Assembly (NCBI GenBank): GCA_030583865.1
Contig: CP129479.1
Location: 2,566,819-2,630,818, forward strand
DNA: 64,000 bases
From: Thermodesulfobacteriota bacterium
GTDB taxonomy: Bacteria > Desulfobacterota > GWC2-55-46
Direction of reading: 5' to 3'
A program made the translations under genes and the position numbers. Shown one piece after another: positions 1 through 64,000 of the stretch; the first letter of the stretch is position 1; every line of letters starts with the position of its first letter. Below the pieces are notes generated by a model, which was not told the origin of the DNA, did no database searches, and was given only the letters and a program-made list of their open reading frames with translations.

Positions 1-792
1 GTCCTGTATCGTGCCTATCAAGGATTTTCTGCCGTTCTGGATCTTGAGCTCGCCTATGGCCTGAATGTACTTTAGCTTCCCCGTCCCGGAAATTATCCTG
101 AATTCCTCCCTGTTTAAGACCCCCCCGAGTGCCTGCTCCATGGATTTCCTGACCAGCGGCCTGTCCTCCGGATGGATCATCTCCATCAATCTCGCATAAT
201 TTACGGGAGTCCCTACCGGCAGTTCAACAATATAGTAGCTCTCCTGAGAGCCGAAAAAATTATCCGACTCGATATCCCACACCCAGTTGCCGAGATGCGC
301 TCTCCTTTGCGCGTACTGAAGCTCGCCTATGAGCATACGCTGCTCGTTTTCCAGCTCTTTTCTCTCCGTCAGGTCCTGTATGGTGCCGTTCAAGGCTACC
401 GGTTTTCCGTTACGGCTTTCCAATTCACCCATGACCTGGACATGCTTTACATATCCGTTCCGGGTCTTTATCCTGAATTCAAATTTGTAAACGGCTCCCC
501 TCAGGCCGTCTTCTATCGCGTCCCTGACCAGCGCCCTGTCCTCGGGATGCACGAACCCCATCATCCCGCTTAAAGGCATCGGGGTGCCGGGAGGCATCTC
601 GAAAATCCTGTATGCCTCCCGCGATCCGTAAAAATTGTCCCGTTCGATATCCCATGTCCAGTTTGCGAGGTGCGATATCTTCTGCGCATACTCGAGCAGG
701 CGCTGGCTCTCCTTGAGTTTTTTTTCCACGCCTTCAAGCTCGCCTATGCGCTTGACCAGCTCATCTCTCGGTTTTTCATCGAACTGGGCCAT
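1..792 (-). CDS. PAS-domain sensor protein, 3' part outside window
   Basis: This open frame reads from an ATG at 792 leftwards to the window edge without a stop, giving 264 codons of a longer protein. After a short coiled N-terminus come two PAS modules in tandem, roughly residues 30-140 and 150-260. Each has the WxWDIExDNFxGS start, a HPEDRxLV segment and a closing GTIQDLTE/GTIQD motif typical of PAS plus PAC folds. Such proteins usually sense small ligands or redox state and pass the signal to a histidine kinase or GGDEF domain. The output domain lies outside the window, so its type is unknown. It is divergent from the FadL-type gene. Confidence 0.85.
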   Translation of the reverse strand, partial: MAQFDEKPRDELVKRIGELEGVEKKLKESQRLLEYAQKISHLANWTWDIERDNFYGSREAYRIFEMPPGTPMPLSGMMGFVHPEDRALVRDAIEDGLRGAVYKFEFRIKTRNGYVKHVQVMGELESRNGKPVALNGTIQDLTERKELENEQRMLIGELQYAQRRAHLGNWVWDIESDNFFGSQESYYIVELPVGTPVNYARLMEMIHPEDRPLVRKSMEQALGGVLNREEFRIISGTGKLKYIQAIGELKIQNGRKSLIGTIQD

Positions 793-901
793 ATCTCGCT
801 ATTTTGATATCTATTGATTTGATTATAGAGCAATTAACGCCATCCGCTACTCAAACCAGGGCCCATGCGGCTGTTGATGGCTATGGCAGTCACCGTATTT
901 G

Positions 902-913
902 CGAGTATACTCG
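902..913. promoter_or_regulatory. 12-bp perfect palindrome in a divergent intergenic region
   Basis: The sequence CGAGTATACTCG is a perfect dyad lying about 70 bases upstream of the FadL-type start codon and 110 bases from the start of the divergent PAS gene. It could be an operator, but a short palindrome can occur by chance and no second copy was noticed. Confidence 0.25.
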
Positions 914-983
914 TCCTTATAAGATATTTGGTTTTATTTGGGCGCTTGCTGGAAAAAACGTAACCAATAGGGTGTTTAAGAGC

Positions 984-2216
984 ATGCCTGCCTTAAAAAA
1001 CATAACTTTTGCGTTTTTGTTGTTATTAATGCTCCCCGGCACGGTTAACGCCTCCGGGTTCAAGGTGGACCAGCAAGGGGCGAAAGCGCTGGGGATGGCA
1101 AACGCCTATGCCGCGACTGCCGACGACCCCTCGGCAATCTACTTCAATCCCGCAGGACTGGCAGGGCAGCGGGACCCTGCCCTGTATCTTGGCGCATTCG
1201 CGCTGGCTCCCTCGACGGAATTCAAGGATCCCTCCGGCGCCGAGGTGGAGATGGACGAGCTGTTCGTAGCGCCGCATTTTTACTTGACCTACCCGTACCG
1301 GAACGTCAGTTTCGGCCTTGGCGTCTACGCGCCTTTCGGGCTCGGCACGAACTGGAGCGAAGCAGGGGTGGCCAGATACCAGGCTACCGAGAGCGAAATC
1401 GACACCCTGAATATAAATCCGGCAATAGCCATGCGCGTCCGGCCCTGGCTATTGGTGGGCGCCGGGGTCGATTACATGAGGTCGAGCGCGACCCTAAAAA
1501 AAATGGTCGACCAGTCGCTCGTGGGCGGCGCCGACGCGCGGTCCAGCCTTGAAGGCGATGGCTACGGCTGGGGGTACAATGCCGGGGTCATAATCATCCC
1601 TGCCGAAAGCTTCAGGCTCGGCGTATCGTACCGCAGCGCGATAGATGTCGACTTCGACGGCTCGGCGTCACTTGATAATATCGCACCGGCCCTTCAGCCG
1701 CTATTCGGAGGGGCCTCATTTGTAACGAATGCCCGGACCAGCATAGAATTCCCGGCTACCCTGATGATAGGGGCCGCTTACGAAGCAACGGAAAATACGA
1801 CAGTGGAGCTCGATTTTGAAAGGACATACTGGTCGAGCTACGAAAGCCTCGATATCGACCTGCAAAACGAGGTTCAGCCGGCAGGTTTTACCGATACAAG
1901 CGAACCAAAAGACTGGAGGGACATCTGGGCCGTAAGGGCGGGGGTCGAATACAGGGCCGCGGAGCGCATATCATTGAGGGGCGGGTATGTATTCCAGAAT
2001 AACCCGGTGCCGGACCACACGCTGGAGCCCAGGCTTCCGGATTCCGACCAGCACAATATCAGTTTCGGAATTGGCTACAAAGCAGCGAATCTCGTAATCG
2101 ATGCCGCTTATATGTTTGCATATTTCGAGAACCGGGAAGCCGAGAACAGCATCTTAAGCGGCGAATACCGCACTTCCGGCCATTCCGCGGGGTTGAGTAT
2201 CGGCTACAGGTTCTGA
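984..2216 (+). CDS. FadL/OmpP1/TodX-family outer-membrane transporter
   Basis: The product is a 410-residue beta-barrel that lets hydrophobic compounds such as long-chain fatty acids or aromatics cross the outer membrane. The frame is open further upstream, but the ATG at 984 is chosen because a clean signal peptide follows it (residues 1-23, cut after NA). The mature protein starts with the FadL hallmark SGFKVDQQGAKALGMANAY followed by DDPSAIYFNPAGL, which in the family forms the hatch region. The chain ends in an aromatic YRF, as expected for BAM-dependent barrels. The frame upstream of 984 looks non-coding. The substrate cannot be told from the sequence. Confidence 0.92.
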   Translation: MPALKNITFAFLLLLMLPGTVNASGFKVDQQGAKALGMANAYAATADDPSAIYFNPAGLAGQRDPALYLGAFALAPSTEFKDPSGAEVEMDELFVAPHFYLTYPYRNVSFGLGVYAPFGLGTNWSEAGVARYQATESEIDTLNINPAIAMRVRPWLLVGAGVDYMRSSATLKKMVDQSLVGGADARSSLEGDGYGWGYNAGVIIIPAESFRLGVSYRSAIDVDFDGSASLDNIAPALQPLFGGASFVTNARTSIEFPATLMIGAAYEATENTTVELDFERTYWSSYESLDIDLQNEVQPAGFTDTSEPKDWRDIWAVRAGVEYRAAERISLRGGYVFQNNPVPDHTLEPRLPDSDQHNISFGIGYKAANLVIDAAYMFAYFENREAENSILSGEYRTSGHSAGLSIGYRF

Positions 2217-2258
2217 AAAATCAGCCGGTCATTTTCAGTTTTTTCAAGGAGGAGCGCC

Positions 2259-2942
2259 ATGTCCCCGGATAAAAAAGCAGGGCCATCATCGGCCCAAAAG
2301 ATAAAACGGCTTGAGGATGAGAAGAAAACCCTCATCGATGGCCTTGATCAACTGCGGAGAAGCGAAGACCGTTTCAGAAAGCTGGTCGAAGACACGAGCG
2401 ACCTTATCTGGGAAGTGGATGAAAACGGCGTCAATACCTATATGAGCCCGAAAATAAAAGAGGTGCTCGGCTATGAGCCGGAAGACCTCGTAGGCAAAAG
2501 GCCGTTTGATTTCATGACGCCCGCCGAGGCAAACTTCATGGCAGGTGTTTTCAAGTCAATCGCCTCGGAGCGAAAGAGATTCAGTTTCAGCTGCCTTGAG
2601 AATATAAACCTTCATAAAGACGGGCACAGGGTAGTCCTCGAAACGAGCGCGGTCCCTATTTTCGACCCTGGCGGGGCTTTCAGGGGCTATCGCGGCATAG
2701 ATAGGGTTGTAACCAGGCGGAGGCAGGCGGAAGATGAGCTTAAAAGGGATATCGCCCTTCAGGATTCTCTCAACAAGGCAAAATTGAAGAGCGGCCTTGC
2801 GCCTATATGCCTCTCGTGCAGGAGGGTGCTGACTCAAAAAGGCTGGGAAAGCGTGCAACAATACATCGCCGAGCATTCGGAAGCTGAATTCAGCAATGGC
2901 TACTGCCATGAATGCGCCGAAAGGCTTCACAATATGGGATAG
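2259..2942 (+). CDS. PAS-domain protein with C-terminal four-cysteine motif
   Basis: A strong ribosome site (AAGGAGGAG) precedes the ATG. The 227-residue protein has a short coiled N-terminus, one PAS/PAC module (about 36-155, with TSDLIWEVDENG and FRGYRGIDRVVT) and no kinase or cyclase output domain. The last 45 residues carry C184-x2-C187 and C216-x2-C219 around the sequence EHSEAEFSNGYCHECAE. This tail recurs at the ends of many bacterial sensor proteins and could bind a metal, although its function is not established. The gene lies 42 bases downstream of the FadL-type gene and may be cotranscribed with it. It probably acts as a stand-alone sensory or adaptor protein. Confidence 0.8.
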   Translation: MSPDKKAGPSSAQKIKRLEDEKKTLIDGLDQLRRSEDRFRKLVEDTSDLIWEVDENGVNTYMSPKIKEVLGYEPEDLVGKRPFDFMTPAEANFMAGVFKSIASERKRFSFSCLENINLHKDGHRVVLETSAVPIFDPGGAFRGYRGIDRVVTRRRQAEDELKRDIALQDSLNKAKLKSGLAPICLSCRRVLTQKGWESVQQYIAEHSEAEFSNGYCHECAERLHNMG

Positions 2943-3040
2943 CGGCGTAAGCCGCCATAATTAGCAATACGCTTACAAGTTTTTTTAATCCTCAATTTGC
3001 ATCACTTTAGGCTTGATGGCCAAAACGGTATCTACCCGGC

Positions 3041-4867
3041 TCAATATACTCTTTTTCCATTACTTAGCTCGAAATGCCACTTTTCATTGCCAGTGTTTTC
3101 AAGATCCAAATATTTCGGGACAGCGGGCATGAGAGTTGCCTCTTCTATCGCTTTTATAAGTGACGATCTGCTCTTTATATCATCTCCAGTTTGCCTCATT
3201 TCACCGATATAAGACCAGTTTTGCCCGTCAACTCTGTCAAATAAATGCAGGCCCCCGCAAGAGATTTCGGACTGCACGAAAATATACTCTTCTTCCATAT
3301 CATCATCCATGTTCCTCGAAAACACTGCGCAATCCTTTTGCTTCACGCAGAGTGCGAGAATATCCCCGCACCCTTGCAAGCTTGACGTTATCGCGCTCAT
3401 AAGACCGACAGGTAATTCTTTGGAAGAAGTCAGCACATTGAGGTGCTCTTCTTTAAACTCCAGAGCCTCTGCTTTTGGCTCGGCTTCCGTACGGGCAGCC
3501 TTTGCTAAAAAGGCATAGTCAAAGTGGTCCTGTTCGATTGTCTTTTTGGCTCGTTCACGAATTGCTTCCGCTTCAGGATGGTCTTTCATTTCGGAGAGCG
3601 CCTTGAGTTTCTCAAAGCCATTTTGACCAAGCTGGAATTTAAGCACCTGGTATTCGAATGCTGCTGGGTCGATCCGGCCCGCGGCCAGCATCTTGAACTG
3701 GCTCTCTGCGCTTATCGAGATTGGGTCGAGCACAGGTGTATGAATCAATATCGCAATGGCCATAACGATCAGCGAAACGGCAATGTTAACGGACCTCATT
3801 AGCCCAAGCCATATATTTTTTTTCACGAGAACGGCGACGGCATACCCGACGGAATAGAATGCCGCTATTAACGCGAATATCAGCGCGTATACCCGGTCAG
3901 GCATGAAACCATACTGGTCTATCCTAAGCCAGATTGAATAGAGCGTTATAGCTGCGTATGCGGGCAACGCGAGAAGCATCCCCTCAACACCCCTTCTAAT
4001 CCACGCTGGATACGGCGGCTTCGAATTACCGTTCTGGAAGACCGCGTTTATGAAAATGACCGTACAGGCCAGGAGCAACAGGGTTATTACCGAAGACATT
4101 CTGGTATCCCATAGGGGCTTCAGGCCGGTGAACGGGAGCGCAAATATGAAAAGGAGAGCAATAATCGAAAGAAGTGGCATTAGTGTTTTAAAGACGAGCA
4201 ACGCCACATTGCGCAGGGTTATCGTGACCGCGTTCAAGTCCTTGCCAATCATGATACCCAGGCCGAAGGCGACCGGGGTGGCGACGAGCATGAATTCTTT
4301 GGTAAAGAATATGTTCGCGAAGAAGGCTATCCCAATGAGATGGAAAAGCCCACCCCATAGGCCGATAAGACCCCAGAAAATACCCGTAAAAAGAAGGGCT
4401 ATTGCCGCGACAAAGAAATTATTCCAGCTGTGTTTGAAGAGATCCGTATAGGGAAATTTTAGGCTTCCGTTTTCGACGAAGACCTGTAAATATGGGATGA
4501 AAATATAAAGTGAACATGCTGAGCCAAAGAAAAGAGTAGTTATACGATTATTATCCCCTTTAAAGGGTACACCCCAGGCTGGGAGCATCGAAATAGTCCA
4601 CGCGGTAATCGCTGCGTAAACGAGGCCGGTTGATAAGGAAATTAAGAAAAGTGGTATCCTGCATCTGTTCGTCCAGCCAAACTGCAGGACAAGACCTGAT
4701 ATGATTGCAAAAGCCGAAATGCTGGCAAGGAAAATGTTATTGTTTTTTCCAAAAAGGGATGACTCGTCCACACCCCAGTATGAGGTGGATATCCAGAATA
4801 TGAGTCCTTGGAAAAAGCCGGTCAGGATATTTATTAATAATCTGGCATATTTTTCCGAAATATACAT
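3041..4867 (-). CDS. DUF4153-type polytopic membrane protein
   Basis: The 608-residue product has about twelve hydrophobic segments across residues 10-395 and a soluble C-terminal part (396-608). The spacing and motifs (WGLIGLWGGLFHLIGIAFF near the middle, then SISAESQFKMLAAGRID at the start of the soluble part) match the DUF4153 family of inner-membrane proteins, whose role is unknown. The gene is more AT-rich than most of the window and uses many A/T-ending codons, so recent acquisition is possible. It stands alone, convergent with the PAS gene, and no partner suggests a function. Confidence 0.75.
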   Translation of the reverse strand: MYISEKYARLLINILTGFFQGLIFWISTSYWGVDESSLFGKNNNIFLASISAFAIISGLVLQFGWTNRCRIPLFLISLSTGLVYAAITAWTISMLPAWGVPFKGDNNRITTLFFGSACSLYIFIPYLQVFVENGSLKFPYTDLFKHSWNNFFVAAIALLFTGIFWGLIGLWGGLFHLIGIAFFANIFFTKEFMLVATPVAFGLGIMIGKDLNAVTITLRNVALLVFKTLMPLLSIIALLFIFALPFTGLKPLWDTRMSSVITLLLLACTVIFINAVFQNGNSKPPYPAWIRRGVEGMLLALPAYAAITLYSIWLRIDQYGFMPDRVYALIFALIAAFYSVGYAVAVLVKKNIWLGLMRSVNIAVSLIVMAIAILIHTPVLDPISISAESQFKMLAAGRIDPAAFEYQVLKFQLGQNGFEKLKALSEMKDHPEAEAIRERAKKTIEQDHFDYAFLAKAARTEAEPKAEALEFKEEHLNVLTSSKELPVGLMSAITSSLQGCGDILALCVKQKDCAVFSRNMDDDMEEEYIFVQSEISCGGLHLFDRVDGQNWSYIGEMRQTGDDIKSRSSLIKAIEEATLMPAVPKYLDLENTGNEKWHFELSNGKRVY

Positions 4868-5094
4868 ATTTCATACATATCGGAATACAAAAAAGAAAAC
4901 TTTATAAAAAATTTAACAAAACCGATAATCTAAACGAAATATCAGCTTACAAAAGTGAATTGTTCTGAGCAGTAGTAGTAAAAGGTTTTAAAAAAAGTAA
5001 GTTGGCGGATGCGGGGCGCGAACAGCGGAGAAAATTCATAACCTTTTGATTGCGCTAATTTGTTTCTGTCTTTTTGGATGGTGAAGTCTTGTAT
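4868..5094. other. Gene-free AT-rich stretch
   Basis: This holds the upstream region of the DUF4153 gene, with AT-rich runs near 4880-4940. I see no supported gene, no TnpB C-terminus and no clear promoter. Confidence 0.5.
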
Positions 5095-5117
5095 GGTGGG
5101 CTGCGCCCACCTTTTTA
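5095..5117 (+). terminator. Possible rho-independent terminator
   Basis: A GGTGGG-CTGCG-CCCACC hairpin (5095-5111) is followed by a T-rich run on the plus strand. No plus-strand gene ends just upstream, so it may be a relic of the neighbouring mobile-element end. Confidence 0.4.
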
Positions 5118-5118
5118 T

Positions 5119-5264
5119 TTTAGAGAAACGGTCAGAAACCCCCGGCCTTTCAAGGCCGGGGATGAATGGCCGCCCGTAGCGAAGCCAGCGTAAGCTGGCG
5201 TAGCGGAGGCAATATCGCCTCACGGTTTCCCGATACCCCGGCCTTCAGGCCGGGGAGAGGTTCA
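5119..5264 (+). mobile_element. Orphan IS200/IS605-type right end / omega-RNA-like structured RNA
   Basis: Four consecutive hairpins are visible: CCCCGGCC...GGCCGGGG at 5140-5161, GCCAGC-GTAA-GCTGGC at 5184-5199, GAGGC...GCCTC at 5206-5221 and CCCCGGCC-TTCA-GGCCGGGG at 5236-5255. The last is followed by GAGAGGTTCA. A subterminal GC-rich hairpin followed by GAGGTTCA is the pattern known at the right end of IS605/IS607-type elements that encode TnpB, where this DNA is transcribed as the guide (omega) RNA scaffold. No tnpA or tnpB frame is present nearby, so this would be a relic or a stand-alone guide RNA. The alternative is a REP-type palindrome cluster. Confidence 0.55.
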
Positions 5265-5270
5265 TAGTAG

Positions 5271-5357
5271 TGGTGCCCGAGGCCGGGGTCGAACCGGCAC
5301 GGTGTTGCCACCTCGGGATTTTAAGTCCCGTGCGTCTGCCAATTCCGCCACTCGGGC
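5271..5357 (-). tRNA. tRNA-Leu (anticodon UAA)
   Basis: On the minus strand the 87-base sequence starts GCCCGAGTGGCGGAATTGGC, has the anticodon stem GGGAC-TTAAAA-TCCC with anticodon TAA, a long class II variable arm, a GGTTCGACCCC T-arm and ends CTCGGGC plus ACCA. The encoded CCA occupies 5271-5273. Its 3' end lies only six bases from the proposed end of the IS605-like right end, so the element sits immediately downstream of the tRNA. Confidence 0.96.
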
Positions 5358-5469
5358 CTTATTGGTGGAAGCGTTGCAGATTCGTGAAAAATAACAGAAA
5401 TAGGGCGTACTGTCAACATCCGGTCCTTGCTGCACCCGCACGCATGATTAAAAAAAATCCCGCCTTTTC

Positions 5470-5497
5470 TTGACAATCTCAAAACTGCTGGTAGAGT
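5470..5497 (+). promoter_or_regulatory. Candidate sigma-70 promoter for the CxxCH barrel gene
   Basis: A perfect TTGACA (5470-5475) is followed after 16 bases by TAGAGT (5492-5497), about 58 bases before the start codon. A second TTGACA at 5522 is too near the gene to serve. Confidence 0.5.
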
Positions 5498-5554
5498 CCT
5501 TGCCATTAAGTAAACTGCCACTTGACAATCCAATTCTCATTCAGGGAGGGCTGC

Positions 5555-6829
5555 ATGATGAGATTTCTGTTGGGTGCCGCTGGCGTTATCGCTTTTCTCG
5601 CTCTGTCGCTCCTTCTTCCATGCGAATCCTCTGCCGTGCCCGCCTTTTCGCGGCAGACAGGAATGGCGTGCAATTCCTGTCATTTTCAGCATTTCCCCAC
5701 GCTCAATTCCTTTGGCCGCGCCTTCAAATCCGGAGGGTACACCATGACAGGCGGCCAGAGCATGATAGATGGCGACTTCCTTTCACTGCCCTCGGCTCTC
5801 AACGCCTCTTTTGTCACAAAGGTGCGATACCAGAAAAGGGACGGGGATTCCAACCACCCGGACGCCGGACCCGGAGACAAGGAACTCAACAAGGGGCAGC
5901 TCCAGTTTCCTGACGAGGCCGCCCTCCTTCTGGGCGGCAGGGTCGGCGAGCACGTAGGCTTTCTCCTGGAGGCCTCTCTCAAGGACGGAGATTCGCGCTT
6001 CACCTCCTTCAAGATACCGTTCGTCCACGAAATGAAAGGCGTGAGCGTAAACGTCGTCCCGTTCACTACAGACGCCTTCGGCCCGGCATACGGCCTTGAG
6101 CTCCTGAATACCGGGGCCTTGAGGCTCCAGAGGGCAATAGAGCACCGCACGGAAACATCCGCCCAGCAGTATCTGGGCACGGCCACGTCCGCAACCGGCA
6201 TCACTTTGGGGGCGGCGCACCAGCTCTGGTTTGCGAATTACACCCTGTGGTCCAACGAGCACTCGTCTGAGATAGCTTCCGGCCCTTATCTCCATTACGG
6301 CAGGGCGGCTTTTACGCCGACATTCGAGGGATGGGACTTGGGGCTTGGCGCGCAGGTCTGGGCAGGCAGGGAGACTAATATCAGCACTGACTCGGACGAC
6401 GATACGGCCCTGAACGTCACCCGGAAGGAGGCCAAGGCCTGGGCGATTGACGCGCAGGCGCAGGGCACAGCGGGAGAGCTCCCCATTGGCGTGTATCTCA
6501 CGTACGCGAGAGCGGCAAAATCTGACGGGGCGCCGGGCGAAGGCGGGAACATCTTCAATGAGAGCCAGGAAAAGGACAGAAAGGCTTGGACGATTTTGGC
6601 AGAGGTCGGCGTGGTGCCTGGCAAGCTCACTGCGGCGGCGGCTTACCGTCATGGACGGAGCGGCGCCGCAGGGGACGACAAGGACAACGCCACCACGCTG
6701 GGGCTTGTCTACACCCCACTTCAAAACATACAGGTTCAGATCGACTCAACATGGTATTCCGGCGGCGGCGGGCCGGGGCCTGGACAGGGAGACAACCTTA
6801 CGACCCTGATGCTCTTCGCCGCGTTCTGA
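5555..6829 (+). CDS. Monohaem CxxCH outer-membrane beta-barrel candidate
   Basis: The ATG at 5555 (or 5558) follows an AGGGAGGG ribosome site. The frame extends upstream to 5522, but the signal peptide starts here (residues 1-27, cut after SSA). The mature N-terminus has one c-type haem site, C39-N-S-C42-H43, in the context FSRQTGMACNSCHFQHFPTL and then FGRAFKSGGYTM. That arrangement recurs in a family of about 400-500-residue predicted barrels in iron- and sulfur-cycling bacteria. The rest alternates as beta strands and ends in FAAF. The role may be electron transfer at or through the outer membrane (inference). A strong terminator follows. Confidence 0.7.
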   Translation: MMRFLLGAAGVIAFLALSLLLPCESSAVPAFSRQTGMACNSCHFQHFPTLNSFGRAFKSGGYTMTGGQSMIDGDFLSLPSALNASFVTKVRYQKRDGDSNHPDAGPGDKELNKGQLQFPDEAALLLGGRVGEHVGFLLEASLKDGDSRFTSFKIPFVHEMKGVSVNVVPFTTDAFGPAYGLELLNTGALRLQRAIEHRTETSAQQYLGTATSATGITLGAAHQLWFANYTLWSNEHSSEIASGPYLHYGRAAFTPTFEGWDLGLGAQVWAGRETNISTDSDDDTALNVTRKEAKAWAIDAQAQGTAGELPIGVYLTYARAAKSDGAPGEGGNIFNESQEKDRKAWTILAEVGVVPGKLTAAAAYRHGRSGAAGDDKDNATTLGLVYTPLQNIQVQIDSTWYSGGGGPGPGQGDNLTTLMLFAAF

Positions 6830-6897
6830 AAAGCCGACCAGGCTGTGCCGCCTGGCGCTCAAAAGTCATAGCCCGCTTTCAATAAGGCTCAGAACAA

Positions 6898-6926
6898 AGG
6901 ACCCCGCCTTGAGCGGGGTCCTTTTC
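6898..6926 (+). terminator. Rho-independent terminator
   Basis: The stem AGGACCCCGC-CTTGA-GCGGGGTCCT is followed by TTTT. It ends the transcript of the CxxCH barrel gene and sits in the convergent gap before the repeat-protein gene. Confidence 0.85.
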
Positions 6927-6979
6927 GCGGGGCACTGCCGCGCCGCCAGAAAACTTCCTTCCATTCGCATCCGGCTCCG

Positions 6980-9900
6980 CTATCTTTCCACCTTCACCGT
7001 TACCTTGGCGCTCTTCGAAGTCGCGCCGTAGTCGTCCTTGATATTGTAGTAGAAGTAGTCAAAGCCGGTGAAGCCTGCCGCCGGGGTGAACGTCACTGTG
7101 CCGTCCGTGTTATTTACGACCGTGCCGCCCCGGCCTGGCCTGCTGAGGACAATAACGCTCTCCCTGATGATAATGCCGTCGATGTCGTAGTCGTTTGCGG
7201 CAACGTCTATCAGTATCGGAGTGTTGATCCTGGTGGTCGCATAATCCACGACCGCTACGGGGGGCTTGTTCGATTTGACGCTGACCGTGACCCTCGTCGT
7301 GTTGCTCAAGTCCATGCCATCCGTAGCCTTGTAGTAAAACCTGTCGCTTCCGCTGAAGCCGGGATTCGGCGTAAATGTCACGGTGTTGTCCGGGTTTATC
7401 GTAGCAGTGCCGTTTGGCGGCGTGATGGTTATGGCCGCCACGCTAAGCGGGTCGCCGTCCGCGTCAATATCGTTTGCGAGCACAGGTATGACTACGGGCG
7501 TATTGAAGTTGGTCGTCGCGCTGTCCTGGTAGCCGACCGGCGCGGTATTGGATGCCCTGGCAACGCTTATACTCACGGTCGCGGAGTTGCTCTCCACGCC
7601 TCCGGAGAGGGCTTTATAGGTGAAAGTGTCAATGCCATAATAGCCTGTCGCAGGAGAATAGACGAACGAGCCGTCGGAATTGAGGGTAAGGCTTCCGTTC
7701 GCCGCGCCAGTGACAAGCTGGGCAGTAAGCACCCCTTCGCCGGAGTCATTTCCGAGTACGCCAGGGGCAGCCACCTGAAGGGGCGTATCTTCGATTGTTG
7801 AGTAGGTGTCGTCTACCGCTTCGGGCCTACCCTGCACCGTTATCGTAACTGTCGCGGTATCGCTCTCAGCATCGCCTAAGACGGCCTTATAGGTGAACGA
7901 ATCAACGCCTGAATAGCCAAATCCCGGAGTATAGGAAAATGAGCCGTCTGGATTGAGGGTGAGACTTCCGCTGGTTGTGCCAGTGACAAGCTGGGCAGTA
8001 AGCACCCCTTCGCCGGAGTCATTTCCGAGTACGCCAGGGGCAGCCACCTGCAGGGGCGTACCCTCCAGAGTGGAGTAGGTGTCGTCTATCGCCTCCGGCC
8101 TGTTTTGCACTGTTATCGTAACTGTCGCTGAATCGCTCTCCGCACCCCCCGAAACTGCCTTATAGGTGAAAGTGTCGAAACCCGAATAGCCATCCATAGG
8201 CGAATAGGTAAACGAGCCGTCGGAATTCAAGCTGAGGCTTCCTCTTGACGGGCCGGTTACGAGCTGGGCAGTAAGCTCCCCCTCGCCCGAGTCATTTCCG
8301 AGTACGCCCGGTGCAGCCACCTGAAGGGGCGTATCTTCCAAGGTGGAGTAGGTGTCGTCTACCGCCTCGGGCCTGTCCTGCACCGTTATCGTAACTGTCG
8401 CGCTATTGCTCTCAACCGCGCCGTCGTATGCCCTGTACGTAAAGCTGTCAATGCCCACAAAGCCCTCGGCAGGGGTATAAGTGACAGTCTGATCGGGGTT
8501 GATTCCAGCTGTCCCGTTCTGCGGAGCGGCAATGGAAGCCACCGTCAAGGCATCGCCATCGATATCCGAATCATTCGCAAGCACATTTATGACTACCGGC
8601 ATTCCCCTGAACGTGAAAGCCGAGTCGTCCGCCGCTAAAGGCGAGTCGTTCACGGGGTTTACGGTCAGGACCACTGCCGCGATATTGCTCTCGGAAAGCG
8701 CGGTGACCACCCTGTATGAGAACGAGTCCTGGCCGTTATAGTCGGGAAGGGGCTCGTACCTGAAAGAGCCGTCCGGTTCAAGCGTCACCGTGCCGTTTAC
8801 CGGGCCTGAGACAAGCTCGGCGCCGGGGCCGGAACCCTCCAGCGTATCGTTTCCCAGGACGCCCGGCGCTTCGACAACGAGGACGCTGTCCTCGTCCGTC
8901 GAATACGCGTCGTCATTGGCAATAAGCGCCTCGCCCCCCGAAACCGTCACGGTCACGGTGGCCGCGTTGCTCTCCGACCTGCCGTCATGGGCCGCGTAGG
9001 TAAAACTGTCAGTGCCGGTAAAGCCGGGGGCAGGCGTGTATGTCACGGTCTGGTCGGGGTTTAAGATGGCCGTGCCGTTACCGGGCGGCGAAAGGCCGCT
9101 TACCGTAAGCGCGTCCCCCTCGGGGTCAGTGTCGTTCGCGAGCACGTCGATTGCCACCGGTGTATCTTCTGCGGTCGCCGCGTAGTCATCGTAAGCCGAC
9201 GGCGGCTCGTTCACCTCGCCGGCAGCCGACTCGAACTCGAACGCCCCGCGGTCCCAGAAACCGTCCGCGCCGCGGGCAATGCCGGCCATGTCCGTGTCAT
9301 ACAGCTCCGGGAGGACGATGCCCGGTTCCGTCCCGGAGGTGAGGCGGAAATCGCCGCTGGCGAAATCGATAAACGGGTCCCCCTCCCCGACCTGCATGGC
9401 GCTCTCGAATATCGAGCCCTCGTTCGAGTTCATGAACCAGTTGTAGTTATGCTCGACACCAGGGCCGAACGATGTAGCCGGGCTGTTGTACCAGAGATTA
9501 TTGTAGGCCTTTACGTTCCCGATCTCGTTATAGATGGGGAATATCTTGCCGGCCCCGCCCTCGACAAGGTCCACGAATGTATTGTTGTATACGTTCACAT
9601 TCCGCGCGTAATAGTCGGCGGACGAGGAGAGGCTCCCTATGGCCCCGTTCATGGACCTCCTGCCCCAGTTTTCGGTCCAGATAAAGATATTTCCGTATAT
9701 GTCCCAGTTCTCGCCCCTGCTTATTATTATGCCGCCGGTGCTAACGAAATCCGCTATCACGCTGTTCCGCAGGATAACGTTATTGGCGTCGCGCGCTATC
9801 CAGACCTCCGAGTGCTGTGTCGAGGACACGCCGTTCCTCTCGAGCATGGAGTTCTCGATCAGCACGCCGGAGGTGGAGCTGAATGTGAGGAGTATGACCC

Positions 9901-10513
9901 TGCCGGCGTGGTGCATGTAGCAGTTTCGGAAGGTCCAGTCCGAGCCGCCGCTCAGACTGTAGAAGATATCCTGGCCCGAGCACGTTGTGCACGTGTTGAA
10001 GTACATCTCGACGTGCTTGAAGACGAGGTTCGATACCCTTTCAGATATCCTTATGAGCTTTATCTGGTCGGAAGTGCCCGAATGCCGCACCTTGATCCCG
10101 TGCCCCTCCTTCCAGCTCCCTGGCCCTCCTCCTACCTGCCCGTCTATTTCGTAATACCCTGCCTTGAAGGTCAAAGTGGCCTCAAAGTCGGCGCTCCCCT
10201 CTCCGAGGTAGTCCTCCCAGCCGGTGTCTGTGCCGTGGTCTTCAGGTATGGCCTTTTTTATGTATATGAAATTGAGTGCGGGGTCCTCGGGCATGGGGTC
10301 GTCGAAGGTGTAGCCCGGGTACTCTCCGGAGGCGATATAATATGTACTCCCGCGGAGAAGCTCCGCGGGAAGGCTCCTGAACGCGTTTGTCCAATCGCTG
10401 CCCGAATTGTCTCCCTGGGCGTCGGCGCGGACATAAAAAATATCGGCAAAGGACTTGCCCGGGAAGGCAAGGACCATAAGGAGCAGCACCGCAAATAAAG
10501 CCGTCCTCTTCAT
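6980..10513 (-). CDS. Secreted beta-helix protein with eight cadherin-like/Big tandem repeats
   Basis: The frame opens at 10645, but the ATG at 10513 has a GAGGTGG ribosome site and is followed at once by a signal peptide (residues 1-23, cut after SFA), giving 1177 residues. Residues 24-430 resemble a right-handed parallel beta-helix (repeated N-rich turns such as NVNVYNNTFVD and NVKAYNNLWYN). From about 433 to the end come eight repeats of some 90 residues, each starting with a xDDxYST.ED...VLGND or VLANDxDxDGD motif and ending FTYKAxxGxxESNSATVTITV, as in VCBS/cadherin-like domains, which often bind calcium. Repeats 4 to 6 are nearly identical. No sorting signal or barrel is visible at the C-terminus. 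A role as adhesin or surface polysaccharide-binding protein is inference. Confidence 0.85.
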   Translation of the reverse strand: MKRTALFAVLLLMVLAFPGKSFADIFYVRADAQGDNSGSDWTNAFRSLPAELLRGSTYYIASGEYPGYTFDDPMPEDPALNFIYIKKAIPEDHGTDTGWEDYLGEGSADFEATLTFKAGYYEIDGQVGGGPGSWKEGHGIKVRHSGTSDQIKLIRISERVSNLVFKHVEMYFNTCTTCSGQDIFYSLSGGSDWTFRNCYMHHAGRVILLTFSSTSGVLIENSMLERNGVSSTQHSEVWIARDANNVILRNSVIADFVSTGGIIISRGENWDIYGNIFIWTENWGRRSMNGAIGSLSSSADYYARNVNVYNNTFVDLVEGGAGKIFPIYNEIGNVKAYNNLWYNSPATSFGPGVEHNYNWFMNSNEGSIFESAMQVGEGDPFIDFASGDFRLTSGTEPGIVLPELYDTDMAGIARGADGFWDRGAFEFESAAGEVNEPPSAYDDYAATAEDTPVAIDVLANDTDPEGDALTVSGLSPPGNGTAILNPDQTVTYTPAPGFTGTDSFTYAAHDGRSESNAATVTVTVSGGEALIANDDAYSTDEDSVLVVEAPGVLGNDTLEGSGPGAELVSGPVNGTVTLEPDGSFRYEPLPDYNGQDSFSYRVVTALSESNIAAVVLTVNPVNDSPLAADDSAFTFRGMPVVINVLANDSDIDGDALTVASIAAPQNGTAGINPDQTVTYTPAEGFVGIDSFTYRAYDGAVESNSATVTITVQDRPEAVDDTYSTLEDTPLQVAAPGVLGNDSGEGELTAQLVTGPSRGSLSLNSDGSFTYSPMDGYSGFDTFTYKAVSGGAESDSATVTITVQNRPEAIDDTYSTLEGTPLQVAAPGVLGNDSGEGVLTAQLVTGTTSGSLTLNPDGSFSYTPGFGYSGVDSFTYKAVLGDAESDTATVTITVQGRPEAVDDTYSTIEDTPLQVAAPGVLGNDSGEGVLTAQLVTGAANGSLTLNSDGSFVYSPATGYYGIDTFTYKALSGGVESNSATVSISVARASNTAPVGYQDSATTNFNTPVVIPVLANDIDADGDPLSVAAITITPPNGTATINPDNTVTFTPNPGFSGSDRFYYKATDGMDLSNTTRVTVSVKSNKPPVAVVDYATTRINTPILIDVAANDYDIDGIIIRESVIVLSRPGRGGTVVNNTDGTVTFTPAAGFTGFDYFYYNIKDDYGATSKSAKVTVKVER
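7560..8390 (-). repeat. Near-identical 273-bp tandem units inside the surface-protein gene
   Basis: Three successive coding units show long identical stretches at a regular 273-base offset; for example the same 80-base block starts near 7708 and 7981 and again, with a few changes, near 8263. The period is exactly 91 codons, so gain or loss of units keeps the reading frame. Confidence 0.85.
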
Positions 10514-10669
10514 GTCCACCTCGCTGGTTTCGACGCAAAAGGGGCCCGGAAGCCAGTCAGCTCTTATAAATCGAATTTTGATGCGAAAGGGTAAAAACGG
10601 CCCGGCGACTGTCTCATTTAAAGAGGCAGGCGGGTTCGGAGGCAAAGCCGAAAAGTGTATTAAGGAGAA

Positions 10670-10697
10670 AGCTTATCTCACCTTTGGCTTTTGTCAA
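10670..10697 (-). promoter_or_regulatory. Candidate promoter of the surface-protein gene
   Basis: Reading the minus strand, TTGACA (10697-10692) is followed after 16 bases by TAAGCT (10675-10670). It lies about 157 bases upstream of the chosen start, so the leader would be long. Confidence 0.35.
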
Positions 10698-10757
10698 CTT
10701 CGAAGGAATTTTCTTGAGTCGCAGGCTTAAAGGTCGGCAGCCGGGGGGACTCCGTTT

Positions 10758-11180
10758 TTATCCGAGCGAGGCGAGCAGGTTCTTGAAATGTATGGCGGCG
10801 GCGGTGTCGCCGGTTATCTCGAGCTTCCTTGAGAAGAAGACCGTGTCCGGGTCTTCCTTGCCGAGTAGCACTTCCATCAGGACGCTCGCGCTACCGCTCA
10901 TGGTAACATCGGGCACGCGCGTGGAATGCGGCACCACCTTTACGTCCCTGTCCTTTACGTGGAGGAAAAACTTCTTTTCCACGTCCCGGGCCTCGAAGAG
11001 GAAGAGCTTGTCGTCGATCTCGCCGAGCCTTTCACGGAGCGCGGGGTTTTTGTCCAGCACCGTCGATATGAACACGCCCATGCCTATGGCCTCCATCCAG
11101 AGGGGCATCGCCTTTAGCGGCAGGCGGAGGCCCTTGTAGAGCCCTTCTCTCAGCTTCTTTTTCGCCTCTTCCTTTTCCAT
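10758..11180 (-). CDS. ubiT: SCP2 lipid-binding protein, UbiT-like
   Basis: The 140-residue product is a compact SCP2 (sterol-carrier) domain, which binds lipids in a hydrophobic tunnel. The C-terminal stretch FFSRKLEITGDTAAAIHFKNLL follows the pattern conserved in UbiT (YhbT), the SCP2 protein that E. coli needs for oxygen-independent ubiquinone synthesis. A ribosome site (GGAAGG) precedes the ATG. It is the last gene of a minus-strand run with UbiE, UbiB and a UbiV-like protein, which strongly supports a quinone-related job. A generic SCP2 carrier remains possible because the domain is small and common. Confidence 0.72.
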   Translation of the reverse strand: MEKEEAKKKLREGLYKGLRLPLKAMPLWMEAIGMGVFISTVLDKNPALRERLGEIDDKLFLFEARDVEKKFFLHVKDRDVKVVPHSTRVPDVTMSGSASVLMEVLLGKEDPDTVFFSRKLEITGDTAAAIHFKNLLASLG

Positions 11181-11231
11181 GCGCCTTCCCAGACAAAAAA
11201 ATCAAAATCCGAAAACCGTCTATCAGAATCA

Positions 11232-11304
11232 CTCGACTTGAATAGTCTTCGCAATTCGGCAATCCATCCGTGGATTGCTTGGCGGGATGTTTTTCAACAC
11301 CCTG
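11232..11304. repeat. Dispersed repeat family D, copy 1
   Basis: About 73 bases running from CTCGACTTG, through AATAGTCTTCGCAAT and the palindrome CAATCCATCCGTGGATTG, to GTTTTTCAACACC are shared with 45018-45091. This copy abuts the stop codon of ubiE. Confidence 0.75.
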
Positions 11305-12051
11305 CTAAACCTTCACGCCCACGTGCACGGCTGCTATGCCGTTAAGGAGGTTGTGGTACTTTACCTTCCAGAGCCCGGCATCCTGCATCATCTTCTTAAG
11401 CTCCTCCTGCGGCGGGAACTTGCGGATGGACTCGGGCAGGTACTCGTAGGCGCTCCTGTTCCCGGTTATCATCTCGCCCACCGACGGGATGAACGAAAAG
11501 GAATAGAGGTCATAGGCCTTTCTGAGGAGCGCGCTCTCCGGGCGCGAGAACTCGAGGCATATGACCTTGCCGCCGGGCTTTACCACCCTGGTCATCTCAG
11601 AGAGGGCCCGGTCGAGGTGGGTCACGTTCCTTATGCCGAAGCCGACGGTAGCGCAGTGGAACGTATTGTCCTCAAAGGGTATCTCCTCGGCATTCCCCTG
11701 TGCGAAGCGGATGTTCGAGAGATAGCCCCTGTCGACGCACTTGTCGCGCCCGACCTTGAGCATCTCGCCGTTAATGTCGAAGACCACGACGCTCCCCTCG
11801 CTGCCCACCCTGTCCGCCATTAATAGCGCTATATCGGCCGTGCCTCCGGCCACGTCCAGGGCCGACTGACCGGGCCGCAACCCGGCCTCGGAGGCTACGA
11901 ACCTCTTCCAGAGCCTGTGGATGCCGAAGCTCATGAGGTCGTTCATGAGGTCGTATCTTTGGGCTACGGAGTCGAAGACCTCCCTTACCTTCTTCTCTTT
12001 TTCCGCTTCGGGGATGAGCTGGTTCCCGAAGTATGTCATCTTCTCCGTCAT
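11305..12051 (-). CDS. ubiE: UbiE/MenG demethylquinone C-methyltransferase
   Basis: UbiE adds a methyl group from S-adenosylmethionine to demethylmenaquinol or its ubiquinone counterpart, the last or near-last step of quinone synthesis. The ATG at 12051 (GGGTGG ribosome site) gives 248 residues, the usual size; the longer frame upstream overlaps the previous gene. Visible are the N-terminal VREVFDSVAQRYDLMNDLMSFG box, the SAM loop LDVAGGTADIALL, the family signature VGFGIRNVTHLDRALSEM and VVKPGGKVICLEFSRP. The gene starts 11 bases after the CGGC gene in the quinone operon. Confidence 0.95.
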   Translation of the reverse strand: MTEKMTYFGNQLIPEAEKEKKVREVFDSVAQRYDLMNDLMSFGIHRLWKRFVASEAGLRPGQSALDVAGGTADIALLMADRVGSEGSVVVFDINGEMLKVGRDKCVDRGYLSNIRFAQGNAEEIPFEDNTFHCATVGFGIRNVTHLDRALSEMTRVVKPGGKVICLEFSRPESALLRKAYDLYSFSFIPSVGEMITGNRSAYEYLPESIRKFPPQEELKKMMQDAGLWKVKYHNLLNGIAAVHVGVKV

Positions 12052-12062
12052 AAAACCACCCT

Positions 12063-12491
12063 TTAGAACTCGAACGGCTCGTATTTCCCGGAAGCCCTCC
12101 GCGAGGTCGCGGTCTTGCTCCCGTAGCTCCCTTTCCTGTACGCCACGCCTTTCCTGTCGAGGATTTTCTCTATGTACCCGAGATGCGGGCACGGCGGGTA
12201 ATGCCCGTTGTCCGTGATCATGCACGAGGAGAGGTGAAATACTATCTCGTCTTTTTCAACGCCCGCCTTTTTCATGGCCGATTTCACGAGGTGAGCGATC
12301 GTCCTCGGTATCCTCCTTCCGGGGCAGCCGCCGCAGTTGAAGGGAACGGCAATTACGGCGTCTTCGCCGGGATAATCCTTGAAGGCGTCCTTCCTTTTTG
12401 TGAAGGAATCGAGGCAGGCGAAGCCGCTGCAGCGCTCCTTCGCAAAATCGCACTGGATTATGGCAACGACCTTTGTCTTTCTATCTTCCAT
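12063..12491 (-). CDS. CGGC-domain (PF08821) small cysteine-rich protein
   Basis: The 142-residue protein carries the name-giving C53-G-G-C56 motif in FNCGGCPGRR, three earlier cysteines (C14, C21, C26) and a later SSCMITDNGHYPPCPH segment. This is the layout of the CGGC family, a predicted metal-binding fold of unknown function. Its start overlaps the end of ubiB by 11 bases and it is followed 11 bases later by ubiE, so translation is probably coupled. A redox or metal role linked to quinone synthesis is suggested only by this position. Confidence 0.82.
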   Translation of the reverse strand: MEDRKTKVVAIIQCDFAKERCSGFACLDSFTKRKDAFKDYPGEDAVIAVPFNCGGCPGRRIPRTIAHLVKSAMKKAGVEKDEIVFHLSSCMITDNGHYPPCPHLGYIEKILDRKGVAYRKGSYGSKTATSRRASGKYEPFEF

Positions 12492-14151
12492 TGACCTTGC
12501 CCCTCCGGAAAAGCCTGTATCCCATTATAGCGCCCGCCGCATAACCCGCCCCGCTCAGAAGCGGCAGTCCCAGGAAGGTCAAGCCGTCCTTTGAAAAGAC
12601 CGCCACGAGCGAGGCGCCTATAAAGAGCGCGGCCACCACGAGCCCGCCTCCTATCCTCCTGCCGGCCCTCTCAAGCTCCCCTGTGACCTCCTCGAGCCTG
12701 TGGTGCACGAAGCCTATCCGGAGGTCCTCCCGGAGCGCCCTCCGAAGGAGAGTATTGAAGTTTACCGGCAGGTCGAACGCGGTATCCAGAATATCTTCCG
12801 CCCGCTCGCGCCCCTTCTCCACGAACCTTCCCGGCGAAAGCTTCTCCCTCGCCATCCACCTGTAGATGAGGGGCTTTGCCACCTCCCACATGTTGACGTC
12901 AGGGTATAGCTGCCTTCCTACCCCCTCTATGATCACCATCGATTTCTGGAGCAGGAGCAGATTGGGCTGGAGCTTCATGTTGAAGCGCTTCGCGGTCTGT
13001 ATGAGCTTCATGAGGAGCCCCGAGATGTCTATCTGCTCGAGCGTCCTCCCGAATATGGGCTCGGATATGTCCCGGAGCGCGTCCTCGAAGTCCGAGAGGC
13101 TTACGTCGTCGGATATGAGCCCCATATCCCTGTGGACAACGGCCATCCTGTAATAGTCGGCACGGACAAGGTGGTAGAGCATGCTCGCGAGATAGTTCCG
13201 GAGGTCCCGGTCTATCCTCCCCACGATGCCGAAATCGAGATAGATGATGGCGCCGTCGTCCCTTACGAAGATATTCCCCGGGTGAAGGTCCGCGTGGAAT
13301 ACGCCGTGGTCGAACACCTGCTTGAAGAATATGGTGAGGCCCCTTGTCGCGACCTCCTTTACATCAAGCCCCCTGGCCTTGAGCGCCTCAACCTCGTCGA
13401 TGGGAGTGCCGTATATGCGCTCCATCGTAAGGATGTCCTCGTTCGAGTAGTCCCAGAAGACGCGCGGTATCTGTATGGAGGGCTCGTTCTTGAACATCTC
13501 CGAGAACCGGTTCATGTTCACGCCCTCGGCCGCGAGGTTCTGCTCGTTCCTTACGACCCTCTCGAACTCGGCGACCACGTCGTGCGGCCTGTAGCGGCGG
13601 GCCGCCGGCACGTACCTGTCAAGGAGCCCCGCAATGGTGTGCATGACCGAGAGGTCGGACTCGATGACGTGCTCTATGCCGGGCCTCTTCACCTTGACCG
13701 CTACCTTTGTCCCGTCAAAGAGCTCGGCGTAATGTACCTGGGCTATCGAGGCCGAGGCGACCGGGATTGGGTCGAAGGAGGCGAACTTCGAGCCTATAGG
13801 GGCCTTGAGCGCGCCCTCGACCGCCTTCCTGACCTCCTCGTACGGCACGGGCGGCACCATATCCTGGAGCTTCTTCATCTCCTCGACCCACTCGGGCGGC
13901 AGGAGGTCTGCCCTTGTCGAGGCTATCTGCCCGAGCTTTATGAAGGTCGGGCCGAGCTCTTCCAGAACAAGCCGTATCCTTACCGGGGCGCTTAAATTCT
14001 GCGCCTTTTTAGAGATGAAGATCCGCTCTATGGCCGGGATGAACGGCGGCAGCACCCGGAGCTCCCTCGCGAGGGAGCCGAAGCCGTACCTGATGAGCGT
14101 GACCACTATCCGGTTGAGCCTGCTTAGGTTCCTGTATGCGCTCTTCGCCAT
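12481..14151 (-). CDS. ubiB: UbiB/ABC1-family atypical kinase-like protein
   Basis: UbiB proteins are membrane-associated ATPases thought to help extract or present lipid quinone intermediates. The 556-residue protein shows the family KxGQ motif (KLGQIASTR), the alanine-rich loop PVASASIAQVHYA, VAVKVKRPG, FHADLHPGNIFV and YLDFGIVGR. The last 60 residues contain two hydrophobic segments that anchor it in the membrane. It starts nine bases after the small phasin/UbiK-like gene. The same family also acts in other isoprenoid-lipid processes, so the symbol rests partly on the neighbours ubiE and ubiV. Confidence 0.92.
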   Translation of the reverse strand: MAKSAYRNLSRLNRIVVTLIRYGFGSLARELRVLPPFIPAIERIFISKKAQNLSAPVRIRLVLEELGPTFIKLGQIASTRADLLPPEWVEEMKKLQDMVPPVPYEEVRKAVEGALKAPIGSKFASFDPIPVASASIAQVHYAELFDGTKVAVKVKRPGIEHVIESDLSVMHTIAGLLDRYVPAARRYRPHDVVAEFERVVRNEQNLAAEGVNMNRFSEMFKNEPSIQIPRVFWDYSNEDILTMERIYGTPIDEVEALKARGLDVKEVATRGLTIFFKQVFDHGVFHADLHPGNIFVRDDGAIIYLDFGIVGRIDRDLRNYLASMLYHLVRADYYRMAVVHRDMGLISDDVSLSDFEDALRDISEPIFGRTLEQIDISGLLMKLIQTAKRFNMKLQPNLLLLQKSMVIIEGVGRQLYPDVNMWEVAKPLIYRWMAREKLSPGRFVEKGRERAEDILDTAFDLPVNFNTLLRRALREDLRIGFVHHRLEEVTGELERAGRRIGGGLVVAALFIGASLVAVFSKDGLTFLGLPLLSGAGYAAGAIMGYRLFRRGKVNGR

Positions 14152-14160
14152 CCGTGCTGA

Positions 14161-14562
14161 TTACATGCCTTCCTTGAACTCGTTCCTCTCAAGCCTTGCC
14201 TCCAGGTCCGACACCCTTTTTTCGAGCTTGTCCACCTTCTCCCTTGCAAGCCTGGCCATCTCCTTTACGACCTCAAGCTCGTCCTGTGTGGCAACGTTCA
14301 ACTTCTCGAATACCTTCCCCGAAGAGGACGTAACCTCCTTCTCAAGCTTCTCCTTCGCGGAGCTCACGACCGAAAGGAACTCCTTGAGCGCCCTCACCCC
14401 TTCGTCAACGACCCTGTTCTCGACAGCCTCCCTGGGCGGAAGCCCCTCGCCGGATGCATCCTTCGAGCCCTTCCCGGATTTCTCAAGCTCTTCAAGAACC
14501 TCCCTGGCCTTCCTTTCAAGGCCCATGCCTATGAGTATCGCCTTATCAAGCAGGTCCGCCAT
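14161..14562 (-). CDS. Phasin/UbiK-like coiled-coil accessory protein
   Basis: The ATG at 14562 (AAGGTGGAG ribosome site) gives 133 residues; the longer upstream frame runs into a dispersed repeat. The N-terminal part is charged and helical. The end, from FEKLNVATQDELEVVKEMA to LEKRVSDLEARL, has the shape of the BMFP/YqiC (UbiK) domain and also of polyhydroxyalkanoate granule-associated phasin-like proteins. UbiK is an assembly factor of the aerobic ubiquinone complex and binds lipids. With ubiB next door, a scaffold role in quinone synthesis is plausible, but phasin-type annotation is the safer family call. Confidence 0.65.
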   Translation of the reverse strand: MADLLDKAILIGMGLERKAREVLEELEKSGKGSKDASGEGLPPREAVENRVVDEGVRALKEFLSVVSSAKEKLEKEVTSSSGKVFEKLNVATQDELEVVKEMARLAREKVDKLEKRVSDLEARLERNEFKEGM

Positions 14563-14649
14563 GCTCCACCTTCCCTTCCACGGCCCATTGGCCGCATTAG
14601 ATGCTTCCCCACAGTATTTAAAACCTTGCTGAAAAACTCCGCTTTTATT

Positions 14650-14771
14650 CAGGCTGCTCAAAAAGCTCCATATGCTAGGCGTCGAGGAGCGAGGAATGAG
14701 GCGTACTTTCGTGTACGCCGGAGTGTCAAGCGACGTAGCCTTCGACGCAGATGGACTTTTTCAGCAGCCTG
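14650..14771. repeat. Dispersed repeat family A, copy 1
   Basis: The element is bounded by inverted ends (CAGGCTGCTCAAAAAGCTC and GGACTTTTTCAGCAGCCTG) and has an internal GGCGTAC...GTACGCC dyad. It lies between ubiV and the phasin-like gene, and its right end supplies the last three codons (Ala-Gly-Cys) and stop of ubiV. Confidence 0.9.
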
Positions 14772-15648
14772 CTAAATAGTCTTTGCCCGCGCCTCCGAGA
14801 TACCAGCCGTTTGTGAACTCTCCTTTTGTTATCGCCTTTAGCTCCCTGAGCCCTTCCGAGGGGCCGAGGGTGCCGTTCATGCGGGCCCTGAAGACCTCGA
14901 TTATCCTGGCCGTGTCCCTGTATTGCGGCGATATCCTTAAAGCGGAAACGCCTATCTCTTTAAGGTCCTCGACATATTCCACGAGCGTGTGCGTGGCTGC
15001 GCTCAGTATCGAGGTGCCGTTTATGGAGAATAGCGGCCCGTTGTCTATGGTCTTAAGCTCCATGCCGTCCGGGTACTTGAGGCAATCGTGCCTGCATTCG
15101 GCCCTGGAAAGGCCGAATGCCCTTGAGGTGTAGCACCGCCAGGAGAAGGCAAGTGGCGCCTTCCCGTGCGCGAAGACCTCGCCCGCTATCCCGGTCTTCT
15201 CTATGCAGTGCCTTATTGATTCCCTTGATAGCTCGACGGGGAACACCACCCGCTTGACGCCTATGGATTTAAGGAAATCTATGGTCGGCGCGTTATAGGA
15301 GGTGATATGGGGCCCGGCAATGATTTCCCTTTCCCGCGGGTCGGCCATGTTGAAGACCGACATGTCGTTAGCCTCCAAGGGGACCTGGAAATCAAACAGG
15401 CTCCGGGCCGTTTGAAGCTCCTCGTCGTTCGAGATGACGGCAAGGGTCGAGAGGGCGACCTTTTTCCCGGAATCCTGAAGGAGTTTTACTATGCCCTCCA
15501 TATTGTCACGGGAGAGGCCGAGCTTCCTGGAGCAGACCACCTCGCCGACATAGACCCTGTCCACGTCCGTCTTCGAGACTTCCCTGTAGAAACCCAATAC
15601 CTCTTCGCGGGGCCAATCGAAGAGGACCGGGCCAAGCGTAAGCTCCAT
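14761..15648 (-). CDS. ubiV: UbiV-like U32 protein, oxygen-independent quinone hydroxylation
   Basis: UbiV, with UbiU, carries out hydroxylations of ubiquinone precursors without oxygen. The 295-residue protein begins LGPVLFDWPREE, like the UbiV start, and has C39, C172, C185 and C189; the C-x12-C-x3-C spacing and the position of the first cysteine match the four cysteines that hold the [4Fe-4S] cluster in E. coli UbiV. Further family motifs are GEVVCSRK, GKKVALSTLAV, VVFPVELSRE and LSPQYRDT. No ubiU is seen in the window. The stop codon lies within a dispersed repeat, so the original C-terminus may have been slightly different. Confidence 0.88.
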   Translation of the reverse strand: MELTLGPVLFDWPREEVLGFYREVSKTDVDRVYVGEVVCSRKLGLSRDNMEGIVKLLQDSGKKVALSTLAVISNDEELQTARSLFDFQVPLEANDMSVFNMADPREREIIAGPHITSYNAPTIDFLKSIGVKRVVFPVELSRESIRHCIEKTGIAGEVFAHGKAPLAFSWRCYTSRAFGLSRAECRHDCLKYPDGMELKTIDNGPLFSINGTSILSAATHTLVEYVEDLKEIGVSALRISPQYRDTARIIEVFRARMNGTLGPSEGLRELKAITKGEFTNGWYLGGAGKDYLAGC

Positions 15649-15760
15649 AAAAACCGGATCCTTGAAGGAATTTCGCCGTATAAAGTATGCAACAGGGTGA
15701 GCGTAAAAACAAGGGTTTTCAGGGTGAAACGCAGGGGACGTGCGGTTTCTTGCAAGCCGC

Positions 15761-15790
15761 TGAAGAATACTGAAGAATACTGAAGAATAC
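15761..15790. repeat. 10-bp tandem repeat, three copies
   Basis: The unit TGAAGAATAC occurs three times without interruption, upstream of ubiV on the promoter side. Confidence 0.95.
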
Positions 15791-15835
15791 TATTGAGAGG
15801 ACCTTTTCATTTGAGTACCGGTGCAAAAAATCTTT

Positions 15836-16017
15836 TGCGCGCTACCGCGCTTTTCGGCATAAGGCTCCGCTCTCTTTCCTCCCCCATCCTCCGGGCTCGG
15901 CCCTTAAGTCGCTCAGCCCCCTACGGGGCCTCGCTCCTGCTGCCCCGCCTCGCCCGCCCTTCCTCCAACCTTATGTTCGCTCCGCCTCATGCCCGGGTTA
16001 TTTTTGTAAAACGAAAC
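15836..16017. repeat. Dispersed repeat family C, copy 1
   Basis: It opens with GCGCGCTACCGCGCTTTTCGG followed by CATAAGG, passes CTCCGGGCTCGGCCCTTAAG and CCCGCCTCGCCCGCCC, and closes with CGCTCCGCCTCATGCCCGGG. The same ends and inner blocks occur at 24985-25190 and, inverted, at 25232-25412. Confidence 0.8.
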
Positions 16018-16051
16018 CGCGCAGGGTGTTGCTGCGCGCGCATCCTGGCGT

Positions 16052-16789
16052 TCAATATTCCACCTTAACAAGCACGAGCCCCCGGGCAGGAGCGGTCTGG
16101 CTTGCCAGTGTTCTGTCTCTGGCCTCGAGGATGCGAAGGACCTCATCGGAAGAGAGCTTGCCTTTTCCAACCGCGGCGAGAGTGCCTGCCATGATTCGGA
16201 CCATGTGCCTCAAGAAGGCCGTTCCCCTTACTTCTATCTCCACGAGCCCGTCGTCTTTTTCGCTTATATTTACAGACGTGACCTCCCTTTTCGCATGGAG
16301 CGCTTCGCAGCCCGCGGCCCTGAACGACGAGAAGTCTTTTTCGCCTATGAGATGAGCGGCAGCCTGTTGCATTGCGACGATGTCGAGGGGGTTGAATATA
16401 TGCCAGGTGAAGTTACGGAGAAGGGCCGAGGGATGGCCCCTGTTTATTATCCTGTAAACATAGACCTTGCCCGTGGAGTCCTTTCTGGGATCGAACTCAG
16501 GGGGCGCATCAAACGCCTCTTTTATTACTATGTCATTTGGCAGGAAAACGTTCATGCCCTGCATGATGTTACAGCATGGTATGGCGGATTCTGTCCGGAG
16601 GCTCGCTACCTGGCCTAAGGCGTGTACTCCTGCGTCAGTCCTGGAGGCCCCGGTTATGACCGCCTCCTTCTGCGTGAGCTTCCTCGCGGCCTCGACGAGC
16701 GAGCCCTGTATGGTGGGGAGCCCTTGCTGGACCTGCCAGCCCGCGTAGGAGGTGCCTTCATATTCGATTACGAGCCTTATGTTCCTCAT
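16052..16789 (-). CDS. truA: tRNA pseudouridine synthase A
   Basis: TruA converts uridines 38-40 of the tRNA anticodon stem to pseudouridine. The 245-residue protein is the normal size and shows the catalytic aspartate D52 in GASRTDAGVHALGQ, the N-terminal EYEGTSYAGWQVQ strand and the C-terminal GTAFLRHMVRIMAGTLAAVGKG block. It lies 30 bases after asd in the direction of transcription, probably in one operon. Confidence 0.97.
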   Translation of the reverse strand: MRNIRLVIEYEGTSYAGWQVQQGLPTIQGSLVEAARKLTQKEAVITGASRTDAGVHALGQVASLRTESAIPCCNIMQGMNVFLPNDIVIKEAFDAPPEFDPRKDSTGKVYVYRIINRGHPSALLRNFTWHIFNPLDIVAMQQAAAHLIGEKDFSSFRAAGCEALHAKREVTSVNISEKDDGLVEIEVRGTAFLRHMVRIMAGTLAAVGKGKLSSDEVLRILEARDRTLASQTAPARGLVLVKVEY

Positions 16790-16819
16790 GCCCTGGGCCG
16801 TCCGACGGAGGCGCGCCGG

Positions 16820-17842
16820 TCAGATATAGTCCTTTATGAGGACTTCGGCTATCTGGACGGCGTTCAGGGCCGCGCCCTTCCGGAGGTTGTCCGCGACTAT
16901 CCACATGTTGAGGCCGTTGGGGACGGTGTCGTCCCTCCGGATCCTCCCCACGCAGACGTCGTCAGCGCCCACGATATCCGCGGGCATGGGATAGGCCCCC
17001 TCTCCCGGCTCGTCTATGACGGTGATTCCCGGGGCCTTTGAGAGGAGCTTTTTCACGTCCTTCGGGTCAATGGGCTTTTCGGTCTCGACGTTCACGGACT
17101 CGGAGTGGCCCACGAAAACCGGGACCCTTACGGCAGTGGCCGTGACCTTTACCGAATCGTCGCCGAATATCTTTCTGGTCTCGTTAACCATTTTCATCTC
17201 TTCCTTGGTGTAGCCGTTATCAAGGAAGGAGTCTATCTGCGGAAGGCAGTTGAAGGCTATCCTGTGAGGGAAGACGTTTACGCTCGGCTCCCTCATGTTG
17301 AAGAGCTCTTTTACCTGCGTCGAAAGCTCCTCCATCGCCTCCTTGCCAGCGCCGGAGACAGACTGGTAGGTCGAGACGACTATCCTCTTTATCCGGTACT
17401 TGTCGTGTATGGGCTTAAGCGCGACGACCATCTGTATGGTCGAGCAGTTGGGGTTTGCTATGATATTCTTTTTCGTGTAGAGGCCGATGTCCCCGGGGTT
17501 CACCTCCGGGACAACGAGCGGCACATCGGGGTCCATCCTGAACTGGCTGGTATTGTCTATGACTATGCAGCCAGCCTTGGCCGCCTTCGGCGCGTACTTC
17601 GCGCTTACGCTCGCGCCGGGCGAGAAGAGCCCGATGTCAACGCCTTCGAAGCTTTCCTTATCGAGCTCGGTAACGAGCTCCTCGACCCCCTTGAACTCGA
17701 CCCTTGCGCCCGCGCTCCGCTCGGACGCGAGGAGCTTGAGCTCTCCAACCGGAAACGCCCGTTCCTCGAGGATCTTAAGGAACTCCTTGCCCACGACTCC
17801 GGTCGCCCCTGCTATGGCCACGTTATATTTTTTCTTCTTCAC
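16820..17842 (-). CDS. asd: Aspartate-semialdehyde dehydrogenase
   Basis: This NADPH enzyme reduces aspartyl phosphate to aspartate semialdehyde for lysine, threonine, methionine and peptidoglycan precursor synthesis. A GTG start at 17842 follows AGAGG. The 340-residue chain has the Rossmann start VAIAGATGVVGKEF, the catalytic cysteine C133 in NPNCSTIQM, the SVSGAGKEAM loop and RVPVFVGHSESVNVE. It precedes truA on the minus strand. Confidence 0.97.
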   Translation of the reverse strand: MKKKKYNVAIAGATGVVGKEFLKILEERAFPVGELKLLASERSAGARVEFKGVEELVTELDKESFEGVDIGLFSPGASVSAKYAPKAAKAGCIVIDNTSQFRMDPDVPLVVPEVNPGDIGLYTKKNIIANPNCSTIQMVVALKPIHDKYRIKRIVVSTYQSVSGAGKEAMEELSTQVKELFNMREPSVNVFPHRIAFNCLPQIDSFLDNGYTKEEMKMVNETRKIFGDDSVKVTATAVRVPVFVGHSESVNVETEKPIDPKDVKKLLSKAPGITVIDEPGEGAYPMPADIVGADDVCVGRIRRDDTVPNGLNMWIVADNLRKGAALNAVQIAEVLIKDYI

Positions 17843-17935
17843 GGGATGCCTCTCTGTTTGTTTTTAAAACTCCGAAATTCAAAACCCCCCTTGCGGGAGG
17901 CCTCAAAAACTTTACTAAAGCTTGTTGGCAAACAC

Positions 17936-18062
17936 TAAAAAATTAGAGATTTTTCACGCAATCAAGGAGGGACCGGGAATAAAAAGCGGAAGATATATGA
18001 GAATATGCGAGCATTTTTATTCATGGCCCGACGCAGAGTCCGGGGAAAAGATCAATTTTTAG
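17936..18062. repeat. Dispersed repeat family B, copy 1
   Basis: The element holds a long hairpin whose arms are GGGAATAAAAAGC and GCATTTTTATTC, flanked by outer blocks AATCAAGGAGGG and GCAGAGTCCGGGGAAAAGAT. Related copies lie at 26050-26170, 26850-26974 and, inverted, 33766-33886. It sits between asd and rpoD. Confidence 0.88.
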
Positions 18063-18089
18063 TATTTGCCCTTTAATGATAAGGAAAAG

Positions 18090-18112
18090 GAGCGGTCAAG
18101 TCAACCGCTCTC
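18090..18112 (-). terminator. Terminator downstream of rpoD
   Basis: On the minus strand GAGCGGT-TGACTTG-ACCGCTC is followed by CTTTTCCTT, 41 bases after the rpoD stop. Confidence 0.65.
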
Positions 18113-18152
18113 TTAGGCAAGCGGGTGATTGTATGAGGGGCGGTTCCGGAGG

Positions 18153-19691
18153 CTACTTGCTTGAGAATGTCTTCAACTTCCTGCACCTTTTCGGGTGCCT
18201 TAGCTTCCTCAAGGCCTTGGCCTCTATCTGGCGTATCCTTTCGCGGGTGACGTTAAAGAAGGCCCCGACCTCCTCGAGGGTGTGGTCCTTGACCTCGCCT
18301 ATCCCGAACCTCATCCGCAGCACCTTTTCTTCCCTAGGAGAAAGAGTCGCGAGCACCTCGTTCATGTGGCCGGTAAGGTCGCTCGTTATAGCCTCGTCAT
18401 GCGGCACGAGAGCTTCCTTGTCCTCTATGAAATCCCCAAGGTAGCTGTCCCCTTCCTCCCCGACCGGCATTTCAAGGGAGACCGGCTCCTTGGCTATCCT
18501 CATTATCTTCCGGACCTTTTCGAGCGGGAGCTTCAAGGCCTCTCCGAGCTCCTCGGGCGTCGGTTCCGTCCCGTTCTCCTGAAGGAGGTGGTGAGACATG
18601 CGGACGAGCTTATTAAGGCTCTCGACCATGTGCACGGGTATCCTTATGGTGCGGGCCTGGTCCGCTATGGACCTCGATATGGCCTGCCTTATCCACCAGG
18701 TGGCGTACGTGGAGAACTTGTAGCCCCGCCTGTACTCGAACTTCTCGACCGCCCTCATTAGGCCTATATTGCCCTCCTGTATGAGGTCGAGGAACTGGAG
18801 GCCCCTGTTCATGTATCTCCGGGCGATGCTCACGACAAGCCTCAAGTTCGCCTTCACGAGCTTGTCCTTTGCGGACTCCATCATCGAGAGGCGGTCTTCT
18901 ATGCGCGCTATAAGGAGCGGGAGCTCTCCCGAGGAAAGGCCCGTCTGCGCCTCTATAGCCCTTAAAGACGCCCTCGCCTCTTCTTCCCCGGCCCTCTTTC
19001 CCGCGGCCCCTGCCTTCGGGTCCTCAGAAGCGGCAATGGCGTCCAGAAGCGGCCTGGTCTCGGCCTCAGCCCCCTTGAGCCCTTCAAGCACCTTGTCGAA
19101 TACGTCGGTTTTCTCGTCTATGAAAAGAAGTGCGGATACGAGCTTTGCCCCGGCCCTGTGACCGCCCTTCTGGCCCGAAAGCCTGGCAATGGCGGCTTCC
19201 GACTCCTCTATATCCCTGAGGAGCTCCTGCCTCTCCTCCTCATCCTCCGAGAGGAACCCCTCCTCGCCTTCACGCTCGGCCTGCTCTTCTTCCCCCTGCT
19301 CCTCTGCAAGCCTTTTCTTGAGCCTGGCAAGCTCATCTGAAAGGAGCCTCGTCTTGAGTATCTCCCTTGTTATCTCGTTCCTGCCCTCCTCGATGGACTT
19401 TGCGAGCCCTATCTCCTCCTCCTTCGTGAGGAGGAATACCGAGCCCATCTCCTTGAGGTATGTCCTTACCGGGTCGGCTGCGGCAGGGCTTCCCTCAACC
19501 GTGCCTTCGGAGGGCTTAAGCGCCTCTTCCTCCGCGCCGTCCCGGAGGCGGTCGTCTTCCTCCTCGCCATCGAAGCCTATGGTGTTTTCCGGGCCGTCTT
19601 CATCAACGGAGCCCGGCCCCTTAAGGCCCGGCCCGGCGAAATGGCTCTTCGGCCCGCTTCCGTCCTTTTCCTTATCTACTTCTTTTCCCAT
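18153..19691 (-). CDS. rpoD: RNA polymerase primary sigma factor RpoD (sigma-70)
   Basis: The ATG at 19691 is preferred over a TTG at 19706; both overlap the end of dnaG by about 20-35 bases. Region 1.2 ([17 protein letters not shown]) starts near residue 72. Region 2 holds [19 protein letters not shown], the [19 protein letters not shown] core-binding helix and the [15 protein letters not shown] -10 recognition helix. Region 3 follows, and region 4 ends in [20 protein letters not shown], the -35 recognition helix. A non-conserved acidic insert lies between 1.2 and 2.1, as in many primary sigmas. It ends the mutS2-dnaG-rpoD operon. Confidence 0.97.
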
Positions 19692-21429
19692 GGGGTCCGA
19701 TCTCAAGCTTCTTCTTCATATCCCGCGCAAGTTCCGCTTTTCCCGTCTCTTCGAGGAGCCTTATGCTCCATTCCGCGAACTCCATGGTCGAGGGCTTGAC
19801 GCCCCCCCTGTTAAGCACCGCTTTCAGGCTGTCCTTGAGCATCTTCTCGGGCTCTTCAACGAACCCGTCGTCCTCGCGTAAAAGGAGTTCCGCGAGCCGG
19901 GCCTTTACGGCTTCATCCCCGACGTCGTCGAGGAGCCCGCCGCCCGATAGGGCCTTCCCTTCCCGGCAGAGGCCCGATATTATATGGCCAGCCTCCTTTA
20001 GCCCGGGGTCGGTAAACCGCCCTATGGCCTGGTCCACCTCAGGGCTGTAAAAGGCCGGGTGCTTCAAGAGCACCCTGAGTATAATAAGCTCTGGCCTTGG
20101 CGTCGCGGAGGCCGGAACGCCCTTCATCCTTGCGGCTCCGCTCCCCTCGGGCTGGCCCTTTAGAGACCCGTATACCGCATCGACCCCTATGCCAAGGGTC
20201 GATGCGACGATCGATGCGTAGTGGCCGAGCTCGGCTACGTCATTTATGCGGGAAAGGTACGCGAGCGATTCCCGGAAATATCTTTTCTTCCCCTCAGGGG
20301 CAGTGGTGTCTATCTTATCCCGCAGGTTCCGGAGATAGAACTCCATGAGGGTCGGGGCCTCTTTTATGGCCTCCCTGAGCGCCCCGGGCCCGGCGAGCTT
20401 CAAGAACTCGTCCGGGTCCTTGCCCTTGTCGAGGAGGACGGCCCTGCAGGCCACGTCCTCGTTAAGGAAGAGATCAAGCCCCCTTATGGCCGCCTTCCTC
20501 CCGGCTTCGTCCGCGTCAAAGAGGCAGTATATGGATGCGGTATAGCCCTTCAGGAGCCTTACATGCTCGGCGGTCAAGGCCGTGCCCATAGTGGCCACGC
20601 CGTTAAGGAAACCGTGCTTTACGAGGGCCACCAGGTCGAAATAGCCCTCGACCACGATGACCGAGCCCTCTTTCTGTATCGCCTCCCTGGCCTGTGAAAG
20701 GCCGAAGAGCGTCTCTCCCTTCCTGAAAACAGGCGATTCCGGCGAATTGAGGTACTTGGGCTGGACCTTGTCGTCCATTGCCCTGCCGCCGAAGCCTATT
20801 ACCCTGCCCCTCGTGTCGGTTATGGGGAATACGACCCTTCCCCTGAACCTGTCGTAATGGCCGGAGGACTTGTCCCTCTTCACTATCAATCCGGCGCTCA
20901 TGGCGGCATCGGCATCGATACCCTTTCTCTTCAAGTGGCCCGTAAGGCCGTCCCATCTGTCCGGGGCGAACCCCAGCATGAACGCCTTCGCAAGCTCGCC
21001 GGTCAAGCCCCTGCTTTTAAGATACTCCCTTGCCCGGGCCCCTTCCGCGGTCCGTAGCTCCGCCATGAAGTATTCGGACGCGGCCTTGAGGGCGCTGTAG
21101 ACCGCCTCCCTTTTATCGGGCGCGCCTGCCCTTGCGGCTTCGCTTATTGTTATCCCGTACCTTGCGGCAAGCGAGCGGACCGCGTCGGGAAAGGCGAGCC
21201 CTTCCTTTTTCATGAGGAAGGTTATTACGTTCCCGGTCGCGTTGCAGCCGAAGCAGTAGAATATCTTCTTTTCTTCGCTCACCGTGAACGACGGGGTCTT
21301 CTCCGAGTGGAACGGGCAGAGGCCGAGGTGGTTCGCGCCCCTTTTCGCAAGGGGCACGTATTCCGAGACGACCTGGACTATGCTCGCCCGCTCCCTTACC
21401 TCTTCTATCTTGTCCTTGGGGATGGCCAT
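19672..21429 (-). CDS. dnaG: DNA primase
   Basis: DnaG makes RNA primers for replication. The 585-residue protein has an N-terminal CHC2 zinc finger ([12 protein letters not shown] ... [11 protein letters not shown]), a TOPRIM catalytic domain ([18 protein letters not shown], then [14 protein letters not shown]) and a C-terminal region that would bind DnaB helicase. It starts eight bases after mutS2 and overlaps rpoD. The classical rpsU gene that often heads this operon is absent here. Confidence 0.97.
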
Positions 21430-21437
21430 CCGCGCGC

Positions 21438-23816
21438 CTACTTGAGCTCCACGACGGTCACGCCGCCGTTTACGGGGGTCCCGTGGTGGAAGCTGCCGAC
21501 AAGAGGGTTGCCCTTGAGGTATTCCTCGACAGCCTTCCCGAGCCTCCCGGTCCCCATCCCGTGGACGATCTCGACGCTTCCGAGGCCGTTCGCGTGAGCG
21601 CTGTCGATAAACCTCTCTACCTTCGGCATGGCCTCGTCCACGCGGAGCCCTATAATGTTGAGCTTAGAGGCTAAGTCCATATCGGCGCTAACGCTTATTC
21701 CTTTAGAGGGCCTCCCGGCCTCGCCGCCCCTCTTCCGCAGCTTGTCCCACGGGGCCCACACCTTCAAGTTCCCGACCAAGACCTCGGCCCTTTTGCCGCC
21801 GGCGTCCACGGCCACGATAACGCCTTTCGAGCTCGAGCCCTCTATCGTCACCTTGTCTCCTACCGAGGGGAGATAGTCCTCGGCTTTCCGCTCGAATTTC
21901 GACCTTGCCCTCTCCTTTGCCTTGGCCACCTCGGAGAGGGCCTTCCGGGAGTCCCTGCCGCGCTCTTCGCGGAACCTCGCTATCGCTTCCCGTATGTCCT
22001 CGTCTGCCTTCCTTACGACCGACTCTATGTTCTTTTTCGCCTTCTCGATTATGGCTTCCCTGTTCTTTTTGAGCTTCGAAAGGGCCTCGCTCCTGCCTGC
22101 TTCGAGCGCGGAAAGCCTCTCCTTTATGCCACGAATCTCTTCCTTTTCCCTTTCAAGGGCCCTTATGGATTCGATGAAGGCCCCTTCCCTCTCCTTTATG
22201 TAGCCTCCGGCCCTTTCTATTATCTCCTGCGGTATGCCGAGGCTCCGGGCAATGGAGAGGCCGAGGCTCGGCCCGGGCACCCCGTACAGGAGCCTGTAAA
22301 GGGGCTTGAGCGTATTCTCGTCGAACTCCACCGACGCGTTCAGGTATGCGCCGTTCGCCTGCGCATAGGCCTTGAGGAGGTTCAGGTGCGTGGTGACGAC
22401 AGTCCTCGCGCCCCTCTCCCGTAATGTCTCGATCGCAGCGAGCGCGAAGGCGCCGCCCTCGGAGGGGTCGGTCCCGGCACCGGCCTCGTCTATGAGGACG
22501 AGCGTCCCGGCAGAGGCCCTCTCCAGGAACTCCTTCATCCTCTTGACATGCGCAGAAAAGGTCGAGAGGGACGCGACGATATCCTGCCTGTCGCCTATGT
22601 CCGAAAGTATCTCTTTGAATGCAATTACCTCGCTCCCTTCCTCTGCGGGTATGGGAATGGCCGAAAGGCCCATCAGCGTAAGAAGCCCGAGGGCCTTGAG
22701 GGCAACGGTCTTCCCGCCAGTGTTCGCGCCCGATATGACGAGCACGGTCCTGTCCTCCGGTATCCTGATGTCGATCGGGATTGCCGGGGACGAGCCCCTT
22801 TTTTCCTTGAAGACAAGTATCGGATGCCGGGCAGAGAGGAGCTTAACGTCGCCCTTTTCACGGATAACCGGCACGATCCCGCCGGTTTCCCTGCCGAACA
22901 GGGCCTTGGCCTGGAAAAGGTCGAGCCCCGACAGCTCTTCAAGGTCGCTTAAGAGCGCGCCGCGCTCTGCGGCCACCTGCCGGGTAGCCTCCTTCAATAT
23001 CTCTATTTCCTCGGCCTTCTCCTCCCTCTTCAAAATTGCGACCCTGTTATTGAGCTCCACGAGCTCTATGGGCTCGATGAAGAATGTGGAGCCGCTCCCC
23101 GACCTTCCGTGGACGACGCCCTTGAAGGTGGTATGCATGCCCGCCTTCACGGCCAGCACGTACCTGTCGTCCCTTATGGTGATGATGTCCTCCTGGAGGT
23201 ACTCCCGCGTGCTCTTGTCGGTCGTGATGGAGTCGAGTATCCTCCTGGCCCGTTCCTTGTTGCCCCGTATCTCGCGCCTTATGTTGTAAAGCGCCGATGA
23301 CGCGGTGTCCTTTATCTCGCCCTTCTCATCGAGTATGCGGGTGAGGGCGTCCCTCAACTCGTTTTGCCAGGAGATGCGGCCGGCCCTTGCCGTGGTCTTG
23401 GGGTATTGGCGCTCGGCATCCCTGGACGCGAAGAAGGATTTTACGAGTTGAGCGGAAGTAATGTTCGAGAGCACTGAAAGGAGGTCCGGAGGGAGAAGAT
23501 ACGCGCCCTCGGGGTCGGTCCTTGAGATAATGCCCCTTATGTCTCCGACCCCGCCAAGGGGCAGCGTCCCGGAAGTCTTTACGAATTCCGAGACCTCCCT
23601 GTACCCGGCATAGGCCTCTTCAATGGAATGGATGTCTCTGCCGGGCCTGAGCCCGAGGACCTTCTCCCTGCCCACTGGGGTCATTGAGAAGGCCGCAAGC
23701 TCGGCCAGCACGGATGGATATTCGAGTGTTAAAAGGGTAGTTTCGTCCACGGCAATCTGCTGCTTAAGGGTACGGGCTTCGCGCACGGCCCGGGATGATG
23801 GCATGCGGCCTGCCAT
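21438..23816 (-). CDS. mutS2: MutS2 endonuclease / ribosome-rescue family ATPase
   Basis: MutS2 proteins suppress recombination or split collided ribosomes. The 792-residue protein has the MutS core without the mismatch domain, a Walker A loop ISGANTGGKTVALKALGLL, the signature DEAGAGTDPSEGGAFALA, a long coiled coil (about 510-640), a KOW-like stretch and a C-terminal Smr nuclease domain (LNIIGLRVDEAMPKVERFID, then VEIVHGMGTGRL). The DLHG motif of classical Smr domains reads NIIG here, so nuclease activity could be altered. The start may be at 23816 or 23804. Confidence 0.94.
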   Translation of the reverse strand: MAGRMPSSRAVREARTLKQQIAVDETTLLTLEYPSVLAELAAFSMTPVGREKVLGLRPGRDIHSIEEAYAGYREVSEFVKTSGTLPLGGVGDIRGIISRTDPEGAYLLPPDLLSVLSNITSAQLVKSFFASRDAERQYPKTTARAGRISWQNELRDALTRILDEKGEIKDTASSALYNIRREIRGNKERARRILDSITTDKSTREYLQEDIITIRDDRYVLAVKAGMHTTFKGVVHGRSGSGSTFFIEPIELVELNNRVAILKREEKAEEIEILKEATRQVAAERGALLSDLEELSGLDLFQAKALFGRETGGIVPVIREKGDVKLLSARHPILVFKEKRGSSPAIPIDIRIPEDRTVLVISGANTGGKTVALKALGLLTLMGLSAIPIPAEEGSEVIAFKEILSDIGDRQDIVASLSTFSAHVKRMKEFLERASAGTLVLIDEAGAGTDPSEGGAFALAAIETLRERGARTVVTTHLNLLKAYAQANGAYLNASVEFDENTLKPLYRLLYGVPGPSLGLSIARSLGIPQEIIERAGGYIKEREGAFIESIRALEREKEEIRGIKERLSALEAGRSEALSKLKKNREAIIEKAKKNIESVVRKADEDIREAIARFREERGRDSRKALSEVAKAKERARSKFERKAEDYLPSVGDKVTIEGSSSKGVIVAVDAGGKRAEVLVGNLKVWAPWDKLRKRGGEAGRPSKGISVSADMDLASKLNIIGLRVDEAMPKVERFIDSAHANGLGSVEIVHGMGTGRLGKAVEEYLKGNPLVGSFHHGTPVNGGVTVVELK

Positions 23817-23927
23817 TTGAGACCAGCCGTGAGAGCGCGTATCGAGTGAGGAGCTGCGTCCGGGGGCCGCGAATACGTGCTGGGGCGTTCTGGTTGCGCG
23901 CGCTCTCGGCGCTCTCCGTTACTGCGC

Positions 23928-24881
23928 TCAGGTCCTGGCGACCCTCCTGAAGCCAGAGGCCTCCACCACCTCGACTCCGTCAAGGACATTGTCGAGGAGG
24001 AGGTTCATCCCGAGGCTGTCGCTCGGTATGTGTCCTGCGATGACCACGTTCACATGGTGCTTCCCGGCTTCTTTCCTGTGGTCCTCGCTTATGTGCATGC
24101 CGACGACCGTGCCGATGCCGGAGTGCGAGAGCCTCTCGTACGCGTGCTTTGACCCTCCGGTCCCGCCGGTCATGTCGACGAAGACCTTGCCCGCGCTCTT
24201 TTTCTCCGAGCCCACGACGGCCTTGGGGTGCATGAACACCTCGCCCATGCTGGTCATGTACTCGGGTATCTCCTTCAGGGACTTTATGACGTCCGAGACC
24301 TGGCGCGGCTTCGATTCGTCAAAGAGCCTCTGGAGGTATTCGGTCACCGCGTTGTCAGAGGGCGTGTGCACGCACATGAGCGGGATATCGAGGAGGCGCG
24401 CGGCGTCTACCGCCCTCGTATGGTTCGTGGGCATGAGCCTCCTCTCGACCTCCCTTATGCGCTCGTCCATTATGTCCTCTGCGACGTTAATGGGCACGCC
24501 GTACTTCAGGAGTATTCCCGACTGCATGTCCATGACCTCGTAGAGCTTGGCCATTGCCATGCCCTCGGGGTGGTGGGCGATTATGAGGTCTATCCGCTCG
24601 CCCCTTTCCCTGAGCCTGTCCGCGAGCACTATCTCGCCTACCTCTATGTCTATCCCGACAAGGACCCGTTTGACCTCACGTTCCGGGTCGCCGTAGAGTA
24701 TGCGCGAGTCGGAATAGGGGTTCTTCAGGCGCTCGACGTCGAACCATCTGCGGTCCTTTTCCTTGAGCTCGTCATATTCCTTTTTCGCGCGCTCAAGCTC
24801 GGCCCTGACCTCCTCGGCGCCCCTTGGGTCGAGCTCCATCCCCCTCTTTATCGCCTTCTCGTATATGTCTTTTATCTTCAT
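23928..24881 (-). CDS. NIF3-like (NGG1p-interacting factor 3) protein
   Basis: The ATG at 24881 gives 317 residues. A short helical N-terminus (KIKDIYEKAIKRGMELDPRG) precedes an ILYGDPEREVKRVLVGIDIEVGE block and an IIAHHPEGMAMAKLYEVMD segment, the HHP metal-binding feature of NIF3-type proteins, then NHTRAVDAARLLDIPLMCVHTP. Family members are dinuclear-metal proteins of uncertain function. It lies upstream of mutS2, separated by about 110 bases. The function cannot be inferred from position. Confidence 0.8.
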   Translation of the reverse strand: MKIKDIYEKAIKRGMELDPRGAEEVRAELERAKKEYDELKEKDRRWFDVERLKNPYSDSRILYGDPEREVKRVLVGIDIEVGEIVLADRLRERGERIDLIIAHHPEGMAMAKLYEVMDMQSGILLKYGVPINVAEDIMDERIREVERRLMPTNHTRAVDAARLLDIPLMCVHTPSDNAVTEYLQRLFDESKPRQVSDVIKSLKEIPEYMTSMGEVFMHPKAVVGSEKKSAGKVFVDMTGGTGGSKHAYERLSHSGIGTVVGMHISEDHRKEAGKHHVNVVIAGHIPSDSLGMNLLLDNVLDGVEVVEASGFRRVART

Positions 24882-24984
24882 GTCCCTGGAAAAACCCCTT
24901 CCCCAAGTGTGGGGGAACATTATAGCCCGATTATATCGTAAGTTCTATATTTTTGCGCTTGTGGCAATGCCTTGCAAAGGCTCT

Positions 24985-25190
24985 TAACGCGCTGCCGCGC
25001 TCTTTTTGGGCATAAGCTAAAGGCCCTTTCCGCACCGCCGTGGGGTTTCGAGGGTAAAGCTCGCTTGCTGTCTACCTCCCCCACCCCGTGAACGGGCCCT
25101 TAAAGTCGCTTTGCTCCTGACTTCCCCGGCCCGTTTACGCTCAGCCTCCCCTTATGCAGCGCTCGCCTTACCCTCAGGGGTTTGTGAAAG
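24985..25190. repeat. Dispersed repeat family C, copy 2
   Basis: It starts GCGCTGCCGCGCTC and TTTTTGGGCATAA and ends CCTTATGCAGCG...CAGGGGTTTGTGAAAGAC, in the same orientation as copy 1. The middle is diverged. Confidence 0.75.
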
Positions 25191-25231
25191 ACAAAAAAAT
25201 CTGCGCGAGTGGCGGGATTGCGTTTATGTTT

Positions 25232-25412
25232 CGTCTTTCAAAACAAACCCCGGGGCATAAGGCGGAGCGAACATAGGGATGGGGGAGGGGCGGGCGAGGC
25301 GGGGCTGTTAGGAGCGAGGCCGAAGGCCGAGCGACATAAGGGCCGAGCCCGGAGGAAGGAGGCGGAAAGGGCGCGGGGCCTTATGCCCAAAAAAAGCGCG
25401 GCAGCGCGATAA
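25232..25412. repeat. Dispersed repeat family C, copy 3 (inverted)
   Basis: This is the reverse-oriented partner of copy 2, starting CTTTCAAAACAAACCCCGGGG and CATAAGG, and ending with CCCAAAAAAAGCGCGGCAGCGC. Together with copy 2 it makes a roughly 430-base inverted repeat with a short centre. Confidence 0.8.
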
Positions 25413-25516
25413 ATGGCCTTTTCAGCAAAGCGTGCATACCGGATTTTCAGTGGCTCCGCTCACCTGAATACTGCACTAAAGGAAAACTCAAGCCCTGATG
25501 ATTCCTGAAATGATAA

Positions 25517-25543
25517 AGGGCCCAAGCTGCAGGCTTGAGCCCC
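25517..25543 (-). terminator. Terminator downstream of yqeY
   Basis: On the minus strand GGGCTCAAGC-CTGCA-GCTTGGGCCC (one mismatch) is followed by TTTATC. Confidence 0.7.
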
Positions 25544-25567
25544 TGAAAATGCCCTAGAGCGCGGGAG

Positions 25568-26014
25568 CTAGCCCCCCAGCACCTCTTTCACTATATCGTT
25601 CACGAGCTTGCCGTCTGCCTTGCCCTTTACAAGCGGCATTACGGCCTTCATGAGTTTGCCCATGTCCCTGGGCCCGGCTGCGCCGGTCTCCTGGGCGGCC
25701 TTCTTTATTATGTCCCTCACCTCGTCGGCCGAGAGCTGGGGCGGGAGATAGCCCTTGAGGACCTCGACCTCCTTCGACTCCTTCAGAACGAGGTCCTCCC
25801 TTCCGCCTTTCCTGAACTGGTCGATCGAGTCCTGCCTCTGCTTTATGAGTGTCGAGAGTACGGAGACGACCTCCTCGTCGTTCAGCTGGTGCTTTGCGTC
25901 CACTTCCTTATACTTGATGGCGCTAAGGAGCATCCTCAAGGTGGAGAGCCTGTCCTTGTCCCCGGACTTCATCGCGGCGACCATGTCCCTGTTGATATCG
26001 TCTCTCAAGCCCAC
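25568..26014 (-). CDS. GatB/YqeY domain protein
   Basis: A GTG start at 26014 has an AAAGGAGG ribosome site. The 148-residue all-helical protein matches YqeY: LRDDINRDMVAAMKSGDKDRLSTLRML at the start, VLKGYLPPQLSADEV in the middle and DMGKLMKAVMPLVKGKADG near the end. The fold is shared with the C-terminal tRNA-binding part of the GatB amidotransferase, so a tRNA-related function is assumed for the family. Often yqeY sits near rpsU-dnaG-rpoD, and here it is 2 kb upstream of mutS2-dnaG-rpoD. Confidence 0.93.
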   Translation of the reverse strand: MGLRDDINRDMVAAMKSGDKDRLSTLRMLLSAIKYKEVDAKHQLNDEEVVSVLSTLIKQRQDSIDQFRKGGREDLVLKESKEVEVLKGYLPPQLSADEVRDIIKKAAQETGAAGPRDMGKLMKAVMPLVKGKADGKLVNDIVKEVLGG

Positions 26015-26049
26015 GGCAAGCCTCCTTTGGCATTATTTTGATTAGCTCT

Positions 26050-26170
26050 GAAATCAGCTGTTTTTTTCTGAAGTCAGGGAAGGGCGGAAATAAAACGCGG
26101 AGCGTATATGAAAACATGGAGCACTTTTATTTGCGCCTGACGCAGAGGTCAGGGAAAACTGCGGTTTTCA
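26050..26170. repeat. Dispersed repeat family B, copy 3
   Basis: A diverged copy with GGCGGAAATAAAACGCGGAGC and GAGCACTTTTATTTGC as hairpin arms and CGCAGAGGTCAGGGAAAACT as outer block. It fills the gap between yqeY and mglA, ending at the mglA stop. Confidence 0.78.
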
Positions 26171-26171
26171 T

Positions 26172-26759
26172 CTATGAGCTTTTCTTCAACTCTATCAATA
26201 CGAGCTTGACTATCGTCTTGAGCGTCTCGAACACGCCGGTGCCGTCGCTTGCCACGGCCTCGAAGTCCGGGACGCCTTCGGGATTAAGGACCTTCTTAAG
26301 CTCCGCGACCGGGACCGCGCTCGGGAGGTCCCTCTTGTTGTACTGTACGACATAGGGCACCTGGGAAAGGTTATAGCCCTGGTCCTCGAGGTTCACCTTC
26401 ATGTTCTCGAAACTCTCGATATTGGCGTCCATCCTCTCGGCCTGTGAGTCGGCTACGAAGACGATGCCGTCCACGCCCTTCAGGATGAGCTTCCTCGAGG
26501 CGTCATAGAATATCTGGCCCGGGACGGTATAGAGGTGGAACCTGGTCTTGAAGCCCTTTATATCGCCCAGGGCGAGCGGCAGGAAGTCGAAGAAAAGGGT
26601 CCTTTCGGTCTCGGTGGCAAGGGTAATCATCTTGCCCTTGGCGTCCGGCCTGGTCTTCCGGTAGATATGCTGCAGGTTCGTGGTCTTGCCGCAGAGGCCC
26701 GGCCCGTAGTACACGATCTTGCAGTTTATTTCCCTCGAGGAGTAATTTATGAACGACAT
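26172..26759 (-). CDS. mglA: MglA-family small Ras-like GTPase
   Basis: MglA switches set cell polarity and control gliding or type IV pilus function. The 195-residue protein has the P-loop [11 protein letters not shown], the MglA-specific DFLPLALG and [16 protein letters not shown] blocks (Pro in place of the usual Asp of the DxxG motif), and NKRDLP as G4. A GAAGGA ribosome site precedes the ATG. Its likely GAP, an MglB-type roadblock protein, is encoded 230 bases upstream with a family B element between. Confidence 0.95.
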
Positions 26760-26849
26760 TTTTCCTTCGTCTCAAGAAACCCCCCGGGGTCTTCCGGGAC
26801 GGCTGCCGCAAGCTCGAAAAAAGGACGGCACTGAAAGATTAAAGAACCT

Positions 26850-26974
26850 CAAAAATCAGAGATCTTCCCTGAAATCAAGGAAGGCCGGGAATAAAAAGCG
26901 GAGCATATATGACAATATGTGAGCATTTTTATTCCCGTAACTACGCAGAGTCCGGGGAAAAGATCAATTTTTAG
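26850..26974. repeat. Dispersed repeat family B, copy 2
   Basis: Hairpin arms GGGAATAAAAAGCGGAGCAT and GTGAGCATTTTTATTCCC are nearly perfect. The outer block ends GTCCGGGGAAAAGATCAATT, running directly into a family A-like tip (GAGCAGCCTGCC) before the mglB stop. Confidence 0.88.
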
Positions 26975-26988
26975 AGCAGCCTGCCAAG

Positions 26989-27471
26989 CTAATTGAAGAG
27001 CTTCTCAATATCCTCGTCGGATATCTCCTCGAGGAGGCTCTCTTTCTCGCTCCCGCCGGCCATCCTGGCCAGGAGCTTCTGAATGGAGCGGGCCAGGTCC
27101 TCGCTAGCCTTCCTCACCCTGAGCCGCACAAGCCCCAGGGACGACCTTTTGTCGAATATGACGACCAGGATGACGCGCTGCTCTATGAGTGATATATGGA
27201 TGTTGTCCTTCTCGCCTTCATGGAAGAGGATGGAGAACTCTTTTTCGCCGATGAGTTTCGCGAGGCCGCCGGTGGCGGCTATGTTGCCTGCCGTGAGGGA
27301 AGCAAGGGAAGTGGCGTCAATGTCCCTCGTTTCGCCGCTCGATGCTATGAGCTGGCCGTCCTTGTCCACGAGGTACACGCACTTCGCGTTAGCTTCCTTG
27401 AGGAGCTTGTCGATCGAGGAGGTTATCTCCCTGTACTCCTCCTCGTACATCACGAATGAGCTCTGAGGCAT
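26989..27471 (-). CDS. mglB: MglB-type roadblock/LC7 GTPase-activating protein
   Basis: The 160-residue protein has a roadblock/LC7 fold: a helix (EEYREITSSIDKLLKEANAKC), the strand VYLVDKDGQLIASSGE, a DATSLASLTAGNIAATGGLAKLIGE helix and IEQRVILVVIFDKRSSLGLVRLRV. MglB dimers activate GTP hydrolysis by MglA. The C-terminal tail is acidic (EEISDEDIEKLFN). The start could be the first Met or the one at residue 8. Being paired with mglA makes the call firm. Confidence 0.9.
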   Translation of the reverse strand: MPQSSFVMYEEEYREITSSIDKLLKEANAKCVYLVDKDGQLIASSGETRDIDATSLASLTAGNIAATGGLAKLIGEKEFSILFHEGEKDNIHISLIEQRVILVVIFDKRSSLGLVRLRVRKASEDLARSIQKLLARMAGGSEKESLLEEISDEDIEKLFN

Positions 27472-27692
27472 TTACCGACCTTCTCCTGACGGATGGTGAA
27501 AAAGAGCCCCTCCGCCTTCTTCCGCCGCTCCCTGCCGGAAATAGGGGGGGCGGCAAACAGTTCGACCTAAGGGGCTCGTCCTTTTTTATGTACAGATGGG
27601 CTACGTCCCGGAGAGCGCGGGCCGTTAACGGCGCGACCGCCCGGCTTGAAACGGCCCTCAAGCTTCCTGGAGGGCCTCCCCCTTACGCGGCT

Positions 27693-28628
27693 TTACAGGC
27701 GCTTGCCTTCGAGGTCCAGCAGGCGCTGCCACTCGGCATCGACCCGGTTCTGGAACTCTTCAAGAAGCCCAGCGTTCTCTGGCTTGAAGAGGTGCTTGAA
27801 CCTGCCCTGGGGCTTGAGCCAGTCTACGAGCGGCTTTTTTTCCTTGGGCTTGTAGTTTATCTTCAGGACCCCGTTCTCCACCTCGTAGATGGGCCAGTAA
27901 CATGTATCGACGGAAAGCTTCGCCAACTTGATAGAATCTTCCGATTTCGTGTACCAGCCGAGCGGGCAGGGGGACATGACGTTCATGAAGGTCGGCCCCT
28001 GGGTCTTAAGCGCCTTCTCTGCCTTTTTCGAGAGGTCCGACCAGTTGTGCGGGCTCGCCTGCGCCGCGTACGGGATGTCGTGCGCTATGACGATCCTTGT
28101 AAGGTCTTTCCGCCACTGCTTCTTGCCGGGTATGACCTGGCCGGCTGGCGAAGTGGTGGTGCTGGAATAGAAGGGCGTCGCGCTCGACCTCTGGATGCCC
28201 GTATTCATGTAAGCGCCGTTGTCGTAGCAGACGTAGAGGAAGTTGTGCCCGCGCTCCAGCGCGCCGGAGAGGGCCTGAAGCCCTATGTCATAGGTGCCGC
28301 CGTCGCCGCCGAAGGCCACGAACTTTATGTCCTTGTCGCCTCCGGGGAGCGCGCCCTTTTTCTTGAGCGCCCTGTAGGCCGATTCGATCCCGCTTATGGT
28401 CGCGGCCGCGTTCTCGAAAGCAGAGTGTATCCAGGGCACCCTCCAGGCCGTGTACGGGTATATGGTGGTGCCGACCTCGAGGCACCCGGTTGCGGTGGTG
28501 GTTACCACGGGCCCGTTTGCCGCGCGGAGCACCAGCCTCACAATGGGCGGGATGCCGCAGCCCGCGCAAAGCCTGTGCCCGCCGGAGAAAAGCTCCTGCT
28601 GTTTCGAAAGATCCTTGAGGGTTGCCAT
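27693..28628 (-). CDS. porB: Pyruvate:ferredoxin oxidoreductase beta subunit
   Basis: The beta subunit binds thiamine diphosphate and a [4Fe-4S] cluster. The 311-residue chain shows C21-A-G-C24-G and ATGCLEVG (cluster cysteines), the TPP motif FGGDGGTYDIGLQALSGA and YDNGAYMNTGIQRSSATPF. A GGAGAGG ribosome site precedes the ATG. It is the last gene of porG-porD-porA-porB. A 2-oxoisovalerate enzyme of the same four-subunit type cannot be fully ruled out, though the long C-terminal tail fits PorB. Confidence 0.93.
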   Translation of the reverse strand: MATLKDLSKQQELFSGGHRLCAGCGIPPIVRLVLRAANGPVVTTTATGCLEVGTTIYPYTAWRVPWIHSAFENAAATISGIESAYRALKKKGALPGGDKDIKFVAFGGDGGTYDIGLQALSGALERGHNFLYVCYDNGAYMNTGIQRSSATPFYSSTTTSPAGQVIPGKKQWRKDLTRIVIAHDIPYAAQASPHNWSDLSKKAEKALKTQGPTFMNVMSPCPLGWYTKSEDSIKLAKLSVDTCYWPIYEVENGVLKINYKPKEKKPLVDWLKPQGRFKHLFKPENAGLLEEFQNRVDAEWQRLLDLEGKRL

Positions 28629-28695
28629 ATTTTAACCTCTCCAAGCCCCGAAGGGCCTTGTTTTCTTTTTATAGGCGCCGTTTTCAGGCGCGTCA

Positions 28696-29886
28696 TTACA
28701 GGGTGATGTACTTTACGAGGGTATCCACTCTGCCGGTCTCGGCGGCCTTGAGCGCCTCGTTGAAGACCTCCACCGCGTCCTTTACCTTGTAGTCCCTTCC
28801 GCCGAGGCCGTATATGCGGTTCATGACCCTGGGCCTTGGGTCCAGGTCATAGAGCGCGGAGCGGACCTCTGAGAAGACCGGCCCGCCGAAGGCGTTCATG
28901 GAGTCCGCCCTGTCGAGCACGGTAACGGCCTTGCAGCCCTTCAGGGCCCCGGCTATCTCCTGCCAGGGGAAGGGCCTGAAGAGCCTGGGCCTCAAGAGCC
29001 CGACCTTCTTCCCCTCTTTCCTTAGCGCGTCCACGGCGACCTTTGTGGTGCCCGCCGCGGAGTTCAGGACCACTATCGCGGCCTCGGCGTCCTCGAGCCT
29101 GTACGTCTCGAAGAGGCCGTACTCGCGGCCGAACCTCTTCCCAAAGTCCTTCATCACCTCGATGGCAGCGCCCTTGGCCCTTGTCATGGCCTCGGACTGC
29201 TGGCGCTTGAACTCGATATAGGTGTCAGGAAGGGTCATGGCGCCGAAGGTCGGGGCCTTGTCCGTGTCCAGGAGCGAGGCCTTTGCGTTGTACGAGCCTA
29301 TGAACTGCCTGACCTCCTGGTCTTCAATGAGCGAGATGTTCTCTATCGCGTGGCTCGTTATGAAGCCGTCCAGGCATACCATCGCTGGCAGGAGCACGTC
29401 CTTGTGCTCGGCTATCCGGAGGGCCATGAAGACGTTGTCATAGGCTTCCTGCACTGTCTCGGAATAGAGCTGCACCCAGCCCGAGTCCCTTGCGCCCATC
29501 GAGTCCGAGTGGTCGCAGTGTATGTTTATGGGGGCCGAGAGGGCCCTGTTCACGTTCGCGAGCACTATCGGGAGCCTCATGCCCGAGGCTATGTAGAGCA
29601 TCTCCCACATGAGGGCAAGTCCCTGCGAGGAGGTCGCGGTCATGACGCGCGCCCCGGCGGCCGCAGCGCCTATGCATGCGCTCATGGCCGAATGCTCGCT
29701 CTCGACGGTTATAAGTTCTGTTGTGACCTCGCCGTCGGCCACGTAGCCCGAAAAATCCTCCACTATCTGGGTGGAGGGCGTTATCGGGTAGGCGGCGCAG
29801 ACGTCGGGGTTTATCTGCTTCATGGCATAGGCCACGGCGGAATTCCCCGTGAGCCCCGTCTGCCCCTTGGTCGCCGTTATAGCCAT
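28696..29886 (-). CDS. porA: Pyruvate:ferredoxin oxidoreductase alpha subunit
   Basis: The true start is the ATG at 29886, which shares its A with the TAA stop of porD; the frame upstream is spurious. The 396-residue subunit has VCAAYPITPSTQIVEDFSG, TVESEHSAMSACIGAAAAGA and TATSSQGLALMWEMLY, the pyrimidine-binding and substrate-binding blocks of PorA. It works with the other three subunits to convert pyruvate and CoA to acetyl-CoA, CO2 and reduced ferredoxin in the cytoplasm. Confidence 0.95.
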   Translation of the reverse strand: MAITATKGQTGLTGNSAVAYAMKQINPDVCAAYPITPSTQIVEDFSGYVADGEVTTELITVESEHSAMSACIGAAAAGARVMTATSSQGLALMWEMLYIASGMRLPIVLANVNRALSAPINIHCDHSDSMGARDSGWVQLYSETVQEAYDNVFMALRIAEHKDVLLPAMVCLDGFITSHAIENISLIEDQEVRQFIGSYNAKASLLDTDKAPTFGAMTLPDTYIEFKRQQSEAMTRAKGAAIEVMKDFGKRFGREYGLFETYRLEDAEAAIVVLNSAAGTTKVAVDALRKEGKKVGLLRPRLFRPFPWQEIAGALKGCKAVTVLDRADSMNAFGGPVFSEVRSALYDLDPRPRVMNRIYGLGGRDYKVKDAVEVFNEALKAAETGRVDTLVKYITL

Positions 29887-30167
29887 TATTCGGCCTCCTC
29901 TACCATTTTTATCGCCTTCACCTTGTCCGGGCACTCGACCGCGCAGATGCCGCAGCCCTTGCAGTGCTCCAGGTCGAACCCTGCCATCTTGCCCTCTTCG
30001 GTCACGACCGCGGAGTCCGGGCACATGACCCAGCATATGAGGCAACTGGTGCACTTATCGAGGTCCACGACCGGACGGAGCTTCCTCCAGCCGCCAGTCG
30101 AATAATCATGGGCCGTGCCGCCCTTTGGTATGACCCCGCCGAGGGGGTATTCCTTTTTCTCGACCAT
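29886..30167 (-). CDS. porD: Pyruvate:ferredoxin oxidoreductase delta subunit (2[4Fe-4S])
   Basis: This 93-residue ferredoxin-like subunit has two C-x2-C-x2-C-x3-C motifs, CTSCLICWVMCPD and CKGCGICAVECPD, which bind two [4Fe-4S] clusters. The N-terminal GGWRKLRPVVDLDKCTSC is typical of PorD. An AAAGGA site lies upstream. A family A repeat separates it from porG. Confidence 0.95.
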   Translation of the reverse strand: MVEKKEYPLGGVIPKGGTAHDYSTGGWRKLRPVVDLDKCTSCLICWVMCPDSAVVTEEGKMAGFDLEHCKGCGICAVECPDKVKAIKMVEEAE

Positions 30168-30200
30168 TTATAGAATCCTTTCCGGGATTATGCTTTCTAT

Positions 30201-30331
30201 CAGGCTGCTGAAAAAGTCCATCTGCTTCGAAGGCTACGTCGCTCGTCACTAAGGCGTATACAAACATACGCCTCACTCCTCGCTCCCCTGTTCCTAATGG
30301 GGCCTCGCATCTGGAACTTTTTGAGCAGCCT
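30201..30331. repeat. Dispersed repeat family A, copy 2, inside the por operon
   Basis: Ends are CAGGCTGCTGAAAAAGTCC and GGAACTTTTTGAGCAGCCTA; the centre has AAGGCGTATAC...GTATACGCC-like arms. It carries a few extra bases relative to other copies. Its place between porG and porD means a por transcript must read through it. Confidence 0.88.
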
Positions 30332-30358
30332 AGCGATTTACTTTTTTTCCGTAAACTG

Positions 30359-30967
30359 CTAGCCTTTTACTTCCTCGTAGCCCCTGCCCATGGCGGCCAC
30401 GTTCCCCTCTATAACCTTGGGGCTGAACTTCTTGGAGTAGTTCTCCTTGAAGTTCTCGACAAGCCCCTCGAGCGTTATGAACGACGTGGCCTTTGCGAGG
30501 GCCCCGAGCATGGGGGTGTTCGGCATCATCCTGCCGATGGTTTCGATGGATATCTTCGCAGCGTCCAGGGTGAAGACCTTTACGTCCTTCCTCCCCTCGA
30601 GCCCCAGCTCTTTCCTCATCTCCTCCGGGCTCTTGGGCGTGTTTACTATGAATATCGCGTTCTCAGGGGTCCCCTCCGTCACTCCTCCCGATGACTCCAT
30701 GCCGCCGGAGAGGTTCATGCCGATGAGCGTGGGGTCTGCTATGAGGACGTATCTCGGGTTCGTCACCTGGCAGTGGAGCCTTATCGGCTCTTCCGATATC
30801 CTGTTGTAAGCCTTGACCGGCGCGCCCATCCTCTCAGGGCCGAACTCCGGGAAGGCCTGGACGAATTTGCCTGACCGGAGGCACGCTTCCCCAAGGACCT
30901 TGGCCGCGGTCACGATACCCTGCTGGGCCCTTCCATGCCATCTTACCTCTATGTAGTTCTCCATCAT
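30359..30967 (-). CDS. porG: Pyruvate:ferredoxin oxidoreductase gamma subunit
   Basis: The 202-residue subunit starts YIEVRWHGRAQQGIVTAAKVL, followed by AFPEFGPERMGAPVKAYNRIS, both PorG signatures. It completes the four-subunit enzyme. Two adjacent ATG codons (30967, 30964) follow AAGGAAGAGG. It is the first gene of the por run and the only one separated from the rest by a repeat. Confidence 0.94.
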   Translation of the reverse strand: MMENYIEVRWHGRAQQGIVTAAKVLGEACLRSGKFVQAFPEFGPERMGAPVKAYNRISEEPIRLHCQVTNPRYVLIADPTLIGMNLSGGMESSGGVTEGTPENAIFIVNTPKSPEEMRKELGLEGRKDVKVFTLDAAKISIETIGRMMPNTPMLGALAKATSFITLEGLVENFKENYSKKFSPKVIEGNVAAMGRGYEEVKG

Positions 30968-31047
30968 CCTCTTCCTTTGGATTATTTTTCATTCAAGCGC
31001 GCCCCTGATTTCCAGTTCCGGCGCTCTATCCTCACCCCGGCCTCTCC

Positions 31048-31644
31048 CTACAGCTCTCTTCGCCCTTCGAGCGCCCTGCCGAGCGTTGCCCCGTCCATGA
31101 ACTCGACGTAGCTCCCGACTGGTATGCCGGAGGCGAGCCTTGTGACCCTCGCCCCGTAGGGCTTGAGAAGCTTCGTAAGGTAGGTGGAGGTGCCTTCACC
31201 TTCGGAGTCGAAGCCGGTGGCGAGAATGACTTCGCTTATGCCGCCGGCCTCAAGCCTTGAGACGAGCTCGCGTATCCTTATCTCCTCGGGCCCGACGCCC
31301 TTAAGAGGCGCGAGGCTCCCGTGGAGCACATGGTACCTCCCCCTGTAGCCGCCCATGGACTCTATGGCCATCATGTCCTTGAAATCGGAGACCACGCATA
31401 TTATCGAGGGGTCCCTCTGCGGGTCGGCGCATATCCTGCACGGGTCTTCCTCGGAGAAGGTCATGCAAACGGAGCAGAGCGCCACCTTGTCCTTGACCGA
31501 GGCTATTGCCCCGGCAAGGCCGGCGGCGAACTCCCTGTCCGAATTCAGGATGAAAAGCGCGAGCCTGGTGGCCGTCTTCTCCCCTATGCCCGGGAGCCTC
31601 GAAATAGCCCTTATCAGGTCATTTATAGGCCCCGCGTACTGCAT
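31048..31644 (-). CDS. recR: Recombination mediator RecR
   Basis: RecR with RecF/RecO loads RecA at gaps. The 198-residue protein shows the helix-hairpin-helix (ISRLPGIGEKTATRLALFIL), a C4 zinc finger (CSVCMTFSEEDPCRIC) and a TOPRIM domain (IICVVSDFKDMMAIE ... EVILATGFDSEGEGTSTYL), ending with TRLASGIPVGSYVEFMDGATLG. It follows ybaB and dnaX in the conserved dnaX-ybaB-recR order. Confidence 0.97.
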   Translation of the reverse strand: MQYAGPINDLIRAISRLPGIGEKTATRLALFILNSDREFAAGLAGAIASVKDKVALCSVCMTFSEEDPCRICADPQRDPSIICVVSDFKDMMAIESMGGYRGRYHVLHGSLAPLKGVGPEEIRIRELVSRLEAGGISEVILATGFDSEGEGTSTYLTKLLKPYGARVTRLASGIPVGSYVEFMDGATLGRALEGRREL

Positions 31645-31748
31645 CCTTTAAAATCCATCCTTGTTCCGCCGGGCAGCAGCCCGGAGATTCTCAACTGGGT
31701 TTACGGGCCGCATTAAAGGGAGGCCCCTGAAACCCCGGTATTTGGTGA

Positions 31749-32072
31749 TTAGAAGAGTCCGCCCGGAAGGTTGAGCCCCAGGCCCGAGGTAAGCTTGCCC
31801 ATCTCCTCCTGGACCATCTCCTTGCTTTTCCTCAAACCCTCGCTGACTGCAGCCACTACAAGGTCCTGGAGCATTTCGATGTCCTTGGGGTCCACAACGG
31901 AAGGGTCTATCTTGAGCGCGACCAGCTCCTGGCTGCCGTTTACCGTAGCGGTAACCATGCCGCCGCCGCTTGAGGCTTCGACCGTCTTCGAGGCAAGCTC
32001 CTTCTGCATCTCGGCCATCTTTTCCTGCATCTTCTGGGCCTGCCTCATGAGATTGCCCAATTGCTTAGACAT
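31749..32072 (-). CDS. ybaB: YbaB/EbfC nucleoid-associated protein
   Basis: The 107-residue protein has the N-terminal helix LMRQAQKMQEKMAEMQKEL and the GGGMVTATVNGSQELVALKI core of the YbaB/EbfC family, DNA-binding dimers encoded between dnaX and recR in many bacteria. Its ATG overlaps the dnaX stop by eight bases, suggesting translational coupling. Confidence 0.95.
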   Translation of the reverse strand: MSKQLGNLMRQAQKMQEKMAEMQKELASKTVEASSGGGMVTATVNGSQELVALKIDPSVVDPKDIEMLQDLVVAAVSEGLRKSKEMVQEEMGKLTSGLGLNLPGGLF

Positions 32073-33744
32073 TGGTCCTCCTCCGGTCCTCTATGATCCT
32101 ACCGCCGAGGATGCGAAGAGCATCCTTGACGACTGGGTCTGCATCCTTTTTCGCTGCGGTGAGCGCGCCTGCGGCAACGCCGTTTATCCTTACCGAGACA
32201 GGCCGCCCGTAAAACTCTCCCAGGCACGCCTCCAGGGTTTCCCTGTTTACGGAAAGCCTTGCCCCTGTCCTCGCCCCGGCGCTGATGCTTACTATGCCGT
32301 CCTGGAGCTCAAGGGCCGCGTCTTTCAAAAGCTCCTGGAGCTCCGGCTTTCTCCTGCTTACGAACTCGATCGGCCCGGGGGCTCCGGAACCGCATTCCGG
32401 TCTCTTATCCCGGGGCCGGGCATCCTTCTCAGCCCCGGCCTTTTCCCCTTGCTCATCCAGGGAAGCGCTCCCGGCCTTCGCCTTCTCAACCGGCCTTGCT
32501 TCGTTCTGCCCCTCTTTTTTCCAGGGGAGCGGGCCTCCGCTTCTTTCAGCGGCTGCCGGCTTCGGGGCCGAAGGGACACTGCCTGAGCCCGGTCCCGGAC
32601 CGAGCCTTAATGCCAGCGACTCAAGCCTTTCCATTACCGAGCCCAGGGGTTCGAGCTCGTCAAGGTGTGCCGCCCTGAGGAGCGCCATCTCGAGCGCATA
32701 CCTCGGGTGGGCTGACCTTGACACCTCTTCATAGCCCTTCGAGAGGACCGTGAAGATCATCTGGAGCCTCTCGTGCCCCACCCGCTCCGATATCGCCCGG
32801 AGCCTCTCGATTTCGCTGTCAGGGAGGTCGAGGAGAGCGCTTTCCCCGGTTGCCTTGAGTACGGCCAGGTCCCTCACATGCTCAAGGAGGTCGCTCAGGG
32901 CCTTCTTAAAATCATACCCAAAATTATATACTTTTTCAACAATATTCAAACACGCGCCGGTGTCCTTGCCTATGACCGCCTCGGAGAGTTCGTACAGGAC
33001 GGTCCTGGCCATGAGGCCCAGCGCCTCGGCCACGTCCGCCTCCCTGAGCTCTCCCCCGGAGAAGGCCAGGGCCTGCTCAAGGAGGCTCTGGGAATCCCTC
33101 ATGCTCCCGTCCGCTTCCCTCGCTATTAGATACAGGGCCTTGTCCTCGAAATTTATCCCCTCGCGCCCCGCTATCTCGACCAGGCGCGACTGGATGTCCC
33201 TGAATGGTATCCGCTTGAAATCGAAGCGCTGGCATCTCGAAAGTATGGTCGCGGGAATCTTATGCACCTCGGTGGTGGCGAAGATGAAGACGGCGTGGGG
33301 CGGCGGCTCCTCGATCGTCTTAAGTAGCGCGTTGAAGGCTGCCGTCGAGAGCATGTGGACTTCGTCGATGATATAGACCTTGTACTTGCCCTCGGACGGC
33401 ACGTACCTTACGCTATCGGATATCTCCCTTATATTGTCTACGCTGTTATTGGAGGCGCCGTCTATCTCGAGGACGTCGACTGACGAGCCGAGCGCAACGC
33501 CCCTGCAGGACGGGCATTCGTTGCAGGGGTCCGCCGTGGGGCCCCCGGAGCAGTTCAGGCACTTGGAAAGGATTCGGGCCGCGGTGGTCTTCCCGACGCC
33601 CCTCGGCCCGGAGAAGAGGTACGCATGGGCAATTCTCCCGGAGGCGATGGCGTTCCTCAAGGTCCTCGTGACATGGGCCTGGCCCACGACCTCGTCAAAG
33701 ACACCCGGACGCCACTTCCTCGCTATTACCTGGTAGGAAGACAT
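32065..33744 (-). CDS. dnaX: DNA polymerase III tau (and possibly gamma) subunit
   Basis: DnaX is the clamp-loader motor. The 559-residue protein has YQVIARKWRPGVFDEVVGQ, Walker A GPRGVGKTTAAR, a zinc module (CLNC...CNECPSC), DEVHML and the sensor motif TTEVHKIPATILSRCQRF, then domain III and a charged linker. In the linker, codons 409-410 are AAA AAA followed by G, with GGAGG 13 bases upstream. A -1 shift there would end nine codons later, giving a gamma-like product of about 419 residues. The shift itself is inference. Confidence 0.96.
   Translation of the reverse strand: MSSYQVIARKWRPGVFDEVVGQAHVTRTLRNAIASGRIAHAYLFSGPRGVGKTTAARILSKCLNCSGGPTADPCNECPSCRGVALGSSVDVLEIDGASNNSVDNIREISDSVRYVPSEGKYKVYIIDEVHMLSTAAFNALLKTIEEPPPHAVFIFATTEVHKIPATILSRCQRFDFKRIPFRDIQSRLVEIAGREGINFEDKALYLIAREADGSMRDSQSLLEQALAFSGGELREADVAEALGLMARTVLYELSEAVIGKDTGACLNIVEKVYNFGYDFKKALSDLLEHVRDLAVLKATGESALLDLPDSEIERLRAISERVGHERLQMIFTVLSKGYEEVSRSAHPRYALEMALLRAAHLDELEPLGSVMERLESLALRLGPGPGSGSVPSAPKPAAAERSGGPLPWKKEGQNEARPVEKAKAGSASLDEQGEKAGAEKDARPRDKRPECGSGAPGPIEFVSRRKPELQELLKDAALELQDGIVSISAGARTGARLSVNRETLEACLGEFYGRPVSVRINGVAAGALTAAKKDADPVVKDALRILGGRIIEDRRRTNV
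32509..32536 (-). promoter_or_regulatory. Candidate programmed -1 frameshift site in dnaX
   Basis: On the minus strand the sequence runs GGAGG, 13 bases, then AAAAAAG. The -1 frame meets a TGA nine codons on. E. coli dnaX uses A-AAA-AAG with an upstream Shine-Dalgarno-like stimulator, so the arrangement is similar, but here the in-frame heptamer is G-AAA-AAA. Polymerase slippage on six A is an alternative route to the same product. Confidence 0.45.
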
Positions 33745-33765
33745 TCAAATGGCCCTTGGCAACAT

Positions 33766-33886
33766 CTAAAAATCGATCTTTTTCCCGGACTCTGCCGTAA
33801 AATAAAATGCTCACATATTAACAATATGCTCCGCATTTTATTCCCGGCCTTCCTCGATCACGGAAAAAATCTCAATTTTTCAGAGA
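33766..33886. repeat. Dispersed repeat family B, copy 4 (inverted)
   Basis: In reverse orientation it shows the same outer block (ATCTTTTTCCCGGACTCTGC) and hairpin arms (AAAATAAAATGCTC and GCATTTTATTCCCGG). It lies between the SRP RNA gene and dnaX. Confidence 0.85.
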
Positions 33887-33937
33887 TTGCCTTTTATTTC
33901 CATCAGGGGATTTTGCCCGACAGAAGGATGGAACAGG

Positions 33938-34077
33938 TCGGTTTGCGGACGCCGTTGATAGCCAGGCACCCTTGCGGCACATGGGCGGAACTGCTACCGT
34001 TGCTTCCTTCCGGACCTGGCGGGGTTTACAGCCCTCCATTGCGCAAGACCCGGCTATCAACGGCTGCCGCAAACCTC
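33938..34077 (-). ncRNA. ffs: Signal recognition particle RNA (4.5S-like)
   Basis: The minus strand carries the conserved SRP domain IV core CAGGTCCGGAAGGAAGCA with the facing strand GTAGCAG. Long flanking arms pair: GGTTTGCGG near 34075 with CCGCAAACC near 33940, and GCCGTTGATAGCC with GGCTATCAACGGC. The arms make an RNA of about 140 bases, somewhat longer than E. coli 4.5S. The order ffs-dnaX-ybaB-recR is conserved in many bacteria and supports the call. Exact ends are estimated from the pairing. Confidence 0.93.
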
Positions 34078-34082
34078 TCCCG

Positions 34083-34128
34083 GACACGCTGTCCGGGCCT
34101 ATTGATTATATACCAGAAAAAGTCTTAA
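34083..34128 (-). promoter_or_regulatory. Promoter of the SRP RNA gene with a start-proximal dyad
   Basis: A perfect TATAAT lies at 34110-34105 on the minus strand, with a weak TTGGTC box about 19 bases upstream (17 if TATATA is used). Just downstream, CCCGGACA-GCG-TGTCCGGG forms a perfect hairpin between the promoter and the mature RNA arm, possibly a processed leader. Confidence 0.55.
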
Positions 34129-34297
34129 AGACCAAGCGCTCTTTTGAAACCGCCCTGAAATAGGCAGACCCCGCCTTTGAAGGCCTCGAAGGACCGTCTT
34201 TCCATAAAGGCGGCATATGCGGAAGACGCAGCATGCTCGCCTAAATCCTTGAAATATAACGGAATTGCCGATAAAAGGCAGGTCGGGCAGGGGCTTC

Positions 34298-35755
34298 TTA
34301 TTCTTCAGCCGCTCTAGCCGGCTCTTCGAAGGCCTCCCATCCTCCGCCGAGAGCGGTATAGAGCGTTATGAGGTTGAGTATCGTATCGGTTTCGCTCCGC
34401 ACCAGTTCGTCCTCAGCGTTCACGAGCTCCCGCTCGGCATCCAGCACCGAGAGGAAATCTTCTTCGCCCGAGTCGAAAAGAGCGCGCGCAAGCTCTACGG
34501 AACGCCGGCGGCTCTCGACCGCGTTTTGCAGGCGGTTTCGCGTATGGAGCTTCTGGGCGTAGCGGGTGAGCGCGGTCTCGGCGTCGGCCAGCGCCTCAAG
34601 TACGCTCTGCTCATAGAGCGCCTCTGCCTGATCCGCCTCGGCCCCTTCGGCCTTTACGCGGGCGCGTAGAGCGCCGCCTTCGAATATCGGCCACCTGAGG
34701 AACGACCCGACGGAGAAGATGGCGCTCCCGGACTGGAAGAGGTCGCTTAGTACCCTTGCGCTACCGCCGACCACGCCCGTCAGGGTGAAATCCGGGTAGA
34801 GGCGGGCTGTCGCGGCGCCGATATCGGCTGTCGAGGCCGCCAGCTCCCGCTCGGCCGCGCGCACATCGGGCCGGCGGCGGAGCATGTCGGAGCGAAGCCC
34901 CACGGGAACCACGTCAGGAGGCGTTGGGAGCGGCTTTACGGCGCTCATCTCATTGAGGAGCGCCTCGGGCGGCTGCCCGAGGAGGACCGAGAGGCGGAAT
35001 ATCCCGGCCCTCATCTCGGCCTCGAGGTCGGGCAGGCGGGACTGTGTAAGCTCGAGCTGCCCCCTCGCGCGGCTTAAGTCGAACGCGCTCGCCTCCCCGA
35101 GCTGGAATAGGGTGTCTACAAGCCTATAGGTGCGCTCCTGCAGCCCGATATTCTTCTCTGTGATGGCTATCCGCTTCTGAAAGCCGCGAACGGCGTAGTA
35201 GTTCCGGGCGGTCTCGGCGAGGACGGAAAGGAGGACAGCGCGTCGGTCCTCCTCCGCGCCCTCTACGCGCGCGCCGGCGGCTTCGGTAGCGCGCCGCGTC
35301 CCGCCGAATACGTCCAGCTCCCACGAGGAATCGAGGGTGCCAGAAAAGGCGCTCGAAGTCTCTCCCCCGGACCTCTGGCGCGCCGCTGCGGCGTTTGCGC
35401 CCAGTGTCGGATAGAATGGCGCCGCGGACTCGCGGCGGAGCGCGCGGGCGCGGATGACTGCCGCACGGGCGGCCTCAAGCTCTTTATTCTCGGCTGCCGC
35501 GGCGTTGACGTACTTCTCGAGCTGGGGGTCGCCGAGGACCGTCCACCAGTCCCGGGCCGGCTCCCGCATGCCTGCCTCGTTTACCTCCTCAGAAAACCAT
35601 TTGCCCTCCACGAGCGGCTCTGGTTTCACGTAATCCGGCCCGACCGCGCAGGATGAAAGGAAAAGAACGGATAAGGCCGCTGACCCTATAAGCTTTAGCC
35701 GGGTGAGGAGCCCGCTATCGACGGCCCCCAAGGTCCGTTTCGCCTCTGCCTTCAC
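34298..35755 (-). CDS. NodT/OprM-type outer-membrane efflux lipoprotein
   Basis: This trimeric channel joins the RND pump to the outside. The GTG start at 35755 overlaps the pump stop by four bases (GTGA). The signal peptide ends in a lipobox with C36 (LSSCAVGPDYVKP), typical of NodT-family factors. Two TolC-type repeats follow (coiled-coil stretches around 65-200 and 265-420, with YYAVRGFQKRI and LRSDMLRRRPDVRAAERELAA). It is the last gene of the efflux operon. Confidence 0.94.
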   Translation of the reverse strand: MKAEAKRTLGAVDSGLLTRLKLIGSAALSVLFLSSCAVGPDYVKPEPLVEGKWFSEEVNEAGMREPARDWWTVLGDPQLEKYVNAAAAENKELEAARAAVIRARALRRESAAPFYPTLGANAAAARQRSGGETSSAFSGTLDSSWELDVFGGTRRATEAAGARVEGAEEDRRAVLLSVLAETARNYYAVRGFQKRIAITEKNIGLQERTYRLVDTLFQLGEASAFDLSRARGQLELTQSRLPDLEAEMRAGIFRLSVLLGQPPEALLNEMSAVKPLPTPPDVVPVGLRSDMLRRRPDVRAAERELAASTADIGAATARLYPDFTLTGVVGGSARVLSDLFQSGSAIFSVGSFLRWPIFEGGALRARVKAEGAEADQAEALYEQSVLEALADAETALTRYAQKLHTRNRLQNAVESRRRSVELARALFDSGEEDFLSVLDAERELVNAEDELVRSETDTILNLITLYTALGGGWEAFEEPARAAEE

Positions 35756-38700
35756 TTGTCGGCCTCCCGGAGGTGGAACCTGTCCATCTCTTCTTCGAGC
35801 GCGCGCCTTACGTCGCCGGGGGAGCCGGTCTTTCTGGCGAGGAGGCTATAAGCCACCGGCACGACTATAACCGTGAAGACCGTCGCCGAAAGGACGCCGA
35901 GGAGGACGACCACTCCAATCGCGGCCCTGGTCTCCGAGCCCGCGCCCGAGGCGAGTATGAGCGGCATCGAGCCGGCGGCCGTGGTCACGCCGGTCATGAT
36001 AATGGGGCGAAGGCGGATGGAGGAGGCCTCGAGGACCGCCTTTCGGAACTCCATGCCCTGGTCCCGGAGCTGGTTTATGAACTCGACTATCAGGATGCCG
36101 TTCTTTGCGGCGAGGCCCACGAGCATTATGAGACCGACCTGCGTATAGATGTTGAGGGTGCCGCCCAGGAAATAAAGCCCCGCGAGCGCTCCAGTCATCG
36201 CTAGCGGCACGGTGGTCATTATGACGAGCGGGTGGACGTAGCTTTCGAACTGGGCGGCCAGCACCAGGAAAACGATGCATATGCCCATCACGAAGATGAA
36301 CATCATGGAAGAACCGCTGCCCTTGAAATCGAGCGACTGGCCCTTGTAGTCGATTACGGCCGTCTCGGGCAGGTCCTCGCGCACAAGCCTCTCAAGGTGG
36401 GCGAGCGCGTCGCCTAGCGCGTAGCCCTCGGCCAGGTTGGCGTCGAGCGTGATGGCCCTTACGCGGTTATAGCGGTTGAGCGAGCTCGAGTCAGCGAACT
36501 CGTTGACGCCAATTATGTTTGATAGCGGAATCATGCGGCCCGTGGTGGCGGAGCGCACGTAGATGTTCTGCATGTCCGTCGGGGTGCGCTGCCTGTCGCG
36601 CTCGCCCTCGATGATGACGTCGTATTCCTCGCCGTCCTCGATGAAGGTGGTGACGCGCCTGCCCCCGAGCATGGACTCCAGCGTCCTTACCGCGGCAGTC
36701 GCGCTTATGCCCAGGTCGGCGGCCCGGTCGCGGTTTACGGAAATTCCCAGCTGCGGCTTCGTCTCCTTGTAGTCGGAATCGAGGCCCACGAAGCCCGGGT
36801 TGTCGGCGTCCACTTTTTCAACGATAAGGTCGCGCCAGCGTGCCAGCTCCTCGTATGTGCCGCCGCCGATTACGAACTGCACGGGCTTCTGGGTGCCGCC
36901 CCCGAAGCCCTGCCTCATGACCGGGAAGGCGCGCACGCCCGTAAGGTCCGACAGGCTTTCCTGCACGTCAGACATGATCTCCCAGGCCGAGCGGCGCTCC
37001 TCCCACGGCGTAAGGACGGCTATGACCATGCCGTCGTTAAAGCGCGAAAGGGTGCCGAAGCCTCGGGGAGAACGCACAAGCTGTATCTTTATCTCGCCCG
37101 CCTCCACGAACTTCATAAGGCGCTTTTCTATCTCGTCGATGTACTCTCTCATGTAGCCGTGAGAAGAGCCCTCCGGCCCGTTCACCATCACGAAGAACGC
37201 GCCCCGGTCCTCCTTGGGCGCGTATTCGGACGGTATGCTCTTGAATAAAAGCCCTGCCGCCCCGAGGAGGACGAAAAACGCTGCTATGACGACCAGCGGC
37301 CTGTCCAGGCAGAAGCCGAGCATCCTCATGTAGCCGCCGCGCATCCGGAGGAATGCGCGGTCGACAAGCGCGCTCAAAGAGCTCCGCCCGGTCCTCTTAA
37401 GGAGCTTGGAGGCGAGCATGGCCGAGAGCGTGAGCGCGACGAGGGTCGAGAAGAAGACGGCGGCTGCCATGGTAAGCGCGAACTCGGAAAAGAGCCGCCC
37501 GAGATCGCCCTGCAGGAAGGCGATGGGCACAAAGACCGCGATCAGGACGACCGAGGTCGCGACGACCGCGAACCCCACCTGGCGCGTGCCGTGGAACGCG
37601 GCTACGAGCGGGGTCTCCCCCTCCTCGATGCGCCGCGAGATGTTCTCGAGGACCACTATGGCGTCGTCGACCACGAGCCCTATGGCGAGGACAAGCGCCA
37701 GGAGCGTAAGGAGGTTTATGGAAAAACCCATCACCAGGAGCGCGGCGAAGCTCGATACCAGCGAGACCGGGATCGTAACCGCGGGTATCAGCATCGCCCG
37801 CCCGCTCCCGATGAAGAGATAGATGACCAGCACGACGAGACCCACGGCTATGGCCAGGGTCTTGTAGACCTCGTCTATCGCGTTCTGGATGAATACCGAG
37901 GTGTCGTAGGCGGGCTCGAGCTTCATGCCTTCGGGCAGCGTGCCGGAGACGCGCTCGGCCTGGGCTATGGCAGCCTTCGCTACCGCTATCGTGTTACCCT
38001 TAGACTGCTTTATGACGCCTATCCCGACCCTGGGCTGGCCATTCCCGCGGAATATTATGCGGTCCTCCACAGCCGCCTTTTCAACGCGCGCCACGTCTCC
38101 GAGCCTTACGAGGTAGTCGCTCCCGGCGTCCCGCCTCAAGACGAGCTTCCGGAAATCGTCCTCGGTCCTGTATGCGCGCTCCGCGCGCGCGGTGAACTGG
38201 CGCTCGAGCGACTCGATAGAGCCGGCCGGGAGCTCGATATTCTCGGTCCTGAGGGCCGACTCGATGTCCTCGACCGTTATGTTCCGGGCCGCCATCTTGG
38301 TGCGGTCGAGCCATATGCGCATGGCGTAGTCGAGGCCGCCGCCGACCCTCACGCGCGCAACACCCGGAAGTATGGAGAACCTGTCCACAAGGTAGCGCTG
38401 CGCGTAGTCGGTAAGCTCTATTACGCTCATACTGTCGCTCGTGAGGCTCAGCCACAGTATGACGTCGTCGCTCGAATCCGCTTTCTCTATCTCGGGCGGG
38501 TCGGCCTCGGAAGGCATCCTGTCGAGGACGCCGGACACACGGTCGCGGATGTCGTTTGCCGCGTCGTCGATGTCGCGCTCGGTAGTGAACTCGACGGAGA
38601 TGCGAGAACGGCCGTCGCTGCTCGTCGAGGATATGAACTGTATGCCCTCGACCCCGGCGATGCTGTCCTCGATCACCTGCGTTATGCGGGTTTCGACGAC

Positions 38701-38871
38701 GTTCGCGGAGGCCCCCGGGTAGGACGTGTCGATCGAGACCACGGGCGGGTCGATGTCCGGGTATTCGCGAAGAGGGAGCTGGGTAAAAGAGACGACCCCG
38801 AAGATTATGAGGAGGAGCGAAAGGACCGAGGCGAATACGGGGCGCGTTACGGAAATATCTGAAAGCTTCAT
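35752..38871 (-). CDS. RND-family multidrug efflux permease (HAE1 type)
   Basis: The 1039-residue inner-membrane pump uses the proton gradient to expel drugs or other amphiphiles. It begins MKLSDISVTRPVFASVLSLLL and has the two periplasmic loops and twelve membrane helices of RND proteins. Helix 4 carries the proton-relay aspartates in GLVVDDAIVVLENISRRIEEG-type sequence, and VGLAAKNGILIVEF marks helix 10. Aspartates in helix 4 place it with drug (HAE1) rather than heavy-metal pumps. Substrates are unknown and no regulator is adjacent. Confidence 0.95.
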   Translation of the reverse strand: MKLSDISVTRPVFASVLSLLLIIFGVVSFTQLPLREYPDIDPPVVSIDTSYPGASANVVETRITQVIEDSIAGVEGIQFISSTSSDGRSRISVEFTTERDIDDAANDIRDRVSGVLDRMPSEADPPEIEKADSSDDVILWLSLTSDSMSVIELTDYAQRYLVDRFSILPGVARVRVGGGLDYAMRIWLDRTKMAARNITVEDIESALRTENIELPAGSIESLERQFTARAERAYRTEDDFRKLVLRRDAGSDYLVRLGDVARVEKAAVEDRIIFRGNGQPRVGIGVIKQSKGNTIAVAKAAIAQAERVSGTLPEGMKLEPAYDTSVFIQNAIDEVYKTLAIAVGLVVLVIYLFIGSGRAMLIPAVTIPVSLVSSFAALLVMGFSINLLTLLALVLAIGLVVDDAIVVLENISRRIEEGETPLVAAFHGTRQVGFAVVATSVVLIAVFVPIAFLQGDLGRLFSEFALTMAAAVFFSTLVALTLSAMLASKLLKRTGRSSLSALVDRAFLRMRGGYMRMLGFCLDRPLVVIAAFFVLLGAAGLLFKSIPSEYAPKEDRGAFFVMVNGPEGSSHGYMREYIDEIEKRLMKFVEAGEIKIQLVRSPRGFGTLSRFNDGMVIAVLTPWEERRSAWEIMSDVQESLSDLTGVRAFPVMRQGFGGGTQKPVQFVIGGGTYEELARWRDLIVEKVDADNPGFVGLDSDYKETKPQLGISVNRDRAADLGISATAAVRTLESMLGGRRVTTFIEDGEEYDVIIEGERDRQRTPTDMQNIYVRSATTGRMIPLSNIIGVNEFADSSSLNRYNRVRAITLDANLAEGYALGDALAHLERLVREDLPETAVIDYKGQSLDFKGSGSSMMFIFVMGICIVFLVLAAQFESYVHPLVIMTTVPLAMTGALAGLYFLGGTLNIYTQVGLIMLVGLAAKNGILIVEFINQLRDQGMEFRKAVLEASSIRLRPIIMTGVTTAAGSMPLILASGAGSETRAAIGVVVLLGVLSATVFTVIVVPVAYSLLARKTGSPGDVRRALEEEMDRFHLREADK

Positions 38872-38883
38872 TGGTCTTCCGGG

Positions 38884-40026
38884 CTACGGTTTGCGCTGCT
38901 TCAAGAGTTCGTCAAGGGACTGGCCGCCTTCGTCGACGGCGCGGACGCTTATCTCCTGGCCGTTACGCACCTGCATGAGGCCGTGGACGATGACGCGCTC
39001 GCCCTCCTTGAGGCCCGATGTTATCTCCACCCTGCCGGGGACGCGGCTGCCGATAGTGACCTGCTTCTGCACGGCAATTGGCTTGCCGTCCTTGGAAGCC
39101 TCCGCGAACACGAAGAACTTGCTCTCCCTCTGGATCAGCGCCTTTTCCGGCACGAGGAGCGCCTGGCGGGGGTTCTTGAAAAGCACGATGCTCATGAGGA
39201 GGCCGGGCCTCAAGACCCCGTCGGGGTTGGGAAGGATGGCCCTCACCCGCACTGTGCGAGTGACCGGGTCGACCTGCGTGCCAACGGTGCTCACCTCGCC
39301 CCTGAAGACATTGTCCCCGAACGCCTCGACCCGGCCCTCGACGCGGAGGCCCTGGCGGATGTCATTCAAAAACACGGAAGGCACGTCGAAGTCGACCTTT
39401 ATCCGGCTCAGGTCGTCGAGGGTCGTTATCGCGTCGCCAGGCCTGACGAGCGCTCCAGGGCTTACGTTACGGAGCCCCAAGATGCCGTCAAAGGGGGCCC
39501 TTATGATACGGTCGTTTATGCGTGACTGTATGGCCTCTATCTCGCCCTCTATCTGGCGAAGGAGCGCCTGGCGCTCCTTGAGAGTCGCTGTGGACAGGGC
39601 CTGCTGCTTCTCAAGGCCCTGGGCGCGCCTGTACGAGGCCGTGCGCTCTTCGAGGAGCGCCCTGGCGGCCTTTAGGTTGGCCTCCTCCTCGCTCTTTTCC
39701 AACGTAAGGAGCACATCTCCCTTTGAGACGCGCCCACCGTCCTCGAATTTTATCTCCGTAACCGGCCCTGCCACGACCGCGGTTATAGTGACCGTCTCGT
39801 TGGCCCTGGTCGTGCCCAGGGCCTCGACCATGTCCGCGAAATCAGTTTTCTGGACCGGGGCCACGATGACCGGGAGCCCGGATGGCGCGGCTTTCCCGAC
39901 GGATGCCGCATGCGCGCCGCCCGCTGTCAGCATGGATGAGAGGGAAAAGAAAAGAAGGATAAGAAGGGTGCGGATGCTTTTAGCGGCTGGTTTACCCGCG
40001 CGGTTCATTTTGCCAGGTTCTTGCAT
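38884..40026 (-). CDS. RND efflux periplasmic adaptor (MFP)
   Basis: The 380-residue adaptor bridges pump and channel. The ATG at 40026 has AAGGTG at good spacing, followed by a signal peptide (about 1-40). Family segments are VPVIVAPVQKTDF-like N-terminal beta, a lipoyl half-motif (GPVTEIKFEDGGRVSKGDVLL), a coiled hairpin (AALLEERTASYRRAQ...), the second lipoyl half (IIRAPFDGILGLRNVSPGALV) and a C-terminal GLKEGERVIVHGL. It is the first gene of the three-gene operon. Confidence 0.94.
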   Translation of the reverse strand: MQEPGKMNRAGKPAAKSIRTLLILLFFSLSSMLTAGGAHAASVGKAAPSGLPVIVAPVQKTDFADMVEALGTTRANETVTITAVVAGPVTEIKFEDGGRVSKGDVLLTLEKSEEEANLKAARALLEERTASYRRAQGLEKQQALSTATLKERQALLRQIEGEIEAIQSRINDRIIRAPFDGILGLRNVSPGALVRPGDAITTLDDLSRIKVDFDVPSVFLNDIRQGLRVEGRVEAFGDNVFRGEVSTVGTQVDPVTRTVRVRAILPNPDGVLRPGLLMSIVLFKNPRQALLVPEKALIQRESKFFVFAEASKDGKPIAVQKQVTIGSRVPGRVEITSGLKEGERVIVHGLMQVRNGQEISVRAVDEGGQSLDELLKQRKP

Positions 40027-40199
40027 TCACACCTTGATAAGGCTGCACGGAGTACGGGCTCCACTCGCGGGCCCAGGCAGGCCCTGAAAGGCAGGCGGTT
40101 CGGGATTGCCGGACCGCATGGACGACTGTTGTTAAACCCGTCTTGTTCAATAACGGATAAGGCGGAGCTTTTGTTCCGTGCGCGGCCTTAAAATAAAAA

Positions 40200-40287
40200 T
40201 GGCGGAGAGAGAGGGATTCGAACCCTCGATACATTTCTGTATATACGATTTCCAGTCGTACCCCTTCGGCCTCTCGGGCATCTCTCC
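40200..40287 (-). tRNA. tRNA-Ser (anticodon GGA)
   Basis: The minus strand folds as a class II tRNA: GGAGAGA acceptor, TGCCCGAGAGGCCGAAGG D-arm, anticodon loop CTGGAAA (GGA), long variable arm and GGGTTCGAATCCC T-arm, with encoded CCA at 40200-40202. Confidence 0.95.
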
Positions 40288-40361
40288 GTGCCGGCCTGCC
40301 GATCCCGTCTTGGAATTTTCAGGCGAGTGCGGGGCGCCCTCAAAACCTGCGGAATCATCGA

Positions 40362-40430
40362 AAATATGGCGGAGAGGGAGGGATTTGGCCCTCTCTCGTC
40401 GGCGTCCTGCCTCCTCTCTCGGGCCCCGCG
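40362..40430 (-). pseudogene. tRNA-Ser remnant
   Basis: Twenty-six bases at 40362-40387 (CCA, acceptor strand and part of the T-arm) are identical to the 3' end of the tRNA-Ser at 40523-40612, 156 bases away. About 25 bases further, CCTCTCTCGGGCC resembles a D-arm of a tRNA-Ser. The middle does not fold as a tRNA, so this looks like a decayed or partly duplicated serine tRNA. Confidence 0.6.
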
Positions 40431-40522
40431 CTTTCGCTTCCGGGCGCGTCCATGCGCCCTCTTCCTCGCTCCGCTCGGCACTCAAGCGCCTTCAAATCCC
40501 TGCGAAGCGCATCGGATAAATA

Positions 40523-40612
40523 TGGCGGAGAGGGAGGGATTTGAACCCCCGGTGCCGTTTCCGACACAGCTGATTTCGAGTCAGCCACCTTCAGCCTCTC
40601 GGTCACCTCTCC
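40523..40612 (-). tRNA. tRNA-Ser (anticodon CGA)
   Basis: The 90-base minus-strand sequence has a GGAGAGG acceptor strand, D-arm with TGACCGAGAGGCTGAAGG, anticodon loop CTCGAAA (CGA), a long variable arm and GGGTTCAAATCCC, ending with an encoded CCA at 40523-40525. Confidence 0.95.
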
Positions 40613-40776
40613 CAAGTACCCCATAAAAAGCCCGGTTCAAGAATAAACGAGGGACGCGGAAAAAGAACGCGCCCCCTTCAGGCAAGACCGGGTTACTTTA
40701 CCCGAATGAAAAATTAACCATATTTCACTGCGGTTGTCAAAAGTTTTAAAAGATCGCCCAAACTCAAAAGCTCGTT

Positions 40777-40898
40777 CAGGCTGCTCAAAAAGCTCAAGGT
40801 GCAAGGAGTCGAAAAATGTGGATTGAGGGCGTACTTACCTTGTACGTTTGCAGTGACGAATCTTTAAGGCGAGCAGCAGTTTGGGCTTTTTCAGCCTT
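40777..40898. repeat. Dispersed repeat family A, copy 3
   Basis: It has the same CAGGCTGCTCAAAAAGCTCA start and GGGCTTTTTCAGCC end, with diverged middle (GGGCGTACTTACCTTGTACG). Confidence 0.88.
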
Positions 40899-40907
40899 TT
40901 GAAGCCA

Positions 40908-40940
40908 AAAAAAGCCCCCGGACTGGAGCCCGGGGGCTTT
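40908..40940 (-). terminator. Rho-independent terminator
   Basis: Minus strand AAAGCCCCCGG-GCTCCAGT-CCGGGGGCTTTTTTT follows the lipoprotein gene by about 18 bases. Confidence 0.9.
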
Positions 40941-40957
40941 CGGCAGGAAAACAGGCC

Positions 40958-41533
40958 TTATTTCTTTGCCGTTACGGGCCCGGCTGAGAGGAACCTCATC
41001 GGGAACCTCCTGTCGTTATAGGAGTTGAACTCCGGGTAGTCCCTGAAAATCCAGCCCCTGGAAACGCTCTTGTCGTTCTCGACGAGGTCCACGAGGACCG
41101 CGGGGTTGTTGAGCTCGTTGGACCTGGTCTCGATCCTGCTCTCGGCGATGGTGTAATCGGGGACGACCACCTCGACCTTGAGCCTTACGCCGTCCTTGAG
41201 CTTTATGTCGCTGCCGACCTTCACGGTTACGGTCTGGCTCGCGCCGGATTCGGCGTCCAGTATCTCAAGCTGCGCTTCTTTCCACTTCGCCTTGACCTCG
41301 TCGGAAATGGAAACGGCCTTCTGCGTCTTTATATTCGCGTGCTGGACCTTGCTTATGTCCTCCTGCATGGACGGGACCCCGGGATGGCCCTGGGGCATCT
41401 GCTCCTGCGTGGCGGCTGCAGGGGCCTTTTCCGCGTTCTCGGCCTTTTTTTCCCCTCCGCAGCCCGAGACCGCAAGAAGGATGACGGAAGCGGAAACCAG
41501 GAACATGCCTTTGTAAGAACCTTTCAGACTCAT
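40958..41533 (-). CDS. Lipoprotein of unknown function
   Basis: The 191-residue protein has a lipoprotein signal with C25 in LLAVSGCGGEKK and an Ala/Glu/Pro-rich linker to about residue 60. The remaining domain includes WKEAQLEILDAESGASQTVTV, GDIKLKDG-like beta segments, VEVVVPDYTIAE and a closing GWIFRDYPEFNSYNDRRFPM. This ending resembles the DUF2155 type of periplasmic domain, but I cannot confirm it. A strong terminator follows and no operon partner is clear. Confidence 0.72.
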   Translation of the reverse strand: MSLKGSYKGMFLVSASVILLAVSGCGGEKKAENAEKAPAAATQEQMPQGHPGVPSMQEDISKVQHANIKTQKAVSISDEVKAKWKEAQLEILDAESGASQTVTVKVGSDIKLKDGVRLKVEVVVPDYTIAESRIETRSNELNNPAVLVDLVENDKSVSRGWIFRDYPEFNSYNDRRFPMRFLSAGPVTAKK

Positions 41534-41610
41534 GAGACAATCTCCTCAAGGGTTTATAATCGAATCAATACCGGAATATACCATACAAGTGCCCTTTGCA
41601 AAAGAATTTT

Positions 41611-42981
41611 TTAGCCCCCTGCCAGGGAATCCCTCCATGCCTTTTCAAGGTCCTTATAGGAGAGGCTTATGGCGGAGTAGACGGCCTCGTCCATCGCCAT
41701 TCCGCGCCCCAGGTTTTCGAGCATGTTACGGACGGAAAAGATCCCGAACTCGCGGATTATGTATTCGGTTGCAGAGAGGCTAAGAAGATATGCGAGCTCC
41801 GCCTGGTCGCTCCGAAGCCCCATGAATGAGCCCTCCAGGGACCTGAGGCTCAGCTTCCCACTGTTTGCGGCCCTCCGTAGCACATCTTCGTAGCCTGACG
41901 TGCTCCTGCCCTCGAAATGCTGGGCTATGCCCTCGTTTAGCCATACCGGCGCCCTTCCGTTCGAGGCCTCCTTTACCACCGCATGCACGTACTCGTGGTA
42001 TATGACCCGCTCCAGCAAGGCGGTCTTTTCGGTTATACCGCCGGCCGGGAGCTTTATCCTGCCGTCGTATATGGCGCCCGCCCAGGAAGGGCTCCGGGTG
42101 ATGTCCCTGAATGCGTCCTTCGAGTAAAGGAGCGTTTCCACACGCTCTTCCGGCCATATGCCTAGCTCGCTCCCCACCTTTATAAAGGCCTCCTCAAGGA
42201 GGATGCCTATTACATAACCGGCGACCGCGTTCTCGCCGCCCTCGAACCTGACGAGGAAGCGGCTCCCTTCCCTTATCCCCATCCTGTCCTCGGCCTCTTT
42301 TTCGCCGGCGACCTTGGCTAGCTCGGACTTGAGCCCCTTATCCGAAGGGTCGAGACCGAGCGCCTTTTCGAGGAATTCCGCCGCCCCGGAAAGGTCGCCC
42401 CTGGAGTACCGCTCCCTCCCGAGCCGGTGGTATATGCGCTTGAGCTCAACAGCGGCTCCCGGATGGCCGGAGGCCGTCTCGAGCGTTTCAGCCGCATCCT
42501 CAAGCTCCCCTGCGCTGGCCTGCACCCGGGCGAGGTTTATGATTATGACCGGGTCGGATGAGAGCGCTTTAGCCTCCCTGAGGAGCGCTACCGCCTCATC
42601 GAGCCTGCCGAAGCGCGCCTCTTTAACGGCCATCTCGTTAAGGGCCGCGGCGCGGCGCAGGTCTCCTCCTTCGCGCCCGCCCCCCACTTCACGGGCCGCA
42701 TCGCCTGAATATGCGGCGCTCTCGTCAGGACTCACGTCTTCTGCTGCCCCGGCTTGAGCGCCGGGTCCGGTGTCTTCGGCAATGCCGTCATTTTCAGTGA
42801 CGGCTGCGCGCTCCGGGTAAGCTGGTTTTACATACGTGGGCCCGCCCTTCAAGGAGAAAAAGAGGAACGCAAGAGCGGAAATGGCGAGCAATAAGGCTAC
42901 AAGGAGAAGGACCGCGCCCCCCTTGTCGTTCCATCGGGGGGCCGCTCCGTAATGAAGCCGGGTTTTTGCGGGTGTCTTCAC
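41611..42981 (-). CDS. Membrane-anchored TPR protein with MA-clan zinc metalloprotease domain
   Basis: The 456-residue protein has a short cytoplasmic N-terminus, one membrane helix (about 23-43), a low-complexity Ala/Gly/Glu linker, TPR-like helices (about 108-235) and a C-terminal peptidase-MA-like domain. The domain has H329-E-Y-V-H333, with the third zinc ligand likely E350 in WLNEGIAQHFE. Such proteins face the periplasm. The substrate is unknown. It ends 12 bases before the start of nothing else on this strand, and its own start lies 12 bases after the GAF gene, so the two are probably cotranscribed. Confidence 0.85.
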   Translation of the reverse strand: MKTPAKTRLHYGAAPRWNDKGGAVLLLVALLLAISALAFLFFSLKGGPTYVKPAYPERAAVTENDGIAEDTGPGAQAGAAEDVSPDESAAYSGDAAREVGGGREGGDLRRAAALNEMAVKEARFGRLDEAVALLREAKALSSDPVIIINLARVQASAGELEDAAETLETASGHPGAAVELKRIYHRLGRERYSRGDLSGAAEFLEKALGLDPSDKGLKSELAKVAGEKEAEDRMGIREGSRFLVRFEGGENAVAGYVIGILLEEAFIKVGSELGIWPEERVETLLYSKDAFRDITRSPSWAGAIYDGRIKLPAGGITEKTALLERVIYHEYVHAVVKEASNGRAPVWLNEGIAQHFEGRSTSGYEDVLRRAANSGKLSLRSLEGSFMGLRSDQAELAYLLSLSATEYIIREFGIFSVRNMLENLGRGMAMDEAVYSAISLSYKDLEKAWRDSLAGG

Positions 42982-42993
42982 GGCCAGGCGGGC

Positions 42994-43704
42994 CTAAAGG
43001 CGCTTTCTCATCTTTACGGCGCCGAGGATAATATTGGCTATCGTGGACATGAAGTATATCTCGTCGTCCGTGAACTCGCGCGTTACGACCGTCTGAGCGT
43101 TAAGGACGCCGAAGGGCTTCTCACCCAGGAATATCGGGTACGAGTACATGGTCTTTATGCGGTACTGCTCTTCCTTGGTCTCGGGGAAGTACCTGTATCT
43201 CTCATCCTTCGAGACGTCGTCTATGAGGAGCGGCCTCCTTGCCTCGACCGCCGAGCCAGTTATGCCCTCGCCGATCTTAAGTCGCGCCTTGCCCACGGCC
43301 TCCTGCGCAAGGCCGTACGTGGCCCGGAGCACAAGGTGCTCGCCGTCCCAGAGATAAATCGAGCAAATATCGACCCCGAGCCTCCGGGCCGTCTTCTCCG
43401 CTACCCTTTTAAGGACGTCCTCGAGGTTATAGTCCGAGGAGGCGAGCATGCTTATCTCCTCGAGCGTTATTATCTCCTTCTGCTCGCGGTCGGCCTGCTG
43501 CTGGAGAAGGAACCTCCCGGTGTCGTCAAAGGTAAGCGGCAGCAGGCTCTCCTTGGAGAAATGGGGGTTTATGGCCTTTGAGGCGGCCGGGGCGGTCCTG
43601 TACTCCGAAAAACCGCAGCTGCAGGAGAACTTCATCCTGTAATCGTCGACACGGAGCGGCTTCATCTTCTTACCGCATTTCCTGCACCTTAAAATCGACT
43701 CCAT
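42994..43704 (-). CDS. GAF-domain protein with N-terminal zinc-ribbon-like module
   Basis: The first 35 residues carry C7-x2-C10 and C28-S-C30, a likely zinc ribbon. A linker leads to a GAF domain (about 85-230: LGVDICSIYLWDGEHLVLRATYGL, KIGEGITGSAVEARRPLLIDDV, FGVLNAQTVVTREFTDDEI), the pattern of ligand-sensing GAF modules as in NifA or PtsP. No output domain is attached, so it would act on a partner protein. The ligand is unknown. Confidence 0.82.
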   Translation of the reverse strand: MESILRCRKCGKKMKPLRVDDYRMKFSCSCGFSEYRTAPAASKAINPHFSKESLLPLTFDDTGRFLLQQQADREQKEIITLEEISMLASSDYNLEDVLKRVAEKTARRLGVDICSIYLWDGEHLVLRATYGLAQEAVGKARLKIGEGITGSAVEARRPLLIDDVSKDERYRYFPETKEEQYRIKTMYSYPIFLGEKPFGVLNAQTVVTREFTDDEIYFMSTIANIILGAVKMRKRL

Positions 43705-43863
43705 ATGTGCTCCTTCCCGGTCCTCGCTTGCGAATTCGCGTCGTGCCGCTTTGGGCCAGTCCGTCCCGAAAACGTGTTAACGGCCCCTCGGCAGTGGTTT
43801 AGTATAGCCGAACCTGCGCCTTTTTGCATTACCAATGTCCGCGAGCGCCGCGGGGTAGTTGTC

Positions 43864-44808
43864 TCAGGCAGCCTTTTCAGGCGCCCCTTTCTTCTGACGG
43901 TCGCCCGGCGGAAGCTCAAGCATTATGACCTCGCCCTGGGACCCGAGGGCCGGAAGCTCACTTCCGTTATAGGTAAGGGTAACCCCGCCGGCGTTCCCTA
44001 CCACGACGGAGAAGCCCTCGGCGCCTGTCCATGTAAACCTTTCCCCCTCGCGGAGAAGGACCTCTTTAGGCTCGCCCCCGTCTATCCCTATCTTTATCCA
44101 GACCATTTCGCTCGCCCTGGCGGTAAGCGTATGAATGGACTTCGGGGCAGCCTCTGCGTTTACCGAAGCCGCCTGCTCCCGGGCGTCTTTCTCGACCGCT
44201 TTCTCAGGCCTGGCCTTTGCGGGAGAAGGTGCGACTACCGCTCTGGGGGTAGCTTCAGGCGCGGTCTTTTCTGGAGGGCCGGCAGGGCTTACGGGTATGG
44301 CAGAAGGCTCAGGAATGTCAGGGCTCAAGGACGGCGGGGCATCGGCGTCTTCGACCGCCGTTATTCCGCTCGCATCTTCTACTTCGACCTCGACAGGCGC
44401 GTCCTTTTTGAGGGATACCGCGTAGGCCGCGGCTATTATGAGGACAGCTGCAGCGACGAAGGCGTACGTCCTTAGTTTCTTAGGCAGCCTTACGGGAGTA
44501 GACTGCGCGTTCTTTTTCGCCCTTGAAGGCCCTGATACGGCCTTTCTTTCGTCGGATAAGGCCTCGGCCTCCCTTTCCTTCAGATAGACCTCATATCTCA
44601 GGACCGCGTCATTTTCGTCAAGGCCCAGGACCTTGCAGTACGACCTGATGAAGCCCTTTACAAAGGCCTTGTGCGGAAGCCCCTCAAGGCTATCTGCCTC
44701 TATGGCCTCGAGGAACTTCATCGGCACCCGCGTGGCCTCGTATATCTTGGCGAGGGACACCCCCCGCAGCTCCCTTTCTCTCCTAAGGTATTCGCCTGGA
44801 CTCTCCAT
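43864..44808 (-). CDS. RodZ-like helix-turn-helix membrane protein
   Basis: The 314-residue protein starts with a Cro/RodZ helix-turn-helix (LRRERELRGVSLAKIYEATRVPMKFLEAIE), has one membrane helix (about 113-133), a long Pro/Ala/Glu-rich periplasmic linker and a C-terminal DUF4115 beta domain (WIKIGIDGGEPKEVLLREGE to GVTLTYNGSELPAL). RodZ links MreB filaments to the envelope and helps set rod shape. The architecture fits RodZ, though sequence conservation outside the HTH is low in this family. Confidence 0.85.
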   Translation of the reverse strand: MESPGEYLRRERELRGVSLAKIYEATRVPMKFLEAIEADSLEGLPHKAFVKGFIRSYCKVLGLDENDAVLRYEVYLKEREAEALSDERKAVSGPSRAKKNAQSTPVRLPKKLRTYAFVAAAVLIIAAAYAVSLKKDAPVEVEVEDASGITAVEDADAPPSLSPDIPEPSAIPVSPAGPPEKTAPEATPRAVVAPSPAKARPEKAVEKDAREQAASVNAEAAPKSIHTLTARASEMVWIKIGIDGGEPKEVLLREGERFTWTGAEGFSVVVGNAGGVTLTYNGSELPALGSQGEVIMLELPPGDRQKKGAPEKAA

Positions 44809-44944
44809 TTTACCCCCTGAGGATGCGGAAAGGCGTCTCCGGCTCTTCCGCCGCGCCCCGGCCGAGGCAAGAAAGGTCGAGGCTCAGAGGACCGCCCTTG
44901 CACTTCAGGCGGTCCCGTATGTTTTCAATGCCCGGTCTCTATAA

Positions 44945-44975
44945 GTTGAAAAAGTCCCTCCTGGACTTTTTCAAC
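44945..44975. repeat. Perfect 13-bp inverted repeat
   Basis: Arms GTTGAAAAAGTCC and GGACTTTTTCAAC enclose five bases. It resembles the two tips of family A fused with the centre deleted. Confidence 0.85.
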
Positions 44976-45017
44976 CACGGCTTGGCCGGAATGAATCCGT
45001 CCAAGCCTTACAAATTG

Positions 45018-45091
45018 CTCGACTTGGATAGTCTTCGCAATCTGGCAATCCATCCGTGGATTGCCGAGCAGGGTGTTTTTCAACACCTGCT
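45018..45091. repeat. Dispersed repeat family D, copy 2
   Basis: It matches copy 1 at 11232-11304 over about 74 bases with a few substitutions, including the central palindrome around CAATCCATCCGTGGATTG. Confidence 0.78.
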
Positions 45092-45169
45092 CGGCCCTGT
45101 TAAAATTCGAGCCATTGGGCCAGGCGGCCTAATGGCTTCGGCTTGAAAGGAAAAAAAGTTTCCGCATGC

Positions 45170-45925
45170 CTATTTGATGAGGTTGATGTACTCTCTTGCC
45201 GACTGGGCCTTGTCGCTCTCCGGCGCAAGCTCTATTACCCTGTCGAACGCCTTTACGGCCCCGGCCTTGTCCTTGTATTTCGCGAGCGCCATGCCGAGGT
45301 TGAAATGGGCGTCCAGGAAGTTCGGGGCAGCGTTCACAGCCGCCCTGTACGCTTCGACCGCTTCCTTGAGCCTTTCGGCCTTTTCATAGGCAAGGCCCAT
45401 GTTATAGTGGGCGAGAGCGAAACCGGGGTTTGCCTGGAGCGCCTTGGAGAAATACTCGACCGCGCCCCTGTAGTCCCTCTTGTTGTAGTAGGCCCAGCCC
45501 ATGTTGTTATAGGCGAACTCCGGGCTCTTATAGAAGATGTTCTCAGCGGCCTTGCCGGCAGCGGCTATGGCCCTGTCCCATTCCCCTTCCTCGAGGTATA
45601 GGGCGGACTTGTTCAGGTGGGCGTCTGAAAGAGCGGGGTCGAGCGAGATGGCCTTGTCAAAGGCCTTATGCGCCTCTTTGCCCATGCCCCTTACGAAATA
45701 GGCGTAGCCGAGGGCGTTCCGATAATGGGCGTTGTCAGGCTGGAGATCTACCGCCTTGGTAAGCTCCTTCAGCGCGTCGGCGATGTTCCTTTCCATAAGG
45801 TGGACCTCGCCGAGCCTGTAATGTATATCGGCCTGCGCCTTCTTTTTGGCGAGCGAGGCCCCGCACGCGGAGAGGGCCGCAGACAAAAGGACCAGGAGAA
45901 CTATACTTGAAAGCCTTCCGTTCAT
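45170..45925 (-). CDS. TPR lipoprotein, PilF/PilW-like
   Basis: The 251-residue protein has a lipoprotein signal (C21 in LSACGAS) and about six TPR units from residue 32 to the end (for example IHYRLGEVHLMERNIADALKEL and AYYNKRDYRGAVEYFSKAL). The layout is that of PilF/PilW, the pilotin that helps assemble the type IV pilus secretin, and mglA/mglB in the window would fit a piliated cell. Many other TPR lipoproteins share it, so the role is uncertain. Confidence 0.8.
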   Translation of the reverse strand: MNGRLSSIVLLVLLSAALSACGASLAKKKAQADIHYRLGEVHLMERNIADALKELTKAVDLQPDNAHYRNALGYAYFVRGMGKEAHKAFDKAISLDPALSDAHLNKSALYLEEGEWDRAIAAAGKAAENIFYKSPEFAYNNMGWAYYNKRDYRGAVEYFSKALQANPGFALAHYNMGLAYEKAERLKEAVEAYRAAVNAAPNFLDAHFNLGMALAKYKDKAGAVKAFDRVIELAPESDKAQSAREYINLIK

Positions 45926-45982
45926 TTATCCACCGTGCCGGCCACCGCGCCGGTTAAAGTTCGTAAGTGCTTGAAAATAATA

Positions 45983-46894
45983 TCATATGCCTTCAAAATG
46001 GGTCAACACCTTAAATTGCGCGAACCTCTCGTTTATTTCCGGCAGGGTCAGCTTTTCAAGCCTCTCCAGGCTAAAGGCCTCGACATTGAACGAGGCCATG
46101 ACAGAGCCGAATATTATGGCCCGCCTGATGTTCTTCTCGCTTATGTCGCCGGTATTGGCAAGATAGCCCATGAGGCCGCCGGCAAAGGTGTCGCCAGCGC
46201 CCGTGGGGTCGAATATGTCTTCGAGCGGATAGGCCGGGGCCGAAAAGACCGAGCCGCCGCTGAACATGAGCGCGCCGTACTCGCCGCGCTTCACGATAAG
46301 CGTCCTGGGACCGTAGCCCAGTATCACCCTGGCCGCCTTCACGAGGCTCGCCTCTCCCGAGAGCTCCCTTGCCTCGCCCTCGTTTATGACGAAGAGGTCG
46401 ACTTTCTTGAGGAGCTCCTTTAGCGCCTCGGGCTTCCCCTCTATCCAGAAGTTCATCGTGTCGCAGGCGACGAGCTTCGGGCCCTTGACCTGCTCGAGCA
46501 CCTTCATCTGGAGCTCCGGGTCTATGTTCGCGAGGAAGACGAACGGCGCGTCCGTGTATGCCGCGGGTATCTCGGGGTTGAAGGAGCTGAAGACGTTGAG
46601 GTGAGTCTCGAGCGTGTGCGCCTGGTTAAGGTCGTATCCGTAATACCCCTTCCACCTGAATGTCTTGCCAGGGACCTTTCTCAATCCCGCGAGGTCGATG
46701 CCCTTCGTAGAAAGGCTTTTTATGTGAGCTTCGGGGAAGTCCTCGCCCACGACCGCAACGAGGTTCACCCCGGCGAAAAAACTCGCGGAGGTCGAGAAAT
46801 ACGTGGCCGAGCCGCCGAGCACCTCTTCCGCCTTGCCGAACGGGGTCTCTACCGAATCGAAAGCCACAGAGCCTACCACTAATATCCTGGACAT
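45983..46894 (-). CDS. PfkB-family sugar/nucleoside kinase
   Basis: The ATG at 46894 with AAGGAG eight bases upstream gives 303 residues. N-terminal ILVVGSVAFDSVETPFG, a GGSATYFS substrate loop and the C-terminal anion hole and base in DPTGAGDTFAGGLMGY mark the ribokinase/PfkB family. It lies next to mtnP (methylthioadenosine phosphorylase), so a ribose-type or nucleoside substrate from purine or methylthioadenosine salvage is an attractive guess. The substrate is not settled by sequence. Confidence 0.88.
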   Translation of the reverse strand: MSRILVVGSVAFDSVETPFGKAEEVLGGSATYFSTSASFFAGVNLVAVVGEDFPEAHIKSLSTKGIDLAGLRKVPGKTFRWKGYYGYDLNQAHTLETHLNVFSSFNPEIPAAYTDAPFVFLANIDPELQMKVLEQVKGPKLVACDTMNFWIEGKPEALKELLKKVDLFVINEGEARELSGEASLVKAARVILGYGPRTLIVKRGEYGALMFSGGSVFSAPAYPLEDIFDPTGAGDTFAGGLMGYLANTGDISEKNIRRAIIFGSVMASFNVEAFSLERLEKLTLPEINERFAQFKVLTHFEGI

Positions 46895-46982
46895 CAAGAA
46901 AGCTCCTTAATGGGATTGGCTGACATAATATTCCGGGGCCGAAAGAAGGCCCGTCCGAGCGCGTTTATAAGAGAGCGGGACC

Positions 46983-47855
46983 TTACGCAACCGTATCCGG
47001 CGCGAGATATCTGCCTATGAGGAGGCCCATATCTTCCCTGACCCTGTCGGGTATGGCCTTGGGGTCCGTTATGGTTGCGTACTTGAGGGCGCTCGCGCAC
47101 TTGCATTTCCTTTCAGCCGCGATAGCCGGGACCGCCTTCCTTATTATCTCCTTTGCCATGGCCACGTTCGCCTTGAGTGTGGCTATTATGGCCTCGACCG
47201 TGACCGACTCCTCGGTCGTGTGCCAGCAGTCGTAGTCGGTCGAGAGGGCTACCGTCGAATAGCAGAGCTCCGCCTCTCTCGCGAGCTTGGCCTCCGGGAG
47301 GTTGGTCATGCCGATTACGTCCACGCCCCAGCTCCTGTATATCATCGACTCCGCCCTTGTGGAGAACTGCGGCCCTTCTATGCAGACATAGGTGCCGCCC
47401 TTGTGTGCAGTCGCGCCGGCCTCTATGGCCGCCCTGTGGAGCACGCCCCCGAGGTCCTGGCATACCGGGTCGGCGAACTCGACGTGGCCCACTATGCCGT
47501 TCCCGTAGAAGCTCGACGCCCTGCCCTTGGTCCTGTCGAAGAACTGGTCGACTATCACGATGTGGCCGGGCCTTATCTCCTCCTTCATGCTGCCCACGGC
47601 CGAGACCGATATCACCCATTCGGCCCCGAGCTTTTTCATGCCGTAGATATTGGCCCTGTAGTTCACCTCCGAAGGGAGGAGCCTGTGCCCCCTGCCGTGC
47701 CTGGGGAGGAATATCATCTTGACGTCGCCCAGCATGCCGGTTATGTACTCGTCGGAGGGCTCCCCGAACGGCGTTGAAACGGCGACGAGCCTGACGTCCG
47801 TAAGCCCTTCCATCTCGTAAAGGCCGCTTCCGCCTATTACCCCGACTACCTTCAT
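46983..47855 (-). CDS. mtnP: S-methyl-5'-thioadenosine phosphorylase
   Basis: The enzyme splits methylthioadenosine to adenine and methylthioribose 1-phosphate. The 290-residue protein shows VGVIGGSGLYEMEGL, the phosphate-binding FLPRHGRGHRLLPSEVNYRAN, TYVCIEGPQFSTRAES and the substrate block GMTNLPEAKLAREAELCYST followed by DYDCW. An AAGGAG site precedes the ATG. A purine-nucleoside phosphorylase of the same family is less likely because of the MTNLPEA block. Confidence 0.93.
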   Translation of the reverse strand: MKVVGVIGGSGLYEMEGLTDVRLVAVSTPFGEPSDEYITGMLGDVKMIFLPRHGRGHRLLPSEVNYRANIYGMKKLGAEWVISVSAVGSMKEEIRPGHIVIVDQFFDRTKGRASSFYGNGIVGHVEFADPVCQDLGGVLHRAAIEAGATAHKGGTYVCIEGPQFSTRAESMIYRSWGVDVIGMTNLPEAKLAREAELCYSTVALSTDYDCWHTTEESVTVEAIIATLKANVAMAKEIIRKAVPAIAAERKCKCASALKYATITDPKAIPDRVREDMGLLIGRYLAPDTVA

Positions 47856-47923
47856 GGCCGCATTCTCCTTTTTAAAAAAATAAGCCGAACCCTAACAAGT
47901 TGCTGAAAAACCAAAACCTTTTT

Positions 47924-48047
47924 CAGGCTGCTCAAAAAGCTCAAGATGCAAGGAGTCGAAAAATGAGGAATGAGGCGTACTCTCCTTGTACGCCGGAGTG
48001 TCCAATTTTGAAGACGACGCCTTGAAGCGGGCTTTTTCAGCAGCCTG
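47924..48047. repeat. Dispersed repeat family A, copy 4
   Basis: A typical 124-base copy: CAGGCTGCTCAAAAAGCTCA start, ATGAGGCGTACTCTCCTTGT then ACGCC in the centre, GGGCTTTTTCAGCAGCCTG end. It lies between mtnP and rlmN. Confidence 0.93.
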
Positions 48048-48105
48048 ATAAACTTTTAACATCTGCGCCCCTTTTTGGCAAGGCCATTAATGGAGCGGCC
48101 CGGCC

Positions 48106-49131
48106 TCAGCCGGGGTAAGCGCCCCGGAGCTGGCCGCAGGCGGCCTGTATCTCGGAGCCCTTGCTCGCGCGCACTATTACCGTGTATCCCGCTTTCTTGA
48201 CTATCGAATGGAAGGAATCGACTCTGGCCTCCGAAGGCCTCTCGAAAGGCGCGCCCGGGAAGGGGTTGAAGGGGATCAGGTTCACCTTGCAGCGTATGCC
48301 GCGGAGCATCCTTATAAGCCTCCTCGCGTCGTCGTCTGAGTCGTTCACGCCGGAAAGGAGCACGTATTCTATCGTAATATATCTCCTGGGCTTGAGGGGA
48401 TATGAGCGCAGGGCGGAGAGGAGCTCTGAGAGCGGGTACTTCTTATTGACCGGCATGAGCCTGTCCCTCGTCTCGTCCGTAGTCGCGTTGAGTGATACCG
48501 CAAGGTTTACGTTCGAGTCCGCTCCGAACCTTTTAATCGCGGGGACAAGGCCTGCCGTAGAGACGGTGACCTTGTTATGGGAGAAGTTGAATCCCAGGTT
48601 GCTCGTGAGGACACTGGCGAACCTTGCCACGTTATCGTAATTTGCGAAGGGCTCGCCCATGCCCATGAGGACGACGTTCGAGATTTCCTCGCCCTCGCCG
48701 AGTATGTCGTAAGCGGTGAAGACCTGGCCTGAGAGCTCTGAAAGAGAAAGGTTCCGCATGAAGCCGCCCATGCCGGTCATGCAGAACCTGCACCCGAGCG
48801 CGCACCCGGCCTGCGAGGATACGCAGAGGGTGAGCCTGCCGGATTCCGATATGAGGACAGACTCGATGCGTGAGGAGTCCTCAAGCTCGGAGAGGAACTT
48901 CCTGGTGCCGTCGGATGAGCGCCTTACGTCGACGAGCCTGTTCCCCCGTATCTCGTAGCCTTCGGCGAGCCTGACCCTGAAGGCCTTCGAGACGTCGGTC
49001 ATGGCCGAGATGTCGGAGGCGCGCCTCATGAAGACCCACCTGAATATCTGCTCGGCCCTGTAGGGTCGCTCTCCCATGGAGGCCACCTCCGAGGCGAGCT
49101 CCTCTATCGTGAAATCCCTCAGGTTCTTCAT
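48106..49131 (-). CDS. rlmN: 23S rRNA (adenine-2503-C2)/tRNA A37 methyltransferase
   Basis: RlmN is a radical SAM enzyme. The 341-residue protein shows the cluster motif SSQAGCALGCRFCMTG (C-x3-C-x2-C), VLMGMGEPFANYDNV, VTVSTAGLVPAI and the C-terminal active-site cysteine in IQAACGQLRG. An AAGGCG site precedes the ATG at 49131. Confidence 0.97.
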   Translation of the reverse strand: MKNLRDFTIEELASEVASMGERPYRAEQIFRWVFMRRASDISAMTDVSKAFRVRLAEGYEIRGNRLVDVRRSSDGTRKFLSELEDSSRIESVLISESGRLTLCVSSQAGCALGCRFCMTGMGGFMRNLSLSELSGQVFTAYDILGEGEEISNVVLMGMGEPFANYDNVARFASVLTSNLGFNFSHNKVTVSTAGLVPAIKRFGADSNVNLAVSLNATTDETRDRLMPVNKKYPLSELLSALRSYPLKPRRYITIEYVLLSGVNDSDDDARRLIRMLRGIRCKVNLIPFNPFPGAPFERPSEARVDSFHSIVKKAGYTVIVRASKGSEIQAACGQLRGAYPG

Positions 49132-49195
49132 TAGCGCCTTTTTGATATTAAAAGTCGGGGGAGGGGAGAAAGGACTGGACTGGAAGAGCGGTCCC

Positions 49196-50080
49196 TCAGT
49201 GCTCGACTCTGGAAATCAACCAGTAGACGCCGCCCAGGACCGCGACAGCTGCGACGAGCGAGAGCTGCGCGCCGACCGCCTCGCTCGAGAGGCTCGTGAC
49301 GAGTATCTTTCTTATGACGGCCACGAGGGCTACGCTTATGAAGACTCTTATCGCGAACTTTCCGCCCCGGAGGTGCTTTATCTCGGTGTTCATCAGTTCG
49401 ATGACGACCCACAGCATGAGGAGGCTCCCGAGTGTGCTCAAGAGCCCCTTCTCAATGTCGCCGTCGAGTATGTGGAGGATATCGTAGGCGAAAAGCCCCA
49501 TGACCATGAAGCCCAGGAGCACGAGGCCGATTACCAGGATGAGGTTCAGGCCGTGGGAAAAGCGGTTCGCCATCTGCACGAGGTACGATTCGACCCTCTG
49601 GGAGAAGAAGAACTTTTTCTCCTCCTCGACATACGAGTTCGTGAAGACGTCGAGGTTTATGTCCAGTATCTTCTCGACCGACTCGAGCATCCGGGCGCGC
49701 TCGTTTACGTCAGGCACTTCCCTGTGGAGGATGCCGTGTATGTATATCTTCACGAAATGGAAGGCGGCGTTCACGTAATGGGTGTGTAGGCCCACTCTCA
49801 CGTGGACCTCTCCGACTTTCTTCAGTTCGGAGAGGTAGTGGCCGCCGTAGGTGCCGGAAAAGAGCTTCATGAACCAGAGCTTCAGGGCGTCCTGGTGGCG
49901 CTTTACCGTGGCCTCGTCCTTCAGGAACCGCTTCGTCTCCTCGAAGTCCTTGACGAAGTTGTAGAACTCCTCGACGAACTCCTCCCTGTACCGCTCCATC
50001 ACGGGCCTAAGCCTCATGAGGAGCGATACGTCATCGTCCGTGAAGCGGTAATGCTCCTTTATCCTGTCTATCGAGTCCAT
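49196..50080 (-). CDS. Protoglobin-PsiE fusion membrane protein
   Basis: Residues 1-170 form a protoglobin-like globin (KDFEETKRFLKDEATVKRHQDALKLW, then KKVGEVHVRVGLHTHYVNAA); H93 in EVHVRVG is the expected haem-binding proximal histidine. Residues 175-294 contain four hydrophobic segments and the PsiE block ELMNTEIKHLRGGKFAIRV followed by ISVALVAVIRKILV. PsiE is a small membrane protein of unknown function induced by phosphate starvation in E. coli. The fusion suggests a gas- or redox-sensing membrane protein. It starts 13 bases after ndk. Confidence 0.82.
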   Translation of the reverse strand: MDSIDRIKEHYRFTDDDVSLLMRLRPVMERYREEFVEEFYNFVKDFEETKRFLKDEATVKRHQDALKLWFMKLFSGTYGGHYLSELKKVGEVHVRVGLHTHYVNAAFHFVKIYIHGILHREVPDVNERARMLESVEKILDINLDVFTNSYVEEEKKFFFSQRVESYLVQMANRFSHGLNLILVIGLVLLGFMVMGLFAYDILHILDGDIEKGLLSTLGSLLMLWVVIELMNTEIKHLRGGKFAIRVFISVALVAVIRKILVTSLSSEAVGAQLSLVAAVAVLGGVYWLISRVEH

Positions 50081-50093
50081 GCGGCCTGCGTCT

Positions 50094-50513
50094 CTACTCG
50101 AAAATCTCCATTGCGCTGAAAAAATAGCCTATCTCGAAGGCGGCGGTGTCCGGGCCGTCCGAGCCGTGCACGATGTTCGACTCTATCGAGTCCGCGAAGT
50201 CCTTCCTTATGGTGCCCGGAGCTGCCTTCGCCGGGTCGGTAGCGCCCATGAGCTCCCTGTTCTTCGCTATGGCGTTGTCGCCCTTCAATACCATGAGGAC
50301 CACCGGCCCGGAGGACATGAACTCGGTAAGGCTCCCGAAAAAGGGCCTTTCCCTGTGGACGGCGTAGAAGCCCTCGGCTTCTTTCCTTGAAAGGCTCGCC
50401 ATCTTCACGGCGGCGACCCTGAGCCCCGCGGCCTCGAATCTCTTTATTACCTCGCCTATTATCTTTTTCCTTACACCGTCCGGCTTGATTATCGAGAGCG
50501 TCTTTTCAACCAT
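50094..50513 (-). CDS. ndk: Nucleoside diphosphate kinase
   Basis: The enzyme balances nucleoside triphosphates. The 139-residue protein is full size and shows [12 protein letters not shown], the phosphorylated histidine H116 in [13 protein letters not shown], and [16 protein letters not shown]. Confidence 0.98.
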
Positions 50514-50531
50514 CTTCCGTTCACATCCTCC

Positions 50532-51317
50532 TTAGGGTATCCTCTGCACGAGAGTTTCTATCGCGTATTTGGTTATTTCCTCGAAGGGTATGGGCCTGGC
50601 CATGAGCTTCTCGCTCGCCATGTTAGCCTCTGCCGAGCCCACCCATGCTATCCTTCCCGTCTCCGTGTTCCAGATCTCCATGTAGAGCTTTATCTGTGAT
50701 TCGTGCGTCTTGAAGATGCTCAGCCCGAAAACGCTCAGCCTGTTCGACTGGCCCTGCGAGAACTCGACGAGCTTCGGGTAGATTATGTAGCTTACTCCCA
50801 GAAGGCGCCCTATCTTCTGAAGGCGCGTGCTCTCCAGTATCCCGGTCGAGTAGTATTCCTTGAGCATCCTGGCGAAATCGGCTGAAAGCCCGCCGCTGTT
50901 TATGATGCTCAGTGTGTCCCAGTAGGGTACGACCCTTAACTCAGGCCGCCTGCTCCGCAGGGCCTCCTCCGTGAAATCGCCCAGGAGTTCCCTGTACTCG
51001 AACCCCCTCTCGGAATTGGAAGCGGCAAAGAGCGCGACCGATGTCCCGTTCCCGAAGAACGAGTCAGGGGAACGGAAGGGCTCCCTTGCCCTGAAGTTCG
51101 TCTGCGTGAGCGGGTCAGCGGCGCAGGCGGTCAAAAAAAATATCAGGAGCGCCGGAAAAAGAAGCCTCGCCCTTTTCAAGAGAGACCCGCGCCGCGCCCT
51201 TTCTCCATGCCCGCCGTGCGGCATGCCTGTCCGGGCCGGGCGAATTCCGCGCAAAAGCCCGGCGCCGGCTTGCCGCATTTCGTCAAGACCCTTGCCCGAA
51301 GCACCCCCTTGCTCCAT
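50532..51317 (-). CDS. Lipoprotein of unknown function
   Basis: A strong AAGGAGG site supports the ATG at 51317, giving 261 residues, but the first 47 are Gly/Arg-rich and precede the hydrophobic helix and lipobox (C65 in FLTACAAD). A later start (ATG at 51224 or a TTG near 51179) would give a more usual signal peptide. The mature part has VALFAASNSERGFEYRELLGDF, LRVVPYWDTLSIINSGGL and a region like the curli/CsgG-type assembly of GNA1162-like lipoproteins (VSYIIYPKLVEFSQGQ, YMEIWNTETGRIAWVGSAE). The family is not certain. Confidence 0.7.
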   Translation of the reverse strand: MEQGGASGKGLDEMRQAGAGLLRGIRPARTGMPHGGHGERARRGSLLKRARLLFPALLIFFLTACAADPLTQTNFRAREPFRSPDSFFGNGTSVALFAASNSERGFEYRELLGDFTEEALRSRRPELRVVPYWDTLSIINSGGLSADFARMLKEYYSTGILESTRLQKIGRLLGVSYIIYPKLVEFSQGQSNRLSVFGLSIFKTHESQIKLYMEIWNTETGRIAWVGSAEANMASEKLMARPIPFEEITKYAIETLVQRIP

Positions 51318-51597
51318 GTGAGCTTTTCCTCCTTTATTAAGGAGCGGCGATAACCTGCAGACTATTGTCGGACAGGCCCACTGGGCTGCGTGCCGAAAAA
51401 GCTGTCCTGCCGGACAAATGCTAATTATACCCTAAAAAGCTCCTGGCAGGAGGCGCCGGGGCCTCAAAATATAACACTTAACAGGTACTTTTTACAAGTT
51501 TTTAAAAATGGATGGGCGGGGACAGCCCGCCGACCCGATTCGATAGCTTGAGACTTCCTGATGGGAGGGGACTGAGGGGAGGGTGAAGATTTGGCTC

Positions 51598-51641
51598 GTC
51601 ATTGCGAGCATGCGAGCGAAACGCGGCGGGAAGCAATCTCG
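51598..51641. repeat. Repeat family E, copy 1 (GTCATTGCGAG type)
   Basis: The sequence GTCATTGCGAGCATGCGAGC through GCAATCTCG is of the common GTCATTGCGAG...GAAGCAATCTC class of intergenic repeats. Confidence 0.65.
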
Positions 51642-51706
51642 TCTTTATGAGGAATAACCTGCTTTGAAGCCAAAAGCTCCGAACTGGCTACGAAACTATT
51701 TTGCCT

Positions 51707-51869
51707 GTCATTCTGAGCGAAGCGAAGAATCTCGGGCTGTCAAATTACGAGATTTTTATCTCGCCCCGTCCTGGGGCTCGACCCTTCGGGCTGCCTCGCC
51801 AAGAGGCTCGGCATTCAATTTTTGCTGTCCTGCAAAAATTGTCGTCGCCTTCGGCTCCTCAGAATGACA
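51707..51869. repeat. Repeat family E, copy 2 with inverted ends
   Basis: It begins GTCATTCTGAGCGAAGCGAA and ends CTCCTCAGAATGACA, so the tips are inverted repeats. Inside are several small hairpins (for example CTGTCCTGCA region). A partial tip, CTTCGCTCAGAATAACA, is also seen at 55434-55451. Confidence 0.7.
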
Positions 51870-51935
51870 ACTTGGAACGCCGCAACCTGTTAAGCAATGA
51901 CTCGAATTCATTAGAACCTATTTGCAATCGAACTC

Positions 51936-52595
51936 TCACCGGCTCTTTTCCACTCCGGCCCTGGCGCAATAGGGAGCGATGCGGCAGGAGCCGCAAAACG
52001 GCGAAGCTGGCCTGCAGAGGTTCTGCCCATAGGCCACCAGAAGGTCGTTTATCTCTATCCAGTGCCTTTTGGGGAGCTTTTCGCGGAGGGCGCGCTCGGT
52101 TTCGTCCGGGGTCTTCGTCTTAACAAATCCCCAACGGTTTGTGATCCTGTGCACGTGTATATCTACGCAAATGCCGGGTTTCCCGAAGCCCAGGGTCACG
52201 ACCAGGTTCGCGGTCTTCCGGCCCACGCCTTTTAATTTCAATAGCTCGTCTATCTCGTCGGGGACCTTCGAGGAATATTTTTCAACAAGCTCCCTTGAGA
52301 TGTCCCGTATGACCTTCGCCTTGGTCCTGTAGAACCCTGCCGGATATATGGCCTTCTCTATCCGCGCGATAGGGAGCGAGGCAACAGCCTTTGGCGACTC
52401 TCCGAGCCTGAAAAGCCTCTCGGATGCCTCTCTTGTCACGTCGTCTTTCGTACGGAGGCTTATTATGCAGGAGACGAGGACCTTGAAGGGGTCGCGTCTT
52501 ATCCTCTCCGAGACCTCGGTAACGTAAGGAGTGCGGAAACGCTTATACTCGGCCCTGAGTATCTTGATGACCTTCGGGATGTCTTCGAGGCGCAT
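51936..52595 (-). CDS. nth: Endonuclease III
   Basis: Nth removes oxidised pyrimidines from DNA and cuts the abasic site. The 219-residue protein shows the helix-hairpin-helix with catalytic lysine (LKLKGVGRKTANLV), the catalytic aspartate in ICVDIHVHRITNR and the [4Fe-4S] motif C-x6-C-x2-C-x5-C in CRPASPFCGSCRIAPYC. Confidence 0.96.
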   Translation of the reverse strand: MRLEDIPKVIKILRAEYKRFRTPYVTEVSERIRRDPFKVLVSCIISLRTKDDVTREASERLFRLGESPKAVASLPIARIEKAIYPAGFYRTKAKVIRDISRELVEKYSSKVPDEIDELLKLKGVGRKTANLVVTLGFGKPGICVDIHVHRITNRWGFVKTKTPDETERALREKLPKRHWIEINDLLVAYGQNLCRPASPFCGSCRIAPYCARAGVEKSR

Positions 52596-52925
52596 GGGGG
52601 AATAATAACAGATCGGAGGCGCGGGGGGGAAGGTCTAAAAAGCCCGATTCATTGCAGGACGCGCTGGAACAGGAAAACGGCGGTCTTGACCGCGGCGATG
52701 CGACTCCCTATTCATCGTTTAGTAGTTGTGGGCCGCTCCAGAAGTGCGTGGGACAGGATGACTCGTCGTTACGCCGGCGTCTGCGCTTCGGGACATGGCA
52801 AGGTCCGGGCAAAGTCCGCCTGAATGCCCGCCAGCAGGTCGAGGTAATATTCGCGCATGAAGGGTTAAACCGCTCGGCGGTCATCAGTATCCCTACCAGG
52901 AACCGTCCGGGATATAAGAAAAGCG
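52596..52925. other. Gap between nth and the TerC/CBS gene
   Basis: About 330 bases with no recognisable gene. Short frames on both strands lack ribosome sites and do not resemble known proteins; the composition resembles coding DNA, so a decayed gene fragment is possible. Confidence 0.4.
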
Positions 52926-54482
52926 CTATCGCTCCCCCTGCTCGCATAGCGCCCGCGAGATGCGCACCAGCTCGATGCGTCTATCGGATATCTCCATGAC
53001 CTCGAAACGGAAATTGCCAAAACGGAAAGACTCGCCGACCGTTGGTATCTGCTCGTGCTGGGCGAGCAGCAGGCCCGCCAGGGTCACATACTCGTCGTCC
53101 GGGCTGACGAGCGAGACCTCTCCGCCAAGCGCCTGCTCCAGCTGGTGCAGGTCTGCCGCGCCGTTCACAACCCACCCGTCTCCGTCGCGGACGATATCCG
53201 GCGTCTCGTCGGCGTCCGGAAACTCGCCTGCTATCGCCTCCAGGAGGTCAAGCGGCGTAACCAGGCCCTGGACCGTGCCGAACTCGTCGACAACCAGCAC
53301 CAGGCTCCCCTTTGCCTTCCGCAGCACACCGAGGATCTTGATCACGTCGATCCGGTCCGGCACAAGGATGGGCGGATGCTGCGCTGCGCAGGCCGCCAGG
53401 TCGTGTCCGCTGTCCAGCGCCGTGACCAGCTCCTTGGCCCGTACGATCCCGACGACATTGTCCAGCGCCCCGCGGCAGACCGGGAACAGGCTATGCGGGG
53501 TCTCAAGCAGCTGCGCGCGGACCGTCGCTGCGTCGCTTGCGCAATCGATCCACGATATGTCCGCGCGCCGCGTCATTATGGTCCTGATGGACCGTTCGGC
53601 CAGGGTCAGCACCCCGGAAATCATGTTGCGCTCTTCTTCTCCGAAGGCACCGTGGGGGGCCCCTTTCACGGCTGCAGCCGGCTTCTCGTCCGCGCTGGCC
53701 TCGCTTCTTCCCCCCATAAGCCGCAATATGGCGTCCGCCGTACGCTCGCGAAACGGCAACCGGGCCTCGTTCTTGGCGAAATTGCGCCGCGCGACCTGGT
53801 TGAACGTTTCGATAAGGATGGAGAAGCCAATGGCCGCGTAGAGATACCCCTTTGGTATGTGGAACCCGAAGCCCTCGGCAACGAGACTGAAGCCGATCAT
53901 GAGGAGGAAGCTAAGGCACAGGACAACTACCGTCGGGCGCTCGTTGACGAATCGGGTCAGCGGCTTTGAGGCGACTATCATCACCACCATTGCGATCACG
54001 ACAGCCGCCATCATGACGCCCAGCTGCTCCACCATGCCGACGGCCGTGATTACCGCGTCGAGCGAAAAGACCGCGTCAAGGGCGATGATCTGCGCCACGA
54101 CCAGCCAGAAGCCAGCGTAGGCGGACTTCGGTCCGCTGTGGCGCATATTGCCTTCAAGGCGCTCATGCAGCTCCATGGTTCCCTTGAAGACCAGAAAGAG
54201 TCCGCCGCAGAAAAGGATCAGGTCGCGCCCTGAGAAGCCGAGCCCGGCGACGGAGAAGAGCGGCTCGGTCAGCGTGATTATCCACGAAATCACGGACAGG
54301 AGCCCCAGGCGCATCAGAAGCGCAAGCGAGAGGCCTATCAGCCGCGCCCGGTCGCGCTGGTGCGGCGGCAGCTTGTTCGCCAAAATCGCGATAAAGACGA
54401 GGTTGTCGATGCCAAGGACTATTTCCAGTATGACAAGCGTTAACAAACCGACCCATATGGATGGGTCCATCAGAAATTCCAT
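52926..54482 (-). CDS. TerC-family membrane protein with CBS pair and CorC/HlyC domain
   Basis: The 518-residue protein has TerC helices in residues 1-230 ([51 protein letters not shown]), with the family aspartates in GIDN and SLDA. A CBS-domain pair (about 300-420: [14 protein letters not shown] ... [22 protein letters not shown]) and a C-terminal CorC domain ([18 protein letters not shown]) follow. TerC proteins export metals such as manganese or act in tellurite resistance. Arginine codons are mostly CGC/CGG and Ile mostly ATC, unlike neighbouring genes rich in AGG and ATA, so transfer is suspected. Confidence 0.92.
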
Positions 54483-54803
54483 GCATTGCTCCTGATTAAA
54501 AAGCCGCTGTTCGGAAAGAACCGGCCGGCGTGCTTTCGGCTGCCCGAGTTAGAATCTGTGAGCGCGGGCCTGAGTGGTCTATCGGTTTGCGGGTCGGAAG
54601 GCGTCGAAAATAAGGTGCTGGCGTTTAATGCGGCAGAATAAAGGCATGATCGATAGCAGTCCACGTGGATAATCAGAGCCCCTTATTAGGGAATTACAGC
54701 GAATTAGAACATAGCAAAAAGACGTGCTACGCGCAACAAGGGAAAAAGCGGCAGAAAGAGCTCTTTCGCTCGGGCTGACATGCAAGGCGCATGGCCGGGG
54801 ATA
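54483..54803. other. Gap upstream of the TerC gene
   Basis: About 320 bases with the upstream region of the TerC/CBS gene. I looked for a manganese (yybP-ykoY) riboswitch and did not find its conserved loops. No gene is supported. Confidence 0.5.
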
Positions 54804-55208
54804 TCAGTTCAGCACCTTCGTCTTACTGACGAAAAAACTAGTCGCATGGAACGGCTCGCCGTCGAGGTACATCGTGAAATCATATTTGCCTTCGAAGTGC
54901 AGGCTGAATGGCGATATCAGGAAGTTCACGTGGCTGTAGCCGTCTTTCCTGGCGGTTATGTTGAACGGGGAGAACTTTGAAAGCATCTCGTCTCCGTTCG
55001 GGTCTTTTATGCTGAACTTCACGCTGAAATCCCCCTCGCCGCCCTTAAGCCTTGAAAAGAAACAGAGCTTGCTCAGGAGCGCCGGAAGCGCCTCCACTAT
55101 GATGTCCTGCGTGTAAAGCCCTATGAGGGAGAACTTCCCGCCTTTCTCCTCTCTTATGTCGTCCAGCATCAAAGTCAGTTCGTGTTTGGGCAGGGCCTTC
55201 GGAGACAT
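54804..55208 (-). CDS. DUF6941-like small protein
   Basis: The ATG at 55208 has a GAGGTGG site and gives 134 residues; the longer frame upstream is intergenic. The sequence LTLMLDDIREEKGGKFSLIG followed by LYTQDIIVEALPALLSKLCFFSRL matches the pattern of the DUF6941 family, small single-domain proteins of unknown function with a beta-sandwich-like make-up. It stands alone between the TerC gene and groEL. Confidence 0.7.
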   Translation of the reverse strand: MSPKALPKHELTLMLDDIREEKGGKFSLIGLYTQDIIVEALPALLSKLCFFSRLKGGEGDFSVKFSIKDPNGDEMLSKFSPFNITARKDGYSHVNFLISPFSLHFEGKYDFTMYLDGEPFHATSFFVSKTKVLN

Positions 55209-55526
55209 AACCACCTCGCGCTTTCTATTTTTTTCCCGTAAATGTGCCTGGATTCTGCTGACCTTAAAGCATTTCCACAATGAGATGTCAACAATTCCGG
55301 CCCGCCAATGCCGTCCCCTCTTTCCTAAAGAGGTGCAGGGGAGATTCCCGAGTGCATTCATGATCAACCTCTCTTCCCCTTTAGAAAGGGGAAGTTCGAC
55401 CTAACCCTTCATGCCCTCGGGCCGCATTTTTTTGCTTCGCTCAGAATAACAATGTATCTTTCAGAAAAAAAAGGGGGACGGAAAAAATCCGTCCCCCTTC
55501 CCTATCCGCATTAATGCGAAACAGGC
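55209..55526. other. Gap between groEL and the DUF6941-like gene
   Basis: It contains the groEL terminator, a partial family E tip at 55434-55451 and an imperfect CCTCTTTCCTAAAGAGG-type hairpin near 55316-55333. No gene is supported. Confidence 0.6.
55464..55501 (-). terminator. Terminator of groESL
   Basis: Minus strand AAGGGGGACGGA-TTTTT-TCCGTCCCCCTT followed by TTTTTTC, 26 bases after the groEL stop. Confidence 0.92.
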
Positions 55527-57203
<1,677 letters not shown>

Positions 57204-57224
57204 TTACGGGTTTTCCTTCCCGGA

Positions 57225-57512
57225 TTATTTCTCGACGACGCCCAGAATGTCTTCTTCCCTCATGATGAGCAGGTCCTCGCCTTCGACCTTTATCTCGGTG
57301 CCGGCGTACTTGCTGAAGATTATGGTGTCATTGACCTTGACGGCCATGGGCTCTACCTTGCCGTCCTCCTTCTTGCCGGGGCCTACCGCTATCACCTTGC
57401 CCTCGGCCGGGGTCTCCTTCGCGCTCTCGGGTATTATGATGCCCCCCTTCGTTTTCTCCTTCTCTTCGAGCCTCTTTACAATGACTCGATCGTGAAGCGG
57501 TCTGATCTTCAT
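57225..57512 (-). CDS. groS: Co-chaperonin GroES
   Basis: The 95-residue lid protein of GroEL shows [23 protein letters not shown], the mobile loop [22 protein letters not shown] and ADVGDTIIF-like [25 protein letters not shown] precedes the ATG. Confidence 0.98.
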
Positions 57513-57590
57513 TCTCTGCTCCTCCTTCTTGTGTTTAAGTTTTCAGATTATTGTCTTATCCGGCAGGGTGTAAACATTATTTTCGGTCTA

Positions 57591-57619
57591 AATATATGGC
57601 CCACTCCGGACTTTGTCAA
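57591..57619 (-). promoter_or_regulatory. Sigma-70 promoter of groESL
   Basis: Minus strand TTGACA (57619-57614), 17-base spacer, TATATT (57596-57591), about 80 bases before groES. Confidence 0.85.
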
Positions 57620-57627
57620 GGCGTTTT

Positions 57628-57653
57628 TTAGCACTCGCAAAAAAGAGTGCTAA
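57628..57653 (-). promoter_or_regulatory. CIRCE operator (HrcA site) with 8-base spacer
   Basis: TTAGCACTC and GAGTGCTAA are perfect inverted arms separated by eight bases (GCAAAAAA) rather than the usual nine. It lies just upstream of the -35 box, so HrcA repression of groESL is expected. hrcA is not in the window. Confidence 0.9.
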
Positions 57654-57808
57654 TATATCGAAATAGCTCGGTTTTTATCCAAATCCCATGTTTTTTGCCT
57701 ATAGGCAGGGGCCAGTGAAAGCTTTTTACAGGCTGAATAAAGCGGGTGCCAAGGGAACAGGACGGGGCTTTAATGGATTACGCAGGGCAGAGAGGCGCGG
57801 AAAAACAT

Positions 57809-57837
57809 TTGACAATAGACCGCCAATAGGCTACAGT
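57809..57837 (+). promoter_or_regulatory. Promoter of the cold-shock gene with long leader
   Basis: TTGACA (57809-57814), 17 bases, TACAGT (57832-57837). The start would leave a leader of about 97 bases, typical of cold-shock transcripts. Confidence 0.65.
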
Positions 57838-57940
57838 GTTCAGGAATAAGTGGTTGCAGGTCGGTATTTTGCTGAAAAAAGCTTTGTCTTTCCAGGCAGG
57901 ACCTCAAGAACTTATATACTTAGAAAGGAGGTCCTGAACA

Positions 57941-58141
57941 ATGGCAAAAGGCAGAGTGAAATGGTTCAATGAGTCCAAGGGTTTCGGGTTCATTGAGAGG
58001 GAGTCCGGGGACGATGTTTTCGTCCACTACTCCTCGATCCAGGGTGATGGTTTCAAAACCCTGAAGGAAGGCCAGGAAGTAGAGTTCGAGATAGCCAAGG
58101 ACGCCAAGGGTTCCAAGGCGGTGAACGTAATACCCCAGTAA
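57941..58141 (+). CDS. Cold-shock protein (CspA family)
   Basis: A 66-residue single cold-shock domain that binds single-stranded RNA or DNA. RNP1 (KGFGFIERE) and RNP2 (DVFVHYSSI) are clear. AAAGGAGGT precedes the ATG and a strong terminator follows. Confidence 0.97.
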
Positions 58142-58153
58142 GGCCTGAAAACG

Positions 58154-58186
58154 AAAGCCCCCGCGAAAGCGGGGGCTTTTTTTTTC
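58154..58186 (+). terminator. Terminator of the cold-shock gene
   Basis: AAAGCCCCCGC-GAAA-GCGGGGGCTTTTTTTTT, a GNRA-type tetraloop hairpin with a long T run. Confidence 0.95.
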
Positions 58187-58323
58187 AAAGCTTCGCTCCT
58201 GCAAAAGACCACGCCGCCTGTCAGCTCTACAACGCCCCTAAAGCCACGCCCTCCCATGCCGGTAAAAAACCTTTTAATTCATCGCGTTACGCCTGTTTTG
58301 CCTACGGATATGCAACTTTCCTA

Positions 58324-58353
58324 TTGTAAGCCGGACCACCTTTGAAGTATAAT
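58324..58353 (+). promoter_or_regulatory. Candidate promoter of the 58434 gene
   Basis: TTGTAA, 18 bases, TATAAT (58348-58353). A second TATAAT at 58376 has no good -35 box. Confidence 0.45.
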
Positions 58354-58433
58354 AACTGTAACTTTTGTAACCTGCTATAATCAGATTTGAAGAAGGACGG
58401 GCAAAGCGGGTTACTGGCAAGGAGGTGTGGGCT

Positions 58434-59006
58434 ATGGTTACCGAGATGAATCCCATAGAGCACTTCAAGGAGCTGGTTTCCGACGCGATGAAGCACCAGA
58501 AGGTCAAGGCCGGCGAACTGGCCGAGTTCTATCTCTCATCCCTCCTCACGAGCTTCCTGACCATCGAGCGGCTGCCGGACGAGCCCCTGGCCACCACCTA
58601 CCTGAAGGCCCTGGGCGCAACCAGGGAGGTGCAGTTCCAGCAGATGAAGCAGCTCGGCGACGTCTCGCTCTTCACCTCAGGTTTCTTCTCGGACAGCCTT
58701 AAGAGGAAGATAGTCGACATAGACTATTACATGGCAATGGGCTCGGCCTCTTACGGCTTTCTGGCGAACATGCACAGGGGCGGCAGGAACGAGGAGGTCT
58801 CAAAGCTCTTCGGCGAGCTTGCGGAGAAGTTCGCGGCCTTTGCCGACGTGCTTACAGAGGTAAGCGAAAGGAGCAGGCTCACCTCCCCGGTTGACATACT
58901 TCGCATCTACGAGAGGTGGCTCCGCACCCGGAGCAGGCTTGCCGAGAAGGTATTGCGCGAGTTGGGCATAGAGCCGCAGGAGGCGAGCACGAGGTCGATA
59001 CACTGA
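58434..59006 (+). CDS. Conserved helical protein of unknown function
   Basis: The ATG at 58434 is chosen because AAGGAGGTG ends seven bases before it; a GTG lies nine bases upstream within that site. The 190-residue product is predicted mostly alpha-helical with no signal peptide or membrane segment. Notable strings are FYLSSLLTSFLTIERLPDEP, DVSLFTSGFFSDSL followed by KRKIVDIDYYMAMGSASYG, and DILRIYERWLRTRS. I recognise a similar pattern in uncharacterised cytoplasmic proteins of deltaproteobacteria but can assign no function. It has its own promoter candidate and is followed by a family A repeat. Confidence 0.75.
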   Translation: MVTEMNPIEHFKELVSDAMKHQKVKAGELAEFYLSSLLTSFLTIERLPDEPLATTYLKALGATREVQFQQMKQLGDVSLFTSGFFSDSLKRKIVDIDYYMAMGSASYGFLANMHRGGRNEEVSKLFGELAEKFAAFADVLTEVSERSRLTSPVDILRIYERWLRTRSRLAEKVLRELGIEPQEASTRSIH

Positions 59007-59056
59007 GGCCTTTAAAACTATTTAGCAGTTAACATGAAAAAACTCAAAATCACATT

Positions 59057-59180
59057 CAGGCTGCTCAAAAAGCTCAAGATGCGAGGAGTCGAAAAGTGAG
59101 GACCGAGGCGTACTTTTATAGTACGTCGCAGTGACGAACCTTGAAGACGACACAGCAGATTGGGCTTTTTCAGCAGCCTG
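59057..59180. repeat. Dispersed repeat family A, copy 5
   Basis: A full 124-base copy with CAGGCTGCTCAAAAAGCTCA and GGGCTTTTTCAGCAGCCTG ends. It abuts the TAG stop of the convergent Clp1-like gene. Confidence 0.93.
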
Positions 59181-60029
59181 CTAGAACACCGCCCTGGCCG
59201 CCCCTACTATTATGGTCGTAAAAGCCGTCCCGGCCGGAAGCGGCGAGCGGGCCACGAGCCTTCCTTTTTGAAGGCCGTCTTCCGTTATATAGCCTAGGGC
59301 CAGGTCCTTCTGCTTATCGTCCCTGAAGGATAGAAGCCTCCCCTCAAGGCCCTCCTCTGCTTCCTTCGTGAACCTCAGGCCCACTGAGCCGATGTTTATA
59401 TCTATCTCCCTCGCGTCCTTGAAATACTCCCTGAACCTCTTTGCCCTCCACTCTGTCCTTACAGCCGCGCTCTTGGGGACTGCCTGGGGCAACACCCGCA
59501 CCCTTAAGACCCTGGGCCTGGACTGGAACCTGTAAGCGTCCAGTATGTGCCCGAGCTCGTCTTCCATTTCGATCCCCACGACCAAGTCAGGGGAAAGGAG
59601 GTCGATCTTGTACTGTTTGTATATCCTCCCTATGCTTCCGGTCACGAGGCCTGAAGTATCCATGACAAGTCTTTCGCATCTTTTCAGGGCCGCGTCCATG
59701 AGGAGCTTCGCGCCCGCAAGGGAGGGGACGAGGCTACCGGGCGGGCTCAAGGCCCCTGTGAAGTAAAAGCCCTCGACCGCTATCTCCTCCCATCCCCTGA
59801 AACCTCCTTTCAACAGCCCCCATGCCATTGTCGCCGGAGGGCCTATGTGCGATTGCCCGGTATCGAGGTCGAGCGCGCCCGCTTCGCCTTCCCTTGAAAG
59901 GCGGTCAAGGAGCCTGCCCGCCATCGCGGTCTTTCCCGTGTCCGCGCTGCCTACGAGCATTATGCTCATCGCATTGACAGAGGAAATAGCTTCCATGATA
60001 TCGTCCTCAGGGCTGGTCATGCCTTGCAT
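59181..60029 (-). CDS. Clp1/Nol9-like P-loop (polynucleotide kinase type) protein
   Basis: The ATG at 60029 follows GGAG. The 282-residue protein has a Walker A loop (MLVGSADTGKTAMAGRLL), then GALDLDTGQSHIGPPATMAW, which matches the D-x-D-x-GQ-(x)n-P-P pattern of Clp1_P domains in RNA 5'-kinases Clp1, Grc3 and Nol9. A VMDTSGLVTGSIG segment may act as Walker B, and a beta-rich C-terminal domain follows. RNA or DNA 5'-end phosphorylation is inferred from the family; bacterial members are little studied. Confidence 0.78.
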   Translation of the reverse strand: MQGMTSPEDDIMEAISSVNAMSIMLVGSADTGKTAMAGRLLDRLSREGEAGALDLDTGQSHIGPPATMAWGLLKGGFRGWEEIAVEGFYFTGALSPPGSLVPSLAGAKLLMDAALKRCERLVMDTSGLVTGSIGRIYKQYKIDLLSPDLVVGIEMEDELGHILDAYRFQSRPRVLRVRVLPQAVPKSAAVRTEWRAKRFREYFKDAREIDINIGSVGLRFTKEAEEGLEGRLLSFRDDKQKDLALGYITEDGLQKGRLVARSPLPAGTAFTTIIVGAARAVF

Positions 60030-60135
60030 ATGGGCTCCAACGACTCGTTCAAGCGCCTTTTATGCGTATGATACCAGAAAAAAGATGTTCGGCACGCGTA
60101 CTCGAAATAGGCGCCGAAAACTTCCGATTTTTTCT

Positions 60136-60163
60136 TTGACATTTTTAGACCTTTTGGTAATAT
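60136..60163 (+). promoter_or_regulatory. Promoter of the glycine cleavage operon
   Basis: TTGACA (60136-60141), 16 bases, TAATAT (60158-60163), leaving a leader of about 60 bases, too short for a tandem glycine riboswitch. Confidence 0.7.
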
Positions 60164-60229
60164 TCAAACTGCCTTAATAATCCGGAGGTAATTTCCAAGG
60201 CTTTTACGCCTGTTTCGCTCACTTACCTG

Positions 60230-61324
60230 GTGCTTAAAAGAACCCCGTTATATGACACTCACGTTTCCCTGGGGGCCCGGATGGTCCCTTTCGCCGGCTG
60301 GGAAATGCCCGTACAGTACGCTGGAGTGAAGGAGGAACACCTTGCGGTGCGTTCCTCCTGCGGGCTATTCGACGTAAGCCACATGGGCGAGATAGAGGTC
60401 TCGGGCGACCGGGCAATCGACTTTGTCCAGCTCCTCATAACAAACGACATAGAGCGCGTATCCGACGGGCAGTGCCAGTACGCGCTACTTTGCAGGGACA
60501 GCGGCGGCGTGGTGGACGACCTCATCGTCTACCGCTTCAATATCGACCGGTACCTTTTTGTTGTGAACGCCTCCAACGCCGGCAAGGTACTTGACTGGAT
60601 GAAGGAGGTCCAGGCAAGGGAAGACTTCCCGGACGTGGGGATAGAAGACCAGGGCGGGCAGTACGCCCAGCTCGCGCTCCAGGGCCCGGCGGCGGTTGAG
60701 ATTCTAAGGCCCCTCCTGGATATAGACCCGGACGGGATAGGGCATTTCCGGTTCCACATGGGCCTCATAGGCGACGATATCGAGGCCATTGTATCGAGGA
60801 CGGGCTATACCGGCGCTGACGGGTTCGAGATATACCTGGCGCCGGAGGACGCGGAGGCGGCCTGGAAGACGATAATGGAGGCTGGGAGCGGCCATAATCT
60901 GCGGCCTGCGGGGCTCGGGGCCAGGGACACTCTCCGGCTTGAGATGGGCTATCCCCTTTACGGCCACGAGCTGGGAGAGGAAATAACCCCCATAGAAGCC
61001 GGCCTCGGCAAATATGTGAGGTTCACCAAGGACTTCATCGGAAGGGACGTCCTTGAAAAACAGGCCAGGGAAGGCGCGGGGAGGACCCTCGCGGGAATAA
61101 AGATGCTCGAGCCCGGGGTGCCCAGGCAGGGCTATGAGATACACGCTGGCGGGAAGAAAATAGGCGAGGTCACAAGCGGGACCGTCTCCCCTTCCCTCAA
61201 TGTCGGAATAGCGATGGGGTTCGTTGCGCCGGAGGCTGGCAAGCCGGGCGCCGAGGTCAGCATAGTAATAAGGGGGCGGGCCGCTAAAGCGGAGATAACC
61301 ACCCTGCCGTTTTATAGAAAGTAG
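60230..61324 (+). CDS. gcvT: Glycine cleavage system T protein (aminomethyltransferase)
   Basis: GcvT moves the methylene group from H-protein to tetrahydrofolate and frees ammonia. The GTG at 60230 gives 364 residues but has no clear ribosome site close by. Family blocks are TPLYDTHVSLGARMVPFAGWE, SSCGLFDVSHMGEI, the FTGYTGADGFEIYL-like RTGYTGADGFEIYL, GARDTLRLEMGYPLYGHEL and GEVTSGTVSPSLNVGIAMGFV. It heads gcvT-gcvH-gcvPA-gcvPB. Confidence 0.95.
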   Translation: MLKRTPLYDTHVSLGARMVPFAGWEMPVQYAGVKEEHLAVRSSCGLFDVSHMGEIEVSGDRAIDFVQLLITNDIERVSDGQCQYALLCRDSGGVVDDLIVYRFNIDRYLFVVNASNAGKVLDWMKEVQAREDFPDVGIEDQGGQYAQLALQGPAAVEILRPLLDIDPDGIGHFRFHMGLIGDDIEAIVSRTGYTGADGFEIYLAPEDAEAAWKTIMEAGSGHNLRPAGLGARDTLRLEMGYPLYGHELGEEITPIEAGLGKYVRFTKDFIGRDVLEKQAREGAGRTLAGIKMLEPGVPRQGYEIHAGGKKIGEVTSGTVSPSLNVGIAMGFVAPEAGKPGAEVSIVIRGRAAKAEITTLPFYRK

Positions 61325-61367
61325 CAGTTAATATCGTACCCAAAAGCAGGAAAGGAGAAGCACCGTT

Positions 61368-61754
61368 ATGGAGTTCCCGAAGGACCTTAAGTACACCAAG
61401 GAGCACGAATGGGTTAAGGTCGAAGGCAAGATAGCAACCATCGGAATTACCGACTACGCCCAGGACTCTCTTGGAGACGTGGTCTACGTGGAACTGCCGC
61501 CCGAGGGCGGCTCGGTCACGAAGCACGAGCCCTTCGGCGTGGTCGAGTCCGTAAAGGCGGTCTCGGACCTCTACTCGCCGGTGAGCGGCAGCGTAACCGA
61601 GGTGAACGACGCCATCATCGACAGCCCAGAGGCGATAAACGAAGACCCGTACGGTGACGCCTGGATGATAAAGGTGGAGATAGCCGGCCAGAGCGAGCTT
61701 GACGACCTCCTTACCGCGGACGAGTACCAGAAGTTCATCGAGGAAGAGAAGTAA
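61368..61754 (+). CDS. gcvH: Glycine cleavage system H protein (lipoyl carrier)
   Basis: The 128-residue shuttle carries aminomethyl groups on lipoate. KYTKEHEWVKVEG, GITDYAQDSLGDVVYVELP and the lipoyl-lysine motif VVESVKAVSDLYSPVSG are all clear. AAAGGAG lies upstream of the ATG, and gcvPA begins six bases after the stop. Confidence 0.97.
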   Translation: MEFPKDLKYTKEHEWVKVEGKIATIGITDYAQDSLGDVVYVELPPEGGSVTKHEPFGVVESVKAVSDLYSPVSGSVTEVNDAIIDSPEAINEDPYGDAWMIKVEIAGQSELDDLLTADEYQKFIEEEK

Positions 61755-61760
61755 GCCGCT

Positions 61761-63104
61761 GTGCCCTACATCCCCCATACCGAAGAAGACATCGGAAAAA
61801 TCCTTGAAGCAGCCGGCGCGTCCAGCATAGACGACGCGCTATCGGCGCTTCCGGCAAACCTACGCTCCAGAAAACCGCTTGATGTGCCGGCGGGCCTCTC
61901 GGAGCAGGAGCTCCTCGGGCATCTTAAACAGCTCGGCTCAAGGAACTCGACGGTGGAGGATTATTCGAGCTTCCTCGGCGGCGGGGCATACAACCATTAC
62001 ATACCGGCCATAGTAGACAGCCTCATTTCAAGGTCCGAGTTCTACACATCCTACACGCCTTATCAGCCCGAGCTTTCGCAGGGCACGCTCCAGGCAATTT
62101 TCGAGTACCAGACCTTAGTGTGCCAGCTTACCGGCATGGACGTGAGCAACGCCTCCCTTTATGACGGCGCAACGGCCGTGGCCGAGGCCGTGCTCATGGC
62201 AAGGAGGATAACCGGCAGGAACGGGATCGTCCTTTCAGCCGCCCTGCACCCGGAGTACAGGGATACGGTCCGGACCTATCTATCCGGGACCGGAGACCAC
62301 CTGTCGGAAGCGGCCTTTTCAGCTGGGACTGGAACGACTCTTGCGGAAACCATCGAAAACGCCATAGATGGCGATACGGCCTGCGTGGTCGTGCAGCACC
62401 CGAACTTTTTCGGCTGCATAGAGGACGTGGGGGCGCTTGCGGAGATTGTCCATAAAAAAGGCGCCCTATTGATAGTGGCCGTAAGCGAGGCCGTTTCCCT
62501 GGGTTTATTAAAGCCCCCGGGCGAGATGGGCGCCGACATAGCCGTGGGCGAGAACCAGTCTTTCGGAAACCCGCTCTCCTACGGCGGCCCGTACCTGGGC
62601 TTCATGGCCACACGGACGGAGTTCGTCCGGCAGATGCCGGGGCGCATCGTCGGCCAGACCGTAGATAAAAACGGCAGGAGGGCCTTTTGCCTGACCTTCT
62701 CTACAAGGGAGCAGCACATAAGGAGGGAAAGGGCGACCTCCAATATATGCACGAACCACGGCCTTTCGGCGCTCGCGGCGTCCATTCATCTGGCGGCGCT
62801 CGGCGGCGTTGGCCTTAAAAGGCTCGCGGGACTCAACCTTTCCAAGGCCGAATACCTCAAGAAGAAACTCGTCGAAGCCGGGGCAGAGCCCGCGTGGAGC
62901 GTGCCCACCTTCAACGAGTTTACTGTCAAGGTCAGGAAAGACCCTGAGGAGGTGCTTGAGAAGCTCCTTCTGAAGAAGATAATCGGCGGCATCCCGCTCA
63001 AGCGGTTCTACCCCGCGCTCGACCGCCATATCCTCGTGGCCGCGACCGAGATGAACTCGAAAGAGGAGATTGACAGGTTCGCCTCGGAGCTCAAGAGCGT
63101 ATAG
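61761..63104 (+). CDS. gcvPA: Glycine decarboxylase (P protein) subunit 1
   Basis: The 447-residue GTG-started protein is the non-lysine half of the split P protein. MPYIPHTEEDIGKIL, SFLGGGAYNHYIPAIVDSL, FYTSYTPYQPELSQGTLQ and the aminomethyl-acceptor-type YDGATAVAEAVLMA blocks mark the subunit. It pairs with GcvPB to bind PLP and decarboxylate glycine. Confidence 0.96.
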   Translation: MPYIPHTEEDIGKILEAAGASSIDDALSALPANLRSRKPLDVPAGLSEQELLGHLKQLGSRNSTVEDYSSFLGGGAYNHYIPAIVDSLISRSEFYTSYTPYQPELSQGTLQAIFEYQTLVCQLTGMDVSNASLYDGATAVAEAVLMARRITGRNGIVLSAALHPEYRDTVRTYLSGTGDHLSEAAFSAGTGTTLAETIENAIDGDTACVVVQHPNFFGCIEDVGALAEIVHKKGALLIVAVSEAVSLGLLKPPGEMGADIAVGENQSFGNPLSYGGPYLGFMATRTEFVRQMPGRIVGQTVDKNGRRAFCLTFSTREQHIRRERATSNICTNHGLSALAASIHLAALGGVGLKRLAGLNLSKAEYLKKKLVEAGAEPAWSVPTFNEFTVKVRKDPEEVLEKLLLKKIIGGIPLKRFYPALDRHILVAATEMNSKEEIDRFASELKSV

Positions 63105-63156
63105 TTTTCAGGAAGGCGCCCCCTTCCCCCAATCTTTTTCTTACAGGTTGTTTATA

Positions 63157-64000
63157 ATGGAAGCCAACGGCACAAGAGGCCTCCTCCTTGAGGAGCCGCT
63201 GATATTCGAGAAGTCATCGCCAGGCCGCATTGGCATTGGGCCGGCCCATTCCGACGTCCCTGAGACATCGCCTGCCCAGGCGATACCGGGCAGGTTCCTG
63301 AGAAGCGACCTGGACGGCTTTCCCGACCTCGCCGAAATAGACACTGTCCGCCACTATACGAGGCTGTCGCAGTGGAACTTCGGCGTGGACTCTGGCTTCT
63401 ACCCTCTCGGCTCGTGCACCATGAAGTACAACCCCAAGATAAACGAGGCGGCCTGCCGCCTTCCGGGCTTCTCCCATATCCACCCGTACCAGCCGGAGGA
63501 GCTTACCCAGGGCGCGCTCGAGCTCATGCACTCGCTCGAAACATACCTTTCCGAGATTACGGGCATGGAGGCGATCACTCTCCAGCCTTCGGCAGGCGCT
63601 CACGGAGAGCTATGCGGCCTTCTCATGATGGCCGCCTATTTCAAATCAAAGGGCAAGCCGCGCACAAAGATAATAATCCCTGATACGGCACACGGCACCA
63701 ACCCCGCGAGCTCGCACCTGGCGGGCTTCAAGGTGGTGCCTGTAAAATCCGAAGGCAAGGGGGTCCTCTCGGTCGAGGCGGTTGCCGCCGTGATGGACGA
63801 GGAAACCGCCGGGCTAATGCTCACGAACCCCAATACCCTCGGCCTCTTTGAGAGGAACATAAAGGCGATTGCCGAGGTCGTCCACTCGAAGGGCGGGTTC
63901 GTCTACTGCGACGGCGCGAACATGAACGCGCTCATGGGGCTTACGAGCCTCGGCGAGCTGGGCGTGGACGTTGTGCAGTTGAACCTTCACAAGACCTTCT
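63157..64000 (+). CDS. gcvPB: Glycine decarboxylase (P protein) subunit 2, 3' end outside window
   Basis: The ATG at 63157 starts MEANGTRGLLLEEPLIFEKS and the frame runs to the window edge (281 codons of about 480). Visible blocks are LGSCTMKYNPKINE, QPSAGAHGEL, PDTAHGTNPASSHLAGF and CDGANMNALMG. The PLP-binding lysine lies in NLHKTF, the last complete residues in the window, so only the C-terminal part is missing. Confidence 0.96.
   Translation, partial: MEANGTRGLLLEEPLIFEKSSPGRIGIGPAHSDVPETSPAQAIPGRFLRSDLDGFPDLAEIDTVRHYTRLSQWNFGVDSGFYPLGSCTMKYNPKINEAACRLPGFSHIHPYQPEELTQGALELMHSLETYLSEITGMEAITLQPSAGAHGELCGLLMMAAYFKSKGKPRTKIIIPDTAHGTNPASSHLAGFKVVPVKSEGKGVLSVEAVAAVMDEETAGLMLTNPNTLGLFERNIKAIAEVVHSKGGFVYCDGANMNALMGLTSLGELGVDVVQLNLHKTF

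Follow-up and report, generated by a model that had tools for sequence, protein, structure and literature searches.

The six minus-strand open reading frames at 10758-15648 of the window (the whole stretch of 64,000 nucleotides analyzed here) very probably form a ubiV-ubiK-ubiB-(CGGC)-ubiE-ubiT operon, carried by an uncultured deltaproteobacterial lineage that makes ubiquinone by an oxygen-independent route only and that, judged by locus structure, gene set and lack of menaquinone genes, is most likely of Desulfobacterota class GWC2-55-46. The operon order has already been published and tested in E. coli (PMC13386864, 2026), and only the CGGC gene is undescribed. The gene set, its order, the cluster ligands and the lack of rival pathways were computed here and the function of the orthologues was taken from the literature; we infer that the organism actually makes ubiquinone. 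All six open reading frames, which the first-pass annotation had read as a quinone gene run, were found in place and on the expected strand. Gene families were assigned with Pfam gathering scores and NCBIfam equivalog cut-offs, as follows.

14761..15648, minus strand: ubiV, U32-family protein (PF01136), half of the O2-independent hydroxylase UbiU-UbiV; NCBIfam quinone_UbiV NF047965, 287.4 bits (cut-off 275)
14161..14562, minus strand: ubiK-like gene, BMFP coiled-coil accessory factor, with the ATG at 14562 as start; PF04380, 46.1 bits (cut-off 37.2)
12481..14151, minus strand: ubiB, ABC1/ADCK-type atypical kinase/ATPase accessory factor; NCBIfam TIGR01982, 522 bits (cut-off 488)
12063..12491, minus strand: CGGC-domain protein, Cys/His-rich, an optional insertion; PF08821, 79.2 bits (cut-off 27)
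11305..12051, minus strand: ubiE C-methyltransferase, with the ATG at 12051 as start; PF01209, 308 bits, and TIGR01934, 277 bits (cut-off 158)
10758..11180, minus strand: ubiT, SCP2-domain lipid-binding accessory factor; NF047962, 78.5 bits (cut-off 46.9), and SCP2 domain PF02036, 73.6 bits

The two matches of the last protein bear out its earlier reading as UbiT-like with an SCP2 domain. The UbiK-like protein falls under the NCBIfam UbiK equivalog cut-off (25 bits vs 100). The ubiB and CGGC genes share 11 bases, and 11 bases separate the end of the CGGC gene from the ubiE start, which makes coupled ubiB/CGGC/ubiE starts a fair description. Upstream of the operon are truA and a gene that reads, by eye, as aspartate-semialdehyde dehydrogenase.

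Identification of the U32 protein as UbiV rests on three lines of evidence. Besides exceeding the UbiV equivalog cut-off, the protein carries the four-cysteine cluster motif CXnCX12CX3C with the CX12CX3C spacing of E. coli UbiV. Its residues C39, C172, C185 and C189, singled out at first reading for their UbiV spacing, aligned to E. coli C39, C180, C193 and C197 and were kept in 19/19 aligned sequences; the E. coli residues were shown to be cluster ligands by mutation (mBio 2019, PMC6747719). In a U32 tree with E. coli UbiU, UbiV, TrhP and RlhA as references, the window protein grouped with UbiV (support 100/100), apart from the other three, and the grouping with a non-UbiV family that would have spoken against the annotation did not occur. 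Because the tree tool flagged long E. coli branches, we give the model score and the ligands as much weight as the tree. A tRNA/rRNA hydroxylase or peptidase-like protein with coincidental neighbors would fit the membership of TrhP and RlhA in the U32 family and a weak match of the window protein to the TrhP model (33 bits), but a score above the UbiV cut-off, the full ligand set and a place in the E. coli UbiV clade make this reading exceedingly improbable.

The remainder of the pathway was sought across the genome, which is assembled as one contig (2,751,635 bases) and rated 100% complete. UbiU was reported missing at first reading, which is true within the window and untrue of the genome: ubiU lies on the same chromosome as the ubiV operon (G000:620458-621441, 449 bits vs cut-off 440). 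At about 43.8-48.7 kb is a second locus, with a gene for a divergent chorismate lyase (ubiC-like), ubiA (307 bits vs cut-off 275), ubiD and ubiG (237 bits vs cut-off 103), with one extra gene separating ubiD and ubiG, and ubiX is found at 13.0-13.6 kb, above its cut-off. For UbiA, G, E, B, D and X, one or more NCBIfam models score above cut-off. The chorismate lyase (L116:7055-7690, minus strand, the ubiC position in the window genome) scores 20 bits on PF04345, below the cut-off, and 48 bits on PF01947 (Rv2949c-like), above it; the gene thus escapes detection when only the UbiC model is used.

Models for rival routes gave nothing above cut-off in the window genome and 29 relatives. Across these 30 genomes there were zero matches to PF02621 (MqnA/MqnD of the futalosine menaquinone pathway), and neither MenD (best match in the window genome 61 bits vs 244) nor the flavin ubiquinone hydroxylases UbiH/I/F (best 25 bits vs 225) reached the cut-off. 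The 61-bit MenD match is at a level that other ThDP enzymes would give. A ubiquinone gene set together with no rival-pathway model above cut-off (futalosine, MenD, flavin hydroxylases) argues that the genome encodes a complete oxygen-independent ubiquinone route and no other, as predicted from sequence. The genome-wide search proposed in the first-pass annotation turned up ubiU, ubiA, ubiG and a ubiC-like gene with no mqn or MenD gene above cut-off, and not a genome with only menaquinone genes and no ubiU. Oxygen-independent ubiquinone synthesis, the main inference of that annotation, finds support in ubiU and the other ubiquinone genes, in the lack of a menaquinone or flavin-hydroxylase route and in the published tests in E. 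coli.

In the pathway that we propose, UbiC, UbiA and UbiD/UbiX would build the prenylated 4-hydroxybenzoate ring and remove its carboxyl group. Hydroxylation of the ring would fall to UbiV together with UbiU, whose gene lies at a distant chromosomal site, and would draw on two [4Fe-4S] clusters and a source of oxygen that is not O2. UbiG and UbiE would methylate the ring, UbiT would hold the lipid intermediates, UbiB and UbiK would act as assisting factors and the CGGC gene would be a lineage-specific insertion into the operon, dispensable for the pathway. Labelling with 18O2 showed that UbiUV takes its oxygen from a donor other than O2 (PMC10470549); prephenate is one candidate, still at the proposal stage. 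The product might instead be methyl-plastoquinone (the mPQ quinone of Nitrospirota) or another benzoquinone. The UbiE protein does score 303 bits on the MpqE model, and mPQ enzymes were grouped with those of GWC2-55-46 (PMC13386864), but the MpqE score lies under the cut-off of 335 and is lower than those of the best UbiE models. The genome also has, above its cut-off, UbiG, the enzyme that supplies the methoxy groups of ubiquinone by O-methylation, and E. coli mutants regained ubiquinone when given the published orthologues (PMC13386864). We thus regard a product other than ubiquinone as very unlikely.

The closest published counterparts of the ubiquinone operon are the conserved ubiVKBET and ubiCADG loci described in mSystems in 2026 in nine MAGs of Desulfobacterota class GWC2-55-46, which lack menaquinone genes; in E. 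coli mutants, every gene tested except ubiK raised ubiquinone (PMC13386864). The window genome shares with them the V-K-B-E-T order, the companions A, C, D, G, X and U, the lack of a menaquinone pathway and the exclusively O2-independent route. Unlike them, it carries the CGGC gene between ubiB and ubiE and the extra gene between ubiD and ubiG. The same study reported rquA in one of the genomes, whereas the best RquA match in the window genome is far from the cut-off (45 bits vs 175); the window genome is therefore probably not the one that supplied the genes for the published complementation. The UbiV cysteine motif, the UbiT SCP2 domain and the UbiU partner are common to the window genome and to ubiTUV of E. 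coli and other Pseudomonadota (mBio 2019, PMC6747719). E. coli differs in also having, according to the literature, O2-dependent hydroxylases and menaquinone, and its ubiU and ubiV are adjacent, whereas in the window genome they are distant (620 kb vs 2582 kb). In Magnetococcia (ISME J 2024, PMC11707229), a quinone locus likewise groups UbiT, UbiE and UbiB (ubiETB), but these organisms belong to phylum Pseudomonadota and, judged by the published description, have another arrangement.

Among bacteria, ubiquinone had been regarded as restricted to Pseudomonadota, and a pathway in a second phylum that works only without oxygen is relevant to whether ubiquinone predates oxygen-dependent synthesis. 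This point has already been made in print, with experiments, and what remains novel here is the optional CGGC gene, a small question. The window contributes a complete genome in one contig and a wider survey, in which UbiV was above cut-off in 45/59 genomes of the class and some match was found in 57/59, several of the 59 being fragmented and some of the weak matches being the UbiU paralogue only. Among related loci that we mapped, the order V-K-B-E-T was kept in 20/20, far beyond chance, with a ubiK-like gene between ubiV and ubiB in each of them and ubiU directly upstream of ubiV in three (L056, L059 and L068). One 1.5 Mb genome of the same order (G019, 97% complete) had no UbiV, UbiU, UbiC, MqnA/D or MenD above cut-off; it may be a member of the order that has no quinone, or some of its contigs may be missing. 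RquA-like proteins of 137-168 bits (cut-off 175) were present in four genomes of two families (L109-L112), and the highest-scoring of them (L109, G002:C1:1063270-1063872, 168 bits) is from the same genus as the window genome.

The CGGC gene stands between ubiB and ubiE in 10/20 loci, all ten belonging to the family of the window genome. The other ten loci lack it, among them L053, also of that family, where ubiB and ubiE are direct neighbors. Because half of the complete loci are without it, the gene is not required, and it fits best as an operon passenger or an optional, lineage-specific accessory. The suggestion at first reading that the CGGC and UbiK-like proteins are unrecognised parts of the system is accordingly weakened for the former, and the latter had already been counted as ubiK in PMC13386864, though it did not complement. 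PF08821 is carried by 18/57 genomes. A scan of 84,980 species genomes returned 19 close relatives of the protein, one from a MAG titled Desulfuromonadales and the rest from 'Deltaproteobacteria bacterium' MAGs; of the 19, 14 were linked to ubi genes and five were unlinked. The linked copies have seven conserved Cys and three conserved His columns, which suggests that the protein may bind metal; the CGGC motif itself spans residues 53-56 in the window protein.

A genuine accessory of UbiUV restricted to this lineage, such as a protein that carries metal or electrons to the Fe-S hydroxylase, would also agree with these conserved columns, the overlap with ubiB, the retention of the gene at the ubiB-ubiE junction in ten family loci and the presence of UbiV in 5/5 genomes with an unlinked copy. 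As such an addition to the main explanation, the protein would be an unrecognised metal/redox partner of UbiUV, boosting or replacing a host factor in one family. We consider this role unlikely. Half of the complete loci lack the gene, as does same-family L053, only those 18/57 genomes carry the domain, and the pathway as published functions in E. coli without it; unlinked copies sit among unrelated genes (such as DNA polymerase III alpha-like and toxin-antitoxin-like ones, read by eye), and the joint occurrence with UbiV could simply reflect shared ancestry. An optional operon passenger or accessory remains our preferred reading. Sequence searches of the protein against the PDB gave zero matches, its AlphaFold model was of low confidence (mean pLDDT 61) and a fold search with this model gave no match with E <0.001. 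QueH came up in that search at a level too weak to use (E 0.16, TM 0.34). A full-text literature search for 'CGGC domain' returned no paper, and the word CGGC is absent from the main text of PMC13386864.

Two further features were observed around the operon. In several relatives, the gap between the CGGC gene and ubiE is 550-1000 bases long and holds one to four tandem small open reading frames on the opposite strand, of which none were found in the window. They lie at the following places.

L063:4777-5310, L093:6462-6995, L097:6619-6994, L099:6460-6749 and L052:4659-4766, opposite strand: small ORFs in the CGGC-ubiE gap

Each is about 27-57 codons long with one hydrophobic stretch, e.g. MTRIFETVASLAVIVTLVAVSAVNFVM, and diverged copies keep the frame, which suggests that they may be real small membrane peptides. 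Directly downstream of ubiT, an open reading frame of at most 1221 aa (window 6980-10645, minus strand) contains eight bacterial Ig/cadherin-like repeats, and this repeat-bearing frame is found 3' of ubiT in two genomes of the same genus as well.
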